A stretch of 64,000 nt of DNA from Bacteroidaceae bacterium (lineage in GTDB: Bacteria; Bacteroidota; Bacteroidia; Bacteroidales; Bacteroidaceae), in NCBI GenBank assembly GCA_017551925.1, contig JAFZKA010000043.1, positions 1 through 64,000 of the forward strand, written 5' to 3'. Position numbers and translations under genes: made by a program. Below the pieces are notes generated by a model that did no database searches, had not been told where the DNA came from, and worked only from the letters and a program-made list of their open reading frames with translations. Positions 1 through 64,000 of the stretch are shown piece by piece. Within the stretch, counting starts at the first letter, position 1. Each line of letters opens with the position of its first letter.

Positions 1-1806
1 AATATCTGGCGTACCGATGACCGTCTTGGTGAGCAGACGGCACTCGCCGTAACCTGCCGCGGTGACGTGGTCCATTTTGAGGAGATAAGGGATATGGACA
101 ACAGCCAGCTTGAGATAGACTGCTCGGAGTGGCCTGCAGGCGTGTGCCGCCTGACACTATATAATAAGGAGGGAAACATACTTTCATCGCGCAGCATATT
201 CCACGGCAGTGCTGAATTGGCCGGCCCCACCATTACTGCCAATACCGACAGCATGGAGCGTCAGTCATGCAGCAAAGAGGTTATAGAGTTCAAACTGACG
301 GACCGTCAGGGCAATCCGTTCCGTGACCGTTTCTGCCTGTCGGTGCGTGATGCCACCGACTACGGCGGCGGCCGTACTGACAACCTGCAGACCAACCTGC
401 TGCTCTCGTCAGACCTGAGGGGATACATACATGACCCCGCCTGGTACCTGGAAAGTGACGATGAAGAACACCGTGAGGCGCTGAACCTTCTGACCATGGT
501 ACAGGGGTGGGAACGTTACGAGTGGCAGACCATGACCGGCCTCAAGGAGTTTGAGGAGAAACACCGTATAGAGGAGGGCCTCACCATGAACGGGTGGATA
601 CTGTCATACTTCAAGCGCGACCCGGTATCTGACATAGGCGTGTATGCATCGGTGATACCTGATGATGACAAGACGCTGTTTGAAAGTTTTGACTACCAGA
701 CCGACTCTACGGGTTACTTTGGTTTTGACATGCCTGACTTTTACGGAAAGGGCAAGTTTACCGTCAACCTGACGTCACGGAACAGGGATGGTGAATCAAA
801 ATATGAAAAGAGCAAGCGCATCAGGTTTGAACGTGCAGACAGACCTGCCCCCAGAGCGTATCTGGTACAGGAGACAGACCTGAGCCACAACGACCATCGT
901 GTGTATGACTATAAGGTTGATTACACTGATTTTGACCTGACTCCCGCCCAGCGCCGTAAGTTGGGCCGAATGATTGATGACGTTGATATTGAAGAGAAGA
1001 GTGAAAAGAGACGTTTCATAGACTATGACACCTTCACCTCATTTGAGGCCGAAGAGGATGCCGAACTGGAACTTGATCAGGGTGAATTCACTACTGACCT
1101 GTTTGGTTATTTTCTGGAACGGGGCATCAGATTGGAACCGCAAACGCCGGATCCGATATTCAGTTCATTTGAAGAATCTGAAGATGATGGCGGAAATTCA
1201 TCGAAAACAGCTTATATACTTCCGGTCTATTATATACATAATATGGAGAAATTGCTGACGCATAAGCCGTTTGACATTCCCATGTCTATTGATATGATTG
1301 ATGTCAAAAGCATTATGGTTTATGACAAGCCAATGTTTCCCAGGGAGATGACAGAACTCATTCCTCTGATGTTGGAATGGGTTAAGAAGCATGTAGGCGA
1401 TACACCTCCGGGGGTGCCAGTCGGTGACAATGAAATTTGTCCTCCAGGCGACTTTTGGTGTTGGCTAGACCATAGTTGGAAAAGATATACCCTTGTGGAC
1501 ATACAAATCAAGGAAGACGGAGAACTGCTCTTTTACAATGAAATCCGTAATCTTGGCCGCCGAACTACCACCGTCAAAGGTTTTACCAAGCCTGTACAGT
1601 TTTACTCACCGGAGTATCCTGACGGTCCGATTGAAGGCAACGTTGATTCACGTCGCACGATATACTGGAACCCTAATGTCATAACTGATGAAAATGGCCG
1701 TGCCCGTGTTGAGTTCTACAACAACAGTTTTACCCGCAAATTCACCATCAATGCCGCTGGCATCACCGCCTCAGGCATCCCTTACATTTTGAATCAGATT
1801 TGGTGA
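1..1806 (+). CDS. Large secreted beta-sandwich protein, 3' part (macroglobulin/MG2-like family of Bacteroidales)
   Basis: The reading frame is open from base 1, so the start lies before the window; 601 codons are visible. I see no catalytic motif. The visible part looks like consecutive Ig-like/MG-like beta-sandwich domains: a segment 'VIEFKLTDRQGNPF' typical of a macroglobulin-like strand pattern, a central segment with 'SSDLRGYIHDPAWYL' and 'LTMVQGWERYEW', and a C-terminal domain with 'WNPNVITDENGRARVEFYN' ending in 'GIPYILNQIW'. Proteins with this arrangement are common in Bacteroidales and are often annotated as TonB-plug or MG2-domain proteins; they are exported and thought to sit at the outer membrane. 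The assignment is by remembered resemblance, not by search. It is followed at once by a 29-base palindrome and the convergent radical SAM gene. Confidence 0.6.
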   Translation, partial: NIWRTDDRLGEQTALAVTCRGDVVHFEEIRDMDNSQLEIDCSEWPAGVCRLTLYNKEGNILSSRSIFHGSAELAGPTITANTDSMERQSCSKEVIEFKLTDRQGNPFRDRFCLSVRDATDYGGGRTDNLQTNLLLSSDLRGYIHDPAWYLESDDEEHREALNLLTMVQGWERYEWQTMTGLKEFEEKHRIEEGLTMNGWILSYFKRDPVSDIGVYASVIPDDDKTLFESFDYQTDSTGYFGFDMPDFYGKGKFTVNLTSRNRDGESKYEKSKRIRFERADRPAPRAYLVQETDLSHNDHRVYDYKVDYTDFDLTPAQRRKLGRMIDDVDIEEKSEKRRFIDYDTFTSFEAEEDAELELDQGEFTTDLFGYFLERGIRLEPQTPDPIFSSFEESEDDGGNSSKTAYILPVYYIHNMEKLLTHKPFDIPMSIDMIDVKSIMVYDKPMFPREMTELIPLMLEWVKKHVGDTPPGVPVGDNEICPPGDFWCWLDHSWKRYTLVDIQIKEDGELLFYNEIRNLGRRTTTVKGFTKPVQFYSPEYPDGPIEGNVDSRRTIYWNPNVITDENGRARVEFYNNSFTRKFTINAAGITASGIPYILNQIW

Positions 1807-1809
1807 AAA

Positions 1810-1838
1810 TGACACAAAAGGGTCGCATCCCTGTGTCA
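1810..1838. repeat. 29-base imperfect palindrome, copy 1 (likely bidirectional terminator)
   Basis: TGACACA and TGTGTCA form the outer stem and GGG/CCC the inner stem around a short loop, with AAAA/TTTT-type flanks. It lies between two convergent genes and even supplies the stop codon (TGA, minus strand 1836-1838) of the radical SAM gene. An exact inverted copy lies at 5994-6022. Confidence 0.8.
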
Positions 1839-2723
1839 TTTAATCATGAGGTTGAAGGCTTGCGGCTTGATGCCCCATGCCGGTGCAATAAGCATTGAGG
1901 ATGGGGCTTCTGATACAAAACGGTCGTAGAATATGTCCTTGCGAGCGGTCTTTATGAACCGGGATACAACGTCTGCGTATTCCTTTGCAGTGAAAAGTTT
2001 AATCTGTAAGGGGTCAGACTGGTACATCTGTGCGAGTTTTGTCCCTTTTACCACTTGTAACTGATGCAATTTTACGGTTTTGATTGGTAAGGCCGATATG
2101 CGTTCTGCGTGAGTCATGTAGTCCTGCTCGTTTTCACCTGGCAGGCCCAGAATGAGATGGGCACCTATGTCAATACCGCGTTCGTTCAGGTCATTAATGC
2201 AATCCACTGCACATTGGTATGTGTGATGGCGGTTTATCAACTCAAGCGTATGGTCACTGGTGGATTCAATGCCTATTTCAACAAGCAGGTGAGGATGTCC
2301 AAGAGGAGCCTTTCGGCCAAACTTTTGTTCAAACCAATCGGCCAACTCAGGTTTGATGCAGTCAGGACGTGTTGCAATCACAAGACCTTTTACTCCCGGA
2401 AAATTCAAAGCCGCCTCATATAACGCAATCAGTTTGTCTGTAGGGCCGTAAGTGTTTGTATAAGACTGAAAGTATGCCAGATACCCATAGCAATCACCTT
2501 TGCGGCTGTTGAAATGGATTCCCTTTTCAATTTGCGCCGTTATGCTGCCACTACTGTCAGATGCTGCATAAGCAGGATTAAACGACAGGTTGTTACAATA
2601 AATACATCCTTCATGTCCGATGCTTCCGTCGCGGTTAGGGCATCCCAATCCTGCATTTACCGCAATCTTGATGACCCGCCCCGGAAACACTCCGGCCAGA
2701 TATTCATTCATTGTCCTGTACAT
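1836..2723 (-). CDS. TIGR01212-type (YhcC) radical SAM protein
   Basis: A radical S-adenosylmethionine enzyme of the YhcC family, cytoplasmic; the family has no firmly established reaction. The cluster-binding motif is the family-specific long-spaced form 'GLGCPNRDGSIGHEGCIYC' close to the N-terminus, not the usual CxxxCxxC. Further family signatures are 'HLLVEIGIESTSDHTLELINR' in part, and 'HLILGLPGENEQDYM'. I placed the start at the Met at 2723, because family members begin 8-14 residues before the 'FPG-V-KI' stretch; a Met at 2711 is also possible, and a -7-like box (TACTTTTA, 2731-2738) lies so close that the message may be nearly leaderless. An upstream in-frame extension to 2831 would run through the divergent promoter and is unlikely. 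Confidence 0.85.
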   Translation of the reverse strand: MYRTMNEYLAGVFPGRVIKIAVNAGLGCPNRDGSIGHEGCIYCNNLSFNPAYAASDSSGSITAQIEKGIHFNSRKGDCYGYLAYFQSYTNTYGPTDKLIALYEAALNFPGVKGLVIATRPDCIKPELADWFEQKFGRKAPLGHPHLLVEIGIESTSDHTLELINRHHTYQCAVDCINDLNERGIDIGAHLILGLPGENEQDYMTHAERISALPIKTVKLHQLQVVKGTKLAQMYQSDPLQIKLFTAKEYADVVSRFIKTARKDIFYDRFVSEAPSSMLIAPAWGIKPQAFNLMIK

Positions 2724-2749
2724 CATAGCGTAAAAGTACGCAATTTTTG

Positions 2750-2757
2750 TATTTTTG
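2750..2757 (+). promoter_or_regulatory. Bacteroidota -7 box (TATTTTTG) for the T9SS cargo gene
   Basis: Exact match to TAnnTTTG, 22 bases before the chosen start codon at 2779. No clear -33 TTTG box is seen at the usual spacing. Confidence 0.5.
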
Positions 2758-2778
2758 CGAGTAACCAACAATAATCTT

Positions 2779-4164
2779 ATGAAACGGACTTTGATAATGG
2801 CTGGCGTGTTGTTGATGACAACATTCAGCATGGCACAGACACTTACGCAATCTGAACGTACTCGTCATAATGTTTTCTCATCGGTTCCTAAAGAACTGAC
2901 TCTTGACGGAAAGCCCTATATGGCTGCTCTCGAATATAATCTCGATGCCGACAAATCAGGTATGGGCATCTATTCGTCATTCGGTCCGGAGGGGGCAATC
3001 CTGAAATGTAATGTTCCAAATACATTCTCACCGGACACGTATTATGAAAAGGCTACAGGTTATACTGAGAAGGTGATAATCATAGACAAGTTCTTTGATT
3101 ATATGGGTGATAAGACCTCGTATAGGGATTCGTCACTGCAGGCTATTGGGAAAGGCATCAAAAGGGCTTACGGTTATCCTGAAGGATTCAAAATAACTGA
3201 ATTTACTGATGCTGACGGTGAAACAGGATATTACGGCAACTATTATCCCCGATATGAGGGGGATTCCACGAAATATTTCTACGAATATGAGAAATACGGC
3301 AAACTCTATCCCATTGAGTATTTCGCTCTGGATACTGCCGGATTATTGAGGCATTGCCATTTCTTTCATTATGAAAAGGAATATGATTTTTCAAATGCCA
3401 CCTGGGTGAAGGATCTGAGTTATACAAGACAAGTAATGGGTGATTACAATGAGTATGTATGCCTGATTCAAGATTTCCGTTTCCAGAATCTGGATGAGTC
3501 ATTTTTCCCTAATTCAAATATTTTTGTGAGCCAGAATATCTTTAATAAGGATTCTGAATGGGAGTTCATTCTGATTGATGCGGAAAATTACCGTGAATAC
3601 GGAAATGCTCAGGGACGGTTTGAGGATGAAGCAGTACGCAGACCTGTATATCAAAAACCCATTATCAAAGGCTACATCATAATGAACAGTAACGGAGACC
3701 AGATTCTGTACATTCCTGTGCCTGATAAAGATGATGAACATACTGTAGGAACTGAAATAAAACAGGTATCAATCATGGATGGAATAGCCTATATAAATGT
3801 TTTTGAGGCAGTCTATCATGGTTCACTGGAGGATATGAGCCGTAACTATGACCAATGTGAGACCATGTACGCAATAGATCCTACTAAAACCGGAGTTCAG
3901 TCAATCTCCCGGCGTGTTGTAAACCGTATGAATATTGATGCTACGGCTGTAAGCCAAGGGAACAGTATTGGCATTAATGTTGCAGGACCGGCTGATGGAG
4001 ACAATATAGTTATATCAAGTATGGGCGGGCAGATAATAAATCAAACTCCCTTAGGCAATTCAGAACACATTTCAATAGAAACATCCGCATATCCAAAGGG
4101 AGTATATAACGTGACCCTTCAAAGCAATTCTGCTGCTGAGAACCAACGGGTAGTGATAAAATGA
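2779..4164 (+). CDS. Secreted protein with type IX secretion (Por) C-terminal sorting domain
   Basis: I chose the Met at 2779 since it gives a normal signal peptide (MKRTLIMAGVLLMTTFSMAQ, cleavage after AQ) and a proper distance from the -7 box. The central ~340 residues have no motif that I recognise and are rich in Tyr, Asp and Glu. The last ~75 residues form a typical type A sorting domain: 'IVISSMGGQIINQT', then 'ISIETSAYPKGVYNVTLQ' and the terminal 'NQRVVIK'. Proteins of this class cross the outer membrane through the type IX system, where the domain is cut off by PorU. The stop overlaps the next start (ATGA at 4161), which suggests coupled translation. Function of the passenger part is unknown. 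Confidence 0.8.
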   Translation: MKRTLIMAGVLLMTTFSMAQTLTQSERTRHNVFSSVPKELTLDGKPYMAALEYNLDADKSGMGIYSSFGPEGAILKCNVPNTFSPDTYYEKATGYTEKVIIIDKFFDYMGDKTSYRDSSLQAIGKGIKRAYGYPEGFKITEFTDADGETGYYGNYYPRYEGDSTKYFYEYEKYGKLYPIEYFALDTAGLLRHCHFFHYEKEYDFSNATWVKDLSYTRQVMGDYNEYVCLIQDFRFQNLDESFFPNSNIFVSQNIFNKDSEWEFILIDAENYREYGNAQGRFEDEAVRRPVYQKPIIKGYIIMNSNGDQILYIPVPDKDDEHTVGTEIKQVSIMDGIAYINVFEAVYHGSLEDMSRNYDQCETMYAIDPTKTGVQSISRRVVNRMNIDATAVSQGNSIGINVAGPADGDNIVISSMGGQIINQTPLGNSEHISIETSAYPKGVYNVTLQSNSAAENQRVVIK

Positions 4165-4718
4165 CACATATGGAAGACCAACTTTATTATACAATGTTTG
4201 AGGATCGTCTTGTCAAAGAGATGCTCAAGATATGTACCGATGCGGGGATGCTTGAGGGCATTCTGCTTCGGTCTGATGATATTGACCTTAAATGGAAAGA
4301 ACTTGCGCCGGAGTATATAGCCGATGGCGTCAAGGAGATTGCCGCATATCCCACAGTATCAATAGCATGGGCCGGATACATAGGAATGGCAGTAGCCTGC
4401 TGGTGGAACCGAGACTGGAACAAACTGAAAGACCAGCCATACAGCGTTCTGCTTGGTCACAATGGATTTGATGATATGGATGACCACATTATGAAAGACA
4501 TACTTGGACTCTTGCCCGATGGCAAGCAGGCTCAGCAGATAACATCGGTAATGCAGAGTTGCGCTCAGACAGCCGTAACATTCATTCGTCAGGAGCATAT
4601 AGAACCGCAGAGCAAGCGTGCATTCTACGTCTATGCCCGCGCCGTCCAGGTAATGTTCCAGATAGGCGCCGCAATAGAACTGCACCGCCTGGGCTACGAA
4701 ATGAAGAAACTCAAATGA
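4161..4718 (+). CDS. Conserved hypothetical protein, cytoplasmic, 185 aa
   Basis: I do not recognise this family. It has no signal peptide and is predicted soluble and mostly helical, with a small hydrophobic stretch 'VSIAWAGYIGMAVACWW' in the middle. The acidic N-terminus begins 'MEDQLYYTMFEDRLVKEMLK' after an alternative Met at 4170. Its ATG overlaps the stop of the preceding secreted protein (ATGA), so it is probably translated with it, and a beta-propeller lipoprotein follows 28 bases later. The codon use resembles that of its neighbours. Confidence 0.75.
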   Translation: MTHMEDQLYYTMFEDRLVKEMLKICTDAGMLEGILLRSDDIDLKWKELAPEYIADGVKEIAAYPTVSIAWAGYIGMAVACWWNRDWNKLKDQPYSVLLGHNGFDDMDDHIMKDILGLLPDGKQAQQITSVMQSCAQTAVTFIRQEHIEPQSKRAFYVYARAVQVMFQIGAAIELHRLGYEMKKLK

Positions 4719-4746
4719 AACCGTTTGCAACTATAACCAATAACTT

Positions 4747-5967
4747 ATGGAGCACAATATTTCCTTTTCCGCGGTCATACTGTCGGCCTTGCTGCTTTCA
4801 TCATGCAATGGGGGCGTAACAGATGACAAATCAATCCAGATTACCAAAGAAGACGTTATAGATCTGGAAGGTTCTTTTGATGACAACTTCCTGGAAAGTT
4901 GGGACTACATCATGCTTGAGGATGACAATCTTGACGGGATACTGGCCAATACCTATAAGGTCCTTTACGATGACGGCCTCTATTTCATAGACAGTAGGAT
5001 GTTCAATGATTATTCAATAAAAGTGTTTGACAGCACAGGGCACTATCTCAATAATATAGGCCGAATGGGACGTGCGCGTAATGAATTCCTGAATATTGAT
5101 GAATGGACCATAGACCCGTACCGTAATGAGGTCATACTTCTTAACCGCATAGGCTATTATGCCAGTGTCACCATCAAACGATATGATTATCAGGGTAATT
5201 ACATCGGTCAGACAGAAACACCGCCGTTGACTGACCAATATCATATAGGTCAGGTAATCAAATGTATGTCTGACGGCAGTATCCTGATTGAAAACAACCT
5301 GGGTTTCACGCCTGTATACGAATACTTCTACATACATCCGGACGGAACATTCAGTTCCCCCATGGAACCCAACAATAATCAAATGAATATTGATGATGAC
5401 GGAATCAAGATGCTTAAACGGGACATTAATCTTGCTGGTGACTGGTGCGGATTGCAAATACGTGAAGCATTCCACAGTGTCCAGTCCGATACAACTCTCC
5501 TGATGCCCAAACTTGACAGTCACATCTACAATTTATACCCTGACGGATACAAGTGCATTGCAAACCTGAGCTGTCTGCCCCAGATACCCGATAAGAAAAA
5601 GAAAAATCCCACATATGACTCATTTAGTGATGAAGATGATCTGTCATCCGTTTATGAATACAAGGACTATCTGTATCTGTTGTACAATGATGATACCGAG
5701 TATGTCTTGGAAAAGGCAACAAATAAGATGTACCGGATGAAAAAGGACATATCCAAAATGAAAAAACCGTTCCAGGGACCACCTGCAATTAACGGTAACG
5801 ATCTGATTTTTCCTGTATCTACATCCAATATCCGAGACGAACTTGAGTCAATAGCCCAAAACAGTTGTGAACGCAACTACACCCCCGATGTCATGGAATT
5901 CTTCCAAAAGGCCAAGAACCACGAGAATCTCGCCATCGTCATAGCCCACTACAAAAAGCCAGAGTAG
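4747..5967 (+). CDS. 6-bladed beta-propeller lipoprotein
   Basis: The N-terminus is a lipoprotein signal (lipobox LLSSC, Cys at about residue 20), so the protein is anchored to a membrane. The rest has the pattern of the Bacteroidales 6-bladed beta-propeller family: blade-like strands such as 'LYFIDSRMFNDYSIKVFDSTG', with an acid-rich C-terminal third. These proteins are exported and may bind glycans or other ligands; no enzyme activity is expected. It is last in a + strand run (2779-5967) and is followed by two palindromic repeats that can end transcription. Confidence 0.8.
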   Translation: MEHNISFSAVILSALLLSSCNGGVTDDKSIQITKEDVIDLEGSFDDNFLESWDYIMLEDDNLDGILANTYKVLYDDGLYFIDSRMFNDYSIKVFDSTGHYLNNIGRMGRARNEFLNIDEWTIDPYRNEVILLNRIGYYASVTIKRYDYQGNYIGQTETPPLTDQYHIGQVIKCMSDGSILIENNLGFTPVYEYFYIHPDGTFSSPMEPNNNQMNIDDDGIKMLKRDINLAGDWCGLQIREAFHSVQSDTTLLMPKLDSHIYNLYPDGYKCIANLSCLPQIPDKKKKNPTYDSFSDEDDLSSVYEYKDYLYLLYNDDTEYVLEKATNKMYRMKKDISKMKKPFQGPPAINGNDLIFPVSTSNIRDELESIAQNSCERNYTPDVMEFFQKAKNHENLAIVIAHYKKPE

Positions 5968-5993
5968 GACTAATCAGTCCGATAACAAATCCT

Positions 5994-6022
5994 TGACACA
6001 GGGATGCGACCCTTTTGTGTCA
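5994..6022. repeat. 29-base palindrome, copy 2, exact inverse of 1810-1838
   Basis: TGACACAGGGATGCGACC and onwards is the perfect reverse complement (29 of 29) of the element at 1810-1838. It sits between the convergent beta-propeller and dicarboxylate transporter genes and probably acts as a terminator in both directions. Confidence 0.8.
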
Positions 6023-6046
6023 ATTGGGAGCTGTTCCCTTTTGCAT
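6022..6046. repeat. Short palindrome of the GGGAC-GTCCC family
   Basis: CAATTGGGAGCTGTTCCC followed by TTTTGCAT is close to the element at 32716-32746 (rev. compl. CAATTGGGGACTGTCCCC plus TTTTGCAT). It directly follows the 29-base palindrome and ends just before the transporter stop codon at 6048. Confidence 0.6.
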
Positions 6047-6047
6047 A

Positions 6048-7412
6048 TCAGTAGAAGATGCTGGTAAGGATGGTGCCGACTATTGTGCTGACAGTTACAC
6101 TTACCAGACCGGGCATCATGAACGAGTGGTTGAGCAAATACTTGCCTATCACTGTAGTGCCGGAACGGTCAAAGTTTACGGTTGCAATATCGGACGGATA
6201 GTTGGGTATAAAGAAATATCCGTAAACCGATGGCAGAACGCCGAGCAGTATCGGGCCGGGAATACCCAGAGAGTAGGCAAGTGGCAACATTGCTACAACT
6301 ACTGCTCCCTGACTGTTGATGAGTACCGACACGGCAAAGAAGGCCAGTGCAATGGTCCACGGATAGTTGTTTACTATGCCTTCAAGACCTGACTGCATCT
6401 GGGGCAGATAGTTGCTGAAATATGTATCGGCCAACCAGGCAATACCGTATATGGCCACAACAGCCACCATACCTGATTGCCATACAGGGCCCGCTACAGC
6501 TTTCTTGGGGCTTGCCTTAGAGAACATGATCATAAATGCGGCGGCCGTAATCATCACAATCTGAATTATTATGTTCATGCCTATGGGCTTGGTTATGGCA
6601 GATCCATCGGCCGCAAACTTACCCGTGGCAACTTCGGGACGAATATCATGACCTATTATCTGGAAGAATGAGAACAGCACAATTACCAAAAGTGCGCCCA
6701 GAAATATGTAAACTGATGATTTGGCGTGTTTGTCAATCTCCTTGTCAAGCAGGGATGCTGTCTCACCGTACATGTACTCACGCATCTTGGGATCAGCCAG
6801 GCGTGCCTGGAACTGCGGGTCCTTGTCCAGATCCTTACCGCGCTTATATGAACAGAGGGCAGCGGCCAAAAGTCCGCACAGACAGGCCGGGATAGTTATT
6901 GCAATGACCTGAAGGTTGTTCACATCAAATCCGTTCTCGTTGCTTATAATTACGAATGATGCTACCGCAGCGGCAATAGGCGAGCATGTGATGCCAACCT
7001 GTGAAGCGATTGATGCCACACCGCACGGACGCTCCGGGCGTATGCCTTTTTTCAATGATATATCACAAATGATGGGCATCAGGGTATAGACAACGTGGCC
7101 TGTTCCCACCAGAACTGTGAGGAAAAAAGTGCACAGAGGTGCCAGGAAGGTGATATGCTCGGGATGCTTTCTTAATAACTTTTCTGCCAACTGAATAAGC
7201 CAGTCCATACCGCCTGCAGCCTGCATAATACCGGCGCAGGTTACAGCCGCAATTATGATATATATGACATCGGTTGGCGGATTGCCGGGTTTCATGCCAA
7301 AACCCAATACCAGAATGGCCAAACCAATACCTGATATGGCTCCTAAAGCCAGACTTCCATAACGTGAACCTACATACAGCGCCAGCAGCACTATAAGCAG
7401 TTGAATAATCAT
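6048..7412 (-). CDS. Anaerobic C4-dicarboxylate transporter (DcuA/DcuB family)
   Basis: Inner-membrane carrier that exchanges or takes up fumarate, malate, aspartate or succinate in anaerobes. It aligns by eye with E. coli DcuA throughout: 'IIQLLIVLLALYVGSR', 'FGMKPGNPPTDVI', 'GTGHVVYTLMPII', 'ITCSPIAAAVASFVI', and near the end 'FIPNYPSDIATVNFDRSGTT'. There are about 10-12 hydrophobic segments. I chose the Met at 7412 (MIIQLL) as in relatives; a Met at 7424 is the alternative, and the longer frame to 7475 would add an uncharacteristic N-terminus. DcuA and DcuB cannot be told apart here. In Bacteroidales it would serve succinate export in fumarate respiration. Confidence 0.9.
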   Translation of the reverse strand: MIIQLLIVLLALYVGSRYGSLALGAISGIGLAILVLGFGMKPGNPPTDVIYIIIAAVTCAGIMQAAGGMDWLIQLAEKLLRKHPEHITFLAPLCTFFLTVLVGTGHVVYTLMPIICDISLKKGIRPERPCGVASIASQVGITCSPIAAAVASFVIISNENGFDVNNLQVIAITIPACLCGLLAAALCSYKRGKDLDKDPQFQARLADPKMREYMYGETASLLDKEIDKHAKSSVYIFLGALLVIVLFSFFQIIGHDIRPEVATGKFAADGSAITKPIGMNIIIQIVMITAAAFMIMFSKASPKKAVAGPVWQSGMVAVVAIYGIAWLADTYFSNYLPQMQSGLEGIVNNYPWTIALAFFAVSVLINSQGAVVVAMLPLAYSLGIPGPILLGVLPSVYGYFFIPNYPSDIATVNFDRSGTTVIGKYLLNHSFMMPGLVSVTVSTIVGTILTSIFY

Positions 7413-7498
7413 GACAAAACTCATAAGCAAAAATCTAATTGTCCTTAATGCAAATCTACAATATAATCCAGACAATCCAAATATTTTTGCTACACATT

Positions 7499-8080
7499 TT
7501 ATCCTATGATCTGGCCGATATTTGAGATAAAGAGTTTTACGGAGATTGCCAGAAGGATTATTCCAAAGAATTTTCGGAGTATGTAAATGAAACCCGGGCC
7601 CAGGATTCTCTCAATTTTGTCAACGGAACGGAGTACTGCGTAAATAAACACAACGTTCAATGAAAGTGCGATAAGAATGTTGACAGTATGATATTCAGCC
7701 TTTAATGATAGCAGGGTGGTAAATGATCCGGCACCAACTATAAGCGGAAATACCAACGGAACTATTGTTGACATACCTTGTGGGCTGCTGTCATACTTAA
7801 AGATTGAGACGTCAAAAATCATTTCAAAGCCGATGGCAAGGATTACTATTGAACCTGCAATTGCAAATGATTGAATATCAACACCAAAGAGTGACAGGAT
7901 TCCGTCACCTAAAAAATAGATTGAGGTGAGCAGGACCCAAGAAATCAGTGATACCTTGAATGCGGGAACCTTGCCGGTTTTATGCTGAAGGTCTATGATT
8001 ATAGGAATTGAACCTATTATATCAAGTATGGCGAACAATACTACAAATGCTCCTGCAATTTCTTTGAAATTAATATCCAT
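7499..8080 (-). CDS. MarC-family integral membrane protein
   Basis: A small inner-membrane protein of the MarC/UPF0056 family with six hydrophobic segments. Typical parts are 'FVVLFAILDIIGSIPIII' at the N-terminus, 'SLFGVDIQSFAIAGSIVILAIGFEMI' (in two pieces around residues 60-90) and 'PLVFPLIVGAGSFTTLL'. The transport substrate of the family is not established. Length (193 aa) is normal. It lies upstream of the dicarboxylate transporter in the same direction, separated by about 86 bases. Confidence 0.88.
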   Translation of the reverse strand: MDINFKEIAGAFVVLFAILDIIGSIPIIIDLQHKTGKVPAFKVSLISWVLLTSIYFLGDGILSLFGVDIQSFAIAGSIVILAIGFEMIFDVSIFKYDSSPQGMSTIVPLVFPLIVGAGSFTTLLSLKAEYHTVNILIALSLNVVFIYAVLRSVDKIERILGPGFIYILRKFFGIILLAISVKLFISNIGQIIG

Positions 8081-8184
8081 ATTCTATTTGTTTTTGCGAC
8101 TGCAAAGTTAATAATCATACAAAAAAATTACAACAATCATCTGTTTTCTTTATGGTAAATATTTTAATTTTTTGAGGTTTTGCG

Positions 8185-8192
8185 TACTTTTG
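8185..8192 (+). promoter_or_regulatory. -7 box (TACTTTTG) for manA-manC
   Basis: Matches TAnnTTTG and lies 29 bases before the manA start codon; the -33 box is not clear in the surrounding A/T-rich DNA. Confidence 0.45.
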
Positions 8193-8220
8193 CACTGAAT
8201 TAAACTGATGATCAGAACTG

Positions 8221-9261
8221 ATGTCGCATTTGTATCCGCTACTGTTTGAACCGAACCTGCACACGGTTGTGTGGGGAGGCGAACGGCTTACAAAATGGAA
8301 AGGGCTGCCTGAACAGGAACACATAGGAGAGAGTTGGGAGGTGAGTGCTGTTGACAGTTCACCGTCAGTCGTATCCAATGGTGCTTTTGCGGGAAAGACT
8401 CTGCCTGAAACGGTCGCTGCAGCCCCTGAAGAGATATTGGGACGCTCTGTTGCCAAACGTTATGGCGGAAAGATGCCACTTCTGGTTAAGTTCATTGATG
8501 CCCGCAACGATCTTTCCATCCAGGTTCATCCGAATGATGAGATGGCTCAGAGAGAGCATGGCAAACTTGGAAAGAGCGAGATGTGGTATGTGCTTGATGC
8601 AGAGCCGGGGGCTTGCATATATGCCGGTTTCAAAAAGAAACTGTCGGCCGATGAATATAAGCGCATGGTTCAGGATGGCAGCATTGTTGAGGCATTGGCC
8701 AAACATGAGGCACATGCAGGTGATGTGTTCTATATACCTGCCGGGCGCGTTCATGCTATCTGCAGCGGGATTCTGTTGGCAGAGATTCAGCAGTCAAGTG
8801 ATGTGACTTATCGCATTTTTGACTATAACCGTCCAGGACTTGACGGAAAACCGCGTGAATTGCACACAGAGTATGCATCACAGGCTCTGAATTATAAAGT
8901 GGAACGCAAGTACAGGACAGATTATGCTGTTCGCAATAACAGGGCTAATCTGATAATGGAGTCCAAATTCTTCAGTGCCAGGGTAACTGAGATTGATAAG
9001 AACATACATCGGAATCTGCTTAAATATGACAGTTTTATCATAACAATGTGCCTTAAGGGAGATTGTGTGATCAAGGTGCGTCAGAGCGGCGATATGGTGG
9101 CGTTGAAGGAGGGGTACAGTTGTCTGATTCCCGCTGCTGTTGCGGATTATGATGTATGGCCGATGAATGGCTCATGTAAGGTTCTGGATGCTTTTATTGA
9201 TAATCAGCGTGGAGGGTTGGTGAACAAAATCCACCGCCTCTTCCACAGAAACAAATATTGA
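8221..9261 (+). CDS. manA: Mannose-6-phosphate isomerase, class I
   Basis: Zinc cupin enzyme that interconverts fructose 6-phosphate and mannose 6-phosphate, the entry to GDP-mannose. Visible signatures are 'VWGGERLTKWKGLP', 'HIGESWEVSA', the metal-site segment 'DLSIQVHPNDEMA', 'GKSEMWYVL', and 'GDVFYIPAGRVHAI' with the second metal His. The length of 346 aa fits the short (Bacillus/Bacteroides) type. The stop is three bases before manC, so both genes form one transcript for GDP-mannose supply. Confidence 0.92.
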   Translation: MSHLYPLLFEPNLHTVVWGGERLTKWKGLPEQEHIGESWEVSAVDSSPSVVSNGAFAGKTLPETVAAAPEEILGRSVAKRYGGKMPLLVKFIDARNDLSIQVHPNDEMAQREHGKLGKSEMWYVLDAEPGACIYAGFKKKLSADEYKRMVQDGSIVEALAKHEAHAGDVFYIPAGRVHAICSGILLAEIQQSSDVTYRIFDYNRPGLDGKPRELHTEYASQALNYKVERKYRTDYAVRNNRANLIMESKFFSARVTEIDKNIHRNLLKYDSFIITMCLKGDCVIKVRQSGDMVALKEGYSCLIPAAVADYDVWPMNGSCKVLDAFIDNQRGGLVNKIHRLFHRNKY

Positions 9262-9264
9262 GAT

Positions 9265-10299
9265 ATGGCAAATCATGTTGTAATTATGGCGGGAGGTATA
9301 GGGAGCCGTTTCTGGCCCTTGAGTACTCCGGAGTATCCCAAGCAGTTTATTGACATACTTGGTTGTGGAAGGTCTTTGATACAACTTACCGTTGACCGTT
9401 TCAAGGGTATATGTCCTGAGAGTAATTTCTGGGTGGTGACCAACCGCGCATATGTGGATATTGTCAAGGAGCAGATTCCGGGTATTCCTGCGACACATAT
9501 CCTTGCCGAACCTGCAGCCCGTAATACGGCACCATGTATTGCGTGGGCATGTTGGAGTATAAAGCAGGAGGATCCTGAGGCTAATGTGGTGGTTACTCCA
9601 AGTGATGCGGTGGTGATGAATCCTGAGGAGTTCCGCCGAGTGATAAGCGGTGCTCTGGATTTTACTTCAGGACATGATTTTATTGTCACTATCGGAATCA
9701 AGCCTAACCGTCCTGAAACAGGCTACGGTTATGTCAAGGCCGTTCCTGTCAAAGACGCTGATATGGAAATAAAGGCTGTTGAGGCATTCAAGGAGAAACC
9801 TGATCTGGAGACTGCAAAGAAATATCTGGCCGATGGCAATTATTTATGGAATGCAGGCATATTTGTATGGAATATCAACACCATAACTAATTCATTGATA
9901 GCCTATAAGCCCAATTTGGCTAAAGATATGGAGAATATGCTTGCAACAGGGCAGGTAGATCAGATTTTCCCGCAGTGTGAAAAGATATCGATTGACTATG
10001 CTGTTATGGAGCCGGCTGCATCTGACGGTAAGGTGTTTACATATCCGGCAGATTTTGGCTGGAGCGATTTAGGCAACTGGCAGTCACTGCATGAAAAACT
10101 CCAAAAAGATTCAGGTAATAACGGTGTGGTGGGTAACGTAAAACTGTTTGAATGCAATGACTGTGTGGTTCACACTGAGGATGCCCGTAAAGTTGTTCTT
10201 CAGGGTCTTGAAGGTTATATAGTTTCTCTTAAGAACGGACAGTTGCTGGTTTGCAGGCGCAGTGAGGAACAACGTATTAAGGAGTTCTCTGCAAATTGA
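9265..10299 (+). CDS. manC: Mannose-1-phosphate guanylyltransferase
   Basis: Makes GDP-mannose from mannose 1-phosphate and GTP. The nucleotidyltransferase signature 'GGIGSRFWPLSTPEYPKQF' is at residues 9-27, followed by 'EPAARNTAPCIAWA', 'VTPSDAVV', 'PETGYGYVK', 'YLWNAGIFVWN' and 'DFGWSDLGNWQSL'. At 344 aa it lacks the C-terminal isomerase domain of bifunctional enzymes, which agrees with a separate manA immediately upstream. A strong terminator follows. The product may feed exopolysaccharide, O-antigen or GDP-fucose. Confidence 0.93.
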   Translation: MANHVVIMAGGIGSRFWPLSTPEYPKQFIDILGCGRSLIQLTVDRFKGICPESNFWVVTNRAYVDIVKEQIPGIPATHILAEPAARNTAPCIAWACWSIKQEDPEANVVVTPSDAVVMNPEEFRRVISGALDFTSGHDFIVTIGIKPNRPETGYGYVKAVPVKDADMEIKAVEAFKEKPDLETAKKYLADGNYLWNAGIFVWNINTITNSLIAYKPNLAKDMENMLATGQVDQIFPQCEKISIDYAVMEPAASDGKVFTYPADFGWSDLGNWQSLHEKLQKDSGNNGVVGNVKLFECNDCVVHTEDARKVVLQGLEGYIVSLKNGQLLVCRRSEEQRIKEFSAN

Positions 10300-10319
10300 T
10301 TCATCCTCCATTAAATACA

Positions 10320-10356
10320 TAAAAAAAGGCTTGCAGAATAGTTTGCAAGCCTTTTT
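10320..10356. terminator. Bidirectional terminator between manC and adk
   Basis: AAAAAAGGCTTGCA, short loop, then TGCAAGCCTTTTT: a perfect GC-containing stem flanked by A and T runs, between two convergent genes. Confidence 0.85.
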
Positions 10357-10371
10357 CATATGGGATATATG

Positions 10372-11352
10372 TCAGAGCATATTTTCTTTGCTGAGCGGTG
10401 ACCAGGGGCCGTCCTGTGCCATGAATATTATGGAGAGTTCATGCACCTCAAATGTGTGCCACTGACCTTTGGGAATGTTTACGCCAAGTACGCCGGTGTC
10501 ACCACCCATGTGGATGCGTTGCATTTCAACTCCTTTGTCATTATAGAACACGGTATCCATCTGACCACGCAGAAGCATCACGGTCTCACTGGAAAGGTTA
10601 TGGCGGTGTATGGCTGTCTTGGTGCCCGGAAGCATAACGTTGATCATACGCTGTGACTGGTCTTCCTCACTGTTGCGCAGGTCATAGTTCATGCGCAGAC
10701 GTGGTGAATCATGTGCCAGTTTCTGAACCTGATCAAACAGGGCATTATCAAGTACCACCTGACGCTCAAGCAGTTTGTCTATGCCTCTGAATACCTTAAG
10801 CATGGCCTTGCGAACGGCTTCAATATCACCACATTCACCATCTATCTCATGATACTTGCCGGCATTCTTATAATAGGTAATAAGCGGCTCGGTCTGTTTG
10901 TGATAGGTCCTGATGCGGTTCATGATGGTCTCCTCATTGGCGTCATCGGCACGGCCCTCAATCTCAGCGCGGTGCTGAAGGCGCTGCTTGATAGTCTCAT
11001 CCTTTATCATGATTGATATAACGGCATTAACCTTCTCGCCGCGACGTGCCAACATCTGGTCAAGATCCGATGCCTGGCCCAGAGTACGGGGAAAACCGTC
11101 AAGGAGGAATCCGGCTACATCTTTATATGTGTTGAAGGTGTTTTCAATCATTCCTTCAACAACACTGTCGGGAACAAGGCTTCCGGCATCGATAAGTTCT
11201 TTGGCCTGACGACCAAGTTCGGTGCCTGCGGCTATCTCGGCTCGCAGCATTTCACCTGTGCTGATATGCTTAAGATTGTATTTTTTTGATATGGCACCAG
11301 CCTGTGTGCCTTTGCCTGCGCCCGGAGGGCCAAAAAGGATGTAGTATTTCAT
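10372..11352 (-). CDS. adk: Adenylate kinase fused to a C-terminal WbuC-like cupin domain
   Basis: Residues 1-190 are a complete adenylate kinase (AMP + ATP to 2 ADP): P-loop 'GPPGAGKGT' at 8-16, 'ISTGEMLRAEI', 'GFLLDGFPRT', and a short LID with 'EGRADDANEETI'. Residues 195-326 are extra and look like a cupin metalloprotein of the WbuC type: 'RMNYDLRNSEEDQSQRMI', 'PGTKTAIHRHNLSSETVMLL' and 'GQWHTFEVHE', with His residues placed to bind a metal. A stand-alone kinase is about 190 aa, so the fusion is real in this frame, with no stop or shift between the domains. WbuC cupins are known from O-antigen loci, and the neighbours here are manA-manC. Role of the cupin part is unknown. Confidence 0.9.
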   Translation of the reverse strand: MKYYILFGPPGAGKGTQAGAISKKYNLKHISTGEMLRAEIAAGTELGRQAKELIDAGSLVPDSVVEGMIENTFNTYKDVAGFLLDGFPRTLGQASDLDQMLARRGEKVNAVISIMIKDETIKQRLQHRAEIEGRADDANEETIMNRIRTYHKQTEPLITYYKNAGKYHEIDGECGDIEAVRKAMLKVFRGIDKLLERQVVLDNALFDQVQKLAHDSPRLRMNYDLRNSEEDQSQRMINVMLPGTKTAIHRHNLSSETVMLLRGQMDTVFYNDKGVEMQRIHMGGDTGVLGVNIPKGQWHTFEVHELSIIFMAQDGPWSPLSKENML

Positions 11353-11498
11353 TGAATGTTATTTTTCAAATTCTCCGCGAAGATAATATAAAGTTATGAA
11401 TAATAGAATCTAATAAATGTTATTTGGGATTTATGGAGATTGTTTCGGTTGTTGAAAAGTAGGCTGTCTGATTGGGCAGTTTATTGAAGGGTTTGTCT

Positions 11499-11506
11499 TA
11501 TATTTG
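11499..11506 (+). promoter_or_regulatory. -7 box (TATATTTG) for the GMP synthase gene
   Basis: Exact TAnnTTTG match, 38 bases before the start codon. The 192-base space between the divergent adk and this gene shows no further motif that I could identify, such as a purine riboswitch. Confidence 0.45.
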
Positions 11507-11544
11507 TTTCCAGTAAAAATATTCACTTACAAATAATTACAGAT

Positions 11545-12528
11545 ATGACTTCAGGAAACGTACGTCCGGCCGATATGGAGCGAATAACGACTCCCGCTCT
11601 GGCCAAGAAATTCATTGACGAACAGATTAAGGAACTGCGTGCTCAGATTGGTGACAAAAAGGTTCTTCTGGCTCTCTCAGGAGGTGTTGATTCATCAGTA
11701 GTTGCCGCTCTGCTTATCAAGGCAGTAGGTAAACAACTGGTTTCGGTCCATGTTAACCATGGCTTGCTGCGTAAAGGTGAGCCTGAGCAGGTTGTACGTG
11801 TATTCCGTGATGAATTGAATGCCAACCTGATTTATGTTGACGCTGTTGACCGTTTCCTGAACAAGTTGGCCGGTGTGGCTGATCCCGAGCAGAAGCGCAA
11901 AATCATCGGCGCAGAGTTTATCCGCGTATTTGAGGAGGAGGCCCGCAAGCAGGAGGGTATCAGTTTCCTGGCTCAGGGAACAATCTATCCCGATATTGTT
12001 GAGTCCGGTCCCGTAAAGTCACATCACAACGTGGGCGGTCTGCCTGAGGATCTTAAGTTTGAACTGGTTGAACCTATCAAACTGCTGTTCAAGGATGAGG
12101 TTCGCGTAGTGGGTAAGGAACTGGGCCTGCCTGATAATATGGTGTTCCGTCAGCCGTTCCCGGGCCCCGGACTGGGCGTGCGTTGCACAGGTGCTATTAC
12201 CCGTGACCGCCTGGAGGCTCTGCGTGAAAGTGATGCTATTCTGCGTGAGGAGTTTGCCAAGAACGGCTTGGAGGGCAAGGTTTGGCAGTACTTTACCATT
12301 GTTCCTGACTACAAGTCAACGGGCGTTAAGGATAACAAGCGCTCATGGGATTGGCCTGTAATAATCCGCGCCGTCAATACTCGAGACGCTATGACTGCCA
12401 CCATTGAGGAGATTCCTTACAAACTCCTGCACCACATCACACAGCGTATAATAACAGAAGTACCGGGAGTAAATAGAGTTCTATATGATTTGACTCCGAA
12501 ACCCACTGGCACTATAGAGTGGGAGTGA
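11545..12528 (+). CDS. guaA: GMP synthase ATP-pyrophosphatase subunit without glutaminase domain
   Basis: Carries out the amination of XMP to GMP. The PP-loop 'LLALSGGVDSSVVAALL' is near residue 45, followed by 'VSVHVNHGLLRKGE', 'QGTIYPDIVESG', 'SHHNVGGLP', 'RQPFPGPGLGVRC' and the C-terminal dimer domain ending 'LTPKPTGTIEWE'. Usual bacterial GuaA is about 510-525 aa with an N-terminal class I glutamine amidotransferase; here only ~327 aa are present and the upstream DNA contains no such domain. It must therefore use ammonia or a separately encoded glutaminase subunit, as in many archaea. A second full-length guaA elsewhere cannot be excluded. Confidence 0.88.
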   Translation: MTSGNVRPADMERITTPALAKKFIDEQIKELRAQIGDKKVLLALSGGVDSSVVAALLIKAVGKQLVSVHVNHGLLRKGEPEQVVRVFRDELNANLIYVDAVDRFLNKLAGVADPEQKRKIIGAEFIRVFEEEARKQEGISFLAQGTIYPDIVESGPVKSHHNVGGLPEDLKFELVEPIKLLFKDEVRVVGKELGLPDNMVFRQPFPGPGLGVRCTGAITRDRLEALRESDAILREEFAKNGLEGKVWQYFTIVPDYKSTGVKDNKRSWDWPVIIRAVNTRDAMTATIEEIPYKLLHHITQRIITEVPGVNRVLYDLTPKPTGTIEWE

Positions 12529-12550
12529 TTCTTCTGCTTTTTGAAGCCCC

Positions 12551-12735
12551 GAACTTTTTGGGGGTATTGACGTCAAAACTACGCGCTTCGCGCTATCCCT
12601 CCTATGTCCAATAAGGCACCCTGAAAGGTGTGAGTAGCCTCCCACCTTCCATGATACCTTCTTGAACACAGGCACCTCCCGTTCACAAGCCCACGGGCGG
12701 CCATGGTTTTGCTTGCCAATACCCCCAAAAAGTTC
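12551..12735 (-). ncRNA. Structured intergenic element, copy A (family with copies B and C)
   Basis: The ends are a perfect 19-base inverted repeat: GAACTTTTTGGGGGTATTG (12551-12569) and its complement (12717-12735). Read on the minus strand, the element has a conserved 5' box at 12681-12708 (core CCATGGCCGCCCGTGGGCTT) and a conserved 3' box at 12577-12602 with the triloop hairpin GCGCGAAGCGC; both boxes are shared with copy B, though the middle differs. Inside the outer stem AAAAC pairs with GTTTT, where copy B has GAAC with GTTC. It lies between guaA and feoAB and may also end guaA transcription. Whether it is an RNA, a mobile repeat or both is not known. Confidence 0.65.
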
Positions 12736-12772
12736 TACGTGCAGATGGAGGCTTTAATACTTATTTGTAAGT

Positions 12773-12804
12773 ATTGAATAGATTGAGTTAATGCAGTATT
12801 TTTG
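12773..12804 (+). promoter_or_regulatory. Promoter for the feo operon (ATTG and TATTTTTG)
   Basis: -7 box TATTTTTG at 12797-12804 and a weak -33 box ATTG at 12773-12776, spacing 20 bases; the start codon is at 12825. No Fur box was recognised. Confidence 0.45.
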
Positions 12805-12824
12805 CAGTCAAATTAAAGGGGCAT

Positions 12825-15212
12825 ATGACACTAAGGGAACTTAAGATTGGTAAGAGCGCTGTGGTGACAGCGGTTGGTGGTGAGGGTGCGCTGAGGCAGC
12901 ATTTCCTGGATATGGGGTTGTTGCCGGGCGTTGAGGTTAAGTTGCTCAAGTATGCACCGATGGGTGATCCCATGGAGTTGCTGGTGCGTGGATACACACT
13001 GTCACTGCGTCTTGAAGAGGCCGCTCAGATTGGAATTACGGAAATACGGAATAACGGAGTTTCGGAATCACAGAAAGACGGAAGCAAGGACAATGATATT
13101 AATGAGGTTCCGGCTGAGGATTTCGGCTACAACCTGACACTGCATGAGCATAACTCGCACCCTGGTTTGGGAGAGGCCGGAAAATACCACGATCCTACGC
13201 ATGAGAATGCTGTTCCCAAGGGTACAATCCTGAAATTTGCGCTTGCTGGGCAGCAGAACTGCGGCAAGACTACGCTGTTCAATCAGCTTACAGGTTCAAA
13301 TCAGCATGTAGGTAATTTCCCTGGCGTAACTGTGGACCGCAAGGACGGACAGATACGCAATCATCCGGATACTCTGGTTACAGACCTGCCCGGAATATAT
13401 TCACTTTCACCTTATACGCAGGAGGAAACGGTTTCGCGCCGGTTTATTCTGGAGGAGAAACCCAACTGCATCATCAATATTGTTGATGCTACAAATATAG
13501 AGCGTAACCTTTACCTGACTGTTCAGCTGATGGAACTTGGAGTTCCTATGGTGCTGGCTCTTAATATGATGGATGAACTTACGGGTAACGGAGGTTCAGT
13601 TCGTGTTAATGAGATGGAGCGTATTTTGGGCATTCCTGTCATTCCCATTTCTGCAGCAAAGGGTGAGGGTATCCAGGAACTTGTGGAGCATGCCATTCAT
13701 GTGGCTGAGTATCAGGAAAAGCCTGCCCGTACCGATTTCTGCACAAAGGATGATCACGGCGGTGCTGTTCACCGTTGCTTGCACAGCATAATGCATCTGA
13801 TTGAAGATCATACCGAGAAGGCCGGAATCCCGGGCCGATTCGCTGCCGGAAAATTGGTAGAGGGCGATACCGATGTTCTTGAGGCTCTTGAACTGACGCA
13901 GAATGAGAAAGAGATGATGGAGCACATAATCCTGCAGATGGAAGAGGAGAGAGGCATGGATCGTGCTGCTGCCATAGCTGATATGCGTTTCTCATTCATT
14001 GAGCGCCTTTGTAACCAGACTGTCATCAAGCCTCAAAAGAGCAAGGAATATATCCGCAGCCGCAGAATCGACCGCGTTCTGACGGGCCGTTGGACTGCAA
14101 TACCCATTTTCCTGATTGTAATGTGTCTGGTAATATGGCTCTCAATTGATGTACTTGGCGCACCGTTGCAGGACTGGTTGGATCAGGGAATCCAGTGGCT
14201 TGCAGGTATTTGTGTAGCCGGAATGGAGAGGGTAGATATTTCACCGGCTATAATTTCGTTGGTTGAAGACGGTATTTTTGGCGGTGTTGGCAGCGTGCTC
14301 AGTTTTGTGCCGATAATCATAATATTGTTCTTCTTCCTCAGTCTGATTGAGGACAGCGGCTATATGGCGCGTATTGCTTTTGTGACCGATAAACTGCTGC
14401 GTAAACTGGGTCTTTCGGGACGTTCTATCGTGCCTTTGCTTATAGGTTTTGGTTGTTCCGTACCCGCTGTTATGGCCACCAGGACGCTGCCATCGGCCCG
14501 TGACCGTAAACTGACTATTCTGCTTACTCCGTTCATGAGTTGCAGCGCCAAGATACCTATTTACGGATTCTTTACTGCGGCATTCTTCCCTGGTAAGGGC
14601 GGTCTGATTCTGGCTGGATTGTATCTTCTGTCAATTCTGGTGGGCATTTTAGTGGCTCTGTTTACTAAACTGTTCCGCAAGAATTACGTGGCTGCTCCGT
14701 TCGTTATGGAACTGCCCAACTACCGCATGCCTGGCCTCAAAAATGTGAGTCATCTGCTTTGGGATAAGACGAAGGACTTTGTGCAGCGTGCCTTTACCGT
14801 AATATTCGTGGCAACAATCGTAATCTGGTTGCTGCAAACATTTGATTTCCGCTTCAACATGGTTGAGAACGGCGAGGGTAGTATGATGGCCTGGGTTGCC
14901 GGCGTTCTGGAACCATTGTTCCGTCCGCTAGGTCTGGGCGATTGGCGTATAGTAACCTCATTCGTGAGCGGATTCCTGGCTAAAGAAAGCGTAGTAGCCA
15001 CAATGGAAGTCCTTGGTGTTACCGAAACGCTCACCGTCATTACCGCTATTCCGATGCTCCTGTTCAGCCTGCTCTACACGCCCTGCGTTGCCGCAATCAG
15101 CAGCATTCGCCGCGAACTTGGTGACCGCTGGGCAATCTACGTCATACTGTTCCAGTGCGCTGTAGCCTGGGTAGTATCATGGTTAGGATACTTAATAGCA
15201 CAAGCCCTATGA
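12825..15212 (+). CDS. feoB: Ferrous iron transporter, FeoA-FeoB fusion
   Basis: Takes up Fe(II) across the inner membrane. Residues 1-75 are a FeoA (SH3-like) domain: 'MTLRELKIGKSAVV', 'LRQHFLDMGLLPGVEV', 'RGYTLSLRLEEA'. After a ~60-residue polar linker comes FeoB: G1 'GQQNCGKTTLFNQLTGS', the switch segment 'HVGNFPGVTVDRK', G3 'DLPGIYSL', G4 'NMMDE', then a membrane part with about 8-10 segments and the Gate motifs 'IGFGCSVPAVMATRTL' and 'TPFMSCSAKIPIYGFF'. FeoA-FeoB fusions of this kind are usual in Bacteroidales. The linker carries a degenerate 8-9-base repeat in the DNA (13034-13082). The stop overlaps the next start. Confidence 0.95.
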   Translation: MTLRELKIGKSAVVTAVGGEGALRQHFLDMGLLPGVEVKLLKYAPMGDPMELLVRGYTLSLRLEEAAQIGITEIRNNGVSESQKDGSKDNDINEVPAEDFGYNLTLHEHNSHPGLGEAGKYHDPTHENAVPKGTILKFALAGQQNCGKTTLFNQLTGSNQHVGNFPGVTVDRKDGQIRNHPDTLVTDLPGIYSLSPYTQEETVSRRFILEEKPNCIINIVDATNIERNLYLTVQLMELGVPMVLALNMMDELTGNGGSVRVNEMERILGIPVIPISAAKGEGIQELVEHAIHVAEYQEKPARTDFCTKDDHGGAVHRCLHSIMHLIEDHTEKAGIPGRFAAGKLVEGDTDVLEALELTQNEKEMMEHIILQMEEERGMDRAAAIADMRFSFIERLCNQTVIKPQKSKEYIRSRRIDRVLTGRWTAIPIFLIVMCLVIWLSIDVLGAPLQDWLDQGIQWLAGICVAGMERVDISPAIISLVEDGIFGGVGSVLSFVPIIIILFFFLSLIEDSGYMARIAFVTDKLLRKLGLSGRSIVPLLIGFGCSVPAVMATRTLPSARDRKLTILLTPFMSCSAKIPIYGFFTAAFFPGKGGLILAGLYLLSILVGILVALFTKLFRKNYVAAPFVMELPNYRMPGLKNVSHLLWDKTKDFVQRAFTVIFVATIVIWLLQTFDFRFNMVENGEGSMMAWVAGVLEPLFRPLGLGDWRIVTSFVSGFLAKESVVATMEVLGVTETLTVITAIPMLLFSLLYTPCVAAISSIRRELGDRWAIYVILFQCAVAWVVSWLGYLIAQAL
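13034..13082 (+). repeat. Degenerate tandem 8-9-base repeat inside the FeoA-FeoB linker
   Basis: Successive units GGAATTAC, GGAAATAC, GGAATAAC, GGAGTTTC, GGAATCAC then AGAAAGAC-GGAA. This resembles the intergenic 9-base repeats of this genome (18.7, 48.7, 54.1 kb) and encodes 'GITEIRNNGVSESQKDG' between the two domains. Confidence 0.6.
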
Positions 15213-15352
15213 ATGCCTCAACAATAATCGCCATAATCGCCGTAACCGGCCTTGTCATAGTAGCAGTTATAGGCGCCATCAACAACCGCAAAAAAGGCAA
15301 CTCCTGCTGCGGCTGCCCCATGAAAGACTCCTGCTGCAAAAGAGATTGCTAA
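15209..15352 (+). CDS. FeoB-associated Cys-rich membrane protein, 47 aa
   Basis: The start (ATG 15209) overlaps the feoB stop (ATGA). The product has one membrane helix (about residues 4-23, 'TIIAIIAVTGLVIVAVIGAI'), a basic turn 'NNRKKG' and a Cys-rich tail 'SCCGCPMKDSCCKRDC' with six cysteines. This fits the FeoB-associated Cys-rich family (PF12669), proposed to help FeoB, possibly by binding iron. Its position and coupling to feoB support the call. Confidence 0.85.
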   Translation: MNASTIIAIIAVTGLVIVAVIGAINNRKKGNSCCGCPMKDSCCKRDC

Positions 15353-15362
15353 TACGCACTTA

Positions 15363-15425
15363 GAACTTTTTTGGGTATCGGTATTAAAGCCTGCATTGTT
15401 TCAGATACTGATACCCCAAAAAGAT
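15363..15425. terminator. Long hairpin terminator between feo and pepP
   Basis: GAACTTTTTTGGGTATCGG and onwards (15363-15384) pairs with 15404-15422 (ATACTGATACCCCAAAAAG region), loop about 19 bases. A and T runs on either side suit both directions. The stem is very like the closing stem of element A. Confidence 0.8.
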
Positions 15426-15432
15426 CGGAGAT

Positions 15433-16824
15433 TCAAGACATGAAGGCCTCTACATCATCGGGATGGTAGGGGATGATGTTTGCACCCAGAACGCGGCAGC
15501 CGGTGGGAGTGATGAGGATATCATCCTCAATGCGGATACCTCCAAAGTCCAGGTACTTCTCAATCTTGTCATAGTTCAGGAAATCTTTGTGCATACGCTC
15601 TGATTTCCATTTGTCGATGAGGGCAGGTATAAAGTAGATACCGGGTTCATCAGTCAAGACAAAACCGGGCTGGAGGCGCTTGCCGTAGCGCAGGCAGTTG
15701 GTGCCGAACTGGTCAGACGGTTGAACTTCTTCATCAAAGCCAACGTAAATCTGGCCCAGTCCTTCCATATCATGTACATCCATGCCCATCATATGTCCAA
15801 GTCCGTGCTGCATGAACAGGGCATGTGCTCCGGCTGCTACGGCATCATCTGTATTGCCGCGCATCAGGTCCAGGTCTTTGAGGCGGTCAGTCATGAGGCG
15901 ACACACATCAAGATGCATGTCCAGCCATCTCATTCCCGGGTGCGCTTTTTCTATGACAAGGTCGTGACAGGCTTCAACAATAGAGTAGATATCGCGCTGT
16001 TTCTGTGTGAACTTGCCGTTGACAGGCATAGTACGGGTGTTGTCGCTGCAGTAGTTGTTTACGGTCTCGGCACCGGCATCAACCAGGAGCAGACGTCCCG
16101 GTTCAAGTTTGTTGAGTGACGGGCCACCGTGGAATATCTCACCGTGCATGGTGACGATACTGTTGAAAGAAACCTTGGCGCCTTGCGACATTGCAATCCC
16201 CTCAATCTGTCCTGCGATGGATTTTTCTGTCACTCCGGGACGGCAGGCTTTCATGGCGGTGCAGTGCATCTGATAGCCGATGGCCATGGCGCGTTCAATC
16301 TCCTCAACTTCGGCCTCAGATTTGATTGAGCGCATGCTTACAACTGCTTTAATCAAATCAACTGATGCAGCCTCACGTGTCTTCAACGGGTGAATTCCCA
16401 TCATATCGGAGAGCAGAATCATGTGATCGTGGCGGTATGGCGGCAGGAAATGTACTTTACGGCCTTGCTTGAGAGCATCGGTCACAAATTGGTTTAATTT
16501 GGCATAGGGAGCAGAATTTTCAACTCCGCATTCTGCAGCCAGACTGGCTACAGACGGTACGAATCCGGTCCAGATAATGTCTTCAATATCAATATCATCG
16601 CCCAACAACCATTCCTGACCGCTGTCGGCATCAATTACACCTGCCAGCGAATCACGGTCCTGCCCAAAGAAGTACAGGAACGAACTGTCCTGACGGAAAG
16701 TATAACCGTTTGCAGGATAGTTGCATGGCGCGTTGTTGTTACCAAGAAAAATGATCAGGCCACTGCCAACCTTATCTTTCAGAATACGTCGGCGTTCAGA
16801 ATAAACTTTCTTATCAAATAGCAT
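15433..16824 (-). CDS. pepP: Xaa-Pro aminopeptidase (aminopeptidase P, M24B)
   Basis: Cuts the N-terminal residue before proline with two Mn ions in the cytoplasm. The N-terminal domain has 'GSGLIIFLGNNNAPCNYPANG' in part and 'FRQDSSFLYFFG'; the C-terminal pita-bread domain has 'LLLVDAGAET', 'CSDNTRTMPVNGKF', 'QHGLGHMMGMDVHD' and 'GFVLTDEPGIYFIP', containing the metal-binding Asp, Asp, His, Glu and Glu. Length 463 aa is normal for the Bacteroidales enzyme. Transcribed from a region divergent to the DUF3108 gene. Confidence 0.93.
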   Translation of the reverse strand: MLFDKKVYSERRRILKDKVGSGLIIFLGNNNAPCNYPANGYTFRQDSSFLYFFGQDRDSLAGVIDADSGQEWLLGDDIDIEDIIWTGFVPSVASLAAECGVENSAPYAKLNQFVTDALKQGRKVHFLPPYRHDHMILLSDMMGIHPLKTREAASVDLIKAVVSMRSIKSEAEVEEIERAMAIGYQMHCTAMKACRPGVTEKSIAGQIEGIAMSQGAKVSFNSIVTMHGEIFHGGPSLNKLEPGRLLLVDAGAETVNNYCSDNTRTMPVNGKFTQKQRDIYSIVEACHDLVIEKAHPGMRWLDMHLDVCRLMTDRLKDLDLMRGNTDDAVAAGAHALFMQHGLGHMMGMDVHDMEGLGQIYVGFDEEVQPSDQFGTNCLRYGKRLQPGFVLTDEPGIYFIPALIDKWKSERMHKDFLNYDKIEKYLDFGGIRIEDDILITPTGCRVLGANIIPYHPDDVEAFMS

Positions 16825-16840
16825 ATGTCAATAATTCGTT

Positions 16841-16873
16841 TTTGTAAAGATACTTGTTTTTGTTTTAACTTTG
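16841..16873 (+). promoter_or_regulatory. Complete -33/-7 promoter (TTTG, 21 bases, TAACTTTG)
   Basis: TTTG at 16841-16844 and TAACTTTG at 16866-16873 match both Bacteroidota boxes with correct spacing; the start codon chosen for the next gene is at 16922. Confidence 0.65.
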
Positions 16874-16921
16874 ATGCGTTTTTTAAATCTTAAATTCAGA
16901 AGACCATTAACATTTTTGATC

Positions 16922-17674
16922 ATGAAACGGTTAATAACCATTATGGCAATGACGCTCATGGCAAACGTATTTATGTTTGCTGATGAGATTTGGAGAGATG
17001 AAACACTGAGATATGCTATGTATCTGGGTCCGATAAAGGCAGGTGAGGCCAGTCTTGCTACAAAGAATGTAGTGCGTGACGGTAAGAATCTGGTACAGAT
17101 GGACCTTATAGCACGAACCACCAACACGGTTGAGAAACTATTCAGTCTGAATGATACCCTTACAACAATTGTAAATCCTAAGAATGCCGCTCCGGTGTAT
17201 TTCCAGAAGCATTGTTTTGAGGAGGATGACATTGTATTTGAAAAGGTGAATTTTGTCACTTCAGCCGATGGCAAATGCACTGCCAATATGCATAAGGACT
17301 ATAAGGATGGCAGGGCTAAGGATTGTACTGAGACCAGCAATTCACAGATATATGATATGGTCAGCGTGGTAGGTTTTGCACGTGCCATTGATACCGGAAA
17401 CCTTTACAAGGGCAAACGTATCGGTTTCAAACTGGCCGATGCCTGCGATATTATCGATGAGGTGCTGATATACCAGGGCAGGGAGACTCTCAAGATTTCA
17501 GGCAAGAAATATAATTGCATGGTATTCAGACTGGTAGAGCCTTATGTCGATAAAGGAAAGAACAAGGATCGTGACATTCTGACCATCTATGTGAATGATG
17601 ACAGTGAGCGCACAATTGTTCAGATGGACATTAAGTTCAAAGTGGGTTCAGCCAAGGCTAAATTAATCAGGTGA
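16922..17674 (+). CDS. DUF3108-domain periplasmic protein
   Basis: Start at 16922 gives a signal peptide 'MKRLITIMAMTLMANVFMFA'; the in-frame extension upstream to 16871 overlaps the promoter. The mature part has the DUF3108 pattern: 'LRYAMYLGPIKAGEASL', 'TTNTVEKLFSLNDTLTT', and 'GRETLKISGKKYNCMVF' with the terminal 'VQMDIKFKVGSAKAKL'. DUF3108 proteins are all-beta, LolA/LolB-like envelope proteins of unknown exact role. It stands alone with its own promoter; a Gly-rich exported protein follows 75 bases on. Confidence 0.85.
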   Translation: MKRLITIMAMTLMANVFMFADEIWRDETLRYAMYLGPIKAGEASLATKNVVRDGKNLVQMDLIARTTNTVEKLFSLNDTLTTIVNPKNAAPVYFQKHCFEEDDIVFEKVNFVTSADGKCTANMHKDYKDGRAKDCTETSNSQIYDMVSVVGFARAIDTGNLYKGKRIGFKLADACDIIDEVLIYQGRETLKISGKKYNCMVFRLVEPYVDKGKNKDRDILTIYVNDDSERTIVQMDIKFKVGSAKAKLIR

Positions 17675-17749
17675 TTCATTTAACATGAAGGCTTAAACCT
17701 TATATTATTATATAGTGTCAAAGTATAAACCTTAAATACAATTATGCAA

Positions 17750-18712
17750 ATGAGAAAGTTTATGATGGCCGCCATGATGTTTGCGGCAGTAAGCATGTCA
17801 GTCAATGCGGCTAAGAAGGATAAGACCCAGCCGGCAGAGCCCGTGCTTGGAATCAAATCAGGTGTTATAACAATGGCCAACAATATGGGCAACTTTACCG
17901 GAGGCGGTGCCGGCGGATTCGGCGGTGGCGCAGGTATGGGAGGCTTTGGCGGCGGTCAGGGCATGGGCCAGCGTCCTCAGGGACAAGGTGGCCAGCGCGG
18001 CCAGGGTGGCCAGCGTGGTGGCGATCGCCAGATGAACTTTGATCCCAGCACCATGGTAACCAAGATTTATTTTGATGATTACGGCAAAAAGACTGTAACT
18101 GTTACCAGCCGCGGTGAGGCAGGAACAACACGTTCACTTGTTATCGGTGAGGATAACTACACCATCAACGATGCAGAGAAGTCTGCAACCAAGATGCCGT
18201 CATTCGGCGGACGTCGTGGCGGTAACGGCGGTGGCGGCCGTGGCATGGGAATGGGTATGATGGGCGGCATGGGCGCTCAGACCACTCCAATGTTTGACTG
18301 GGAAAACCTTGATGCCAAGACAATTAAGAAGAATAAGATCAAGGAACTCGGTGAAGAGGAAGTTGCAGGTGTCAAGTGCAAGAAATACTCTGTAACCCAG
18401 AGCAACCAGGGTTATTCAACTGAGATGACAGTATGGATCTACAAGAACCTTACAATGAAGAGTGAGACAATCTCTGACTGGGGCACAATGGGTCAGACTG
18501 TTGAGAAACTTGAAGAGACCGATGTTGACCAGAGCCTGTTTGAACTCCCCAAGGATTACAAGGTTGAGGAGAGACAGATGGGTAACTTTGGCGGCGGCAT
18601 GGGCGGCGGCTTCGGAGGTGGTGACTTCGGAGGCGGCGGTATGGGCGGCTTTGGCGGCGGTGCCGGTGGCTTTGGTGGCGGCGGCATGGGCGGCTTTGGC
18701 GGTGGCTTCTAA
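17750..18712 (+). CDS. Exported Gly-rich protein with DUF4412-like core
   Basis: Signal peptide 'MRKFMMAAMMFAAVSMSVNA' (a Met six bases earlier, 17744, is equally possible). Two glycine-rich stretches, residues about 48-90 and 278-320, are made of repeats such as GGFGGGAGMGGFGGG. Between them lies a beta-rich core with 'MVTKIYFDDYGKKTVTV', 'EEVAGVKCKKYSVTQ', 'MTVWIYKNLTMKSET' and 'VDQSLFELPKDYKVEE', which resembles DUF4412/LolA-like proteins. The last residues are 'GGFGGGF'. Similar glycine repeats occur in three other exported proteins of this window. Function unknown; the repeats may self-associate. Confidence 0.75.
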   Translation: MRKFMMAAMMFAAVSMSVNAAKKDKTQPAEPVLGIKSGVITMANNMGNFTGGGAGGFGGGAGMGGFGGGQGMGQRPQGQGGQRGQGGQRGGDRQMNFDPSTMVTKIYFDDYGKKTVTVTSRGEAGTTRSLVIGEDNYTINDAEKSATKMPSFGGRRGGNGGGGRGMGMGMMGGMGAQTTPMFDWENLDAKTIKKNKIKELGEEEVAGVKCKKYSVTQSNQGYSTEMTVWIYKNLTMKSETISDWGTMGQTVEKLEETDVDQSLFELPKDYKVEERQMGNFGGGMGGGFGGGDFGGGGMGGFGGGAGGFGGGGMGGFGGGF

Positions 18713-18735
18713 ATCCCACACAGAAAGCTATTAAT

Positions 18736-18843
18736 CTCTCGCAGAAAGCGCAGAAATCGCGGAAATAATAAATTCACACAGAAAACACAGAAACCACAGA
18801 TTGAGTTCCGTGGTTTCTGTGTTTTCTGCGCTTTCTGCGAGAG
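18736..18843. repeat. Nested hairpin of 9-base CGCAGAAAG-type repeats
   Basis: 18736-18756 pairs perfectly (21 bases) with 18823-18843, and 18779-18797 pairs perfectly (19 bases) with 18810-18828. It fills the space between the convergent Gly-rich protein and dcp genes and can act as terminator for both. Confidence 0.8.
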
Positions 18844-18845
18844 TC

Positions 18846-20930
18846 TTATTTGATGATGTCGAGCTGACGGAGCAGGGCTTCGGGCTCGGGATCGTGCCCG
18901 CGGAAGTCGCGATAGAGTTTAGCAGCCTCTACACTTCCGCCTTGCTCTAACAGATGACGGAACTTTGAAGCGGTTTCTTTGTCAAAGATTCCCTTCTCTT
19001 CAAACAGGCTGAAACCGTCGGCAGCAAGCACTTCGGCCCATTTGTAAGAGTAGTAACCGGCTGCATAGCCTCCGCTGAATATGTGGCTGAATGAGGTTGA
19101 TATTATGCATTCGGGTACTGACGGCAGTACATCGGTTGAGAGCAGGGCCTGCTTTTCAAACTTGATAATCTCACCTTCAATAGGCGCAGTGCGGGTGTGG
19201 TAGTTCATGTCCAGTATGCCGAACTGTAACTGACGCATGTGGTAATAGGCGCTCAGATAGTTCTTTGAGGCTTTGATTTTGGCAATCAGAGAGTCGGGCA
19301 GAGGGTCGCCGGTCTGGTAGTGCTTGGCGAAGGTGGCCAGATACTCTTTCTCATATGCCCAATTCTCCATTATCTGTGACGGCAGTTCAACAAAGTCGTG
19401 GTCAACACTGGTGCCTGTCATTGACGGGTAACGCCCCTTGGCCAGTATGCCGTGCAGGGAGTGTCCGAACTCATGAAGCATGGTGGTGAACTCATCATGC
19501 GTTATCAGTGAAGGTGTATCGGCGGTAGGCTTTGTGAAGTTGGTCACAAGGTTGATGAACGGTCGCTCTTCAACACCGTTCTCTATCTTGAGATCACGGA
19601 ATGAGGTCATCCAAGCACCGCTGCGCTTTGTTGCGCGTGGAAAGAAATCAGCATAGAACAGAGCCAGGAAAGTGCCGTCGGCATCACGCACCTCATATGC
19701 CTTAACGTCGGGGTGATACACCGGGACATCGGCAGGCTTGAAGGTGATGCCGTACAGGCGGCCGGCCAGACTGAAGATTGCATCTATACAGTCCTCAAGA
19801 CGGAAATAAGGCTTGAGTTCCTCATCGGTCAGGTTGTATTTGGCCACGCGCTGTTTCTCTGCGTAATAACTGAAATCCCACGGGCGGATCTGATCACCGT
19901 CAAAACCTATGCTGCGGGCGAATCTGTTGAGTTCAGCAACCTCGTCCTTGGCCTTTGGCAGGGCGGGAGCACGAAGTTTCTCTATGAAATCCCAGACAGC
20001 GCTGCCGTTCTTGACCATGCGGAGTTCAGTCTTGTAGTCTGCATAGTCCTTGTAACCTAAAAGGGCCGCTTCCTGATAGCGGAGGTCAACTATCTGGCGT
20101 ATGGTCTCAGTGTTGTCCCACTCATCACCGAATGCGCGGCGGTTGTATGCGCGGTATAATTTTTCACGCAGGTCACGACGGTCGCTGAATTTCATGAATC
20201 CGCTGTAACTGGGGGCGGAAAGGTCAAACAGCCATCCTTCAACGCCTTTGTCCTTGGCTGCCTGTTCGGCCATATCACGTATGTATCCCGGCAGACCGCT
20301 CAAATCATTCTCATTGGTCAGGACCATCTGGAAATTATTTGTAGAGGCCAACTGGTTTTTCTGGAACTGAAGCGTGAGCAGTGAGAGTTTCTCGTTTATC
20401 TCACTGTACTTCTTTTTGTCCTCAGGGTTCAGGTTTGCACCGTTGCGTTCAAATGATTTGTAGGTATCCTCAAGCAGTTTCTTCTGATCCGGGTCCAGTT
20501 TAAGGCTTTCACGCTGGTTATAGACGGTCTTGATGCGTTGGAACAGACCTTCGTTAAGGGTGATATACATGGAGAATTCTGTTGACATGGGTGCAACCTT
20601 CTCTGCAATCTCCTGAAGTTCATCTGTGGCATCGGCCTCAAGAAGGTTGTAGAATATGCTCCCAATCTTATTGACCTGGCCGCCTGCAAATTCCAGTGCC
20701 TCAATGGTGTTGCTGAATGTGGGGGCATCGGGGTTGTTTACAATGGCGTCAATCTCCTGTTTTCCTTCTTTGAATGCCTCTTGGAAAGCCGGAAGATAAT
20801 GACTGTCTTTGATTTTGTCAAACTGTGGCGCGCCGTAGGGCAACGGTGACTCTGTAAGTAATGGATTGTTCTGCATACTGCAAGATGTGATTAAAATGGC
20901 GCTGATGACGCACGTAATGATTCTACTCAT
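18846..20930 (-). CDS. dcp: Peptidyl-dipeptidase, M3 family lipoprotein
   Basis: Zinc metallopeptidase that removes C-terminal dipeptides or cuts short peptides. The zinc motif 'HEFGHSLHG' is at about residue 486, preceded by 'THDEFTTML' and followed by 'TSVDHDFVELPSQIMENW' that is typical of the Dcp/oligopeptidase A group. Near the N-terminus a lipobox (LITSC, Cys17) predicts a lipoprotein, so it probably acts in the periplasm or on the cell surface, unlike cytoplasmic relatives. Length 694 aa is normal. It stands alone on this strand. Confidence 0.92.
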   Translation of the reverse strand: MSRIITCVISAILITSCSMQNNPLLTESPLPYGAPQFDKIKDSHYLPAFQEAFKEGKQEIDAIVNNPDAPTFSNTIEALEFAGGQVNKIGSIFYNLLEADATDELQEIAEKVAPMSTEFSMYITLNEGLFQRIKTVYNQRESLKLDPDQKKLLEDTYKSFERNGANLNPEDKKKYSEINEKLSLLTLQFQKNQLASTNNFQMVLTNENDLSGLPGYIRDMAEQAAKDKGVEGWLFDLSAPSYSGFMKFSDRRDLREKLYRAYNRRAFGDEWDNTETIRQIVDLRYQEAALLGYKDYADYKTELRMVKNGSAVWDFIEKLRAPALPKAKDEVAELNRFARSIGFDGDQIRPWDFSYYAEKQRVAKYNLTDEELKPYFRLEDCIDAIFSLAGRLYGITFKPADVPVYHPDVKAYEVRDADGTFLALFYADFFPRATKRSGAWMTSFRDLKIENGVEERPFINLVTNFTKPTADTPSLITHDEFTTMLHEFGHSLHGILAKGRYPSMTGTSVDHDFVELPSQIMENWAYEKEYLATFAKHYQTGDPLPDSLIAKIKASKNYLSAYYHMRQLQFGILDMNYHTRTAPIEGEIIKFEKQALLSTDVLPSVPECIISTSFSHIFSGGYAAGYYSYKWAEVLAADGFSLFEEKGIFDKETASKFRHLLEQGGSVEAAKLYRDFRGHDPEPEALLRQLDIIK

Positions 20931-20999
20931 AGTTTTTTATAAGTTATTGAGTGCGAATTTACAAAATAATGCTACCTTTACCGAAAATACAACCTGATT

Positions 21000-22256
21000 A
21001 TGATACGCAGATTTTTTTTATCAGTAGTCTTTGTTTGTCTTGGCCAGTATATTTTCGGCCAGGTTAGTGCTTCGTATAATGTTGACGGAGCTGTTGAAAA
21101 GGAGCAATACCGCTCTCATGTAAATCTTGAGGCAGTCGGCAGCGGCACAAGTGTGGTCTATGCCACGAATGAGGTGGATCTTAATCTTACGGCTGTCAGA
21201 ATTAATAAGACATCGGGCGAGTACAATAAGCCTGAACGCAGGGAAAGAGGCATAAACTCCGGTATTCTGGCTGATGGCGGCAGTAAGGTCCTGATGGAAC
21301 GTTGTGAGGTGAATACCCATGTCTCTTATGCTGATGCTATTGCTGCATATGGTGACAATACAAGCATCAAGGTTCAGGATGGGTATGTTCGTGTAACCCG
21401 TAGCGGTTCCGCAGGAGCAAATGTCATTAACGGCGCAAAAATACGTTTTGAAAAGACTGAGTTGACAACATCATCGGGACAGAGTCCTGTCATGATTGCA
21501 AGTAAAGGAGGAGTGCTTGAAGCAGTTGAGACTTTAGGCGGTTCATCGGGCGTAGGCTCACCGCTGTTTCTTTCAAATGGCGAACTGACTGCAGAAAAAT
21601 GCCGTATGACTGCTTCAAGATGGGCCATTGCTCAGGTGGATGGCGGTCACATTACTCTTAATGCAAATGAGCTGGTTTCACGTTCATTCTGCGGCGTTAT
21701 GGTTTACAGTACAGGTAATACGGTCAACAGCGGAGTGGCAGAGTTGAACAAGAACAAGATTCAGGTGAATGAGGGGCCGCTTTTCTATGTTACGAATGCC
21801 AACGGAGAGATACATGTCAGTCACAACAGTTTCAGTCAGAAAGATAATGACGTGCTGGTAGCCAAAGCCGATGACTGGGGCGCAAAAGGACAGAATGGCG
21901 GACATGCCGTATTGTTTGTCCAGTCACAAAGCCTTTCAGGAAATGTCTGGGCTGACAGTATAAGTTCAGTAAAGGTTGTCCTTAACAAGAAAGGTGCTCT
22001 GTCAGGAGCAGTAAACAGTGAAGGCAATATGGTTGCGGAACATCGTATGGTAATAGGTGCTGGCGGCAAATGGTCAGTAAAGAAAGATTCATACCTTAAT
22101 TCCATTGAGTTTGAGCAGCCTTTGAATAAGGGACTTAAACAGTTGAAAGGTAAACACACGGTCTATTATGATCCTTCAGACCCGGTGAATGCACCGTTAG
22201 AGGGAAAGGAACATAAGATAGGCGGTGGTGGTAAACTCAAACCATTAAATAAATAA
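21000..22256 (+). CDS. Exported right-handed beta-helix-like protein
   Basis: Signal peptide 'MIRRFFLSVVFVCLGQYIFG' is followed by a series of short beta repeats with turn residues, for example 'GINSGILADGGSKVLMERCE', 'DAIAAYGDNTSIKVQDG' and 'NANELVSRSFCGVMVYSTG', as in pectate-lyase-like beta-helices or autotransporter passengers. No catalytic residues can be recognised. The C-terminus is Gly/Lys-rich (GGGGKLKPLNK) without a T9SS domain or barrel. It begins a + strand group: PepSY-like protein 5 bases after, then clostripain-like protease and GH3. Function unknown. Confidence 0.7.
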   Translation: MIRRFFLSVVFVCLGQYIFGQVSASYNVDGAVEKEQYRSHVNLEAVGSGTSVVYATNEVDLNLTAVRINKTSGEYNKPERRERGINSGILADGGSKVLMERCEVNTHVSYADAIAAYGDNTSIKVQDGYVRVTRSGSAGANVINGAKIRFEKTELTTSSGQSPVMIASKGGVLEAVETLGGSSGVGSPLFLSNGELTAEKCRMTASRWAIAQVDGGHITLNANELVSRSFCGVMVYSTGNTVNSGVAELNKNKIQVNEGPLFYVTNANGEIHVSHNSFSQKDNDVLVAKADDWGAKGQNGGHAVLFVQSQSLSGNVWADSISSVKVVLNKKGALSGAVNSEGNMVAEHRMVIGAGGKWSVKKDSYLNSIEFEQPLNKGLKQLKGKHTVYYDPSDPVNAPLEGKEHKIGGGGKLKPLNK

Positions 22257-22261
22257 AACAG

Positions 22262-22702
22262 ATGAAAAGGACTGCATATTTACTTGTTGTATTGTTCTTG
22301 AGCCTTTCAGTTATGGCTGAGGACATTGAAATCAAGCCTGAACAATTACCGGAGAAAGCAATGAAGGTAATTAAGGAGGCTTACCCTGATGCCAAGATCA
22401 AAGAGGCTGTAATTGAGCGCAGGGCCAGTCTGATGCAGTATGAAGTCAAACTGTCAGGTGGGGTAAAGATGCAATTCCGTAAAGACGGTTCATTTACCGA
22501 ATGTGTATGTACCGAAGGTACTGTTCCGGCTGTGCTTATTCCTCAAAAGATCCGCGTTTTCCTATCAAAGGAGTTCCCACAGAGAGAAGTTGTCAGAATA
22601 GAGCATGACAGTAAACTTTTTGAACTGACGCTTGACAATGGTGATGAATTGTGCTTTAACAGTTCATTTCGTCTAATAGACATAGATCATGCCGTGGAGT
22701 AG
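22262..22702 (+). CDS. Small exported PepSY-like protein (DUF2874 type)
   Basis: Signal peptide 'MKRTAYLLVVLFLSLSVMA', then two PepSY-like units: 'LPEKAMKVIKEAYPDAKIKEA' in part with 'YEVKLSGGVKMQFRKDG', and 'IPQKIRVFLSKEFP' with 'FELTLDNGDELCFNS'. Proteins of this family in Bacteroidales are periplasmic, often near proteases, and PepSY modules are known as protease inhibitors or chaperones. It overlaps the next gene, a C11 protease, by 14 bases. An inhibitor role is an inference from that context. Confidence 0.8.
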   Translation: MKRTAYLLVVLFLSLSVMAEDIEIKPEQLPEKAMKVIKEAYPDAKIKEAVIERRASLMQYEVKLSGGVKMQFRKDGSFTECVCTEGTVPAVLIPQKIRVFLSKEFPQREVVRIEHDSKLFELTLDNGDELCFNSSFRLIDIDHAVE

Positions 22703-23948
22703 AAACGTGAAAGGATTCCTTAAAAACCTGTCTTGGCTGATTCTGATATCGGTTTTGCCATGTTCATGTGTTTCCTATGAGAATACCGATGATCCTGTTG
22801 AGCGTACTGTCCTTGTCTATTTCAGCGCCGACAACAACCTGTCATCGCATGCTTACAGAAATCTGAACGAAATAAAAAGAGCAGTCAAGGAATATGTCGG
22901 CAACTCCAATATGGTTGTTTTCATGGACAGTCCGGGAGTGAAATCTTTTTTGTTGCAGATAAACCGCAACAGCGTTGATACGTTGGTGGCATACGGCAAA
23001 CAACTTGATTCAACAAATCCGGAAGTTCTTCAATCTGTAATAGAGTATGTTTTAAACAGATATAAATCTGATTCTTATGGTCTTGTGCTGTGGTCGCATG
23101 GAACCGGCTGGCTGCCTGGCAGCAAATTGCATACATTGGCTAAGAACTACGGATATTCACAGAGACGCGGCGGAATGGAGCCTCATTTGACCGGGGACCT
23201 GTATGATTACTATTTTATAGGAACCAAAACGTTCGGGATTGAGGGGCCCCAGGGTGAGTACAGGTATATGGAACTGGATGGTATGGTAAATGCAATTCCT
23301 GACAATACTTTTGACTTTATTGTATTTGATGCTTGCTATATGTCAAATGTCGAGGTCGCGTATGCCTTAAGGAACAAATGCCGTTATTTTGTAGGATCAG
23401 CTTATGAGATTGTAGGTTCGGGATTTCCATACAGAACTATTACCTCACATCTTTTGAATGGCAATCTTGTAAGGGTTTGCCATGGCTTTTATGATTATTA
23501 TAACTCCATGTCAGATTGGTCAAAGATGGGTGGCATAGCGATAATCAGGACTGACAGATTGGAACCGCTTGCCGACAGTTTCAGCAAGATAGTACAAAAA
23601 TCAAAAGACACTATTCCTGATATCAATGTTGACAACATACAGTGCTTTGACTGTTTTAATCATCACGTTTTCTATGATTTTGAGAACCTGGCAGATTATT
23701 TATGTGATGATGCTGAACTGATGAAAGAGTTCAGATCATCATTAAAGGATTGTGTGCTGTTCAGCAAATCAACTGATTGCATTTTTAAAGGAAAGAAAAA
23801 ATATGATTATAGTGATGATCCTCAATATGAGATAAAGATTGATTCATATTGTGGTTTGAGCGTATATATACCTCTGCGAAAGTATGATTCTATGGGACTG
23901 AACGATGAATATCGTAAAACCGAGTGGAGTATAGTCACCGGATACTGA
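22689..23948 (+). CDS. Clostripain-like cysteine protease (C11), lipoprotein
   Basis: Clan CD endopeptidase of family C11. The catalytic His is in 'LWSHGTGW' (His137) and the Cys in 'FDACYMSNVEVAYAL' (Cys216), with strand 'TVLVYFSADNNLSSHAY' at the start of the domain. A lipoprotein signal ends with 'SVLPCSC', so it is membrane-anchored outside the cytoplasm. Relatives such as PmC11 and fragipain activate themselves by cutting after a basic residue. The start at 22689 lies within the PepSY-like gene and was chosen because it gives the full signal peptide; this suggests coupled synthesis of the two. Confidence 0.88.
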   Translation: MPWSRNVKGFLKNLSWLILISVLPCSCVSYENTDDPVERTVLVYFSADNNLSSHAYRNLNEIKRAVKEYVGNSNMVVFMDSPGVKSFLLQINRNSVDTLVAYGKQLDSTNPEVLQSVIEYVLNRYKSDSYGLVLWSHGTGWLPGSKLHTLAKNYGYSQRRGGMEPHLTGDLYDYYFIGTKTFGIEGPQGEYRYMELDGMVNAIPDNTFDFIVFDACYMSNVEVAYALRNKCRYFVGSAYEIVGSGFPYRTITSHLLNGNLVRVCHGFYDYYNSMSDWSKMGGIAIIRTDRLEPLADSFSKIVQKSKDTIPDINVDNIQCFDCFNHHVFYDFENLADYLCDDAELMKEFRSSLKDCVLFSKSTDCIFKGKKKYDYSDDPQYEIKIDSYCGLSVYIPLRKYDSMGLNDEYRKTEWSIVTGY

Positions 23949-23980
23949 ATTAAAAGAATAACCTGATAACTTAACTGAAT

Positions 23981-26311
23981 ATGAATTTAAAAAGCTTCCT
24001 TACCGGACTGATCGTTGCCAGTCTGTTTTTTGCGGGATGCAAGAATGACCAGACATTGCCGCGTGACCGTAGAGCGGATGATCCGCTTATGGGCAACGAA
24101 AAGAGAATTACAGAGATTATTTCAAAAATGACCCTTGAGGAGAAGGTGAATATGCTTCACGGCAAGCATATGTTCACATCCGAGGGAGTACCCAGTCAGG
24201 GTATTGCTGACATGGTTTATGCCGATGGTCCTTTTGGTATCCGTGAAGAGATGGAACCGCATTCATGGAATTCGCTTCATCTGACTACAGACTCTGCAAC
24301 ATTCTTTCCCACAGGCTCGGCCCTTGCTGCAACCTGGAGTGACGGAATGGCTTATCAATACGGTATAGGCATGGCCCGTGAGGCCCGTCTGCGCGGCAAG
24401 GATATGATTCTGGGTCCGGCTATCAACATACAGCGCATTCCTACAGGTGGACGTACATACGAATATCTGAGTGAGGATCCTTTTCTCAGTTCAGTACTTT
24501 CAATCTATTATACCAAAGGTGTACAAGACAACGGCGTGGCTGTGTGTGTAAAGCATTTCGCATTGAACAATCAGGAAACCAACCGCGGCAGCGTAAACGT
24601 GATTGTAAGCCCGCGTGCCATGCGTGAGATATATCTGCCGCCGTTTGAGGCTGCTATAGTTGAGGGTAACGCATTCGGTGTGATGTCGGCCTACAATAAG
24701 ATAAACGGTTACTGGTGTGCTGAGAATGATGAACTCCTGAATCAGATTCTGCGTAAGGACTGGGGTTTCAAGGGTATGGTTATTTCGGACTGGGGCGGCA
24801 CTCACAGCACTGTGGGTTCCATTAACGCAGGTCTGAATGTGGAGATGCCCAACCAGCAGTATCTGGGTCAGGCATTGCTGGATTCTGTCAAGAGCGGTGC
24901 GGTGTCAGAAAAGGTTATTGATGAGCGCGTGCGTGAGATTCTGCGCGTACGTCTTGCTGTTGAGCCGGTTCCCGAGGATAAGGCCAATGTAGAGATGACG
25001 GCTAAGCCCGAGCAGGCTCAGATTGCTTATGAGGTTGCTTTACAATCTATCGTTCTGCTTAAAAATGAGGGAAATCTGCTGCCTATTGACCTTGATAAGG
25101 TGAAGACCATTGCCGTGATAGGTGACAATGCCGACAAGACTATGGCAACTGGTGGAGTGGGTGCCGGCGTTAAGGCCCTTTTTGAGGTTACTCCTCTGGC
25201 CGGTTTACGCAAGAGCATTGGCGATAAGGCTAAGATTGTTTATGCCCAGGGTTATACTTCACAGCAGGCCCGAGGCGGATTCGGCGGTTTTGGCGGCGGT
25301 TTTGGCGGTTTCGGCCGTCGTGGTGGTGCCTCTCAGGCTCCCGCTGCTGCTCCTAAGCCGGATGATACTGCTGCCAGGCTGAAAGATGAGGCAGTGAAGG
25401 CTGCAAAGGGTGCTGATCTGGTACTGTTCATAGGTGGTGATAACCGCGCTCATGAAACCGAAGGCAGTGACCGCCGCAGCATGGACCTGCCTTTCGGTCA
25501 GGAGGATGTGCTGGAGGCTGTTGCCAGGGTTAATCCCAATGTGGTGTTCATTGCCGTGGCAGGCGCTCCGGTTGACCTGAACCGCGTTCAGGCCTGCTGC
25601 CCTGCAATAGTTCAGTCCTGGTTCAACGGTACTGAAGGTGGTAATGCTCTGGCTGACATTCTAATAGGAAAGTATTCACCGAGCGGTCGTCTGCCGTTCT
25701 CATATCCTTTCAAACTTGAGGACAGCCCTGCATATGCTACAGGCAGTTTCCCGCAGACCGATGCTCCCGTCAACCAGGATGTATTTGTATCACTTGTTCA
25801 GGAGGACAGCAAGGCTGAGGAGATGCTCAAGGGTGCTACTGGCCGCGGCACAGCGTTGTACAGCGAGGATCTGCTGGTAGGCTACCGTTGGTTCGACACC
25901 AAGAACAAGCCTGTTATGTATCCGTTCGGATATGGCTTGGGATACTCCAAGGTTGATTATTATGGCTTTGGATTAGGCGATGGCAAGACTGAGTATAAGG
26001 ACGGCGAGACCATATATGTTGGATTCACTATGAGGAATACCGGCAAGTATGTGCAGTATGAAGTTCCGCAGGTTTATGTTCACAGGGTTGATTCAAAGGT
26101 GGAGTGGCCTTACAAGGAACTTAAGGGATTCAGAAAACTCATTGTTAATCCGGGACGCGAATTACCCGCATTGATAAGCATTCCTGTCGAATCACTTAAG
26201 TACTGGGATGAAGCCAAGCACGACTGGGTTCTTGAGCCCGGTAAGATTGAATTGCTGCTTGCCCATGATGCCGGTGATATCGTTGCCCGTTTGGAATGCA
26301 CTCTCAAATAA
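23981..26311 (+). CDS. GH3 beta-glucosidase/xylosidase lipoprotein with Gly-rich insert
   Basis: Lipoprotein signal (FFAGC, Cys20). N-terminal TIM barrel with 'KMTLEEKVNMLHGKHMFTS', 'YADGPFGIRE', 'GPAINIQRIPTGGRTYEYLSEDP' in part, 'KHFALNNQETNRG', and nucleophile Asp270 in 'VISDWGGTH'. The C-terminal alpha/beta domain has 'GDNADKTMATGGVGAG', 'GSDRRSMDLPFGQEDV', and a fibronectin-like end with 'FGYGLGYSKVDY'. It should release terminal beta-linked glucose or xylose in the periplasm. Residues about 430-446 are an insert of FGGFGGGFGGFG type not expected in this fold. Last gene of the + strand group, closed by a strong terminator. Confidence 0.92.
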   Translation: MNLKSFLTGLIVASLFFAGCKNDQTLPRDRRADDPLMGNEKRITEIISKMTLEEKVNMLHGKHMFTSEGVPSQGIADMVYADGPFGIREEMEPHSWNSLHLTTDSATFFPTGSALAATWSDGMAYQYGIGMAREARLRGKDMILGPAINIQRIPTGGRTYEYLSEDPFLSSVLSIYYTKGVQDNGVAVCVKHFALNNQETNRGSVNVIVSPRAMREIYLPPFEAAIVEGNAFGVMSAYNKINGYWCAENDELLNQILRKDWGFKGMVISDWGGTHSTVGSINAGLNVEMPNQQYLGQALLDSVKSGAVSEKVIDERVREILRVRLAVEPVPEDKANVEMTAKPEQAQIAYEVALQSIVLLKNEGNLLPIDLDKVKTIAVIGDNADKTMATGGVGAGVKALFEVTPLAGLRKSIGDKAKIVYAQGYTSQQARGGFGGFGGGFGGFGRRGGASQAPAAAPKPDDTAARLKDEAVKAAKGADLVLFIGGDNRAHETEGSDRRSMDLPFGQEDVLEAVARVNPNVVFIAVAGAPVDLNRVQACCPAIVQSWFNGTEGGNALADILIGKYSPSGRLPFSYPFKLEDSPAYATGSFPQTDAPVNQDVFVSLVQEDSKAEEMLKGATGRGTALYSEDLLVGYRWFDTKNKPVMYPFGYGLGYSKVDYYGFGLGDGKTEYKDGETIYVGFTMRNTGKYVQYEVPQVYVHRVDSKVEWPYKELKGFRKLIVNPGRELPALISIPVESLKYWDEAKHDWVLEPGKIELLLAHDAGDIVARLECTLK

Positions 26312-26321
26312 GGCACTTACT

Positions 26322-26370
26322 TATAACAAAAGCGCTCCGCGGTCATTTGCCGTGGAGCGCTTTTGTTATA
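26322..26370. terminator. Bidirectional terminator after the GH3 gene
   Basis: TATAACAAAAGCGCTCC(GCGG) at 26322-26342 pairs with (CCGT)GGAGCGCTTTTGTTATA at 26350-26370, between convergent genes. Confidence 0.88.
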
Positions 26371-26379
26371 TGGCATATT

Positions 26380-27156
26380 TCATAACTTGAGCATATAGAA
26401 ACATGTTGTGGTAAAGAAATTGCGCAGCCAGGGGATTGCGCCAACCCAGCGCCAAAGGATACGCGGTTTCAGGTGGAACTTTGTTTCATAATGCGGATTG
26501 ATGAAATAGAACAGCCTGTCAAGCACACTAAAGTTCTTGGTCTTTATTACACGTTCAAATTTTTCTATCGGGCACTTGCAACGTTTTATGTCCAGAAGTT
26601 CATCAATACGGGATTTGTCTTCCTTAAACAGTCTGAGTATGAATCTGTAAAGGAATGCAGGCAACAGATGAAACCATGGCAGATGTGACAGAAATTTGCT
26701 CATACATACCTGTTGATGTCCGCCAAAAGGCATCTGCCAGGCAGGGAATGACATGAACATATAGCCTTGAGGCTTAAGCATTGTCTCGCATTTCAGAATA
26801 AATTCATCCTTGTCATAGATGTGCTCAATCACGTCATGGCAGATAATCAGGTCAAAATCATGCTTGAGTTCTTCAAGTTTGAAAACATCCTTGGCAATGA
26901 ACTCTCCTTGAGCACCTTCTTGGGCAAAGAACTTGGTTGCATCGGATATCTTTTTCCTGTCAAGGTCAACTCCCACAACTATACATCCTTTTTGGGCAAA
27001 CGGCAACAGGATTCCGCCTTCACCGCAACCTATTTCAAGTATCTTCAATCCTTTCTCAATACTGATAAATTTCTCAATATATGGAAGGAAATATTTTTGT
27101 CCGGTTGCTGCCAGTTCATCAAAGTACTGTCGGCGGTTCAATTGTCTGGATTGCAT
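26380..27156 (-). CDS. Class I SAM-dependent methyltransferase
   Basis: Rossmann methyltransferase of unknown substrate. Motif I 'ILEIGCGEGGILLPFA' (about residue 40), the acidic end of strand 2 'VVGVDLDRKKI', motif 'DLIICHDVIEHIYDKDEF' and post-motif 'LKPQGYMFMSFPAW'. The C-terminal third is hydrophobic and aromatic ('LPWFHLLPAFLYRFILRLF'), as in UbiE/lipid-associated enzymes. I start at 27156 (MQSRQLNRRQYFDE); the longer frame runs across the divergent promoter. It shares a promoter region with the acyl-ACP thioesterase. Confidence 0.85.
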   Translation of the reverse strand: MQSRQLNRRQYFDELAATGQKYFLPYIEKFISIEKGLKILEIGCGEGGILLPFAQKGCIVVGVDLDRKKISDATKFFAQEGAQGEFIAKDVFKLEELKHDFDLIICHDVIEHIYDKDEFILKCETMLKPQGYMFMSFPAWQMPFGGHQQVCMSKFLSHLPWFHLLPAFLYRFILRLFKEDKSRIDELLDIKRCKCPIEKFERVIKTKNFSVLDRLFYFINPHYETKFHLKPRILWRWVGAIPWLRNFFTTTCFYMLKL

Positions 27157-27181
27157 ATTCTGGTCTTGTTTTTTCAGATTG

Positions 27182-27211
27182 TTTGCGAAGGTAGTAAATT
27201 TTATTAATTTC
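27182..27211 (+). promoter_or_regulatory. Promoter for the acyl-ACP thioesterase (TTTG, TAATTTCG)
   Basis: TTTG at 27182-27185 and TAATTTCG at 27204-27211, spacing 18 bases, one mismatch in the -7 box. The start codon follows at 27240. Confidence 0.45.
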
Positions 27212-27239
27212 GCGCCGAAAACAAACAAAAGATACAGGT

Positions 27240-27974
27240 ATGGCTATCAGGAAAATGGTTCACAAATATGTTGTAAAGAGTTTTGAATGTGACCGCAAGG
27301 ATACGTTGCGACTGCTTACACTGCTCAATCTTTTTCAGGATATTGCCGATGACAGTGCCAATGAAATAGGCATAGGATACGATTATCTTCGTACAGTAGG
27401 TAAGGCTTGGATCCTTATTGCCATGAATGTAGAAATAGACCGCATGCCACACCTGCAGGAGGAGATTACGCTCAAGAGTTGGCCGTCTGATATCTCGGCC
27501 CTTTATACCGAACGTGAATTTGAAGTCTGGAGTGCTGACGGTCAGCGTATCATACGCGCCTGCAGCCAGTGGATTGTGATAGATTTTGCATCACGCCGTC
27601 CGGTTCATCTCAAGGAGTGGTTGCCGGAGTATGAGCCTATCCATGAAAAAGTCATTCCTGAGAACCGATTCCCTAAACTTGCGGCAGTGGAACGTGATGA
27701 CTATACGGAACAGTTCCTGGTGCGTTATGATGACATAGACCGGAACAATCACGTCAACAATGCAATTTACCCACTATGGGCGAGTGAGAGCCTGGTACCT
27801 GAATTCCGTCTGGACCGCGAGCCTGCAAGTTTGGAGATTAACTTCAAAAAAGAGGGACTCTTTGGTGAAAAGATAAAAGTGCACACTCAGATGGAAGGCG
27901 AGACCTCACTGCACAGCGTTCAGGCTGTTGAAGACGGTCGTGAACTTGCCCGGGTACGTTTCAGTTGGAGGTGA
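27240..27974 (+). CDS. Acyl-ACP thioesterase (FatA/B-like double hotdog)
   Basis: Releases fatty acid from acyl carrier protein. Two hotdog halves: the N-terminal one with 'LTLLNLFQDIADDSANEIGIG' in part and 'WILIAMNVEIDRMP', the second with 'VRYDDIDRNNHVNNAIYPLW', which carries the Asp/Asn-His catalytic cluster of plant-type thioesterases ('DxNxHVNN'). Length 244 aa fits the bacterial members. Its 3' end faces the PHP phosphatase gene with only four bases between. Confidence 0.88.
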   Translation: MAIRKMVHKYVVKSFECDRKDTLRLLTLLNLFQDIADDSANEIGIGYDYLRTVGKAWILIAMNVEIDRMPHLQEEITLKSWPSDISALYTEREFEVWSADGQRIIRACSQWIVIDFASRRPVHLKEWLPEYEPIHEKVIPENRFPKLAAVERDDYTEQFLVRYDDIDRNNHVNNAIYPLWASESLVPEFRLDREPASLEINFKKEGLFGEKIKVHTQMEGETSLHSVQAVEDGRELARVRFSWR

Positions 27975-27978
27975 TATC

Positions 27979-28743
27979 TTATCCTACATTCCAGGCCAGG
28001 CTTTCCTGAACGTTTTCAAAGGATTCAATCTGAACTTTCCGTTTCAGTTTTTGCAGGGCGTTTACGTCTTTGCCGGTAAGTACTTTTGCTGTGAGGGCTT
28101 TGCGGAAAGACGACAGGCGGTGAAGATCAGACCCGTACAGGTCATATTTGTTTTCCCAAAGCAGGTGCCGTGCTTTGACGGCTGCGTCAACACCGTATGC
28201 ACCGGTCAGTGACATAATGCTTAACTGGAATTTCACTCCCATATCCTTGAGCCGGTCATAATCCTTGACAGTCATGTAGATATAACGTTCAGGATGAGCC
28301 AAAACAGGGAAGAGACCGCGACTACGTATCTCGTCAAGAGTTTCATACAACCGCATGGGCGGGTTAAAGTATGAAGTCTCTACCAGCAGATGTGTCCCAT
28401 CGGCCATGGTGAGTAAATCGTCATCATCGAAACGCTCTTCAAATACCGTATCAAGCATATTCTCTGATGCCAGATGCATGACCAAAGGCCCATTATATAA
28501 GGCGCACAAATTCTTGAATATCTGGCGCAGATTATGGGTCTGATTGGGATAGTCTTCCATAATATGAGGTGTAAGCCATACCTCATTCACGCCGGCCTCT
28601 TCATAGAAGGATAGTGCTGCCAGAGATTTCTCCAGGCTCTTGACGCCGTCATCAACTCCCGGCAGTATGTGGCAATGATAATCCACAGATCCTTTCAGGA
28701 AACCGATTTCATCAAGAGAGTAATGACGGGTAAAAGGCCACAT
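27979..28743 (-). CDS. Tyrosine-protein phosphatase of the PHP type (CpsB/YwqE)
   Basis: Manganese-dependent phosphatase that removes phosphate from the Wzc-like tyrosine kinase, so controlling exopolysaccharide export. Metal motifs: 'DYHCHILPGVDDG' near residue 21, 'VWLTPHIMEDYP', 'LLVETSYFNP', 'FPVLAHPERY' and C-terminal 'YDLYGSDLHRL'. The gene follows the kinase gene by five bases, which supports the pairing. Confidence 0.9.
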   Translation of the reverse strand: MWPFTRHYSLDEIGFLKGSVDYHCHILPGVDDGVKSLEKSLAALSFYEEAGVNEVWLTPHIMEDYPNQTHNLRQIFKNLCALYNGPLVMHLASENMLDTVFEERFDDDDLLTMADGTHLLVETSYFNPPMRLYETLDEIRSRGLFPVLAHPERYIYMTVKDYDRLKDMGVKFQLSIMSLTGAYGVDAAVKARHLLWENKYDLYGSDLHRLSSFRKALTAKVLTGKDVNALQKLKRKVQIESFENVQESLAWNVG

Positions 28744-28748
28744 AGTTA

Positions 28749-31196
28749 TTATTCTTCAATTGATCCGTAAGTGTGATAACCATAGCCATACTTGCCGTAA
28801 GTATAACCGTATTTGTATCCGTAATGGCCGATTCTTTCGATACCATTGAGAATGACACTGATGTTGTTGTAGCGCTTTGAGGTGTAATAATGGTCTAACT
28901 GCGGCAGTATGGAACGTTCAGTCAGTCCGGCCATGACCACTAAAATGCATGAATCAACCAAAGGAGCCACTACGTCGGGGTCAGTTACAATCCCGATAGG
29001 CGGGCAGTCCAGGAATATGTAGTCGTAATCGGACCTGAGTTCACTCAACATCTCACCAAGGCGTGGCTCGGCCAGCAGTTCGGCAGGGTTGGGCGGCATC
29101 ATACCTACGGGCATGATATCAAGTTGACTTCCGTCTGCATTGTGGACAATAAGTGACCTGAAATCATCAGTCTTTCCACTCAGATAATCGGCAACGCCTT
29201 TCTTGGGTTTGTCCACCAGAAGACTTAGCGTGAGTTTTCTCAAATCAAGGTCTATCACCAGTACGCGGCGATGTTTGATTGCCAAGGCTGCAGACAGGTT
29301 GGTGGAAATGAATGTTTTACCTGAATTCACATTGAATGAGGTAATCATGATCACCTGACTTTGGCTGTCTGCCCTGTGCATGAATTCCAGGTTGGTACGT
29401 ACCACACGGAAAGCCTCGTTTATGACGTCACGGCTATGTTCTTTTACTACTATTTCACGTTTCTTTTCCTCATGGTGGCTCTTTCCGGTAATATAACGGA
29501 CCCACGCTATTGCCCTTTCATGGAAATGCTTTTTTGCTGAAATTGAGGGGATCTCTCCAAGGAAAGGAACAGAAAGATACTCCAGATCTTTTTTGCCACG
29601 AACCGTTGTATTCAGGACTTCCCTTAAATACAGAAATCCGAATGGCATGGCAAGTCCAAGTATTAATGCCGCCAAAAGAATCATTTTCTTGTTGGGGGCG
29701 ACAGGGTTTGAAGAGCCGCCCGGAGAAGCGACGAGACGGGTTGTGTAGGCAGTAAACGCCTGTGACAGTTCGTTCTCCTCACGTTTCTGGAGCAGGAATA
29801 TGTAGAGCGCTTCCTTTACTTTCTGCTGGCGTTCGTCCGATAAGATTTCACCGGCCTGGCGTGGTACTGCAATGACTCGCGCATCGGAATTGCGCTGCAC
29901 CTGCTCGGTAGAACTGATCTGAATATTCAGTGATTTGATATAGTTGTCAAGTGATGTCAGGATGGCCTGTCTAAGTGATGCCATCTGTCCGTCCAGATCT
30001 TTAACCAGCAGGTTGTCCTCACTGGAGTTCTCAGCCAGACGGTTGCGCTGGAGCATATCGCTGTTGAACTGGGTAATCAGCGACTGGGTGTTGGCATCGC
30101 TGAGTCCTACGTTGGCCGGCAGAAGTGCTCCGGCCGATGCGCCCAAGACATCAGAGCGGAGAAAACGGGCAATTGACAACTGGTTGTTCAGGTCTATCAG
30201 CAGTTTCTCGGCTTCGGTGGATAATTGCATATCCTGCGATATTGCGTTGTTGTCAGGAAGTCGGTGCGAACTGCGGAATGAGACAATGGTTCTGTCAACC
30301 GAGCCCAACTCCTGCTCAATAATACTGAGACGCTCGTTGATGAATTCATTTGCCGATGTGGAAATGATATTCTTGTCCTTTATCCAGTTCTCGTTATATA
30401 CGTTGATAATCATCCACAGCACATCGTCGGCTCTTTGGATGATAACATCCTTATATGTGAGGTCAATTACCGTGGTGTTTTTGCCGGAGAGTGATGCCGT
30501 CAGACGGCTCATGCAACTGTTGGTTGCGGTCCGATAACCAACACGATTCACAAAAATTGGTTCTGTCAGTTCCAGTTGCTCAAGTTGGTTTGCACGTTCT
30601 ACCAGAATGCGTCCGGCAGGTGTATCGGCGGTATCTCCATAGGCAACCAGCACCTTTGTTTCTTCATCCTTTACATTATTCCTGATAAAATGAGACAGGA
30701 TTACATGCAGGGAATCGGCAGGTGATACTGTGAGTGATGCCGGTTCATTGAACTCTACAGAAAGGAAACTGACTTTAATAGGCAGGGAACTGCCATAACG
30801 CGGAATACTGTGGAATGTACCTTTTGAACTGTAGTTTACGTCCAGATCCAGGTTGCGCACCACTGACATCATCAGGTCAGGTGACTGGAAATTGACAAGT
30901 TCATTGTTCACGTTAACGCGGCTCACGCCGAAACCCAGATCTGAAAAAGATGAGGTGACATCAAGCACTGAGGTGTTTTTCATGTCTTCCTTTATCAGGA
31001 TGGATGCACTGCGGCTATATACTGGGGTATAATGGAGAACATATAGTATTCCTGCCAACAGGCACACAATTGATGAAAGGACAAACCATTTCCAATGGTC
31101 CAGAACAATGGCTAGAATATCACGGAGTGTAAGCCCGCCGTTCTCAGTCTGGGAATCTGTTTGAATGATGTTGGAATTGGGGTAGTTATTTTCCAT
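28749..31196 (-). CDS. Exopolysaccharide tyrosine autokinase (Wzc-like)
   Basis: Inner-membrane co-polymerase and kinase for polysaccharide export. N-terminal Wzz region with a membrane helix 'WFVLSSIVCLLAGILYVLHY', a long coiled periplasmic part (residues about 60-500), a second helix 'MILLAALILGLAMPFGFLYL', and a cytoplasmic BY-kinase domain with Walker A 'SFNVNSGKTFISTNLS', Walker A' 'VLVIDLDLRKLTLS' and Walker B 'DYIFLDCPPIGIVTD'. The tail holds nine tyrosines ('YGYKYGYTYGKYGYGYHTYG'), the autophosphorylation cluster. Operon order is Wza-like, Wzc-like, PHP phosphatase; no glycosyltransferases are next to it. Confidence 0.93.
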   Translation of the reverse strand: MENNYPNSNIIQTDSQTENGGLTLRDILAIVLDHWKWFVLSSIVCLLAGILYVLHYTPVYSRSASILIKEDMKNTSVLDVTSSFSDLGFGVSRVNVNNELVNFQSPDLMMSVVRNLDLDVNYSSKGTFHSIPRYGSSLPIKVSFLSVEFNEPASLTVSPADSLHVILSHFIRNNVKDEETKVLVAYGDTADTPAGRILVERANQLEQLELTEPIFVNRVGYRTATNSCMSRLTASLSGKNTTVIDLTYKDVIIQRADDVLWMIINVYNENWIKDKNIISTSANEFINERLSIIEQELGSVDRTIVSFRSSHRLPDNNAISQDMQLSTEAEKLLIDLNNQLSIARFLRSDVLGASAGALLPANVGLSDANTQSLITQFNSDMLQRNRLAENSSEDNLLVKDLDGQMASLRQAILTSLDNYIKSLNIQISSTEQVQRNSDARVIAVPRQAGEILSDERQQKVKEALYIFLLQKREENELSQAFTAYTTRLVASPGGSSNPVAPNKKMILLAALILGLAMPFGFLYLREVLNTTVRGKKDLEYLSVPFLGEIPSISAKKHFHERAIAWVRYITGKSHHEEKKREIVVKEHSRDVINEAFRVVRTNLEFMHRADSQSQVIMITSFNVNSGKTFISTNLSAALAIKHRRVLVIDLDLRKLTLSLLVDKPKKGVADYLSGKTDDFRSLIVHNADGSQLDIMPVGMMPPNPAELLAEPRLGEMLSELRSDYDYIFLDCPPIGIVTDPDVVAPLVDSCILVVMAGLTERSILPQLDHYYTSKRYNNISVILNGIERIGHYGYKYGYTYGKYGYGYHTYGSIEE

Positions 31197-31201
31197 ATAT
31201 T

Positions 31202-32059
31202 TTATCTCATCACGCTAATGAGCAGTGTAGTGATTGAAGTGGCCAAAGAACTGATTGATATCCAGAACGATGTGGAACGCACATTGTTGCCGTTGATAGT
31301 GGATTCGCGCTGCCGCTTTTCATTTGGTGTCACATATATGACATCGCCCTGTTGTACATAGAATGCAGGCGAAGCATATATCTGTTCAATATCCAGCAGA
31401 TTGAGCCTGTACAGAATGTCCTGTTTGCCTTCATGACGCACCAGGGCTACGTCTTCTCTCTGTCCGTTTATTGTCAGGTCACCAGCCAGACTCAGCGCGT
31501 CGAACAGGGTAAAGATGTCACGGTCAATCTTATAACGTCCAGGTCTGGAAACCTCGCCAAGCACTGAGAATCCCAGGTTCATGAATTCTACAATCACTAC
31601 CGGGTCCTTGATCTGACGGCTTTCCAGGAGGAGTGCTTTAATGGAGTCTTCGGCCTCTTCACGTGTCAGGCCGGCAACGTGAATCTTGCCCAACACGGGA
31701 AAATCAATGTTTCCCTGCGAATCAACCGTATAACCGGATATGCTTTGCGTACTGGCAGTCATATTTCCGCCTGAGCCAGTCAGAGACTGCGATTCAGCCA
31801 GACGCTTTCCGTAATACGGAAGGTTGAACATGGATGCCACTTGTGAATTACGGCTATTGACCACAATTGAAATCTGGTCTGTCGGTTGGAGCCGTATGTA
31901 CTCAACTTTCAGAGGAGACAGTTGCGCTTTGTGGGGTGCTTCCTGAAAATAGACGATGTTGGCCGGTGTGCTGCAGGCTATAAAGAGAGCAACACCGAGT
32001 GATAGCAGGAAAGGACGTACAAACCCTAAACAGGTTAATTCAAACTGTTTAATTTTCAT
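31202..32059 (-). CDS. Polysaccharide export outer-membrane lipoprotein (Wza-like, SLBB)
   Basis: Forms the outer-membrane exit channel for polysaccharide. Lipobox 'LFIACS' (Cys29), then the poly-export domain 'IRLQPTDQISIVVNSRNSQV', 'YTVDSQGNIDFPVLGKIHVAG' in part, and an SLBB domain 'VSRPGRYKIDRDIFTLFDAL'. The C-terminus has a hydrophobic helix 'FWISISSLATSITTLLISV' that spans the membrane. First gene of the export operon with a long leader (about 110 bases). Confidence 0.9.
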   Translation of the reverse strand: MKIKQFELTCLGFVRPFLLSLGVALFIACSTPANIVYFQEAPHKAQLSPLKVEYIRLQPTDQISIVVNSRNSQVASMFNLPYYGKRLAESQSLTGSGGNMTASTQSISGYTVDSQGNIDFPVLGKIHVAGLTREEAEDSIKALLLESRQIKDPVVIVEFMNLGFSVLGEVSRPGRYKIDRDIFTLFDALSLAGDLTINGQREDVALVRHEGKQDILYRLNLLDIEQIYASPAFYVQQGDVIYVTPNEKRQRESTINGNNVRSTSFWISISSLATSITTLLISVMR

Positions 32060-32167
32060 TATGAGACACAGTATTTGGAATTGGACTACAGTAAGTTAGG
32101 GAAATACTTTAATGTGTTTTCAACTAACAGACTTGTAAACTTTTATTGTGTTTCAAAAATTTTGGCG

Positions 32168-32175
32168 CAAAATTA
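32168..32175 (-). promoter_or_regulatory. -7 box (TAATTTTG) for the polysaccharide export operon
   Basis: The minus strand reads TAATTTTG here with a TTTA at about -33. The start codon is ~108 bases further on, so the transcript has a long leader. The 160-base space shows no other recognisable motif. Confidence 0.45.
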
Positions 32176-32219
32176 GGGAAAATGTGTATTAATAAATCAT
32201 AATGCACCGTTAATCTTAT

Positions 32220-32690
32220 TTATTCACCCTCAATCTTGCAGCCGGGGAATCCTTCGGCATCGGCGCGGAATTTGGGAGTGCAGAAATAGATCAGTTCAGC
32301 GCGGGTAAGGACTGTCTGGTCTGCGTCCATCAGTTCGGCCTCAATAAATGCCACGTTGCGCATCATCTTGGTTATGTGTGCGCGTATGGTGATTTCATCA
32401 AGCAGGGTGGAGACCGGTTTGAGATACTCCATATTCATTTTTGATGTTACGCCGTTGGTCTGCAGTTTACGGCATACCACCCAGCCGGCAGTCTCATCTA
32501 TGAGCAGTGCCTGAATGCCACCGTGCAGAGTGTTCTGCCAACTTTCATAGTCATGTGTGGGCTTGAACTTGGTTACTATATAATCACCGTCCTCATAGAA
32601 CTCCAAATGAAGTCCGATGGGGTTTGTAGGGCAGCAAACGAAACAGTTATAACCTTCTGTTCCAATCCAAGGATTGATAATTTTCTTCAT
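32220..32690 (-). CDS. PaaI-type hotdog thioesterase
   Basis: Single hotdog thioesterase of the PaaI/YbgC-like group. 'HDYESWQNTLHGGIQALLIDETAGWV' in part shows the typical His-Gly-Gly and the catalytic acidic residue after it ('LIDETAGW'). The N-terminus 'CFVCCPTNPIGLHLEFYEDG' is usual for the 4HBT group in Bacteroidota. The start overlaps the stop of the acyl-CoA ligase by four bases, so it probably hydrolyses or edits acyl-CoA made by that enzyme. Confidence 0.86.
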   Translation of the reverse strand: MKKIINPWIGTEGYNCFVCCPTNPIGLHLEFYEDGDYIVTKFKPTHDYESWQNTLHGGIQALLIDETAGWVVCRKLQTNGVTSKMNMEYLKPVSTLLDEITIRAHITKMMRNVAFIEAELMDADQTVLTRAELIYFCTPKFRADAEGFPGCKIEGE

Positions 32691-34363
32691 ATTTCTAAAT
32701 TGTATTTATCGAGCAGATGCAAAAGGGGACAGTCCCCAATTGCATCATTTTGTTTGTCCTGATAGAGAAAACGGCGTATCTTGTGTGTGGCTGTCTTGCT
32801 GAAAGGCTCTTTCATGACCTCCACATCCTTGATCTTGAGGAAATGGCTCACTTTTGAATTGACAAACTCCATTACCTCTTTCTTGCGTTTCTCTATATTC
32901 TCAAGGAACTTTTCCTGTCCCTCAAGGTTCCAGTCAACGGCACCCTCATTAAACTGCACAAGTGCAACCAACTGACCTGAGCGGCTTATCACGAGTGACT
33001 CGTTCACATCGGTTATGTTGTTAATAACGCTCTCAATCTCTTCAGGGTAAATGTTTTCGCCCGATGCGCCTATGATGACGCTTCCGGAACGGCCGTGTAT
33101 GCAGTATCGGCCTTTCTTGTCAACACTGGCAATATCGCCGGTGCGCATCCAGCCGTCTTCAGTGAAAACGGCTCTTGTGCGTGCATAGTCCTTGTAGTAT
33201 CCTAACATTACGTTGGGGCCTTTTACCTGCAGTTCGCCTTGCCCGGTTTCAGGGTTGACATCGGCCAGACGTACCTGAACATCAAATGATGCGGTTCCCG
33301 TAGTACCTATATGTGTGCGCTTGGGACCGGCATCGCAAATGAGCGGGGCTGTCTCGGTTAGTCCGTAACCTATGGCATACGGGAATTTTATGTTTGCAAG
33401 GAACTTTTCAACCTCAACGTCAAGTTTGGATCCGCCAATGCCAAAGAATCGCATTCGTCCGCCAAACTGCTGCTTTACTTTTTTGCCCACAAGGAAGTAG
33501 AGTATGCGCGGAAAATGTTTCTTGAGGTAGCGCAGATATTTGCTTGAGGCTATTGTGGGGAATATTTTGCCGCGTATCACCTTTTCAATGATCAGTGGTA
33601 CTGAGAGCATTGTAGTGGGACGTATCCTCTTGAGCGCGTCGGCCAGAATAGTGGGCGTGGGCGGTTTCTGTATGTAATAGACCGATGCGCCCGTTGAGAA
33701 TGGGTAGAGCATTCCGATGCTCATCTCATACGTATGGGCAAGCGGCAGGATAGACAGGAATACGTCCTTGCGGTAAACCTTGTGCGCATGCCAGGCCTCA
33801 AGAATGTTTGCACAGAAATTACGGTGGCTCAGCATCACGCCTTTTGCATTGCCTGTTGTGCCCGATGTGTAAATGATGGCGGCTATGTCCATTGGCTCGG
33901 GCAGTTTGCCGCGGCCGTCACAGGTGTAGCGGTCATCTTCGGCTTTGATGAACTCAAGTGTGCTTATGTCAATGACCAGATGAAGATGGTTCAGTGTCTC
34001 CCGGTTTATTTTGGGCAGTTGCTTGCGTGAAACGAATATCGCCTTGGCGTCAGAGTGGGAGAGTATATTCTCCACCTCATTGGGCGATAACTCCGGCAAC
34101 ATAGGCACTGCAATGCGGCCGCTGGCTGTGATTGCAAAAAAGGCAACAGCCCAGTTGGGCATGTTCTCAGACAGTATGGCAATCTTGTCATCGGCACTGA
34201 TTCCGAATGTGGAGAGTATGCCTGACAACTGGTCGCATTTGTCCTTGAACTGAGCGTACGTATAACGGCATCCGCCGTCAACGTAGTCTGACACCATGCG
34301 GTTCCGGTTGACTGAAGCCGAGTACTCAAGTACATCGGCCAGAGTGCTGAATCTGTGTCTCAT
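32687..34363 (-). CDS. AMP-forming acyl-CoA synthetase (long-chain fatty-acid ligase)
   Basis: Activates fatty acids to acyl-CoA through acyl-AMP. A3 motif 'AAIIYTSGTTGNAKGVMLSHRNF' in part, A5 'AIGYGLTETAPLI', A7 'GWMRTGDIA', A8 'GRSGSVIIGASGENIYPEEIE' in part and a catalytic Lys near 'SKTATHKIRR'. Length 558 aa is normal. The last residues ('NDAIGDCPLLHLL') come from a palindromic repeat (32716-32746) that lies inside the 3' end of the gene. It overlaps the PlsC-like gene by one base and the thioesterase by four, forming a compact lipid operon. Confidence 0.9.
   Translation of the reverse strand: MRHRFSTLADVLEYSASVNRNRMVSDYVDGGCRYTYAQFKDKCDQLSGILSTFGISADDKIAILSENMPNWAVAFFAITASGRIAVPMLPELSPNEVENILSHSDAKAIFVSRKQLPKINRETLNHLHLVIDISTLEFIKAEDDRYTCDGRGKLPEPMDIAAIIYTSGTTGNAKGVMLSHRNFCANILEAWHAHKVYRKDVFLSILPLAHTYEMSIGMLYPFSTGASVYYIQKPPTPTILADALKRIRPTTMLSVPLIIEKVIRGKIFPTIASSKYLRYLKKHFPRILYFLVGKKVKQQFGGRMRFFGIGGSKLDVEVEKFLANIKFPYAIGYGLTETAPLICDAGPKRTHIGTTGTASFDVQVRLADVNPETGQGELQVKGPNVMLGYYKDYARTRAVFTEDGWMRTGDIASVDKKGRYCIHGRSGSVIIGASGENIYPEEIESVINNITDVNESLVISRSGQLVALVQFNEGAVDWNLEGQEKFLENIEKRKKEVMEFVNSKVSHFLKIKDVEVMKEPFSKTATHKIRRFLYQDKQNDAIGDCPLLHLLDKYNLEI
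32716..32746. repeat. Short palindrome (GGGGACAGTCCCC core) within the ligase 3' end
   Basis: GATGCAA and TTGCATC form an outer stem around AA-GGGGACAGTCCCC-AA. The same core occurs at 6022-6046, and weaker ones at 34942-34974 and 43231-43242. Confidence 0.75.
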
Positions 34364-34914
34364 TAATGCGTAAGGTATTTTTCAGGGTGACGTCCGGTCA
34401 GGTTCATTTGCTCGTATATCTCTTGTATGCGGCGGGTATCGGCTGCGGCGTCATCGGTAAGTTCAAATTTCTGATCCACTGCAATTTTCTTGCGTCCCCA
34501 GTCAAAGTAGCACAGGTAAACGGGAATGTTTGCTGCAGTTGCTATGAAATGATAACCGGTTTTCCAACGGCTCACGGGTTTGCGTGTTCCCTCAGGGGCT
34601 ATGGCCAGATGCATAATCTCCTGTTTCTCCATCTCTTTGAGGACTGAACGCACTACGGTGGTGGGGTGTTTGCGGTCAACGGGAATGCCGCCTATGGCAC
34701 GTAATATCCAACCTAGCGGCGGAAAGAACAGGCTGCCTTTGACCATGCATGAGGTCTTGCCTCCAATTGACATGTAGAACAGGTAAGCCACTACAAAGTC
34801 AAGCATCGATGTGTGGGGAACACCCAGAAGTATACACTTGGGTTCAGGGGGCAGAAACGGGCTTGTCTTCCATCCCCAAACTTTCAATATCCATCCGCAG
34901 AATTTACGCCACAT
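34363..34914 (-). CDS. 1-acyl-glycerol-3-phosphate acyltransferase-like protein (PlsC family)
   Basis: Acyltransferase with the HX4D motif 'GVPHTSMLDFVVAYLF', the 'GGIPVDRK' motif and 'APEGTRKPVSRWKTGYHFIA' in part. The length is shorter (183 aa) than standard PlsC, like the group often annotated 'glycerol acyltransferase'. I placed the start at 34914 (MWRKFCGW), because a good -7 box (TACATTTG) covers codons of the longer frame to 34950. First gene of the lipid operon. Confidence 0.82.
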   Translation of the reverse strand: MWRKFCGWILKVWGWKTSPFLPPEPKCILLGVPHTSMLDFVVAYLFYMSIGGKTSCMVKGSLFFPPLGWILRAIGGIPVDRKHPTTVVRSVLKEMEKQEIMHLAIAPEGTRKPVSRWKTGYHFIATAANIPVYLCYFDWGRKKIAVDQKFELTDDAAADTRRIQEIYEQMNLTGRHPEKYLTH

Positions 34915-34937
34915 ATAGTCTCTTTTAAATTCGGGCG

Positions 34938-34945
34938 CAAATGTA
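34938..34945 (-). promoter_or_regulatory. -7 box (TACATTTG) for the lipid operon
   Basis: Minus strand match to TAnnTTTG, 24 bases from the start codon at 34914. A palindrome (34942-34974) overlaps it and takes the place of the usual -33 region. Confidence 0.5.
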
Positions 34946-34974
34946 CGCATTAGGGACGGTTCCTTCTGCGTACA
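34942..34974. repeat. Short palindrome with outer stem TGTACGCA/TGCGTACA
   Basis: Outer 8-base perfect stem (34942-34949 with 34967-34974) around AGGGA-CGG-TTCCT. Same plan as the elements at 1810, 5994 and 32716 but with its own outer stem sequence. Confidence 0.65.
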
Positions 34975-35084
34975 TTATATATATGTGGTGAAGTCACCTC
35001 ATTTTGTGGTGAAACGCTGAATGGAAAGGCGTTTTTTGCAGTCAGTAGCCGGACTGACAGTCCAAAGCAAAAAGAGCCTTCTCA

Positions 35085-35117
35085 TTTAGTCTTATAGACG
35101 TATTTGTTTTATCTTTG
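35085..35117 (+). promoter_or_regulatory. Promoter of the homocysteine gene cluster (TTTA, TATCTTTG)
   Basis: -33-like TTTA at 35085-35088 and -7 TATCTTTG at 35110-35117, spacing 21; start codon at 35140. No SAM or cobalamin riboswitch was recognised in the 189-base space. Confidence 0.5.
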
Positions 35118-35139
35118 CAGTCGTTTAAAATAAAAACTA

Positions 35140-36291
35140 ATGACAAAGAGTTACGAGGAGATTAATGAGAAGATCCGCAAGGGTAAGGCGGTGGTTCTGA
35201 CGGCCGAGGAGGTATCGGAAATGGCCAAGACAATGAAGCCCAAGGAGATTCTTGATAAGGTTGATGTGGTTACTACCGCTACGTTCGGTGCTATGTGCTC
35301 AAGCGGCGCGTTCCTGAATTTCGGTCACGCCAATCCGCCTATCCGCATGGAGAGGATAGAGATAAACGGAGTGCCAGTAAGCGGCGGTCTGGCTGCTGTG
35401 GATACATTTGTGGGAGCGACCGATTGCAATCCGCAGAACCCCACATACGGCGGCGCACACATAATCCAGGAACTTATTGACGGCAAGGAACTGACTCTTG
35501 AGGCATGGGGTAAGGGCACAGACTGCTACCCCCGTAAGCATATCAAGACCCAGATAAGCCTTAAGACCATCAATGAGGCCATCCTGATGAATCCCCGTAA
35601 CGCATATCAGAACTATAATGTGGCTGTAAACTCTACAGACCGCACATTATATACATATATGGGTACTCTGCTGCCACGCATGAAGAATGCTTCATACAGC
35701 TCAGCAGGTGAACTCTCACCGCTTCTCAATGACCCGGAATGCCGTACCATAGGTCTTGGAACACGCATATTCCTTTGCGGCACACAGGGTTATGTTGTAT
35801 GGAACGGTACTCAGTTCAACTGCTCAAAGCCGTTAAATGATTACGGCGTTCCGATGGGCAATGCCCGTACATTGGCGCTGATGGGTGAGATGCGTGAGAT
35901 GTCAAGCGAGTTCCTGCGCGGAGCCTATTTTGAGAAATACGGTGTTACAATGTACGTTGGTGTGGGTGTACCCATTCCGCTGCTGGATGAGGACCTGGCA
36001 CACCGTGTGAGCATACGTAACAGTCAGATTGATACATTTATAGAGGATTACGGTCAGAAGGGTGATCTGATAGGCAAGGTCAATTATGAGCAGTTGCGCT
36101 CAGGTGAGATTGAGTTTATGGGCAAGAAGATACATACCGCACCGCTCTCAAGCCTCTACAAGGCACGCAAGATTGCCGCTATTCTTAAGGACTGGATTGA
36201 GAAAGGCCAGTTTGAACTGACCGCTCCCGTACGCCCCATGCCTACAGGTACATCGCTGCAGGGATTAAAAGAAGTTGAACCGTCTAAATAA
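35140..36291 (+). CDS. Homocysteine biosynthesis protein (HcyBio, DUF39; MA1821-like)
   Basis: The family is established in methanogens as the enzyme that, with a ferredoxin partner, adds sulfide to aspartate semialdehyde and gives homocysteine. Visible family features are 'VDVVTTATFGAMCSSGAFLN' (Cys53), 'VGATDCNPQNPTYGGAHI' (Cys96) and 'AWGKGTDCYPRKH' (Cys129); Cys53 and Cys129 are the likely counterparts of the catalytic cysteines (inference). Length 383 aa is normal. The ferredoxin-like partner follows eight bases later and the UPF0280 gene after it. Cytoplasmic. Confidence 0.9.
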   Translation: MTKSYEEINEKIRKGKAVVLTAEEVSEMAKTMKPKEILDKVDVVTTATFGAMCSSGAFLNFGHANPPIRMERIEINGVPVSGGLAAVDTFVGATDCNPQNPTYGGAHIIQELIDGKELTLEAWGKGTDCYPRKHIKTQISLKTINEAILMNPRNAYQNYNVAVNSTDRTLYTYMGTLLPRMKNASYSSAGELSPLLNDPECRTIGLGTRIFLCGTQGYVVWNGTQFNCSKPLNDYGVPMGNARTLALMGEMREMSSEFLRGAYFEKYGVTMYVGVGVPIPLLDEDLAHRVSIRNSQIDTFIEDYGQKGDLIGKVNYEQLRSGEIEFMGKKIHTAPLSSLYKARKIAAILKDWIEKGQFELTAPVRPMPTGTSLQGLKEVEPSK

Positions 36292-36299
36292 AATACGCT

Positions 36300-36710
36300 A
36301 TGACAAAGAAAGTAGTTATAACATTTTCGGACGGTTCAGCAAGTCGTCCTCTTATATATGAGCTGATCAAGAAGTTTGACATCATGGTAAGCATCATCAA
36401 GGCCGATATCGACGGTGGTCGCAACGGTAAACTGGTGCTTGAGTTGGACTCGGATTCCGAGCATATACGCCAGGCCATTGATTTCATGCAGACGAGTGGG
36501 GTGGACGTTACTCCCCTTGAAAAGAAGATCAGTTATGATGACTCAAAGTGCGTGAGTTGCGGTGCGTGCACATCGGCATGTCCATCAGGTGCATTGTCAA
36601 TTGGCGCTCCTGATTGGAAACTGCGTTTCCAGCCCGATAAGTGCGTGGTCTGCAAACTCTGCATCACGGCTTGTCCGCTTAAACTTTTTCATATTGAGTT
36701 CGCTGATTAG
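36300..36710 (+). CDS. NIL domain-4Fe-4S ferredoxin (MA1822-like)
   Basis: Residues 1-72 form a NIL domain ('KKVVITFSDGSASRPLIYEL', 'GGRNGKLVLELDSDSEHI'), known from methionine transporters and sulfur proteins. Residues 75-136 are two 4Fe-4S sites: 'CVSCGACTSACPSGAL' and 'CVVCKLCITACPLKLF'. In methanogens the homologue works as the redox partner of HcyBio. Same order and spacing as there supports that role here. Confidence 0.9.
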   Translation: MTKKVVITFSDGSASRPLIYELIKKFDIMVSIIKADIDGGRNGKLVLELDSDSEHIRQAIDFMQTSGVDVTPLEKKISYDDSKCVSCGACTSACPSGALSIGAPDWKLRFQPDKCVVCKLCITACPLKLFHIEFAD

Positions 36711-36719
36711 CAGGTTTTT

Positions 36720-37469
36720 ATGGAATACAAGGAACGCAGTTACCGCAGCCGTTTTTCAAATGATGAAAGACGCTGGTTCTGCGTAAAGTTCCTTGAATCA
36801 GATTTATGGATAGGGGTCGATAACGGCTCCTATTCAGCATCTATGGAGGCCGATGTTTATGCTATGCTGGTAGAATTGCGCCGCTCAATGGATGCATATC
36901 TGCTTATGGATCCAGCCTACAAGACGGCACTTACACCGTATGATGCAGGTTTAGAGGCTCCGGCAATACTGAAAGAGATGTCAAAGGTGAGCCACAAGAC
37001 CGGAATAGGGCCCATGAGTGCTGTGGCCGGTGCTGTGGCTCTGCGCGTGGCCAATTTCATTAAGCAGCAGTATGGCGTTAAGGAAGTCATCGTCGAGAAC
37101 GGTGGCGATATTTATGCTGAGGCACACTCAGATATGGATATCGCAGTATTTGCCGGGCAGTCACCGCTATCTGAAAAGATAGGCCTTCACATACCCGCAG
37201 CAGATTTCCCGCTTGGAATCTGTACCTCAAGCGGCACGGTAGGTCCGTCATTAAGCTTGGGCCGGGCCGATGCCGTAATGATAGTATGCCGTGACGTCCT
37301 CCTGGCCGACAGTTACGCCACCGCAATGGCTAACCGCATCCGCACCGTTAATGACCTGCAGCCAGTTATTGACCGCATCCAAAACAATCCTGACATCCTT
37401 GGATCAATAGCCGTCAAGGATGACCGCCTGGCCATCTGCGGCCAGTTTGAGCTCCGCCTCTTCAAATAA
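36720..37469 (+). CDS. UPF0280 family protein (COG2122, MA1715-like)
   Basis: An ApbE-like fold protein: 'HKTGIGPMSAVAGAVALRVA', 'VIVENGGDIYAEA' and 'GICTSSGTVGPSLSLGRADAV' in part match the family. In methanogens the homologue was implicated in sulfide assimilation to homocysteine, chemistry unknown. It is third in the operon, nine bases after the ferredoxin gene, so the whole set appears to be conserved here. Confidence 0.88.
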   Translation: MEYKERSYRSRFSNDERRWFCVKFLESDLWIGVDNGSYSASMEADVYAMLVELRRSMDAYLLMDPAYKTALTPYDAGLEAPAILKEMSKVSHKTGIGPMSAVAGAVALRVANFIKQQYGVKEVIVENGGDIYAEAHSDMDIAVFAGQSPLSEKIGLHIPAADFPLGICTSSGTVGPSLSLGRADAVMIVCRDVLLADSYATAMANRIRTVNDLQPVIDRIQNNPDILGSIAVKDDRLAICGQFELRLFK

Positions 37470-37495
37470 ATCATCATTGTTTCCCATTTGCAGAA

Positions 37496-37688
37496 GCAGA
37501 ACTGTCAGTTTGGGGAGCATTCAGTGACTTGGCGTTAAGCGCAAGACCTTGAGAGAATCCCGTTAAAAACGGCACTGTTCGAGGAACGTTCGACCCCGTA
37601 GGGGGCGATAAGGACGAGTTTGCCGTTTAGGGTCCGGAAAGGTCTTGCGTAGCCAAGGAGCGTCTGCTCCCCAGACTGACAGCTCTGC
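37496..37688 (+). ncRNA. Structured intergenic element D
   Basis: The 329-base space between the UPF0280 and GH115 genes holds a highly structured element. The ends 37496-37518 and 37666-37688 are complementary (21 of 23, core CTGTCAG/CTGACAG). Inside are nested stems: CTTGGC/GCCAAG (37529-37534 with 37652-37657), CGCAAGACCTT/AAGGTCTTGCG (37540-37550 with 37639-37649), AACGGCA/TGCCGTT and CCCCGTAGGGG. It has no protein signature and the short open frames across it look accidental. The core differs from elements A-C but the plan is the same. A GATACCGATACCC motif follows at 37698-37710. Confidence 0.6.
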
Positions 37689-37761
37689 GTTGTTTCCGAT
37701 ACCGATACCCAAAAAATCTTGTGCATCTTGAAAGAGCAGAGCATTTATCAATATTATTATT

Positions 37762-37769
37762 TACTTTTG
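37762..37769 (+). promoter_or_regulatory. -7 box (TACTTTTG) for the GH115 gene
   Basis: Exact TAnnTTTG match, 30 bases before the start codon at 37799, directly downstream of element D. Confidence 0.5.
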
Positions 37770-37798
37770 CGGAGAGAATACTAACAATACTACCAAAT

Positions 37799-40360
37799 AT
37801 GATTTTCAAAAGATTTTTTATGGTATTGAGCGCTATGGCGCTTGGTTTGACATCGGCTTTTGCAGCCGACAACAAGGGTATATCATTTAATGAGTTAAGC
37901 CCGGAGAGATTTACACTTATTGAGAACGGCAAGCCCGTACAGATTCTGGCCGATGAGGCAGATAAGACCGGTGTTCAGATTGCGCTCAAGGCTTTGCAGA
38001 AGGACTTTAAGGCTGTAGCAGGGCAGGAGGCTCAGGTGATTTATGAGCCGGGACAAGGTAAACCCGTGATTGTGGGTACGATGGACAGCAAGTACATTTC
38101 CCAAATAATCAAGGCTAAGAAGATTAACAAGAAAGACTTGCAGGGCAAGCGTGAAAAGTATATCATGACCGTTGTTGCCAACCCAATCAAGGGTATTGAT
38201 GAGGCTCTGGTGATTGCCGGAAGCGATATGCGCGGTACAATATATGGTATATATGAACTTTCCGAGCAGATTGGCGTTTCTCCTTGGTACTATTGGGCAG
38301 ATGTTCCAATTGAGCCTCAGAAGAATATTTCACTTGCCAAAGGTACATACACCGCAGGTGAGCCCGCAGTAACCTACCGCGGCATATTCCTGAACGATGA
38401 GGATCCGTGTCTTACCACATGGGTAAGAAATACGTTCGGTACACAGCGCGGCGGCCATGAGTTCTATGCATGCTGCTTTGAACTGCTTCTGAGACTTCGT
38501 GCCAACTTTATGTGGCCAGCCATGTGGGGTTGGGCATTCTATGCCGATGATCCCGAGAACATTAAGACCGCCAATGACATGGGCATCATTATGGGCACCA
38601 GCCATCATGAGCCTATGGCACGCAACCATCAGGAATGGGCCCGTAACCCGCGTGCATATGGCGGTCAGTGGGATTACACCACTAACAAAGAGGAACTTCA
38701 GCGTTTCTTCCGCGAGGGTATGGAGCGCGCCAAGGATACCGAGGATCTGATTACCATCGGTATGCGTGGTGACGGTGATGCAGAGCTGCGCGGAAGCGAC
38801 GAGGACAATATGAAGATGCTTGAAGGCCTGTTCGCAGACCAGCGTCAGATTATAAAGGAGGTTACAGGCAAACCAGCTGAACAGCGCCCGCAGGTATGGG
38901 CTCTCTACAAAGAGGTTCAGACCTATTACAACAAGGGTCTGCGCGTACCTGATGACGTTATCATCCTTTTGTCAGATGACAACTGGGGTGATATCCGTCG
39001 TCTGCCCAATGAGCAGGAGCGCAAGCGCAAAGGCGGCTGGGGTATGTACTACCACGTTGACTACGTAGGTGCTCCGCGTAACTCCAAGTGGCTCAATATC
39101 ACTCCGATACAGCACCTGTGGGAGCAGATGCAGCTTACCTATGATTACGGTGTAGATAAGATCTGGGTTCTGAACGTAGGTGACCTCAAACCTATGGAAT
39201 ATCCTATCACTCTGTTCCTGGATATGGCCTGGAACCCCACATCATTCACAGTTGACAACCTGCTGGATCATACATATGAGTTCTGCAAGGAGTTCTTCGG
39301 TGAGGAGGAGGCTCAGGAGGCTGCACGCATACTGAACCTGTGCTGCAAGTATAACGGCCGCATAAGTGCCGAGATGCTTGATGCCCGTCAGTATTACACA
39401 CTTGAGACCGGTGAATTTGAACAGGTATGCGATGATTACGCACGTCTGGAGGCTGAGGCTCTGCGTCAGTATCTTAAACTTGATCCCAAGTATCGCGATG
39501 CATATCAGCAGATTATCCTGTTCCCCGTACAGGCTATGGGCAACATATACGATATGTACTACAGCCAGGCCATGAACCAGAAGCTGGTCCGCAACAATGA
39601 TCCTGCAGCCAACTACTGGGCAGAGCGTTGCGAGCGTGACTTTAAGCGCGATGCCGAACTGTGCGCATATTATAACAAGGAGATGGCCGGCGGCAAGTGG
39701 AACGGTATGATGATCCAGAAGCACATAGGCTACACCTCATGGAATGACAACTTCCGTGCCGATACCCAGCCTCGCGTAAGCCGCGTTGAGGTAGGAGAGA
39801 AGAACGGTGGATACGTATTCACTCAGAAGAATGGTGTGGTTGCAATGGAGGCAGAGCATTTCTATAGTCAGAATGCTGTAACAACAGGATCAGCCAAGTG
39901 GACCACCATTCCCTATATGGGCCGTACTCTCTCAGGTGTTGCTCTGATGCCTTACAGCCAGCCTACCGATGGCGCCAGCATGTCCTATAAGTTCAATCTG
40001 ACAGAGGATGTGGAGAATCTTTCAGCCGTAATTGCCGTAAACGCAACGCTTACATTCTATCGTCTTGAGGGACACCGTTATATGGTAAGCCTTGATGGTG
40101 GTGATGAGATTGAGGTGGTATTCAACGAGCGTCTCAATGAGGACCAGCGCAATATCTACTCAGTATATTATCCCACAGTGGCAACCCGCGTCAAGGATGA
40201 CCGCGTACAATTGGGCAAGGCTGCCAAGGGTGAGCATACTCTTACCATACGTCCAATCGAGCCCGGTACAGTATTCGAGAAAGTTGTGATCGATGCCGGC
40301 GGCTACATAAAGAGCTATCTCTTCATGTCTGAAAGCCCGTATGTACGAATTGAGGATTGA
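37799..40360 (+). CDS. GH115 alpha-glucuronidase (xylan)
   Basis: Removes (4-O-methyl)glucuronic acid side chains from glucuronoxylan. I chose the Met at 37799, which gives a signal peptide 'MIFKRFFMVLSAMALGLTSAFA'; the upstream frame overlaps the -7 box. Family signatures: 'VIAGSDMRGTIYGIYELSEQ', 'GVSPWYYWADVP', 'YRGIFLNDEDP', 'RLRANFMWPAMWGWAFYADDP' in part, 'GIIMGTSHHEPMARN', 'GMRGDGDAELRG' and 'DNWGDIRRLP'. The last ~200 residues are a C-terminal beta domain. Length 853 aa is typical. A structured element and a terminator follow. Confidence 0.93.
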   Translation: MIFKRFFMVLSAMALGLTSAFAADNKGISFNELSPERFTLIENGKPVQILADEADKTGVQIALKALQKDFKAVAGQEAQVIYEPGQGKPVIVGTMDSKYISQIIKAKKINKKDLQGKREKYIMTVVANPIKGIDEALVIAGSDMRGTIYGIYELSEQIGVSPWYYWADVPIEPQKNISLAKGTYTAGEPAVTYRGIFLNDEDPCLTTWVRNTFGTQRGGHEFYACCFELLLRLRANFMWPAMWGWAFYADDPENIKTANDMGIIMGTSHHEPMARNHQEWARNPRAYGGQWDYTTNKEELQRFFREGMERAKDTEDLITIGMRGDGDAELRGSDEDNMKMLEGLFADQRQIIKEVTGKPAEQRPQVWALYKEVQTYYNKGLRVPDDVIILLSDDNWGDIRRLPNEQERKRKGGWGMYYHVDYVGAPRNSKWLNITPIQHLWEQMQLTYDYGVDKIWVLNVGDLKPMEYPITLFLDMAWNPTSFTVDNLLDHTYEFCKEFFGEEEAQEAARILNLCCKYNGRISAEMLDARQYYTLETGEFEQVCDDYARLEAEALRQYLKLDPKYRDAYQQIILFPVQAMGNIYDMYYSQAMNQKLVRNNDPAANYWAERCERDFKRDAELCAYYNKEMAGGKWNGMMIQKHIGYTSWNDNFRADTQPRVSRVEVGEKNGGYVFTQKNGVVAMEAEHFYSQNAVTTGSAKWTTIPYMGRTLSGVALMPYSQPTDGASMSYKFNLTEDVENLSAVIAVNATLTFYRLEGHRYMVSLDGGDEIEVVFNERLNEDQRNIYSVYYPTVATRVKDDRVQLGKAAKGEHTLTIRPIEPGTVFEKVVIDAGGYIKSYLFMSESPYVRIED

Positions 40361-40387
40361 CAATTATAAAAAGCTGGCTATACGCAC

Positions 40388-40592
40388 GAAAACTTGAAGG
40401 ATATGGTCTCAGGAACCATGGCCGCCCGTGGGCTTGTGAACCGACGAACGAAGAGAGAGTAGAGGAAACTTGTTTACTCTACCGAACGAGGAGGAGGTCA
40501 AGAGCGAAGCTCTTAACGGGAGGGGCCCAAACGAAGTTTGGGAGGGATAGCGCGAAGCGCGTAGTTCAGGAGACTATATCCTTCAAGTTTTC
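40388..40592 (+). ncRNA. Structured intergenic element, copy B (most complete)
   Basis: Closing stem 40388-40410 with 40570-40592, 22 of 23 complementary. The core runs from the 5' box at 40415 (ACCATGGCCGCCCGTGGG...) to the 3' box (GGAGGGATAGCGCGAAGCGC...) at about 40541-40566. Between them lie a hairpin GTAGAG...CTCTAC and three hairpins each with a GAA triloop (AAGAGC-GAA-GCTCTT, CCCAAAC-GAA-GTTTGGG, GCGC-GAA-GCGC) separated by purine-rich GGGAGG linkers. Its first ~113 core bases match copy C with five changes, of which three keep base pairing. Lies between GH115 and the Gly-rich protein gene. Confidence 0.7.
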
Positions 40593-40607
40593 CGTTCTAA
40601 TAAAAGA

Positions 40608-40643
40608 AAAGCGCCCAAGAATAACCTTGGACGCTTGTTTTAT
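40608..40643. terminator. Hairpin terminator after element B
   Basis: AAAAGCG-c-CCAAG, loop, CTTGG-a-CGCTTGTTTT: stem with A and T runs, placed at the 3' end of the Gly-rich gene on the minus strand and of GH115 on the plus strand. Confidence 0.75.
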
Positions 40644-40649
40644 TTTGAA

Positions 40650-41411
40650 TTAAAATCCTATACTAACCGTGAGACCCCATGCTGGAGAATTATTGTTGGG
40701 CAGGAATACCGTAGGTTCAAACTCAAACTGAAGCATTTTAGCAGCCTGTTTCAGTTCAAGTTCATGATTATAGGTATCACACACGTTATCCAGCCCCTTT
40801 TTTGCTTTTGCTTTATTAATACGCCCCAAACTGTAGAATGTCAGAGTAGGGACAGCCAAAGCTCCTGAGATAATATATAGTTTCTTTGACAACTCAGGGT
40901 CATCTTCTGATTTATGCGTTGCTGCAATTAATGTGAGAATTGCAGTAGGAAGTGCTAATAAGACACCAACAGTTTCCTGTTTGTCACCCTTTAAGAACAG
41001 TTTATGCGCAGACTCGTATTTCAGGAACAGAACAGAATCCATTATCTGCTTTAAATCATCATCTCTGATAATATTACCGGCTCCCCGGCCTTCGTCAAAC
41101 GTAATACTGCCGCTTAATCTTACTAATGCGGTGCTGTCATTCACCGATGAGAAATTGCCCCATCCGCCGCCAAAGTTTCCTCCACGGCCTCCACCGCCTT
41201 GGAATTGTCCACCTCCACGGCCGCCTCCGCCTTGGAATCCGCCACCGCCACCACGGGCGCCTCCACCACCGCCGAAGCCTCCGCCTCCTCCGCCGAAGCC
41301 ACCTCCGCCGCCAAAGCCTCCGCCGCCTCCGCCTCCACCGGGCTGAGCAACTGCAGCGATTGACAACATGGCGACTATCAGTACAGAGAAAATCTTTTTA
41401 ATATTGCACAT
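40650..41411 (-). CDS. Exported Gly-rich membrane protein, 253 aa
   Basis: Signal peptide 'MCNIKKIFSVLIVAMLSIAAVA' then residues about 24-85 of nearly pure glycine with F, R and Q ('GGGGGFGGGGGFGGGG' type). The second part has an amphipathic stretch 'DDLKQIMDSVLFLKYESAHK', two membrane-like helices ('TVGVLLALPTAILTLIAA', 'LYIISGALAVPTLTFYSLG') and an ending 'SPAWGLTVSIGF'. I do not recognise the family. It follows the CotH gene in the same direction, 68 bases apart, with a small hairpin AATCAAAG/CTTTGATT (41422-41445) between them. Pro-rich frames on the other strand are reading shadows of the glycine codons. Confidence 0.7.
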   Translation of the reverse strand: MCNIKKIFSVLIVAMLSIAAVAQPGGGGGGGGFGGGGGFGGGGGGFGGGGGARGGGGGFQGGGGRGGGQFQGGGGRGGNFGGGWGNFSSVNDSTALVRLSGSITFDEGRGAGNIIRDDDLKQIMDSVLFLKYESAHKLFLKGDKQETVGVLLALPTAILTLIAATHKSEDDPELSKKLYIISGALAVPTLTFYSLGRINKAKAKKGLDNVCDTYNHELELKQAAKMLQFEFEPTVFLPNNNSPAWGLTVSIGF

Positions 41412-41479
41412 AGCGGTAATGAATCAAAGGATTTATACTTTGATTATTTAATTTTAAAATGGTTTAATTTACAGTAGGG

Positions 41480-43165
41480 TTACTTCCAGTTCCTGTCCAG
41501 GAATGATATACGGTCTGCAAACCATTTTTTGAGTGTGGCAATTTCCTCATCATAACTTGATACGCGATATGCTGAGAACATTCCGGCACCACCGCCGCCA
41601 AAGCCGCCCATGCCGCCTCCGAATCCGGCACCGGGAAAGCCTCCACCAATTCCGCCGTTACGCTGACCATCCTGCCGGTTTGTGTTTTTGGGTACCAGCA
41701 GATCAGAGTATTTGGCATACTGACGTGTCTGTGCTTCCTTAAGAACGGCAGCGTGCTCATCAATGAATCGGTTAATGTTGTCATCGCTTAGGTATCCTTT
41801 GCGCAGTTCTTTCCATCGTGCCTTGATTTTTGCCACGAAGGCAGGATCTTCCATGAGACGTTTGAACATGGCGGGGGTGGGGTTGGTCTCACCACCTTCA
41901 TATACCCATGCGTCAATCTTGTTGGCATTTGCAAAATTGCAGTTACCGTATGCCAAGTTGTAGTCCCAGACTGTTCCTGCGTGGAGTTTACCGCCTGTGC
42001 CGTCGTCATTCTGCTTGGTCTTGTAGAAATAGGTACTGCGTTTGAGTCCGTCGGCATTGAGGCTCAATTCGGTGTGTATCATGTAATCCACGAATGACTC
42101 GACGTCTATGTATTTTGCGTACCCTTCATTGGGATCGGCGAATTTATCACTCTGGATGACCTTTTCAGTGGTTTTGATGTAGTCGCTGATATACTTCTCC
42201 TGCTCTGGGGCGAGTTTATCGGACTTGGGGTAGAAATAGGTCCACGTAACTGTGGCGCGTCCGCCCATACCTCCTCCGAAGCCTCCCATACCTCCGAATC
42301 CGCCCATTCCGCCAGATGTAATGATTCCGGGAACATCGGACTGGAAGGACTTTTCACCCTCATCAGGCGGATCGATGCGTACAATGTAGCCGCCTGTCAG
42401 GTCCCGGCCTTCAATATCGTTCTTTTTGAGTTTTGCTATGTTAAGGCGGTTTTCTGCACGCTTGATTTTTTCGCAGAGAATGTACACGCCGATGTATCTG
42501 CCGTTCATAACCACCTCGCAATAGCGGGTGCGGGGAGCCCAATGGCCCATGTTGTTCCACATATCAAAGGCAAATACGTCACGCATCATTGATATGTCAT
42601 TGTACGGGGCCAGAAGAACCCAGTCATTATCGGCCGGCATACCGAGCAACTCAACATTATTTGCCTTTCCTTGATCTGTTACAGTCTCAAAAGTAAAGCG
42701 TTTCTGGTCAAAAAACAGTGATGAGTTACCGCGCAGTTTGATCTGTATTTTTCCGTCATATCCGTTAGCCTTGTCTGTCACTTTATTGCGTTTGGAGCCA
42801 TTGTCTATGATTTTCATTGTGGCGTCAGTCTTTTCACGGTTGGTCAGTGTCTTGTTTTCAGTCTGAATTATGACGATAGGCAGGTTTGATGAAGTGAACT
42901 CAACATCGTTGCCCGATGTAGTGGGGTCATACTCGGTTCCCATCATGAAACCGCCTGGGAATCCTCCACCGGGACCACCTGGAAAACCACCGGGCATCTG
43001 ACCACCCTCCTGCTGCGTATCAAAAGGAAAACGTCCTCCGAAACCGCCCGGGAATCCTCCTCCAAATCCGCCTCCGCCCGGAAATCCGCCACCCGGGAAC
43101 TGTGCATAGGAAACAGCCGAATACAGTGCTGCAGATATTATTGATAACAAAAATTTTGCCTTCAT
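41480..43165 (-). CDS. CotH-type protein kinase with Gly-rich segments, exported
   Basis: Family of atypical kinases first known from Bacillus spore coat CotH, which phosphorylates serines outside or at the cell surface. Start at 43165 gives signal peptide 'MKAKFLLSIISAALYSAVSYA'. Core features: 'LRGNSSLFFDQKRFTFE', 'DWVLLAPYNDISMMRDVFAF', 'RYCEVVMNGRYIGVYILCEKI' in part and 'TVWDYNLAYGNCNF' with the probable metal Asp. Three glycine stretches interrupt it: residues about 22-75, near 290-305 (GGMGGFGGMGGFGGGMGG) and near 515-540. A neighbouring Gly-rich protein could be its substrate (inference). Confidence 0.85.
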   Translation of the reverse strand: MKAKFLLSIISAALYSAVSYAQFPGGGFPGGGGFGGGFPGGFGGRFPFDTQQEGGQMPGGFPGGPGGGFPGGFMMGTEYDPTTSGNDVEFTSSNLPIVIIQTENKTLTNREKTDATMKIIDNGSKRNKVTDKANGYDGKIQIKLRGNSSLFFDQKRFTFETVTDQGKANNVELLGMPADNDWVLLAPYNDISMMRDVFAFDMWNNMGHWAPRTRYCEVVMNGRYIGVYILCEKIKRAENRLNIAKLKKNDIEGRDLTGGYIVRIDPPDEGEKSFQSDVPGIITSGGMGGFGGMGGFGGGMGGRATVTWTYFYPKSDKLAPEQEKYISDYIKTTEKVIQSDKFADPNEGYAKYIDVESFVDYMIHTELSLNADGLKRSTYFYKTKQNDDGTGGKLHAGTVWDYNLAYGNCNFANANKIDAWVYEGGETNPTPAMFKRLMEDPAFVAKIKARWKELRKGYLSDDNINRFIDEHAAVLKEAQTRQYAKYSDLLVPKNTNRQDGQRNGGIGGGFPGAGFGGGMGGFGGGGAGMFSAYRVSSYDEEIATLKKWFADRISFLDRNWK

Positions 43166-43230
43166 ATCGTTATTCAGTTTACTACTAGAATAGCGATACA
43201 AAGGCAAAAAGTTAAATCAAAATCTAATAG

Positions 43231-43242
43231 GGAATGTCCCTT
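43231..43242. repeat. Small palindrome AGGGAATGTCCCT region
   Basis: GGGA-ATG-TCCC within the 81-base space between the SGNH and CotH genes; weakest member of the GGGAC-GTCCC group. Confidence 0.4.
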
Positions 43243-43246
43243 GATA

Positions 43247-44446
43247 CTATCTCTCGAATAACTTGAGGTCTATGCAGTCACCCATCTGAACATAGCCTTC
43301 AGCATTTGGGTGAAGATAGTCGTTTTCAAACAGATATTTTGGATTGAGCTGAGCGGGGTCATCGGGATTACCCATGGCGGCATCAAAATCTATCACCCCG
43401 TCAAAATAACCGCTGCTGCGAATCCACTGGTTGAGTTGCTGACGTCCGGCCTCATGGTTGTCACTGTAATAGTTGTTGCCTTTGAACTGCATTACAGGAG
43501 CACCATACACATAAATGCCGCGCTCATGTGCCTCACTTATAATCTGTTTGTAAACCTCAATTATCTGTTTTGCTTTCTCAACAGCATCACCGCGTCCGCC
43601 AAGGTCATTGACTCCTTCAAACAGAATTATATACCTTACGCCTTCCTGCTGGAACAGGTCACGAGGATAACGGCTCTTGCCGGTCGGTCCAAGGCCGCCG
43701 TTCAGTATGCAGTTGCCGCCCAGACCCATATTCAGGACTGATACACGTTTGGTCTTCTTGTTTGCCAGCAGACGGCGTGAAAGGTTGTCAGTCCAGCGGT
43801 TCTGCTCATTTGTGGTTGAGCCGCGGCCATCAGTGATGGAGTTACCCAATACCACAACGGCGCGTGCTTTCTTTTCAGCCTTTATTTCAATGGCGTTGAT
43901 TATGTACCAATGAGCGGTCTTGACAGCATTTGTAAAATCAGATCCCTGCCCCTCAATGAGATATGAGTCCGTGCGTGATCCTGGATGACCTGTAACACTT
44001 GTTGATGATGCCTCACCGAGATGCATGGTGATTGCAACATTCTCACGTGTGCCCATAGGGAACTTTACAGGGTCTGATGTTACCAATTGTCCGGGTTGTA
44101 TGGTTACAGACTTGCTGCCGTTGAAAGTAAGGCTCACCTGAGAACCTTCAATAATGTCACTGCTGCTGCCTGCTGTGGCTGCACGGGCTATTTCGGCTGC
44201 ATTGATGGTTACAGGACCTTGGCTGAATTCATTTGAAAATTTTACTCTGACCTCTTTGCCGCTGATAGATGTCTGTACAATCTGGCGTATGGAGTTGTTT
44301 CCAAGCCCCGGGGCAGGGGGGCAGTTATGCGGCTCCACCACCTGCTCTGCGGTGGCCCAGGTTGCTACCCAATGTTTGGCGGCGTTGGCCGTACTGATTG
44401 TCAGAAATGACAGGATTGCAGTAATCAATGCACTTTTAATTCTCAT
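43247..44446 (-). CDS. Exported SGNH/GDSL hydrolase (carbohydrate esterase-like)
   Basis: Signal peptide 'MRIKSALITAILSFLTISTANA'. N-terminal beta domain typical of GDSL lipases of this type ('WVATWATAEQVVEP', 'NSIRQIVQTSISGKEVRVKF'). SGNH blocks: I 'VVLGNSITDGRGS' with the nucleophile Ser, II 'NMGLGGNCIL', III 'FEGVNDLGG', V 'FENDYLHPNAEGY' with Asp and His. It probably deacetylates polysaccharide or oligosaccharide in the periplasm. Divergent from the hybrid two-component regulator; CotH follows after 81 bases containing GGGAATGTCCC. Confidence 0.87.
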   Translation of the reverse strand: MRIKSALITAILSFLTISTANAAKHWVATWATAEQVVEPHNCPPAPGLGNNSIRQIVQTSISGKEVRVKFSNEFSQGPVTINAAEIARAATAGSSSDIIEGSQVSLTFNGSKSVTIQPGQLVTSDPVKFPMGTRENVAITMHLGEASSTSVTGHPGSRTDSYLIEGQGSDFTNAVKTAHWYIINAIEIKAEKKARAVVVLGNSITDGRGSTTNEQNRWTDNLSRRLLANKKTKRVSVLNMGLGGNCILNGGLGPTGKSRYPRDLFQQEGVRYIILFEGVNDLGGRGDAVEKAKQIIEVYKQIISEAHERGIYVYGAPVMQFKGNNYYSDNHEAGRQQLNQWIRSSGYFDGVIDFDAAMGNPDDPAQLNPKYLFENDYLHPNAEGYVQMGDCIDLKLFER

Positions 44447-44484
44447 AATTGTATGGTTTTGATATTAATGAACAAATCAATACC

Positions 44485-44492
44485 CAAAGGTA
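44485..44492 (-). promoter_or_regulatory. -7 box (TACCTTTG) for the SGNH hydrolase gene
   Basis: Minus strand TAnnTTTG match, 39 bases before the start codon. The 250-base divergent region also holds the regulator's own promoter; no clear direct repeats for regulator binding were seen. Confidence 0.45.
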
Positions 44493-44662
44493 CGCAAAAA
44501 AGCGTCTTATCGTAATCAAAACGGTAATTTGTATTTGGATTTGTTCTGCTCATTAAAGTTTAACCTGAATTTGCTGCAGGAGATAGAATGTTTCATGTGT
44601 TTCATAGATTAAGAATTGTTCCATTGCATGCATTAATTATGGAACATTTGGAAATATTGAAG

Positions 44663-44670
44663 TATCTTTG
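44663..44670 (+). promoter_or_regulatory. -7 box (TATCTTTG) for the hybrid two-component regulator
   Basis: Exact TAnnTTTG match, 27 bases before the start codon at 44697. No convincing -33 box. Confidence 0.5.
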
Positions 44671-44696
44671 CCTAAATACTACCTAATTATTGTAAT

Positions 44697-47600
44697 ATGC
44701 GTAAACTGATAATTGCACTGTTTGCCGGAATATGTTCCACCATTGCTTTGAATGCCCAGCGAACTTACCGTTTTTCTATCGGACAACTCTCTGACAACCG
44801 TTTCCATGCAATATGTGAGGATATGTCAGGTTTTATCTGGATAGGTACTGAAAACGGACTGAACCGGTACGACGGATATCATTTCTATCACTTTTACCAT
44901 GATGACAATGATTCTCTTTCATTGATGAGCAATTATATCAGGAGTCTTTATACTGACAGAGATGGAACATTGTGGCTTGGTACTAACCGTGGTGTTCAAT
45001 ATCTTAAACCCAGTGAAAAGAGTTTTTACACTATCCCGTTTCCCGGAGGCAGGACTCCGTATATCCAGAAAATACTCCAGTTTGAAGACGGCAGGATATG
45101 GATAGCAACCCAGGGAAACGGTGTATATTGGGTTGATCCCAATAATCCGTCAGAAATCAACAGTGTGGTCAGTATCAATACCTATTCTGATGCTCAACGC
45201 GGTTTCAGAACTTTACTTGAAGATCAGGAAGGTACCGTATGGCTTGGAACTCCATCGGGCGTATTGCTTTATGATCCCAAGACTGATAAGATATCGGAGT
45301 TCAGAAGGGATATGATAGACCGTGACATAACCGGAATCAACATGGATTCCAACGGCAATGTGTATATAACCACAAATAACCATCTGTTTATGTGGAACTC
45401 ATCCCGGCGCACCCTTGTCAGGTTGACTCCCGATGAAGGCGTTTGGGAAATAACACATTCATTCATGGATAAGGAAGGTCTTAAGATATCTCTGCGCGGT
45501 AAAGGACTGCTCGCCCTTAATGAAGGTGACAGGAAACTGGAAAAGGTTGAACTGAAACCGTTTGACCGCAGTCTTGAAAAACTGGATGTCAGTGCATATT
45601 ACAAAGACAAGGCCGGAAATACATGGATAGGCTGTTTCCTTTCTGATTTTATTCTGGCTACAAAAGACAGGAACGAGTTTGATTATTGGCTATTCTCTGA
45701 CTATCAGGAAGATGTGTCGGGAACTGTAACCGCAATGGTTAATGATACTGAAGGAAGACTCTGGATAGGATATAACAATAAGAGTCTGACATGTATGTCA
45801 AGTTATGGCAGCGTACTTCATGAAGGCAAGGGTTCTGAATTTATAAGTTGTCTGTTCCGTGACAGCCATGATAAGATCTGGGCCGGATATCCAAGCGGCG
45901 GATTGGCATTATTGAACACAAAGACAGGTAAACTTAAGACAGTTCTGACCAACAACAATTCAAACGTATCCTCCATAGCCGAGGATATGCAGGGCAGGAT
46001 ATATTTCTCTGAACTGGGTGACGGATTCAGCCGTTTTGACCCGGCGGATCTGAAAGTTGAACTCTACAGTGATTTTGCCCAGAGCGGAAAAGACGGTCAA
46101 TGGCTGACCAACGATTGGATTCATATCCTGGTTATTGACAGTTGGAACAGACTTTGGATTGGACATGATAACGGTGCAGACTGTTTTGATATAGACCACA
46201 GCACATTCATAAATAACAGTAAATTGTCGGCGGCTATGGGTACGTCCAGTTGTACCTGTATTCTTGAAGAGAAAGAGGGAGTGATGTTATTCGGCACTAC
46301 AAAAGGCATCATTGTCTTCAATACCACAAATGGCCAGATTTTCCTGCTCAATACCACCAACGGACTCTCAAATGACGATATCAGGGGTATGACAAAAGAC
46401 TCAGAAGGTTTTATCTGGGTATCAACAGCAGGAGGTCTGAACCGTATTGATCCTGAAAATTATGAGGTAAGCCGTTTCTATACTGAGGAAAAGGCATTTA
46501 ACCGCGTTGCTTCATACTCCGCATTTGATGAAAGGGTGTATTTTGGCAGTAATGCCGGTATTACAGCATTCAGTCCTGACAGGATAACCACCGGATCAAG
46601 AGTGAACAAGGTTGTAATGACCGGATTCTATCTTAATGGTGAACGAATTACTTATGAATCCCTATCAGGCGGGAAACGCATATCAAACAAGCCTCTCAGC
46701 ATATCAGATCAGTTCAGGTTGGCATATAGGGACAATTCATTTACTTTGGAATTCAGCACTCTCAATTATGGTGAGGAGATGAATCTCATTTATGAATATA
46801 CAATGAGTCCTGACAGAAAGGAATGGACAAGCAACCCTGCAGGAGTTAACAGATTCACTTTTTCAAGACTCGGATTTGGCCGATATAACCTGTCTGTAAG
46901 AGCCAGACTTAATGATATCGTCTCAGAATCAAAGACATACATCATAAAGATTGAAGCGCCATGGTATGCCTCATCATTGGCTGTCTGCATATATCTGGTC
47001 TTGTTGGCAGCTATTCTTATGGTGATTTTCCATCTGCGTCGCAGATCGCGCAAAAGAGAGGTTGATGAGGCTAAATTCCAGTCATTTATTAATGTTGCCC
47101 ATGAGATTTGCGCACCTATGACAATGGTTATTTCACCGCTTGAGGATATGCTCAGGGATGAGAATACTCCCTCTGAAATTATGCCCAGTCTGCGTCAGAT
47201 GCACAAGAGTTCCACCAGAATACTTTCACTTATCAATCAGTTGCTGGATTTGCGTAAGTATGATGAGGGACAAATGCAACTTCATTTTGCTGAGACAGAT
47301 CTGATTAATTTCCTGATGGGTCCGTTTGAGTTATACACGCAGACTGCCGAGAAACGCAACATAAATTTCCGTTTCAACCATCCCATGGTGGAGCAACCTG
47401 TGTGGATTGACCGTGACAGCATTGACAAGGTAATGATGAACCTGTTGTCAAATGCCTTTAAATATACTCATGATGACGGTTCTATTGAGATAAACGTTGA
47501 GGTCGGCACTGATGATCATGAGACAGGTCCGCTTCATAATTATGTAGAGGTATCTGTTTCTGATACAGGAATAGGCCTGGATAAGGATGATGTGAACAGG

Positions 47601-48671
47601 ATTTTCCAACGTTTTTATCGTGCCGACAATGAGGTTACTACTGTTACTATGGGTATGGGCATCGGCTTGAACTATAGCCAGATACTTATAAAATTGCATC
47701 AGGGGACAATAAAGGCAAGCAACCGTATGGATGGGCAAAGCGGCAGCGTATTCTCTTTCCGTCTGCCGTTGGGCAACAGTCATATTCCGCAGGATGAGTT
47801 GGTTGATTCAAGCCAGATTACACGTCAGCAGTTGGAGCGCAACAGGACGAGTCTGGATTTTGATGAACCGATGGACTCAAATCAGACCAAGGGTACAATA
47901 AAGGTTCTTGTTGTAGATGATGATGATTCAATGCTTGATTATCTGTCAGACAGTCTGAAACACAATTATAAGGTTATTACCGCACGTAACGGTAAAGAGG
48001 GACTTAAACTTGCCGTATCACAAATGCCTGATCTTATAATAACAGATGTCGTCATGCCTGAGATGGACGGTATCCAACTTGTTAAGGCATTAAAAGGTAA
48101 CTCACTGGTAAGCCATATACCCGTTATAATGCTTTCAGGAAAGAACAAACTTCAGGACCGTATGCTAGGTTTTGATAACGGAGCAGACAGTTATCTGCCC
48201 AAACCTTTCTATATCAGTGAATTGAAGTCGGTTATGTCAAATCTTATAAACAATCGTCTGATTGTTAAGGGCAAGTATTCCGGTCAACAGGAACAGACAG
48301 AGAAAGTTACTCCTGTGAACTTTGAATCAAGTGACGAGTTGTTTATGAAACGTCTGATGAAGATAGTCAACGAGAACATTTCAAACAGTGAATTCAATAT
48401 TACGCAACTTGTTGATGAGGTGGGGATGAGCCGTACCCAGTTGCATCGTAAGCTTAAGGAACTGACCGGTTTCTCTGCTTCAAGGTTCTTGCAGAATATA
48501 CGTATGCAACAGGCCATGAAACTGCTTAAGGAAAAGCGTGTAAATGTGTCTCAGATAGCGTATAGCGTAGGATTCTCATCACAGACTCATTTCTCTACCA
48601 CATTCAAGCAGTACTACGGAGTCAGTCCTACTGAATTCATTAAGCAATTCGAATCTGAAGAATCCAAATAA
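44697..48671 (+). CDS. Hybrid two-component system regulator (HTCS)
   Basis: One-protein sensor and DNA-binding regulator that senses oligosaccharides in the periplasm. Order: signal peptide; two 7-bladed Reg_prop propellers (residues ~25-660, for example 'SGFIWIGTENGLNRYDGY'); Y_Y_Y domain (~690-755); membrane helix (~757-781); HisKA with His802 in 'NVAHEICAPMTMV'; HATPase with 'NLLSNAFKYT' and 'DTGIGL'; receiver with Asp1117 in 'LIITDVVMPEMDG'; AraC-type HTH at the C-terminus ('ITQLVDEVGMSRTQLHRKL'). The H box is unusual (HEICAP where HEIRTP/HEFRTP is usual). No susC/susD pair is next to it; the divergent SGNH-CotH-Gly-rich group is the nearest candidate target. Confidence 0.95.
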   Translation: MRKLIIALFAGICSTIALNAQRTYRFSIGQLSDNRFHAICEDMSGFIWIGTENGLNRYDGYHFYHFYHDDNDSLSLMSNYIRSLYTDRDGTLWLGTNRGVQYLKPSEKSFYTIPFPGGRTPYIQKILQFEDGRIWIATQGNGVYWVDPNNPSEINSVVSINTYSDAQRGFRTLLEDQEGTVWLGTPSGVLLYDPKTDKISEFRRDMIDRDITGINMDSNGNVYITTNNHLFMWNSSRRTLVRLTPDEGVWEITHSFMDKEGLKISLRGKGLLALNEGDRKLEKVELKPFDRSLEKLDVSAYYKDKAGNTWIGCFLSDFILATKDRNEFDYWLFSDYQEDVSGTVTAMVNDTEGRLWIGYNNKSLTCMSSYGSVLHEGKGSEFISCLFRDSHDKIWAGYPSGGLALLNTKTGKLKTVLTNNNSNVSSIAEDMQGRIYFSELGDGFSRFDPADLKVELYSDFAQSGKDGQWLTNDWIHILVIDSWNRLWIGHDNGADCFDIDHSTFINNSKLSAAMGTSSCTCILEEKEGVMLFGTTKGIIVFNTTNGQIFLLNTTNGLSNDDIRGMTKDSEGFIWVSTAGGLNRIDPENYEVSRFYTEEKAFNRVASYSAFDERVYFGSNAGITAFSPDRITTGSRVNKVVMTGFYLNGERITYESLSGGKRISNKPLSISDQFRLAYRDNSFTLEFSTLNYGEEMNLIYEYTMSPDRKEWTSNPAGVNRFTFSRLGFGRYNLSVRARLNDIVSESKTYIIKIEAPWYASSLAVCIYLVLLAAILMVIFHLRRRSRKREVDEAKFQSFINVAHEICAPMTMVISPLEDMLRDENTPSEIMPSLRQMHKSSTRILSLINQLLDLRKYDEGQMQLHFAETDLINFLMGPFELYTQTAEKRNINFRFNHPMVEQPVWIDRDSIDKVMMNLLSNAFKYTHDDGSIEINVEVGTDDHETGPLHNYVEVSVSDTGIGLDKDDVNRIFQRFYRADNEVTTVTMGMGIGLNYSQILIKLHQGTIKASNRMDGQSGSVFSFRLPLGNSHIPQDELVDSSQITRQQLERNRTSLDFDEPMDSNQTKGTIKVLVVDDDDSMLDYLSDSLKHNYKVITARNGKEGLKLAVSQMPDLIITDVVMPEMDGIQLVKALKGNSLVSHIPVIMLSGKNKLQDRMLGFDNGADSYLPKPFYISELKSVMSNLINNRLIVKGKYSGQQEQTEKVTPVNFESSDELFMKRLMKIVNENISNSEFNITQLVDEVGMSRTQLHRKLKELTGFSASRFLQNIRMQQAMKLLKEKRVNVSQIAYSVGFSSQTHFSTTFKQYYGVSPTEFIKQFESEESK

Positions 48672-48676
48672 AAACT

Positions 48677-48759
48677 CTCGCAGAAAGCGCAGAAAACGCA
48701 GAAATTAAACGCACCGGATGGAATTCTGCGCTTTCTGCGCTTTCTGCGCTTTCTGCGAG
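48677..48759. repeat. Hairpin of tandem 9-base TTCTGCGCT repeats
   Basis: Four head-to-tail units TTCTGCGCT at 48724-48759 (last ends GAG) face CTCGCAGAAAGCGCAGAA at 48677-48694 and a further ACGCAGAA. Lies between convergent HTCS and nfo genes and can form a long stem. Confidence 0.8.
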
Positions 48760-48762
48760 CGA

Positions 48763-49596
48763 TTACTCTAGGGAGTGGAGGAGTGTGATTTCCTCTGCCC
48801 AGAGGGACTCGTCGGGAGTTTCCAGGATAAAGGGTATGTCATTGAGATTCTGGTCCTTCATGATTTTCTTGAAGAAATCCAGCCCCAAGAAACCTTTGCC
48901 GATAGAGTCATGACGGTCCACACGTGAGCCCAATTCTTTTTTGCTGTCGTTGAGGTGTATGGCACGTAGGTAATTCATACCGATTTCATTGTCAAACTCC
49001 TCCCAGACGCTCTCATAAGCGTTCTTGAGGTCATATCCTGCGGTATAGGTATGGCAAGTGTCAATGCATACCCCTACACGTGACTTATCGTTCACACCAT
49101 CTATTATGCGCTTTATCTGCCAGAATGCGAATCCAATGTTTGAACCTTGTCCTGCGGTGTTCTCAATCACTGCAGTAACCCCTTTGGTCTTGTCAAGAGT
49201 CAGATTAATGCTTTCGGCTATACGGTCCATACATTCCTCTGACGTAATCTGCTTCAGATGGCTGCCGGGATGGAAGTTCAGCATGGTGAGTCCCAGTTGC
49301 TCGCAACGTTGCATCTCCTCAAGGAATGAACCACGTGATTTCTCCAAGCCTTCTGCATCGGGGCTACCCAGATTAATCAGGTAACTGTCATGGGGAAGTA
49401 TATATTTCGCCTCTATTCCGGACTTTAAGACCTCTGCCTTAAACTTCTCAATTTCAGCCTGTTGTAATGGTGTGCTAAACCACTGACGCTGGTTTTTTGT
49501 AAACAGTGCAAATGCCGTAGCACCAACTGCCATAGCATTAATAGGAGCATTGAAAACGCCCCCTGATGCCGATACGTGTGGACCAATCTTTTTCAT
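48763..49596 (-). CDS. nfo: Deoxyribonuclease IV (AP endonuclease, Nfo)
   Basis: Three-zinc TIM barrel that cuts DNA at abasic sites in base excision repair. Signatures: '[15 protein letters not shown]', '[14 protein letters not shown]', 'NFHPGSHLK', '[13 protein letters not shown]', '[14 protein letters not shown]', '[21 protein letters not shown]' in part and 'PFILETPD'. 277 aa is normal. It lies downstream of mutS2 in the same direction with element C in between. Confidence 0.94.
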
Positions 49597-49634
49597 ATTT
49601 TCAATTAAATGATAAACTCACCTAAGTGAGCCGA

Positions 49635-49781
49635 GGAAAAAAGGGGTATCGGTCTTGGAAACCATGGCCGCCCGTGGGCTTGTGAACCGACGAATGAAGA
49701 GAGAGTAGAGGAAGTTTGCTTACTCTACCTAACGAGGAGGAGGTCAAGAGCGAAGCTCTTAACGGGAGGGGCCTTTTTTCC
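49635..49781 (+). ncRNA. Structured intergenic element, copy C (shortened)
   Basis: Closing stem GGAAAAAAGG (49635-49644) with CCTTTTTTCC (49772-49781). The core 49660-49773 agrees with copy B over ~113 bases except five positions; the changes in the arms AAGT/GCTT versus AAAC/GTTT keep the pairing. The last two hairpins and the 3' box of copy B are missing. After the left arm it has GGGGTATCGGT, a motif also found in the terminators at 15.4 kb. It lies between mutS2 and nfo, antisense to both. Confidence 0.7.
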
Positions 49782-49801
49782 AATGTTTTAAATATTATTT
49801 C

Positions 49802-52339
49802 TTATCCTATATCTACAACAGTAATACCGTGTCCACCAAACTGGATATGCTCGTCATGATAATCCTTGACGGCAGGTACTGTGTGCAGATACTGACGGAT
49901 CAGGTTGCGCAGTATGCCGTTACCTGTGCCGTGGAGTATGCGCACGCGGCTCATTCCAATCAGGGTGGCATCATCAATAAAGTGCATTACAGTCTGGAGG
50001 GCCTCATCTCCGCGCATACCGCGAACATCAATATCCGGTTTGAATGCAAGTTTACGGTTGTATATGTCATCATGAGTCTGCTTGCTCATGTATGTGGCGG
50101 TGCGTACATCCTGCACCTTTACTGCCTCAGCAGGCTCCAAGCGGTTTGCTTTTACTATGCTGGTTATATGGCCGAATGCAACGGTTATGTCATTCTTGTT
50201 GACCGATATTACCTCGCCGACCTGAGTTTGACCTGAAAGACGGACAGTGTCACCGACTTTGAATGAACTTTGGCTGTTGGCTGTTGGCTGTTGGCTGCCA
50301 TGCGGTGCGTGATTACCATCTGATGCGTTAACCGGGGAGAGATGTTGGGGACGGAGGGCCTTATCACGTTTGCGCTGCTCGCGGCGCTCCTGGCTCTGGC
50401 GGATGCGCTCCATCTTGCGTTGGATTTTGAGTTCCTCCTCGCTATTCTGGCGGTCATCAAGTGTATCCTTGAATTCTGTCAGTTCCTGACGTGCCAGACG
50501 AGTCAGTTCCTTATCGGCCTGAGCCTCCTTTATGGTACGTATAGTGTTCTCAATCATGGCGTTCGAGTCCTGGATAAGCTGATCTGCCTTCTCCTTGGCT
50601 TCACGTATGATTGATTTACGTTCTTTCTGGAGTGATTCCAGTTCCTGACGGTGCTGTTCTATCTGCTGGTCAAGTTGTTTCTCCAGTTGATGCACGTTCT
50701 GGCGCTTGTTCTCCCAGTAACGTTTGTCACGCACAATGTCCTGCAGATACTTATCGGCGTTCACATAGTCACGGCCTACAATTTGGGTGGCATCCTCAAT
50801 GACATCTTCAGGCAAGCCTATCTTGCGGGCTATCTCAACGGCAAATGAACTGCCGGGATTGCCTATCTGCAGAATATAGAGAGGCTGCATCAGATGGCGG
50901 TCATAGAGCATTGCTCCGTTACGTATGCCCTCGTTGCCATCGGCAAAATGTTTAAGGTTCTGATAATGTGTGGTTATAATACCGAATACGCGGTTACGGT
51001 TGAAACGTGAAAGCACGGCCTCGGCAATAGCGCCTCCGATGCCCGGTTCAGTGCCGCTTCCAAATTCATCTATGAGAATCAGACTGCGGTTGTCGGCATT
51101 CTTAAGCATGTTTTTCATGTTGAGCAGATGGCTGGAGTAGGTGGAGAGGTCATCATCTATGCTCTGCTCGTCACCTATGTCTATGAATATGCTCTTGAAT
51201 AGGCCTGCATGGCTATTGGGGCGCATCGGTACCGGTATTCCGCATTGAAGCATATACTGCAACAAACCAACGGTTTTCAGACAGACAGATTTACCGCCGG
51301 CGTTAGGACCTGATATAAGCAGAATGCTGTTCTTTGAGTCCAGATCAATATCCAGCGGAACAACCTTCTTGTCATGGCGCTCAAGTGAGAGTTTGAGCAG
51401 CGGATGTACGGCCTGCACCCAATCAACCACTGTCTTGCGCTCCAGAATAGGCTTACAAGCGTCAAAATCTATTGTAAGGCGAGCCTTGGAACGGATAAAG
51501 TCAATCTTGGCCATAAATCCGTATGACTCAAGAATAGACGGTATCTCTGGGCGTATGCTGTCTGTAAACTCAATCAGAATGCGTGTAACCTCACGTTTCT
51601 CATCGGCTTCAAGTTCACGTATGCGGTTATTGGCCTCCACAACCTCTTCTGGTTCAATGAATACGGTCTTGCCCGATGCTGATTCGTCATGTACAATACC
51701 GCGTATCTTACGCTTCAATCCAGGGGCTACAGGCAGCACCAGACGGCCGTCACGCATGGTGGGAGCGGCATCCTTATCGACCAGGCCATCGGTTTGTGCC
51801 TGACGAAGTATGCTGTTCAGGATGCGTGATATGCTGAATGACGTGTTGGCCAGATCCATACGTATGCGGTAGAGTTCAGGTGATGCATTATCCTTGAGTT
51901 TACCGAACTTGGTTAGTATGCGGCTGATTCCCTGCGTTATGGTGGGGAATACTGCCACGCTCTGCGCAAGTTCCGTAAGGTTGGGGTAGAGCCCCTGGTT
52001 TTCCTCTTTTGATAGAAACTCAACAATGCCGCTTATTGTCTCAAGTGAGCGCCATAGACCTAGCAGTTCAGCCTCATCAAGCCATGTGCCAATCACTTTT
52101 ATACGTGCCAGCGCCTCTCGCAGGTCATGGTAATTCTGATCAGGGAATGATTTGCCCTCAGTGAGTATCCTGACAAACTCCATTGTTTCGTCAAGAGCCT
52201 TTTCAATGAGTTGAAAATCAGTCTGGAACTGCATCTGTTCAACCTGCTGCACTCCAAGCGGACAGATACAGCGGTCAGCAAGCATCTGCCTTATCTCATC
52301 AAAACCGGTCTTATGTTCAAAATTGTCAGGATAAATCAT
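49802..52339 (-). CDS. mutS2: MutS2 family endonuclease/ATPase
   Basis: Acts on recombination intermediates and stalled ribosomes, not on mismatches. It lacks the MutS mismatch-binding domains; the core and clamp (residues ~1-290) are followed by the ATPase with Walker A 'ISGPNAGGKSVCLKT', 'DDDLSTYSSHLLNMK' and Walker B 'SLILIDEFGSGTEP'. A long coiled segment (about 510-650) leads to a KOW-like region 'FKVGDTVRLSGQTQVGEV' and a C-terminal Smr nuclease domain 'DVRGMRGDEALQTVM', 'VRILHGTGNGILR'. The linker 'GSQQPTANSQSS' is coded by a simple GGCTGTT repeat (50272-50298). The DUF389 gene is 11 bases upstream. Confidence 0.94.
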   Translation of the reverse strand: MIYPDNFEHKTGFDEIRQMLADRCICPLGVQQVEQMQFQTDFQLIEKALDETMEFVRILTEGKSFPDQNYHDLREALARIKVIGTWLDEAELLGLWRSLETISGIVEFLSKEENQGLYPNLTELAQSVAVFPTITQGISRILTKFGKLKDNASPELYRIRMDLANTSFSISRILNSILRQAQTDGLVDKDAAPTMRDGRLVLPVAPGLKRKIRGIVHDESASGKTVFIEPEEVVEANNRIRELEADEKREVTRILIEFTDSIRPEIPSILESYGFMAKIDFIRSKARLTIDFDACKPILERKTVVDWVQAVHPLLKLSLERHDKKVVPLDIDLDSKNSILLISGPNAGGKSVCLKTVGLLQYMLQCGIPVPMRPNSHAGLFKSIFIDIGDEQSIDDDLSTYSSHLLNMKNMLKNADNRSLILIDEFGSGTEPGIGGAIAEAVLSRFNRNRVFGIITTHYQNLKHFADGNEGIRNGAMLYDRHLMQPLYILQIGNPGSSFAVEIARKIGLPEDVIEDATQIVGRDYVNADKYLQDIVRDKRYWENKRQNVHQLEKQLDQQIEQHRQELESLQKERKSIIREAKEKADQLIQDSNAMIENTIRTIKEAQADKELTRLARQELTEFKDTLDDRQNSEEELKIQRKMERIRQSQERREQRKRDKALRPQHLSPVNASDGNHAPHGSQQPTANSQSSFKVGDTVRLSGQTQVGEVISVNKNDITVAFGHITSIVKANRLEPAEAVKVQDVRTATYMSKQTHDDIYNRKLAFKPDIDVRGMRGDEALQTVMHFIDDATLIGMSRVRILHGTGNGILRNLIRQYLHTVPAVKDYHDEHIQFGGHGITVVDIG
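50272..50298. repeat. TTGGCTG simple repeat in the MutS2 linker
   Basis: About four units of 7 bases (TTGGCTG) in tandem, in the coding sequence between the ATPase coil and the KOW/Smr region; unit number may vary. Confidence 0.7.
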
Positions 52340-52350
52340 GTAAGAATCTG

Positions 52351-53709
52351 TTATTCAAACAACAATCTGATATTTTTTACACCTGTACGGTTGTTCAACC
52401 AATGTTTTATCAGGTCTAAATCAGGTTCGCTCTCCATATCTTCCTTAAATGACATGATACAGATGTACATGGTGTCAGTAGGAGCACCGTCAATATCGTA
52501 TGAAATATGGCGTTGCAGCGACATATCTTTAATCTGTGGTACAAATATGCCAAGTTCCCGTGTCATGTTGCTTACCGCAAGCGTATCGGCAGTACGGATT
52601 GAAGATAACAGTTCCTGCAGGTGTGAAATCTGACGGTTCTTTTCATTAAGCATCTCTGTATAGTTGCTCTGGAGTGCTGTAATGGCTATGCCACCGCCAT
52701 CCTGATTTGTCTGACGAACAACAAGGTCCACCTTAGGCAGGTGATATACGCTTGTCATCTGGGCGCGGATATTGTTTATGACATTCTCTGATAGAGGTTC
52801 ACCAAACAGACGTACTTCAATGACAGACTGTTTCTTGCGTCCGGGATTGTATTCGGCCGATGATTCAACCACGAATGTGTTCTCATAGTTGAAGGCCTCA
52901 TCAACAAAGTGCTTGTAATTGGCTTCAAAAGCAGATCTCTGTATGATTGAGATGGCTATCAGAATACTTGGGAAAGTAACCAGCGCTATGATGAATATCA
53001 TCAGATTCTTGAGTTTCTTGAGTTTGATCGGCTCCAGTTCTCCAACCTGCTGGAATTTCATTACTCTGGTTACAATGAATGAAGCCAAGGCGATGAATAA
53101 GGAGTTGATTGTAAACAGGTATAATGCACCCAGCATGAAACGGAACTGGAAAGTGGCCAGACCGTAACCCACGGTGCAGAGTGGGGGCATTAGAGCGGTT
53201 GCAATGGCCACACCTGGTATTACTGTTCCGGTACGGTCCTTGCGTGTCTGTGCAACCATACCTGCCAGACCGCCAAAGAGTGCAATCATAATATCATATG
53301 TGGTAGGTTGCGTACGTGCCAACAACTCGCTTTGTGTTGAAGTGATAAGAGGGAGTGTAAAGAATATGGCCGATGTTACCAAACTTACCACAATCATTAT
53401 CAGAAAGTTACGGAACGACTCTTTAAGTAGTGAAAAGTCATACACACCCATGGAATAACCCATGCCGATAATTGGTCCCATAAGCGGGGATATAAGCATG
53501 GCACCAATAATTACAGCGGTAGAGTTGGTATTCAATCCAAGCGATGCTATGAATATGGCAAATATCAGGACCCACAGATTTGTGCCCTTAATCATTATTC
53601 CTTTATGCACGTTTGAATTGACCTCTTCTTGTGATGCGGCATCGGCTCCCAATGCGAATCTTTCCAGAACTCTGTGCTTTACAAAGTCAATAACCTTATT
53701 CTTGTCCAT
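52351..53709 (-). CDS. DUF389 membrane protein
   Basis: Inner-membrane protein with six hydrophobic segments in a DUF389 domain: 'LWVLIFAIFIASLGLNTNST' in part, 'AVIIGAMLISPLMGPIIGMG', 'GLAGMVAQTRKDRTGTVIPG' and 'VAIATALMPPLCTVGYGLA'. The C-terminal ~200 residues are soluble with a coiled part ('NEKNRQISHLQELLSSI'). I start at 53709 (MDKNKVIDFVKHRV); the longer frame upstream reads through the tRNA on its antisense strand and is an artefact. Function of DUF389 is not known. Confidence 0.87.
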   Translation of the reverse strand: MDKNKVIDFVKHRVLERFALGADAASQEEVNSNVHKGIMIKGTNLWVLIFAIFIASLGLNTNSTAVIIGAMLISPLMGPIIGMGYSMGVYDFSLLKESFRNFLIMIVVSLVTSAIFFTLPLITSTQSELLARTQPTTYDIMIALFGGLAGMVAQTRKDRTGTVIPGVAIATALMPPLCTVGYGLATFQFRFMLGALYLFTINSLFIALASFIVTRVMKFQQVGELEPIKLKKLKNLMIFIIALVTFPSILIAISIIQRSAFEANYKHFVDEAFNYENTFVVESSAEYNPGRKKQSVIEVRLFGEPLSENVINNIRAQMTSVYHLPKVDLVVRQTNQDGGGIAITALQSNYTEMLNEKNRQISHLQELLSSIRTADTLAVSNMTRELGIFVPQIKDMSLQRHISYDIDGAPTDTMYICIMSFKEDMESEPDLDLIKHWLNNRTGVKNIRLLFE

Positions 53710-53834
53710 TTTATAACAGATTAAGATATATTTTTCTGCAAAGTAATCAAAAAAGTTGGATAGTGTTTGCTGTTTCCAAAAAAAATATCCACCTTTGCAC
53801 CGCTCAAACGGAGAATGAAAGCCGTGATGAGTTT

Positions 53835-53919
53835 GGAAGGATGGCAGAGTGGTCGAATGCGGCGGTCTTGAAAACCGTTGACCTTCACGGGTCCGGGGGT
53901 TCGAATCCCTCTTCTTCCG
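53835..53919 (+). tRNA. tRNA-Ser (anticodon TGA)
   Basis: Acceptor stem GGAAGGA (53835-53841) pairs with TTCTTCC (53912-53918), discriminator G. D arm 'TGGCAGAGTGG', anticodon loop CTTGAAA with TGA at 53869-53871, a long variable arm (GACCTTCACGGGTC region) as expected for class II, and the T loop 'GGTTCGAATCC'. CCA is not encoded. Flanked downstream by a hairpin terminator. Confidence 0.95.
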
Positions 53920-53920
53920 C

Positions 53921-53950
53921 AAAATCGGGTTGCAAACGCAACTCGATTTT
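53921..53950 (+). terminator. Hairpin terminator of the tRNA-Ser gene
   Basis: AAAATCG-g-GTTGC-AAAC-GCAAC-t-CGATTTT; stem of about 12 pairs ending in T residues. Confidence 0.75.
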
Positions 53951-53957
53951 GCTTTAT

Positions 53958-54000
53958 GGAAGAAGAGGGATTCGAACCCCCGGACCCGTGAAGGCCAACG
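53958..54000 (-). pseudogene. Inverted fragment of the tRNA-Ser gene (3' half)
   Basis: The minus strand matches 53876-53918 of the tRNA gene in 42 of 43 bases (variable arm, T arm and acceptor 3' strand) but lacks the 5' half. It probably remains from duplication or integration at the tRNA. Confidence 0.85.
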
Positions 54001-54204
54001 CCTACCTTTTTTTAATTTGCTCCGCAAATACGCTCACTACCGTTCGCTATGGCACGGGTCCTCAGTGCAACTGGAATCCTATGATTCGTGTCAATTCGTG
54101 TAATTCGTGGTCATTAATATTTTCTGCGATATCTGCGTTTTCTGCGAGAGATTAACGCGAAGCGAAATATTTCTGTGATTTCCGTGCTTTCTGTGTGACA
54201 TATA
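54001..54204. other. Non-coding stretch rich in short repeats
   Basis: After the tRNA fragment the DNA has a triloop hairpin ATTTGC-TCC-GCAAAT (54016-54030), then three units of ATTCGTGTA type (54083-54110), then TTTTCTGCG-ATATCTGCG-TTTTCTGCG (54119-54146) and TTTCTGTGA-TTTCCGTGC-TTTCTGTGTG (54170-54197). I see no gene in it. The repeats belong to the same 9-base types as at 18.7 and 48.7 kb. Confidence 0.6.
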
Positions 54205-54205
54205 A

Positions 54206-54236
54206 AAAAGAGGCGACCGAAGGGGCCGCCTCTTTT
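54206..54236. terminator. Terminator of the GH43 gene
   Basis: AAAAGAGGCG (54206-54215) pairs with CGCCTCTTTT (54227-54236); it lies just after the minus-strand stop of GH43 and ends in a T run on that strand. Confidence 0.85.
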
Positions 54237-54253
54237 CTGCTAGATTTCTCAAT

Positions 54254-56404
54254 TTATTTGCTGATGTTGATCTTGTAGACCTTGGTCTGCTTGCTGGTGG
54301 TACCGGGGAACAGGTACTCGGCAGTGATGACAGCAGTGCCCTCATCGCCCTTGATCTGCTCAACCCAGAACTGCATTGTTGACCAGAGGCACTCTACAGA
54401 AACCTTTGACTTCTGACCGGGCTCCAGTTTGTAGTCCATCTCATAGTGAGTGTTGTCAGTGTAGCCGTTGTTGTCATTAGAGTGAACAGGCTCAGCAGGA
54501 AGCTCAATATCCTTACCGCCTATCTTAACATTGAGAGTAGGAGGTACGGGGCGCTTGAGTGATGTTGTCTTGGTGCTGAATCCACAGCCGTAGAACTGGC
54601 CGATGGCACCGTCAGTAGCAGCATCGAATACCAGATAGATGGCATGTTTGCCTTCAACGTCATCAACAAACTCAGATACATCAATTGTGTACTTTTCAAT
54701 CTTGTCAACAGGTGAGTTGGCGGGAATCTTGATTTTACCAATCTCTTTACCGTTCCATACAGTGTTCTTCCAGGGACCGTCCATCATGACTTTGATGGTA
54801 ATTCCACCTTCGCCAGAGGTTCTCTTGAACCAAATGTTGAATGATGAGTGCTGCTTTGAGGTTGTGCCGTCAAAAGCCTCAATACCCTTGCTGTCCTTCT
54901 TGAGACCGCCCAGACCGAAGTATTTGTAACCGATGATATCACCTGCATCTACATTGCATACCTGCTCGTTATTCCAGATATCCCAGTTGTCCTGAAGAGA
55001 GTTGCGGTTCTGACCGCCCTCCTTGTTCATGAATACGCAAGCGTAACCTGCTGAATAGTATGCATAAGGAGGCAGACCGTAGATGTTGAATCCCTCTGAA
55101 GTAACCTCGGCGCCGCTGTAGCAGTCACCGTTTGAAGCCTTGGCCTCCCAAATCTCATTGGGAGCATAGGGATCATATCCGTGGAGAACAACCTTACCGC
55201 CTTCGGATACGGGTTTCTCATCCCACTCAATCTTGATAGGAGCAACCATTGCCTGACGGGCGTTACCGTTGCCACGTGGAGGACGATGGTAGAAAATGTA
55301 CCACTGGTCACCAATCTGCTGGATACTGCCGTGAGTGTTGTGTGCAAAGTTGCTGGTCATGAGCTTGCTGCCGTCCTCATTCAGAGTAACACCACGAGAG
55401 TCAACTGCAACACCGCCGCTCTTCCAGGGACCCAGAGGTGAGTCTGAATAGCAGTAGCGCAGAGCTGAGTTGGTTGAACCCAGACCGTAGTCAGGACCTG
55501 AGTAACCAGAGAATATCATCACGTATTTGTTACCCACCTGACGGATTGATGAAGCCTCAAAGAAATTGAACTCACCGGGATCCTGGCCCTCTGCAAGGGC
55601 AGTGTAAACTGTTCCCTGACGGTCACGTACGCGGCCGTAACTTGAGCTGGCGGGGAGCAGGGGATCAACGGGAGTAGTACCGGGACGTACAGAGTACATG
55701 GTTTCCTGATCCAACTGTGCGCCGGTTGAGTGCTGGAAGCCCCAGAATGCGTATGCGCGGAAGCCCTTTGCGTAGTCGGGATCATTCTGATCAGTAATTT
55801 TCTCAATGAATACTGATGGGTCGAATCCGATGCAACTGCCTGCGATGGCTGCCTCATTCTCATCAAGATTCAGGGGAGTGAAGGGGCCGTCAGGACGGTC
55901 ACCCTTGCAGACCATAGCCTCACGACGGGGACCACGGCTGTGCGGATAGAGGTAATATACCTTCTTGTCCTTACCCTTGGCATCCTTTTCAATAACCTCA
56001 ACAAGATCAGGAGCGTACATAACGTCCCAGCGGCCGTTTGCAGCCTGATATGTGAATACGGGACCGTCATCACGCCACTCATTCAGATTATCAATGGGTG
56101 CAGACCAGATGCGGATATCGGGACCGCAATAACGGTTTGCGCTTACATCGTGTGAACCGATGATATATGCACGGTAATGACCGGGCCGGTCGGGATCCTC
56201 AAATACCTTGGGCTCACCGTCGGGTACATGCTCCCAAAGGGGCAGATAGGGGTTACCACGGCCACCGTAGTTGTGCACAAATCGCTGCGAGGCTTTCACC
56301 TGGCCCTCCTGGACCTTCTTTGCAGCGGAGATGTTCTGTGTGGACAGAACCAAAGCACATGCCAAGAGCAGCATGATACTTCTGAAAAGTCTATTGGCTG
56401 TCAT
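54254..56404 (-). CDS. GH43-family glycoside hydrolase with C-terminal carbohydrate-binding-like domains
   Basis: Signal peptide 'RSIMLLLACALVLSTQNISA'. Residues ~35-420 form a five-bladed propeller of the GH43 type: 'PYLPLWEHVPDGEPKVFEDP', 'WDVMYAPDLVEV', 'GSCIGFDPSVFIEK', 'FNFFEASSIRQVGNKYVMIF' and 'HGSIQQIGDQWYIFYHRPP' in part. The first Asp (in KVFEDPD), the mid Asp (FDPS) and Glu (FFEASS) are in the places of the base, pKa modulator and acid. Residues ~470-630 look like a CBM6-type module ('YTIDVSEFVDDVEGKHAIYLV'), followed by a C-terminal all-beta domain. Expected activity: arabinofuranosidase, xylosidase or galactosidase. The leader contains hairpin GCAGG/CCTGC (56449-56464). Confidence 0.85.
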   Translation of the reverse strand: MTANRLFRSIMLLLACALVLSTQNISAAKKVQEGQVKASQRFVHNYGGRGNPYLPLWEHVPDGEPKVFEDPDRPGHYRAYIIGSHDVSANRYCGPDIRIWSAPIDNLNEWRDDGPVFTYQAANGRWDVMYAPDLVEVIEKDAKGKDKKVYYLYPHSRGPRREAMVCKGDRPDGPFTPLNLDENEAAIAGSCIGFDPSVFIEKITDQNDPDYAKGFRAYAFWGFQHSTGAQLDQETMYSVRPGTTPVDPLLPASSSYGRVRDRQGTVYTALAEGQDPGEFNFFEASSIRQVGNKYVMIFSGYSGPDYGLGSTNSALRYCYSDSPLGPWKSGGVAVDSRGVTLNEDGSKLMTSNFAHNTHGSIQQIGDQWYIFYHRPPRGNGNARQAMVAPIKIEWDEKPVSEGGKVVLHGYDPYAPNEIWEAKASNGDCYSGAEVTSEGFNIYGLPPYAYYSAGYACVFMNKEGGQNRNSLQDNWDIWNNEQVCNVDAGDIIGYKYFGLGGLKKDSKGIEAFDGTTSKQHSSFNIWFKRTSGEGGITIKVMMDGPWKNTVWNGKEIGKIKIPANSPVDKIEKYTIDVSEFVDDVEGKHAIYLVFDAATDGAIGQFYGCGFSTKTTSLKRPVPPTLNVKIGGKDIELPAEPVHSNDNNGYTDNTHYEMDYKLEPGQKSKVSVECLWSTMQFWVEQIKGDEGTAVITAEYLFPGTTSKQTKVYKINISK

Positions 56405-56448
56405 TTGAATTTAATATAATTTATTGGTTTTAGGTTATATCAGTTCAG

Positions 56449-56486
56449 GCAGGATTAACCCTGCTGTTTATTAGATTACAAATATA
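56449..56486 (-). promoter_or_regulatory. Promoter -7 box and leader hairpin of the GH43 gene
   Basis: TATATTTG on the minus strand at 56479-56486 (TAnnTTTG); the transcript would then carry GCAGG-GTTAAT-CCTGC (56449-56464) about 45 bases before the start codon. Confidence 0.45.
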
Positions 56487-56528
56487 GCAAAAAGTTAAGT
56501 CTTTCTTAAGCCTTTTTTATTATTGAAG

Positions 56529-58661
56529 TCAGATAAGATCAAGCAAAAGTGGAATATCCTGTTCAGAAATACCTTTGTCTGTCAGTATTTGGCGGTCTTT
56601 TTCAAACTCAGCCTCAAAAACCTCTTTACCCATAATGCTGCCGCACTGCCTGTACAGAGAGACAGCCATCTGGATATTATGGCTTAACAGATAGGCATGA
56701 CCGGCATTCAGACAATCATTTCCTGTGGGCTTTGATGCGAGCAGTTTGTTATAATACTCAATTGAACGGTCATATCGGCCCGCCAGGAAAGCACACCAGC
56801 CTATGGCGCGCCATGCCTTTGGATAATCAGGTTTGAGATAATCCACCTTGAAGAATCTTGTCAGGGCTTCATCATAGCGTTTAAGATCAACCAGACAATC
56901 GCCAATCTGAATCTGGAGTGACAGGTTGTCGGCACTGTTTTTCTCTGCTTCAAGCAGTAGATTAAGAGCCTCCAAAGGTTCTCCCAGTATCCTGAGGCAC
57001 TGTGCAGAGTGACGCATTGTCCAATTGTTATTGGGTTGGAGTATATCAGAGCGTCTGTATGACTCAAGCGCATCTTTATATGCCTGAATGCGCTGCAGGG
57101 CATATCCGAGTTGCTGATAAAAGCGGTAATCAGTGGAATAGGGGTTGGCATTGCGCTCCATGAGCCTGTATGCTGCAACAGCCTCTGTGTAGTAGTTTTT
57201 CTGAAGCAGCCACGCCGCTATTTTCTGCTCTGAATCATCAGTTTGCAGAAGTATTGATAATGGAGTGTCTATTAATAAGTTAAGATCTGTAGTAAAAGGA
57301 TCCTTAAACTCATGGCGACGTGAAAACAGATTGAAAAACCGATACAGGTCCTGTGCATACTGGCGTGCCAGAAACTTTTCAGTAATATCGGCAGCCACGG
57401 GGCTTGAGTTCTTTTCCTCAATGGATTCAATCGCTTCATCGTTAAGTTGGCCTGATATCATTTCACGCTGCTCACGCGGTATCTGTGAGAATGTAAGAGC
57501 AAATGAATATTTGTCTGAATTGCAGAACACATGGCTTGACAGCATGGATTTACCGATGGTTGAAGAGACTCCTTCGGTTCCGAATGCACTCTTTACGTCA
57601 GGTTGGTCCATGCTGAAAACGCGGAACCAGTTGGATATAGAACGGAAAAACGGATAGTTCTTGAGGTTAGAGAATGTACTCATATATACATCGGCGCCTT
57701 CCATCTGGAGTTCTGTCATCTGCATGAGTTTGTCCTTGATTTCAGGTTTCTCAATCCATTCCATCCAGTCAGGACTAACATCTTCACGCTCCAACTCCTC
57801 ACGCATCAGGTCACCCAGTTTGGGGTTGCGCAGCATGGTGGGAATGAACTCCTCACGCATGCGGCGGTCTATCTCCTTGGTCTCACGGCACAAGAGCAGT
57901 GCCATCTGCACCTTAAGCATGCGTTCACGTATGCCTGGTACATCCTGCAACAATGTAATCCTGTCTTTTACTTCAGGAAAATAGGGCAGGATATCCTTAT
58001 AACCCAATAATGAGACGGCCAGACCTGTCAGGGCACGGATAGACACCGCAAGACTCAGGTTCTGGACTGCCTGACACAGGAACAGACACTTGAGCGGGTC
58101 AAACCGTTCCATGAGCGACAATGTTACCGCACTTATCACAAGAGCAGAGTCATCCTCCATAACTAGCGGAGAATCAATAAGTTCCAATAGTGATGTTGAA
58201 TCTTGTGAACTCCACTGTCCATTGGTCCATATCAGATCAAACAGCATTGCGAGGGAATGCTCATGGGTGTTTGTATCCTGATTATCCACAAATGATTCCA
58301 AATCCTTCCTGATGCCCTCAATCGTCTCACTGCTTGAAAGGCGTGAGCGCAAATGCTGATAATACAGAAGCATGGATTCCGGTTGCAAACGTGCCTGCAA
58401 TACATCATCGTTCAGGATTAGTGAACGGCGCACAAGTTGGTGATATACGCTTATACGGTGATCATCAGGTGAACCTTGGCTGAAATACTGCAGCATATAC
58501 TTGTATGAACGGTCTATGTCCTCAAAACGGGACAGGATAGACCAATCCGTAACACCAGCCATCTGTGCCTGAATCTGCTCAAGAGCCTCCTTTAGGGATG
58601 AATTGAGCAAAAGTTCCTTTATGCGCTCTGCACGCTTTTTCAAATCCGCTTCAACAACCAT
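56529..58661 (-). CDS. TPR-repeat protein, 710 aa
   Basis: Cytoplasmic (no signal peptide). The N-terminal 450 residues are helical without a motif known to me; the C-terminal 230 residues contain five to six tetratricopeptide units, for example 'YRFYQQLGYALQRIQAYKDALESYRRSDIL' in part and 'PKAWRAIGWCAFLAGRYDRSIEYYNKLL' in part. TPRs bind proteins; the partner is unknown. Start at 58661 (MVVEADLKKRAE) chosen because a longer frame runs through the pgk terminator. Alone on its transcript. Confidence 0.82.
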   Translation of the reverse strand: MVVEADLKKRAERIKELLLNSSLKEALEQIQAQMAGVTDWSILSRFEDIDRSYKYMLQYFSQGSPDDHRISVYHQLVRRSLILNDDVLQARLQPESMLLYYQHLRSRLSSSETIEGIRKDLESFVDNQDTNTHEHSLAMLFDLIWTNGQWSSQDSTSLLELIDSPLVMEDDSALVISAVTLSLMERFDPLKCLFLCQAVQNLSLAVSIRALTGLAVSLLGYKDILPYFPEVKDRITLLQDVPGIRERMLKVQMALLLCRETKEIDRRMREEFIPTMLRNPKLGDLMREELEREDVSPDWMEWIEKPEIKDKLMQMTELQMEGADVYMSTFSNLKNYPFFRSISNWFRVFSMDQPDVKSAFGTEGVSSTIGKSMLSSHVFCNSDKYSFALTFSQIPREQREMISGQLNDEAIESIEEKNSSPVAADITEKFLARQYAQDLYRFFNLFSRRHEFKDPFTTDLNLLIDTPLSILLQTDDSEQKIAAWLLQKNYYTEAVAAYRLMERNANPYSTDYRFYQQLGYALQRIQAYKDALESYRRSDILQPNNNWTMRHSAQCLRILGEPLEALNLLLEAEKNSADNLSLQIQIGDCLVDLKRYDEALTRFFKVDYLKPDYPKAWRAIGWCAFLAGRYDRSIEYYNKLLASKPTGNDCLNAGHAYLLSHNIQMAVSLYRQCGSIMGKEVFEAEFEKDRQILTDKGISEQDIPLLLDLI

Positions 58662-58675
58662 CTGTGGTAAAATAA

Positions 58676-58705
58676 GAAACCGCAGGAACAAACTCCTGCG
58701 GTTTC
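58676..58705 (-). terminator. Terminator of pgk
   Basis: GAAACCGCAGGA (58676-58687) pairs with TCCTGCGGTTTC (58694-58705), followed on the minus strand by TTATTTT; lies between pgk and the TPR gene. Confidence 0.85.
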
Positions 58706-58748
58706 AAATTTACAAATATTTCGCGGATAAAACCTGTTGTGTGGCAGA

Positions 58749-59999
58749 TTATCCCTTGATAGCAGCGATACCCGGCAGAATCTTGCCCTCAATAGCCTCA
58801 AGCAGGGCACCGCCACCGGTTGATACGTATGATACCTTATCGGCAAAACCGAACTGCTTAACAGCGCTTACAGAGTCACCGCCACCAACGAGTGAGAATG
58901 CACCGTTCTTTGAGGTTGCATTGGCAACTGCAGTAGCGATAGCCTTTGTACCGGCCTGGAAGTTGCTGAACTCGAATACACCGGCAGGACCGTTCCACAG
59001 AATGGTCTTTGATGACTCGATAACGCTTGCCATAGCCTTGGCTGAAGCAGGACCTATATCCATACCTTCCCAACCGTCAGGAACGTTGTTGTTGTCAACA
59101 ACCTGAGTGTTGGCATTGTTGTCAAACTTATCGGCTGCAAGGCAGTCAACGGGAAGAACAATCTTAACGCCCAGTTCCTCGGCCTTCTTGAGAACAGCCA
59201 GAGCAACGTCAACCTGATCAGGCTCGCAGAGTGAGTTGCCTACCTTACCGCCCTTGGCCAGAACGAATGTGTAAGCCATACCGCCGATGATAACCAGGTT
59301 GTCAACCTTCTGCAGCAGGTTCTCAATGATTGTGATCTTTGAAGATACCTTAGAACCACCGATGATAGCGGTTACAGGCTTAACTGAGTTGTTCAGAACC
59401 TTCTCAACTGCAACAACCTCCTTCTCCATCAGGTAGCCGAACATCTTGTGATCAGCATCGAAGAAATCAGCCATAACGGCTGTGGTAGCGTGCTTGCGGT
59501 GAGCGGTACCGAATGCGTCGTTTACATAAACATCAGCGTATGAAGCCAGAGTCTTGGCAAATTCCTTCTGGGCAGCCTTGAGTTCCTTCTTGGCAGCATC
59601 ATAAGCAGGATCCTCCTTCTCAATGCCACGGGGCTTGCCTTCCTCCTCAGCGTAGAAACGTACGTTCTCAAGCAGTAGAGCCTCACCGTCCTTAAGAGCG
59701 GCAACCTGCTCCTGAGCCTTTGCGCAGTCCTCAGCGAACTTAACGTCAACACCAAGGCACTCTGAAACGTGCTTCAGGATGTACTTGAGTGAGAACTTGG
59801 GATCCGGATTCTTCTTGGGACGACCCATGTGTGAAGCGATAATCAGACGACCGCCGTCAGCGATAATCTTCTTGAGGGTAGGCATAGCAGCGACGATACG
59901 GGTATCATCGGTGATGTTGAAGTTCTCATCAACAGGAACGTTGAAGTCAACGCGCACGAAAGTCTTTTTTCCTGCAAAGTTGAATTTGTCAATTGTCAT
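58749..59999 (-). CDS. pgk: Phosphoglycerate kinase
   Basis: Glycolytic enzyme making ATP from 1,3-bisphosphoglycerate. Signature '[20 protein letters not shown]' in part at residues 13-32, '[11 protein letters not shown]', '[16 protein letters not shown]', '[12 protein letters not shown]', '[10 protein letters not shown]' and the nucleotide motif '[16 protein letters not shown]'. 416 aa is the normal length for Bacteroidales. It has its own promoter and terminator. The gene shows strong codon bias (GGT, AAG, GCA), as expected for a highly expressed enzyme. Confidence 0.96.
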
Positions 60000-60038
60000 A
60001 ATATCAATTATTTAGTAGTTGTTGTTAATTCTGATTCG

Positions 60039-60046
60039 CAAATTTA
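60039..60046 (-). promoter_or_regulatory. -7 box (TAAATTTG) for pgk
   Basis: Exact TAnnTTTG on the minus strand, 40 bases from the start codon at 59999. Confidence 0.55.
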
Positions 60047-60063
60047 GTCATTTTCCGGACATG

Positions 60064-60891
60064 TTATTTCTCTCTGTTCTGAAAAAACTTGGAGTAGGGC
60101 GGCAGGTCAAGTGTAAGCCATACGTTACCGCCAATTATTGAATCATGTCCGATGGTAACGCGTCCAAGAACTGAAGTGTTTGAGTATATGACCACATTGT
60201 CCTCAATGATTGGGTGGCGCGGTATGTTGATGGGATTGCCGTTCTCATCAAACTTGAAACTCTTGGCACCAAGCGTAACTCCTTGATAGAGTTGAACATG
60301 ATTGCCTATGATTGCAGTTTCTCCGATAACCACGCCTGTACCATGGTCTATGCTGAAATACTCGCCAATCTTGGCACCCGGATGGATGTCTATGCCAGTA
60401 AGAGAATGTGCAAGTTCAGTGATTACACGGGGAAGTATGGGAACGCCCAGTTCCAACAGACGGTGTGCCATACGGTAATGTATCATGGCCACCAATGACG
60501 GATAGCACAGGATTACCTCCTCATGGCTTACTGCGGCGGGGTCACCGTCGAATATGGCTTTGACATCGGTTCCAAGCAGCCGGCGCAGTTCCGGTATGCT
60601 CTCAATAAACTGTTGTGCAATGTCTTCGGCCTGACAGGGCAGGGGCTCATGGAAAATGCGGCCTATGTAATCAATCTGATGTGACAGTATTGAGTACAGG
60701 CGGCTGAGTGATGTGGATAAATCCAACGCACCGAAAAAATTGCCGAATACAACATGACGGAACTCCTTGACCGCCTCCTTTATCTCAGCACGGTCAATTG
60801 TACGTTCCTCAACCTTAGGGATGTATTTGTCGGCTTTCTGCAGAGATTTCTTTACCTCTCTGATGCTCTCAAAAATGTCTTTATTTTCCAT
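60064..60891 (-). CDS. cysE: Serine O-acetyltransferase (EpsC type)
   Basis: Makes O-acetylserine for cysteine synthesis. The N-terminal helical domain (residues 1-150) precedes left-handed beta-helix hexapeptide repeats: 'GIDIHPGAKIGEYFSIDHGT' in part, 'GVVIGETAIIGNHVQLYQGV', 'VIYSNTSVLGRVTIG' and 'SIIGGNVWLT'. Length 275 aa fits the long EpsC group. Its leader holds a GCCTG-CTATAA-CAGGC hairpin (60893-60908) directly before the start codon and a -7 box TAATTTTG (minus, 60911-60918), so the leader is very short. Confidence 0.9.
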   Translation of the reverse strand: MENKDIFESIREVKKSLQKADKYIPKVEERTIDRAEIKEAVKEFRHVVFGNFFGALDLSTSLSRLYSILSHQIDYIGRIFHEPLPCQAEDIAQQFIESIPELRRLLGTDVKAIFDGDPAAVSHEEVILCYPSLVAMIHYRMAHRLLELGVPILPRVITELAHSLTGIDIHPGAKIGEYFSIDHGTGVVIGETAIIGNHVQLYQGVTLGAKSFKFDENGNPINIPRHPIIEDNVVIYSNTSVLGRVTIGHDSIIGGNVWLTLDLPPYSKFFQNREK

Positions 60892-60892
60892 T

Positions 60893-60918
60893 GCCTGCTA
60901 TAACAGGCTGCAAAATTA
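60893..60918 (-). promoter_or_regulatory. -7 box and start-proximal hairpin of cysE
   Basis: TAATTTTG (minus strand, 60911-60918) is followed by GCCTG/CAGGC (60893-60908), which ends two bases before the ATG at 60891; the hairpin could limit ribosome access. Confidence 0.4.
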
Positions 60919-60956
60919 ATCAAATCTGCACAAAAAGACCCACCAAGCAATGGATA

Positions 60957-61376
60957 TTATTCTTCTAAAGGCTTTATTACCGATACTCCGGTTACATCCG
61001 GTGAATATTTGAGCGCATTTATTGATGATTCATGTTGCAGATTGTATATGCTGTCATTTATTTTGGTCAATCCACCCTGTCCACGACCCGATGTGCCACC
61101 ATTCGTTCTTATGCCGGATTCACAGAATGCTATATCCCAATCCGTTTGCGCGCCCCATTCGGCGTCCTGTTCATCATCACCAATATCACTTTTTCCAACA
61201 ATTTTCTTGTCAGAAATATCGTAGTATATCCATTTGCCGGGCTCCAGAGTGATTTTGACTGTATCCTCTATTTCTATTGGCTCGTATTCTATTTCATCAG
61301 GCTCAACGTTATCCTTGCATGATGCAAGCATCAACAAAGAAATCAAGCATGGGATAAAATATATAATTCTACTCAT
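60957..61376 (-). CDS. HmuY-like lipoprotein, short
   Basis: Lipoprotein signal with 'LMLASC' (Cys20). The mature part matches the start of the HmuY domain: 'WIYYDISDKKIVG', 'WDIAFCESGIRTNGGTSG' and 'GQGGLTKI'. HmuY proteins bind haem at the cell surface. At 139 aa it is clearly shorter than known HmuY (about 215 aa) and may contain only the N-terminal half; there is no stop or shift that suggests recent damage. Its start overlaps the papain-like gene by eight bases, third in the operon. Confidence 0.8.
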   Translation of the reverse strand: MSRIIYFIPCLISLLMLASCKDNVEPDEIEYEPIEIEDTVKITLEPGKWIYYDISDKKIVGKSDIGDDEQDAEWGAQTDWDIAFCESGIRTNGGTSGRGQGGLTKINDSIYNLQHESSINALKYSPDVTGVSVIKPLEE

Positions 61377-62940
61377 AATGTTTAATGTCTATTGTCAACG
61401 TATTGCTTTGGTGATCATAATTACGTATCAGCATTTTGGAATATTTCCCGTCTGCTTCACGTATACCGTAATAACCTTTCCAGTTAACCGTTGCATTAAT
61501 ATCTTTTGGCTCAAAGACATGGCTGGCTGAGGTCTTGACCGGCTCATACCATACATCATTTCTTTTCAGCAATGAAGTTGTTGGAATCTTGTAAACGTAA
61601 TAACCGACATGAATGTCATTGATATCATTACCAAATACAGTCGTATATTCTGTCCCATCCACATAATCATGAACTGTTGCATTAAGGATTTTTCCTTTTC
61701 CGGATTTTCCTACTACGTTTTTTCCAAACACAATCATCCAGCATGGTGCTTTCATACTTTTTGCCTGTGTTCTTAAAGAAGATAAATCAAAGCCCATTTC
61801 TATCTGGTCTCCGGAATATAATCTTACGCCCTGCATATTGTGGTCACCTCCATTGCATTTTAATATAGGCGTATCTACAACTGCTCCTTGTGCCGGCGCA
61901 GTGTTGTGATTGCCGTCAGCGACTCCAAAACGGGTTACGATATCATTCCTGGATGTATAATTCAGCGTAAGTTTCATTGTTATTGTCGGCTCCACATATT
62001 CTGTTTCAATACAAAGCCCTCTTGCATTATATTTTAACATGGAATCTTCATATTTTCCTGCATCAAGGAAAAACTTGAAAGGAATGTACGCCCGGCCATC
62101 TGAACCCCACCATGATCCCCAACTGTTTACCAGAATAAAAGCGCCTTTTTCATCTTCATCAATAACACCGTCGCCGTTACAGTCAAATTCAACTGCAAGG
62201 TCATAACCTACGAGTGTCATGGCATGTGCGCCTCCACTGCCGTCAACCATATCCATAAGAGTTTCATATCCGGTATTGGAAGGGCCATAATAAGACTTTT
62301 TGCCCCAATGATCATTGGATAATGAAAAGCCTGCTATTCCACCTCCTTTCAGGCCATCATTCTTGTCATTCATGTATTGCATCATGGTCTCAATCCCTTC
62401 TTTTGTGGTCAGATCTATATAACTCATAGTTTTAGTCTTATAGTGCATGGCATTATAATACTTGGAATAGCCGGACGGCCATTTGTAGTCTGAACTACTC
62501 TCATCTCCAAAATCTGCAACAGACATGCAACCTGCACTCATCGTTATTTCAATACCGTCAGATGAAAACCCGCCTTCATCTTTACCTCCATTTAACAGAT
62601 TCCAGATCCATCTGTAACTGAAAGTGTTTTCTTTTTTGTTTGATTTGACTTTGCGGTCAAGCGTACGGTTCATTTCATACGTGAACAAGTAATGGATACC
62701 TGCTGCTTGAGCGCATGAGCCACCGTATTGGCTGACAATATCAGGAAAATAATCAGAAAGAGAATTGTCAATGTATTGTGGTAAATCAGGTGTTGAACCG
62801 TTTCTTGATTGTGACCTGAGAGAACTGATCTTGAGTTCAGGCAAGTCAAGTCCAGGCCTGATTGCCAGTTGAGCTTGCAGTCCGGAGACTGAAATCAAAA
62901 AGCACAACGTGACTGATATGTATTTCCATGTCATTTTCAT
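61369..62940 (-). CDS. Secreted papain-like cysteine protease (C1A) with calcium-loop insert
   Basis: Signal peptide 'MKMTWKYISVTLCFLISVSG'. Catalytic residues: Cys76 in 'SQYGGSCAQAAG', His239 in 'GSGGAHAMTLVGYD' and Asn272 in 'FILVNSWGSWWG'. A calcium-binding loop 'DCNGDGVIDEDE' (residues 253-264) sits between His and Asn. The C-terminal ~220 residues form an all-beta domain of unknown function ('YVYKIPTTSLLKRNDVWYEP'). No T9SS domain. Its start overlaps the stop of the HEAT-repeat gene by four bases. Expected to digest proteins outside the cell; with HmuY this may release haem. Confidence 0.88.
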   Translation of the reverse strand: MKMTWKYISVTLCFLISVSGLQAQLAIRPGLDLPELKISSLRSQSRNGSTPDLPQYIDNSLSDYFPDIVSQYGGSCAQAAGIHYLFTYEMNRTLDRKVKSNKKENTFSYRWIWNLLNGGKDEGGFSSDGIEITMSAGCMSVADFGDESSSDYKWPSGYSKYYNAMHYKTKTMSYIDLTTKEGIETMMQYMNDKNDGLKGGGIAGFSLSNDHWGKKSYYGPSNTGYETLMDMVDGSGGAHAMTLVGYDLAVEFDCNGDGVIDEDEKGAFILVNSWGSWWGSDGRAYIPFKFFLDAGKYEDSMLKYNARGLCIETEYVEPTITMKLTLNYTSRNDIVTRFGVADGNHNTAPAQGAVVDTPILKCNGGDHNMQGVRLYSGDQIEMGFDLSSLRTQAKSMKAPCWMIVFGKNVVGKSGKGKILNATVHDYVDGTEYTTVFGNDINDIHVGYYVYKIPTTSLLKRNDVWYEPVKTSASHVFEPKDINATVNWKGYYGIREADGKYSKMLIRNYDHQSNTLTIDIKHYE

Positions 62941-64000
62941 TTTAATGTTCTGTTGTATGTCTTTAGTGCTTCATTTCTTACTCTTTCTGAAAATCTTTCA
63001 TCTGTGCTGGTCTTAAGAGCTGCAGATGCTATTTCCTCGGCACGGTATGACAGGTCATACCAACCCATTGCTTCCCATAGGACGGTCAGAATCAGGTCAT
63101 CCTCATCAGGATTGTCCAACAACTCCAACAGTTGAGGTATCATACTATGCACGGGATTGTTTCTCAGAGCACGGGCGCCGGCTTTGCGCTGTGTCTGGGT
63201 GGCAGTCCGGTCAAAAAGACGGGTATTCACCTCGGTAGGAATGGTTGTTGTGAAACTATGCAGCGCATTACGTATCAGTCCGCCTATGCTGTCATGATTG
63301 AGGTAACAATCAACGGTGGGATAGTATTTGTCAAACTCGTTAAGCACCATTGTTGAATCAAAAGTATGGAAAGCATTTGTTACATCAAACTCTATGCGCT
63401 CAGAGGTGTTGTTCTTTGATGCAATACGTACCAGTCCCGGTATAAGACGCTCATCGCCTGAGCGGCCTGCCATGTTGACGGCAAGACGCTGTGTCATCTC
63501 ATGACTGTCATCAAGAGCCAGAGCCAAGCATTCAACAAAGTTCTCATCACGGTAGCCTGACAGTTCCATCAGTGCAGCCAAACGTACAATACCTGAATGT
63601 GATGTTTTGAACTTGTCAGCAATCAGATCAGAGTAATTCCTGTTGCTGTTACGGAGCCTGTTCAGCGCAAGTATCTGCATGGCGGGATAGCCGTCTTTAA
63701 GTTGTTTCTTCCAGAAACCGTCATTGGCATTATTGATGGCATCATTTACATCAAAGTCAGTCTTTACAGCAGGAGTAAAACTGAATGTGGGATCTCCAAA
63801 CAGATGCTGTTCCATGAAAGCCCCGAACTGTGCCATGTGACCTGCACGCATGCCAAGTCCCATAAGACCTATGAAATGATCTGCCCATTTATCCTGAAGT
63901 ACGTTTACGGTATTGGCCAGCACAACTATGGTTCCGTTTCCCTGACCGAACAGATATCCCTCCTGAATGCTCTCGTCACGATGGAAAGAGCCGTTATAGC
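62937..64000 (-). CDS. HEAT-repeat protein, C-terminal part (clan CD-like N-part?)
   Basis: The frame is open to the right edge (first visible residues 'YNGSFHRDESIQEGYLFGQG'), so the N-terminus is outside the window. The first ~70 residues ('TIVVLANTVNVLQDKWADHF', 'AFMEQHLFGDPTF') resemble the end of gingipain-like (C25) caspase-fold domains; this is a weak inference. Then follow HEAT-like helical repeats ('IVRLAALMELSGYRDENFVE', 'MIPQLLELLDNPDEDDLILT'). First visible gene of the coupled operon with the papain-like protease and HmuY-like lipoprotein. Confidence 0.72.
   Translation of the reverse strand, partial: YNGSFHRDESIQEGYLFGQGNGTIVVLANTVNVLQDKWADHFIGLMGLGMRAGHMAQFGAFMEQHLFGDPTFSFTPAVKTDFDVNDAINNANDGFWKKQLKDGYPAMQILALNRLRNSNRNYSDLIADKFKTSHSGIVRLAALMELSGYRDENFVECLALALDDSHEMTQRLAVNMAGRSGDERLIPGLVRIASKNNTSERIEFDVTNAFHTFDSTMVLNEFDKYYPTVDCYLNHDSIGGLIRNALHSFTTTIPTEVNTRLFDRTATQTQRKAGARALRNNPVHSMIPQLLELLDNPDEDDLILTVLWEAMGWYDLSYRAEEIASAALKTSTDERFSERVRNEALKTYNRTLK

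Follow-up and report, generated by a model that had tools for sequence, protein, structure and literature searches.

We read three consecutive genes in a 64,000-nucleotide stretch of Bacteroidaceae DNA (the window) as a working operon for L-aspartate-semialdehyde sulfurtransferase (L-ASST), which would serve as a second source of homocysteine beside metA-metY, the two routes being interchangeable within the genus; the probability of this reading is put at roughly 0.85. It builds on the genes and their conservation, on purifying selection acting on both routes, on the joint absence of metA and metY from a set of relatives, and on decay of classical genes in place in two relatives.

The three-gene operon and its predicted products

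The operon occupies positions 35140-37469 of the + strand. A DUF39/HcyBio (COG1900a) gene, assigned to an L-ASST subunit (35140..36291, 383 aa), is followed after 8 bases by a NIL-domain ferredoxin gene for an electron-delivery subunit with two 4Fe-4S sites (36300..36710, 136 aa), and after a further 9 bases by a COG2122/UPF0280 gene for a distant ApbE relative (36720..37469, 249 aa). The open reading frames and family matches confirm the consecutive HcyBio, NIL-ferredoxin and UPF0280/COG2122 genes with 8-9-base gaps given in the preliminary description, and the family matches also bear out its gene names, its operon and its assignment to homocysteine synthesis.

The DUF39 protein matches PF01837 over the full length of the domain (profile positions 1-349 of 349, 488 bits, E 1.7e-146). 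Its AlphaFold model has a pLDDT of 84.5, and comparison of the model with the PDB gave no credible fold match (best E 0.06, probability 0.04). The ferredoxin gave Pfam matches to NIL (63 bits) and to Fer4 for two 4Fe-4S motifs, as required of the L-ASST partner ferredoxin. The third protein had no Pfam match; it is covered over nearly its full length by NCBIfam PRK04334 at 242 bits, under the model's own 271-bit cut-off, and matches the solved structure 2o34 (2o34_A) with an E of 3e-28, which identifies it as the COG2122 partner of L-ASST and a probable persulfide or sulfur-supply factor.

Cysteine conservation was followed through the homologues of each protein. In DUF39, Cys53 is present in 121/121 sequences and Cys129 in 119/121, methanogenic archaea (Methanomassiliicoccales) with the same motifs among them; the two residues correspond to Cys54 and Cys131 of MA1821 by spacing and by alignment to the Methanomassiliicoccales homologues, MA1821 itself lying outside the alignment. 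In MA1821, the DUF39 protein of the Methanosarcina L-ASST MA1821-22, Cys54 is essential, while Cys131 is helpful and conserved (PMC12068725), and by spacing to that report the window protein carries the same type of conserved pair. The eight cluster cysteines of the ferredoxin are invariant in 41/41 sequences, and Cys168 of COG2122 in 38/38.

Judged by its families, the trio is the known L-ASST set, for which there is genetic proof from Methanosarcina and Desulfovibrio. Mutants of Desulfovibrio vulgaris Miyazaki F in any of the three families (DvMF_1464, DvMF_0262 and DvMF_0044) need methionine, whereas homoserine dehydrogenase mutants need threonine only, so homoserine is not an intermediate of the pathway (PMC5764234). 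As recounted there from earlier work, Methanosarcina mutants without COG2122 have a higher sulfide requirement (PMC5764234). The arrangement in the window departs from both models. It shares DUF39, NIL-ferredoxin and COG2122 with MA1821/MA1822 and MA1715 of Methanosarcina acetivorans, together with the catalytic cysteine pattern as matched by spacing, but has all three genes in one operon and metA and metY in addition; a C-terminal CBS domain is reported for the methanogen L-ASST (PMC12068725), whereas a Pfam search found none in the 383-aa window protein. In D. vulgaris, locus tags indicate that the genes are non-adjacent, and no classical route was found, whereas the window genes form an operon and their genome has a classical route elsewhere.

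The mechanism that we infer takes its order of steps from proposals in the literature. COG2122 would assist the loading of sulfur onto DUF39, which would hold it as a Cys53 persulfide and transfer it to the aldehyde of L-aspartate semialdehyde; electrons from the NIL-ferredoxin would then reduce the thio-intermediate to L-homocysteine, which MetH would methylate to methionine. If active in this species, the DUF39 route would run beside an intact metA-metY, probably selected for by factors such as free sulfide, reducing conditions or a saving of acetyl-CoA.

Every genus locus with enough sequence to judge by has the order DUF39, NIL-ferredoxin, COG2122. Scanning of named genomes yielded at least 569 DUF39 loci, and among the best 80 of these the trio stands in order in 53 of the 64 loci with enough downstream sequence, in several phyla. 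Conservation to this extent indicates that the order is not due to chance. A putative -7 element of the Bacteroidales-type promoter, TATCTTTG (35110..35117, + strand), lies 30 nt 5' of the DUF39 ATG, and 19/28 genus relatives have a TAnnTTTG match at -29 to -33, a number that rises to 22/28 for -25 to -36. The element and its recurrent position support, without proving, the single promoter proposed for the trio. A sigma-70 scan gave nothing above chance, and an Rfam search at the gathering threshold returned only a tRNA at 53835, with no SAM riboswitch or other RNA in the vicinity of the trio or of metA/metY.

Downstream of the trio lies a 211-nt element (window 37490-37700) with inverted arms of 24 nt (37496-37519 and 37665-37688) that are 92% complementary. 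A copy at 88.6% stands beside metA in the same genome, and more copies occur in unrelated stretches. We considered the element as a shared methionine signal and rejected it, since the further copies in about 236 kb sampled from the same genome mark it as a dispersed repeat.

The classical route in the same genome

The window belongs to a 2.6-Mb genome assembly of 127 contigs (97% complete) that holds a single HcyBio copy. On contig C2 of this genome, metY is followed directly by metA; MetY scores 609 bits against TIGR01326 (cut-off 495) and MetA 486 bits against MetA_acetyl NF047918 (cut-off 460.5). A search of the genome found no MetX, and metF-metH lie on contig C64. The preliminary description had proposed that this bacterium may make methionine without O-acetylhomoserine sulfhydrylase, pointing to the absence of metA/metX/metY or metB/metC as the check and to a complete classical pathway, with the cluster dispensable for growth without methionine, as counter-evidence. 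MetX is indeed absent, but metA and metY are present and adjacent, and the pathway is complete for metA, metY, metF and metH; the proposal therefore falls for this genome and is supported in the genus relatives that lack metA and metY.

For comparisons between the window's genome and close relatives, with the more distant G305 set aside, dN/dS was 0.01-0.09 for the trio and 0.04-0.09 for metA and metY. Purifying selection is strong on both routes, and both are thus probably in use. Dependence of this bacterium on the DUF39 route through lack of any classical homocysteine pathway is, as far as genomes can show, right for several relatives within the genus and wrong here, where metY and metA are intact, adjacent, above their family cut-offs and under purifying selection; we regard it as very unlikely. 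When one genome holds both routes, either could be dispensable.

The MetH encoded on C64 (L064:4446-6803) has 785 aa and shows no Met_synt_B12 activation domain in Pfam. In Bacteroides thetaiotaomicron, split reactivation domains have been described (PMC7311316). In two relatives, G070 and G305, the MetH beside the trio is a 1153-aa form with the Met_synt_B12 activation domain.

The genome also has cysD, cysN and cysH for sulfate assimilation, on contig C90. At this locus (L234:255-11327) they are accompanied by an Rrf2 regulator, a second PF01053 enzyme, DsrE2 and a TusA-like ORF, by a family 2B encapsulin shell (NF041163, 562 bits against 400) with a cysteine desulfurase matching the encapsulin cargo model (722, under its cut-off of 800), and by a ThiS-like carrier ending in GGGSL, a ThiF/MoeB E1, a JAMM protease and a PatB C-S lyase. 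The cluster could be another route to cysteine or homocysteine by sulfhydrylation. We take the ThiS-like carrier, E1 and JAMM protease to resemble the protein-thiocarboxylate route. That route is mentioned in PMC5764234.

metA and metY across the genus

DUF39 was found in 31/33 genomes of the genus. Full-length metA is present in 23/37, as is metY (TIGR01326), with a partial metY near a contig end in one more genome (G367). Both genes are absent from 13/37 (G070, G088, G104, G024, G255, G267, G313, G335, G359, G189, G391, G787 and G788). Most of the genomes are incomplete metagenome-assembled genomes (MAGs), and some of these absences are assembly gaps; that all of them are is unlikely, because completeness reaches 90-100% in four of the 13 (G070 98%, G088 96%, G104 90% and G024 100%). 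None of the 13 has a PF01053 enzyme at E 1e-30 or a MetX. DUF39 is present in all 11 of the 13 that were examined for it, and metH-type matches occur in 13/13, although in fragmented MAGs such a match may be a separate methyltransferase. Classical homocysteine synthesis, taken as intact metA, MetX or a PF01053 enzyme, is lacking in the four most complete genomes named above.

Decay of the classical genes can be seen in place in two relatives. In G024, a truncated lrp fragment and a metA fragment share one contig and meet at a single base; metY has been deleted, and metA carries a second, internal deletion of about 300 nt, leaving metA fragments only. The flanks are syntenic with those of G175, where lrp and metY are present and metA has a deletion of roughly 104 nt. 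In the metA tree the genus copies fall into one group (82/86 support), which favours descent with repeated loss over re-gain at the base of the genus. Mapped on a tree of the trio, the state of metA has to change five times and that of metY four times.

These patterns are consistent with the DUF39 route being nearly fixed in the genus, with metA and metY lost together several times, after which DUF39 alone would make homocysteine. On balance we lean towards ferredoxin-dependent L-ASST displacing the acyl-homoserine route in the genus, a group of Bacteroidales from gut or rumen, some members keeping both under selection, some having the classical genes decaying in place, and others retaining L-ASST only.

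In G305 and G070, the trio lies close to menA, ubiE, metF and metH, of which metF and metH were confirmed by Pfam and menA and ubiE were named by reading the sequence. This linkage bears on whether the main job of the trio in the window's genome is some other sulfur transfer, such as the making of a different thiol from an aldehyde. The complete metA-metY route there leaves room for such a role, and MMP16 (COG1900d), a COG1900 relative, makes coenzyme M (PMC12068725). The MMP16 model TIGR03287, however, matches the window DUF39 only partially, at 136 bits against a cut-off of 363.95, which places the protein outside that family; the conserved Cys53/Cys129 pattern fits COG1900a; and the trio shows linkage to metF-metH and persists in genomes lacking metA and metY. 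A main role other than methionine synthesis is accordingly very unlikely, and homocysteine synthesis by L-ASST remains our preferred reading.

Distribution beyond the genus and implications

Outside the genus DUF39 is sparse in the family: only one genome from the 29 further genera sampled has it. Of 393 genomes sampled from the order, another 11 are carriers. metA is absent from 9/12 of these carriers (the 11 order genomes and the lone family carrier, G076) and present in 3/12, and it is present in 7/7 of the non-carriers tested in the window's own family. The anticorrelation of DUF39 and metA beyond the genus is suggestive only, as shared descent links carriers with non-carriers and the samples are not independent. 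The DUF39 of G076 (locus L068) is closest to a Butyricimonas sequence with a support of 100, and may be a separate transfer or assembly contamination.

The best 80 of the at least 569 named loci come from Bacteroidota, Spirochaetota, Neomarinimicrobiota, Bacillota, Actinomycetota, one Thermotogota and Methanomassiliicoccales. Within this set, 20 of the 50 loci with 8 kb of downstream sequence have metH on the same strand within 8 kb downstream of the trio. Loci of Odoribacter, Butyricimonas, Draconibacterium and some spirochaetes (L110, L111, L115, L118, L144 and L153) have the trio order of the window, at 56-75% DUF39 identity, and continue into metH and metF, whereas the window trio stands alone with metF-metH on another contig, and the MetH of its genome is shorter than in such Odoribacter-type DUF39-NIL/Fd-COG2122-metH-metF clusters. 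A text search of the literature for Odoribacter together with homocysteine found nothing.

Other loci vary in composition. In four from Neomarinimicrobiota (L132, L140, L143 and L149), DUF39 is followed directly by COG2122, and no NIL-ferredoxin was detected at the locus; in L073 and L079 (G431 and G469), DUF39 and NIL-ferredoxin are present, and COG2122 was not found within the fetched stretch. In L142 (Mesoaciditogaceae), a NIL-ferredoxin match overlaps the end of a 448-aa DUF39 ORF, suggesting a fused or overlapping arrangement of the two.

In the DUF39 tree, the window gene groups with Rikenellaceae and Odoribacteraceae in a Bacteroidales clade, and the Thermoplasmatota (methanogen) sequences form a clade of their own, grouped with Bacillota. 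Gut and rumen Methanomassiliicoccales do carry the same trio, and the operon might on that account be a recent transfer from methanogens of the same gut or rumen; given the separate clades and the presence of DUF39 in nearly the whole genus, we consider this extremely unlikely. The label 'methanogen-type' in the preliminary description is for the same reason misleading, the pathway having been proven in Desulfovibrio as well (PMC5764234); on the tree, it reflects first discovery and not origin.

The pathway was already known and the operon is an ordinary member of its kind; what the analysis adds, modestly, is a set of genomes within one genus that looks like a pathway-replacement series. Finding an alternative pathway does not imply that the classical one is missing, as their coexistence in the window's genome cautions. 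Automatic tools that search for nothing but metA, metX, metB, metC and metY would score many gut Bacteroidales as auxotrophic for methionine, which they probably are not. With members that appear to hold both routes, to have one decaying or to have lost one, the genus offers a setting in which to ask when the direct sulfide route prevails, and if displacement is true, the cost and benefit of two homocysteine routes would be measurable among close relatives.
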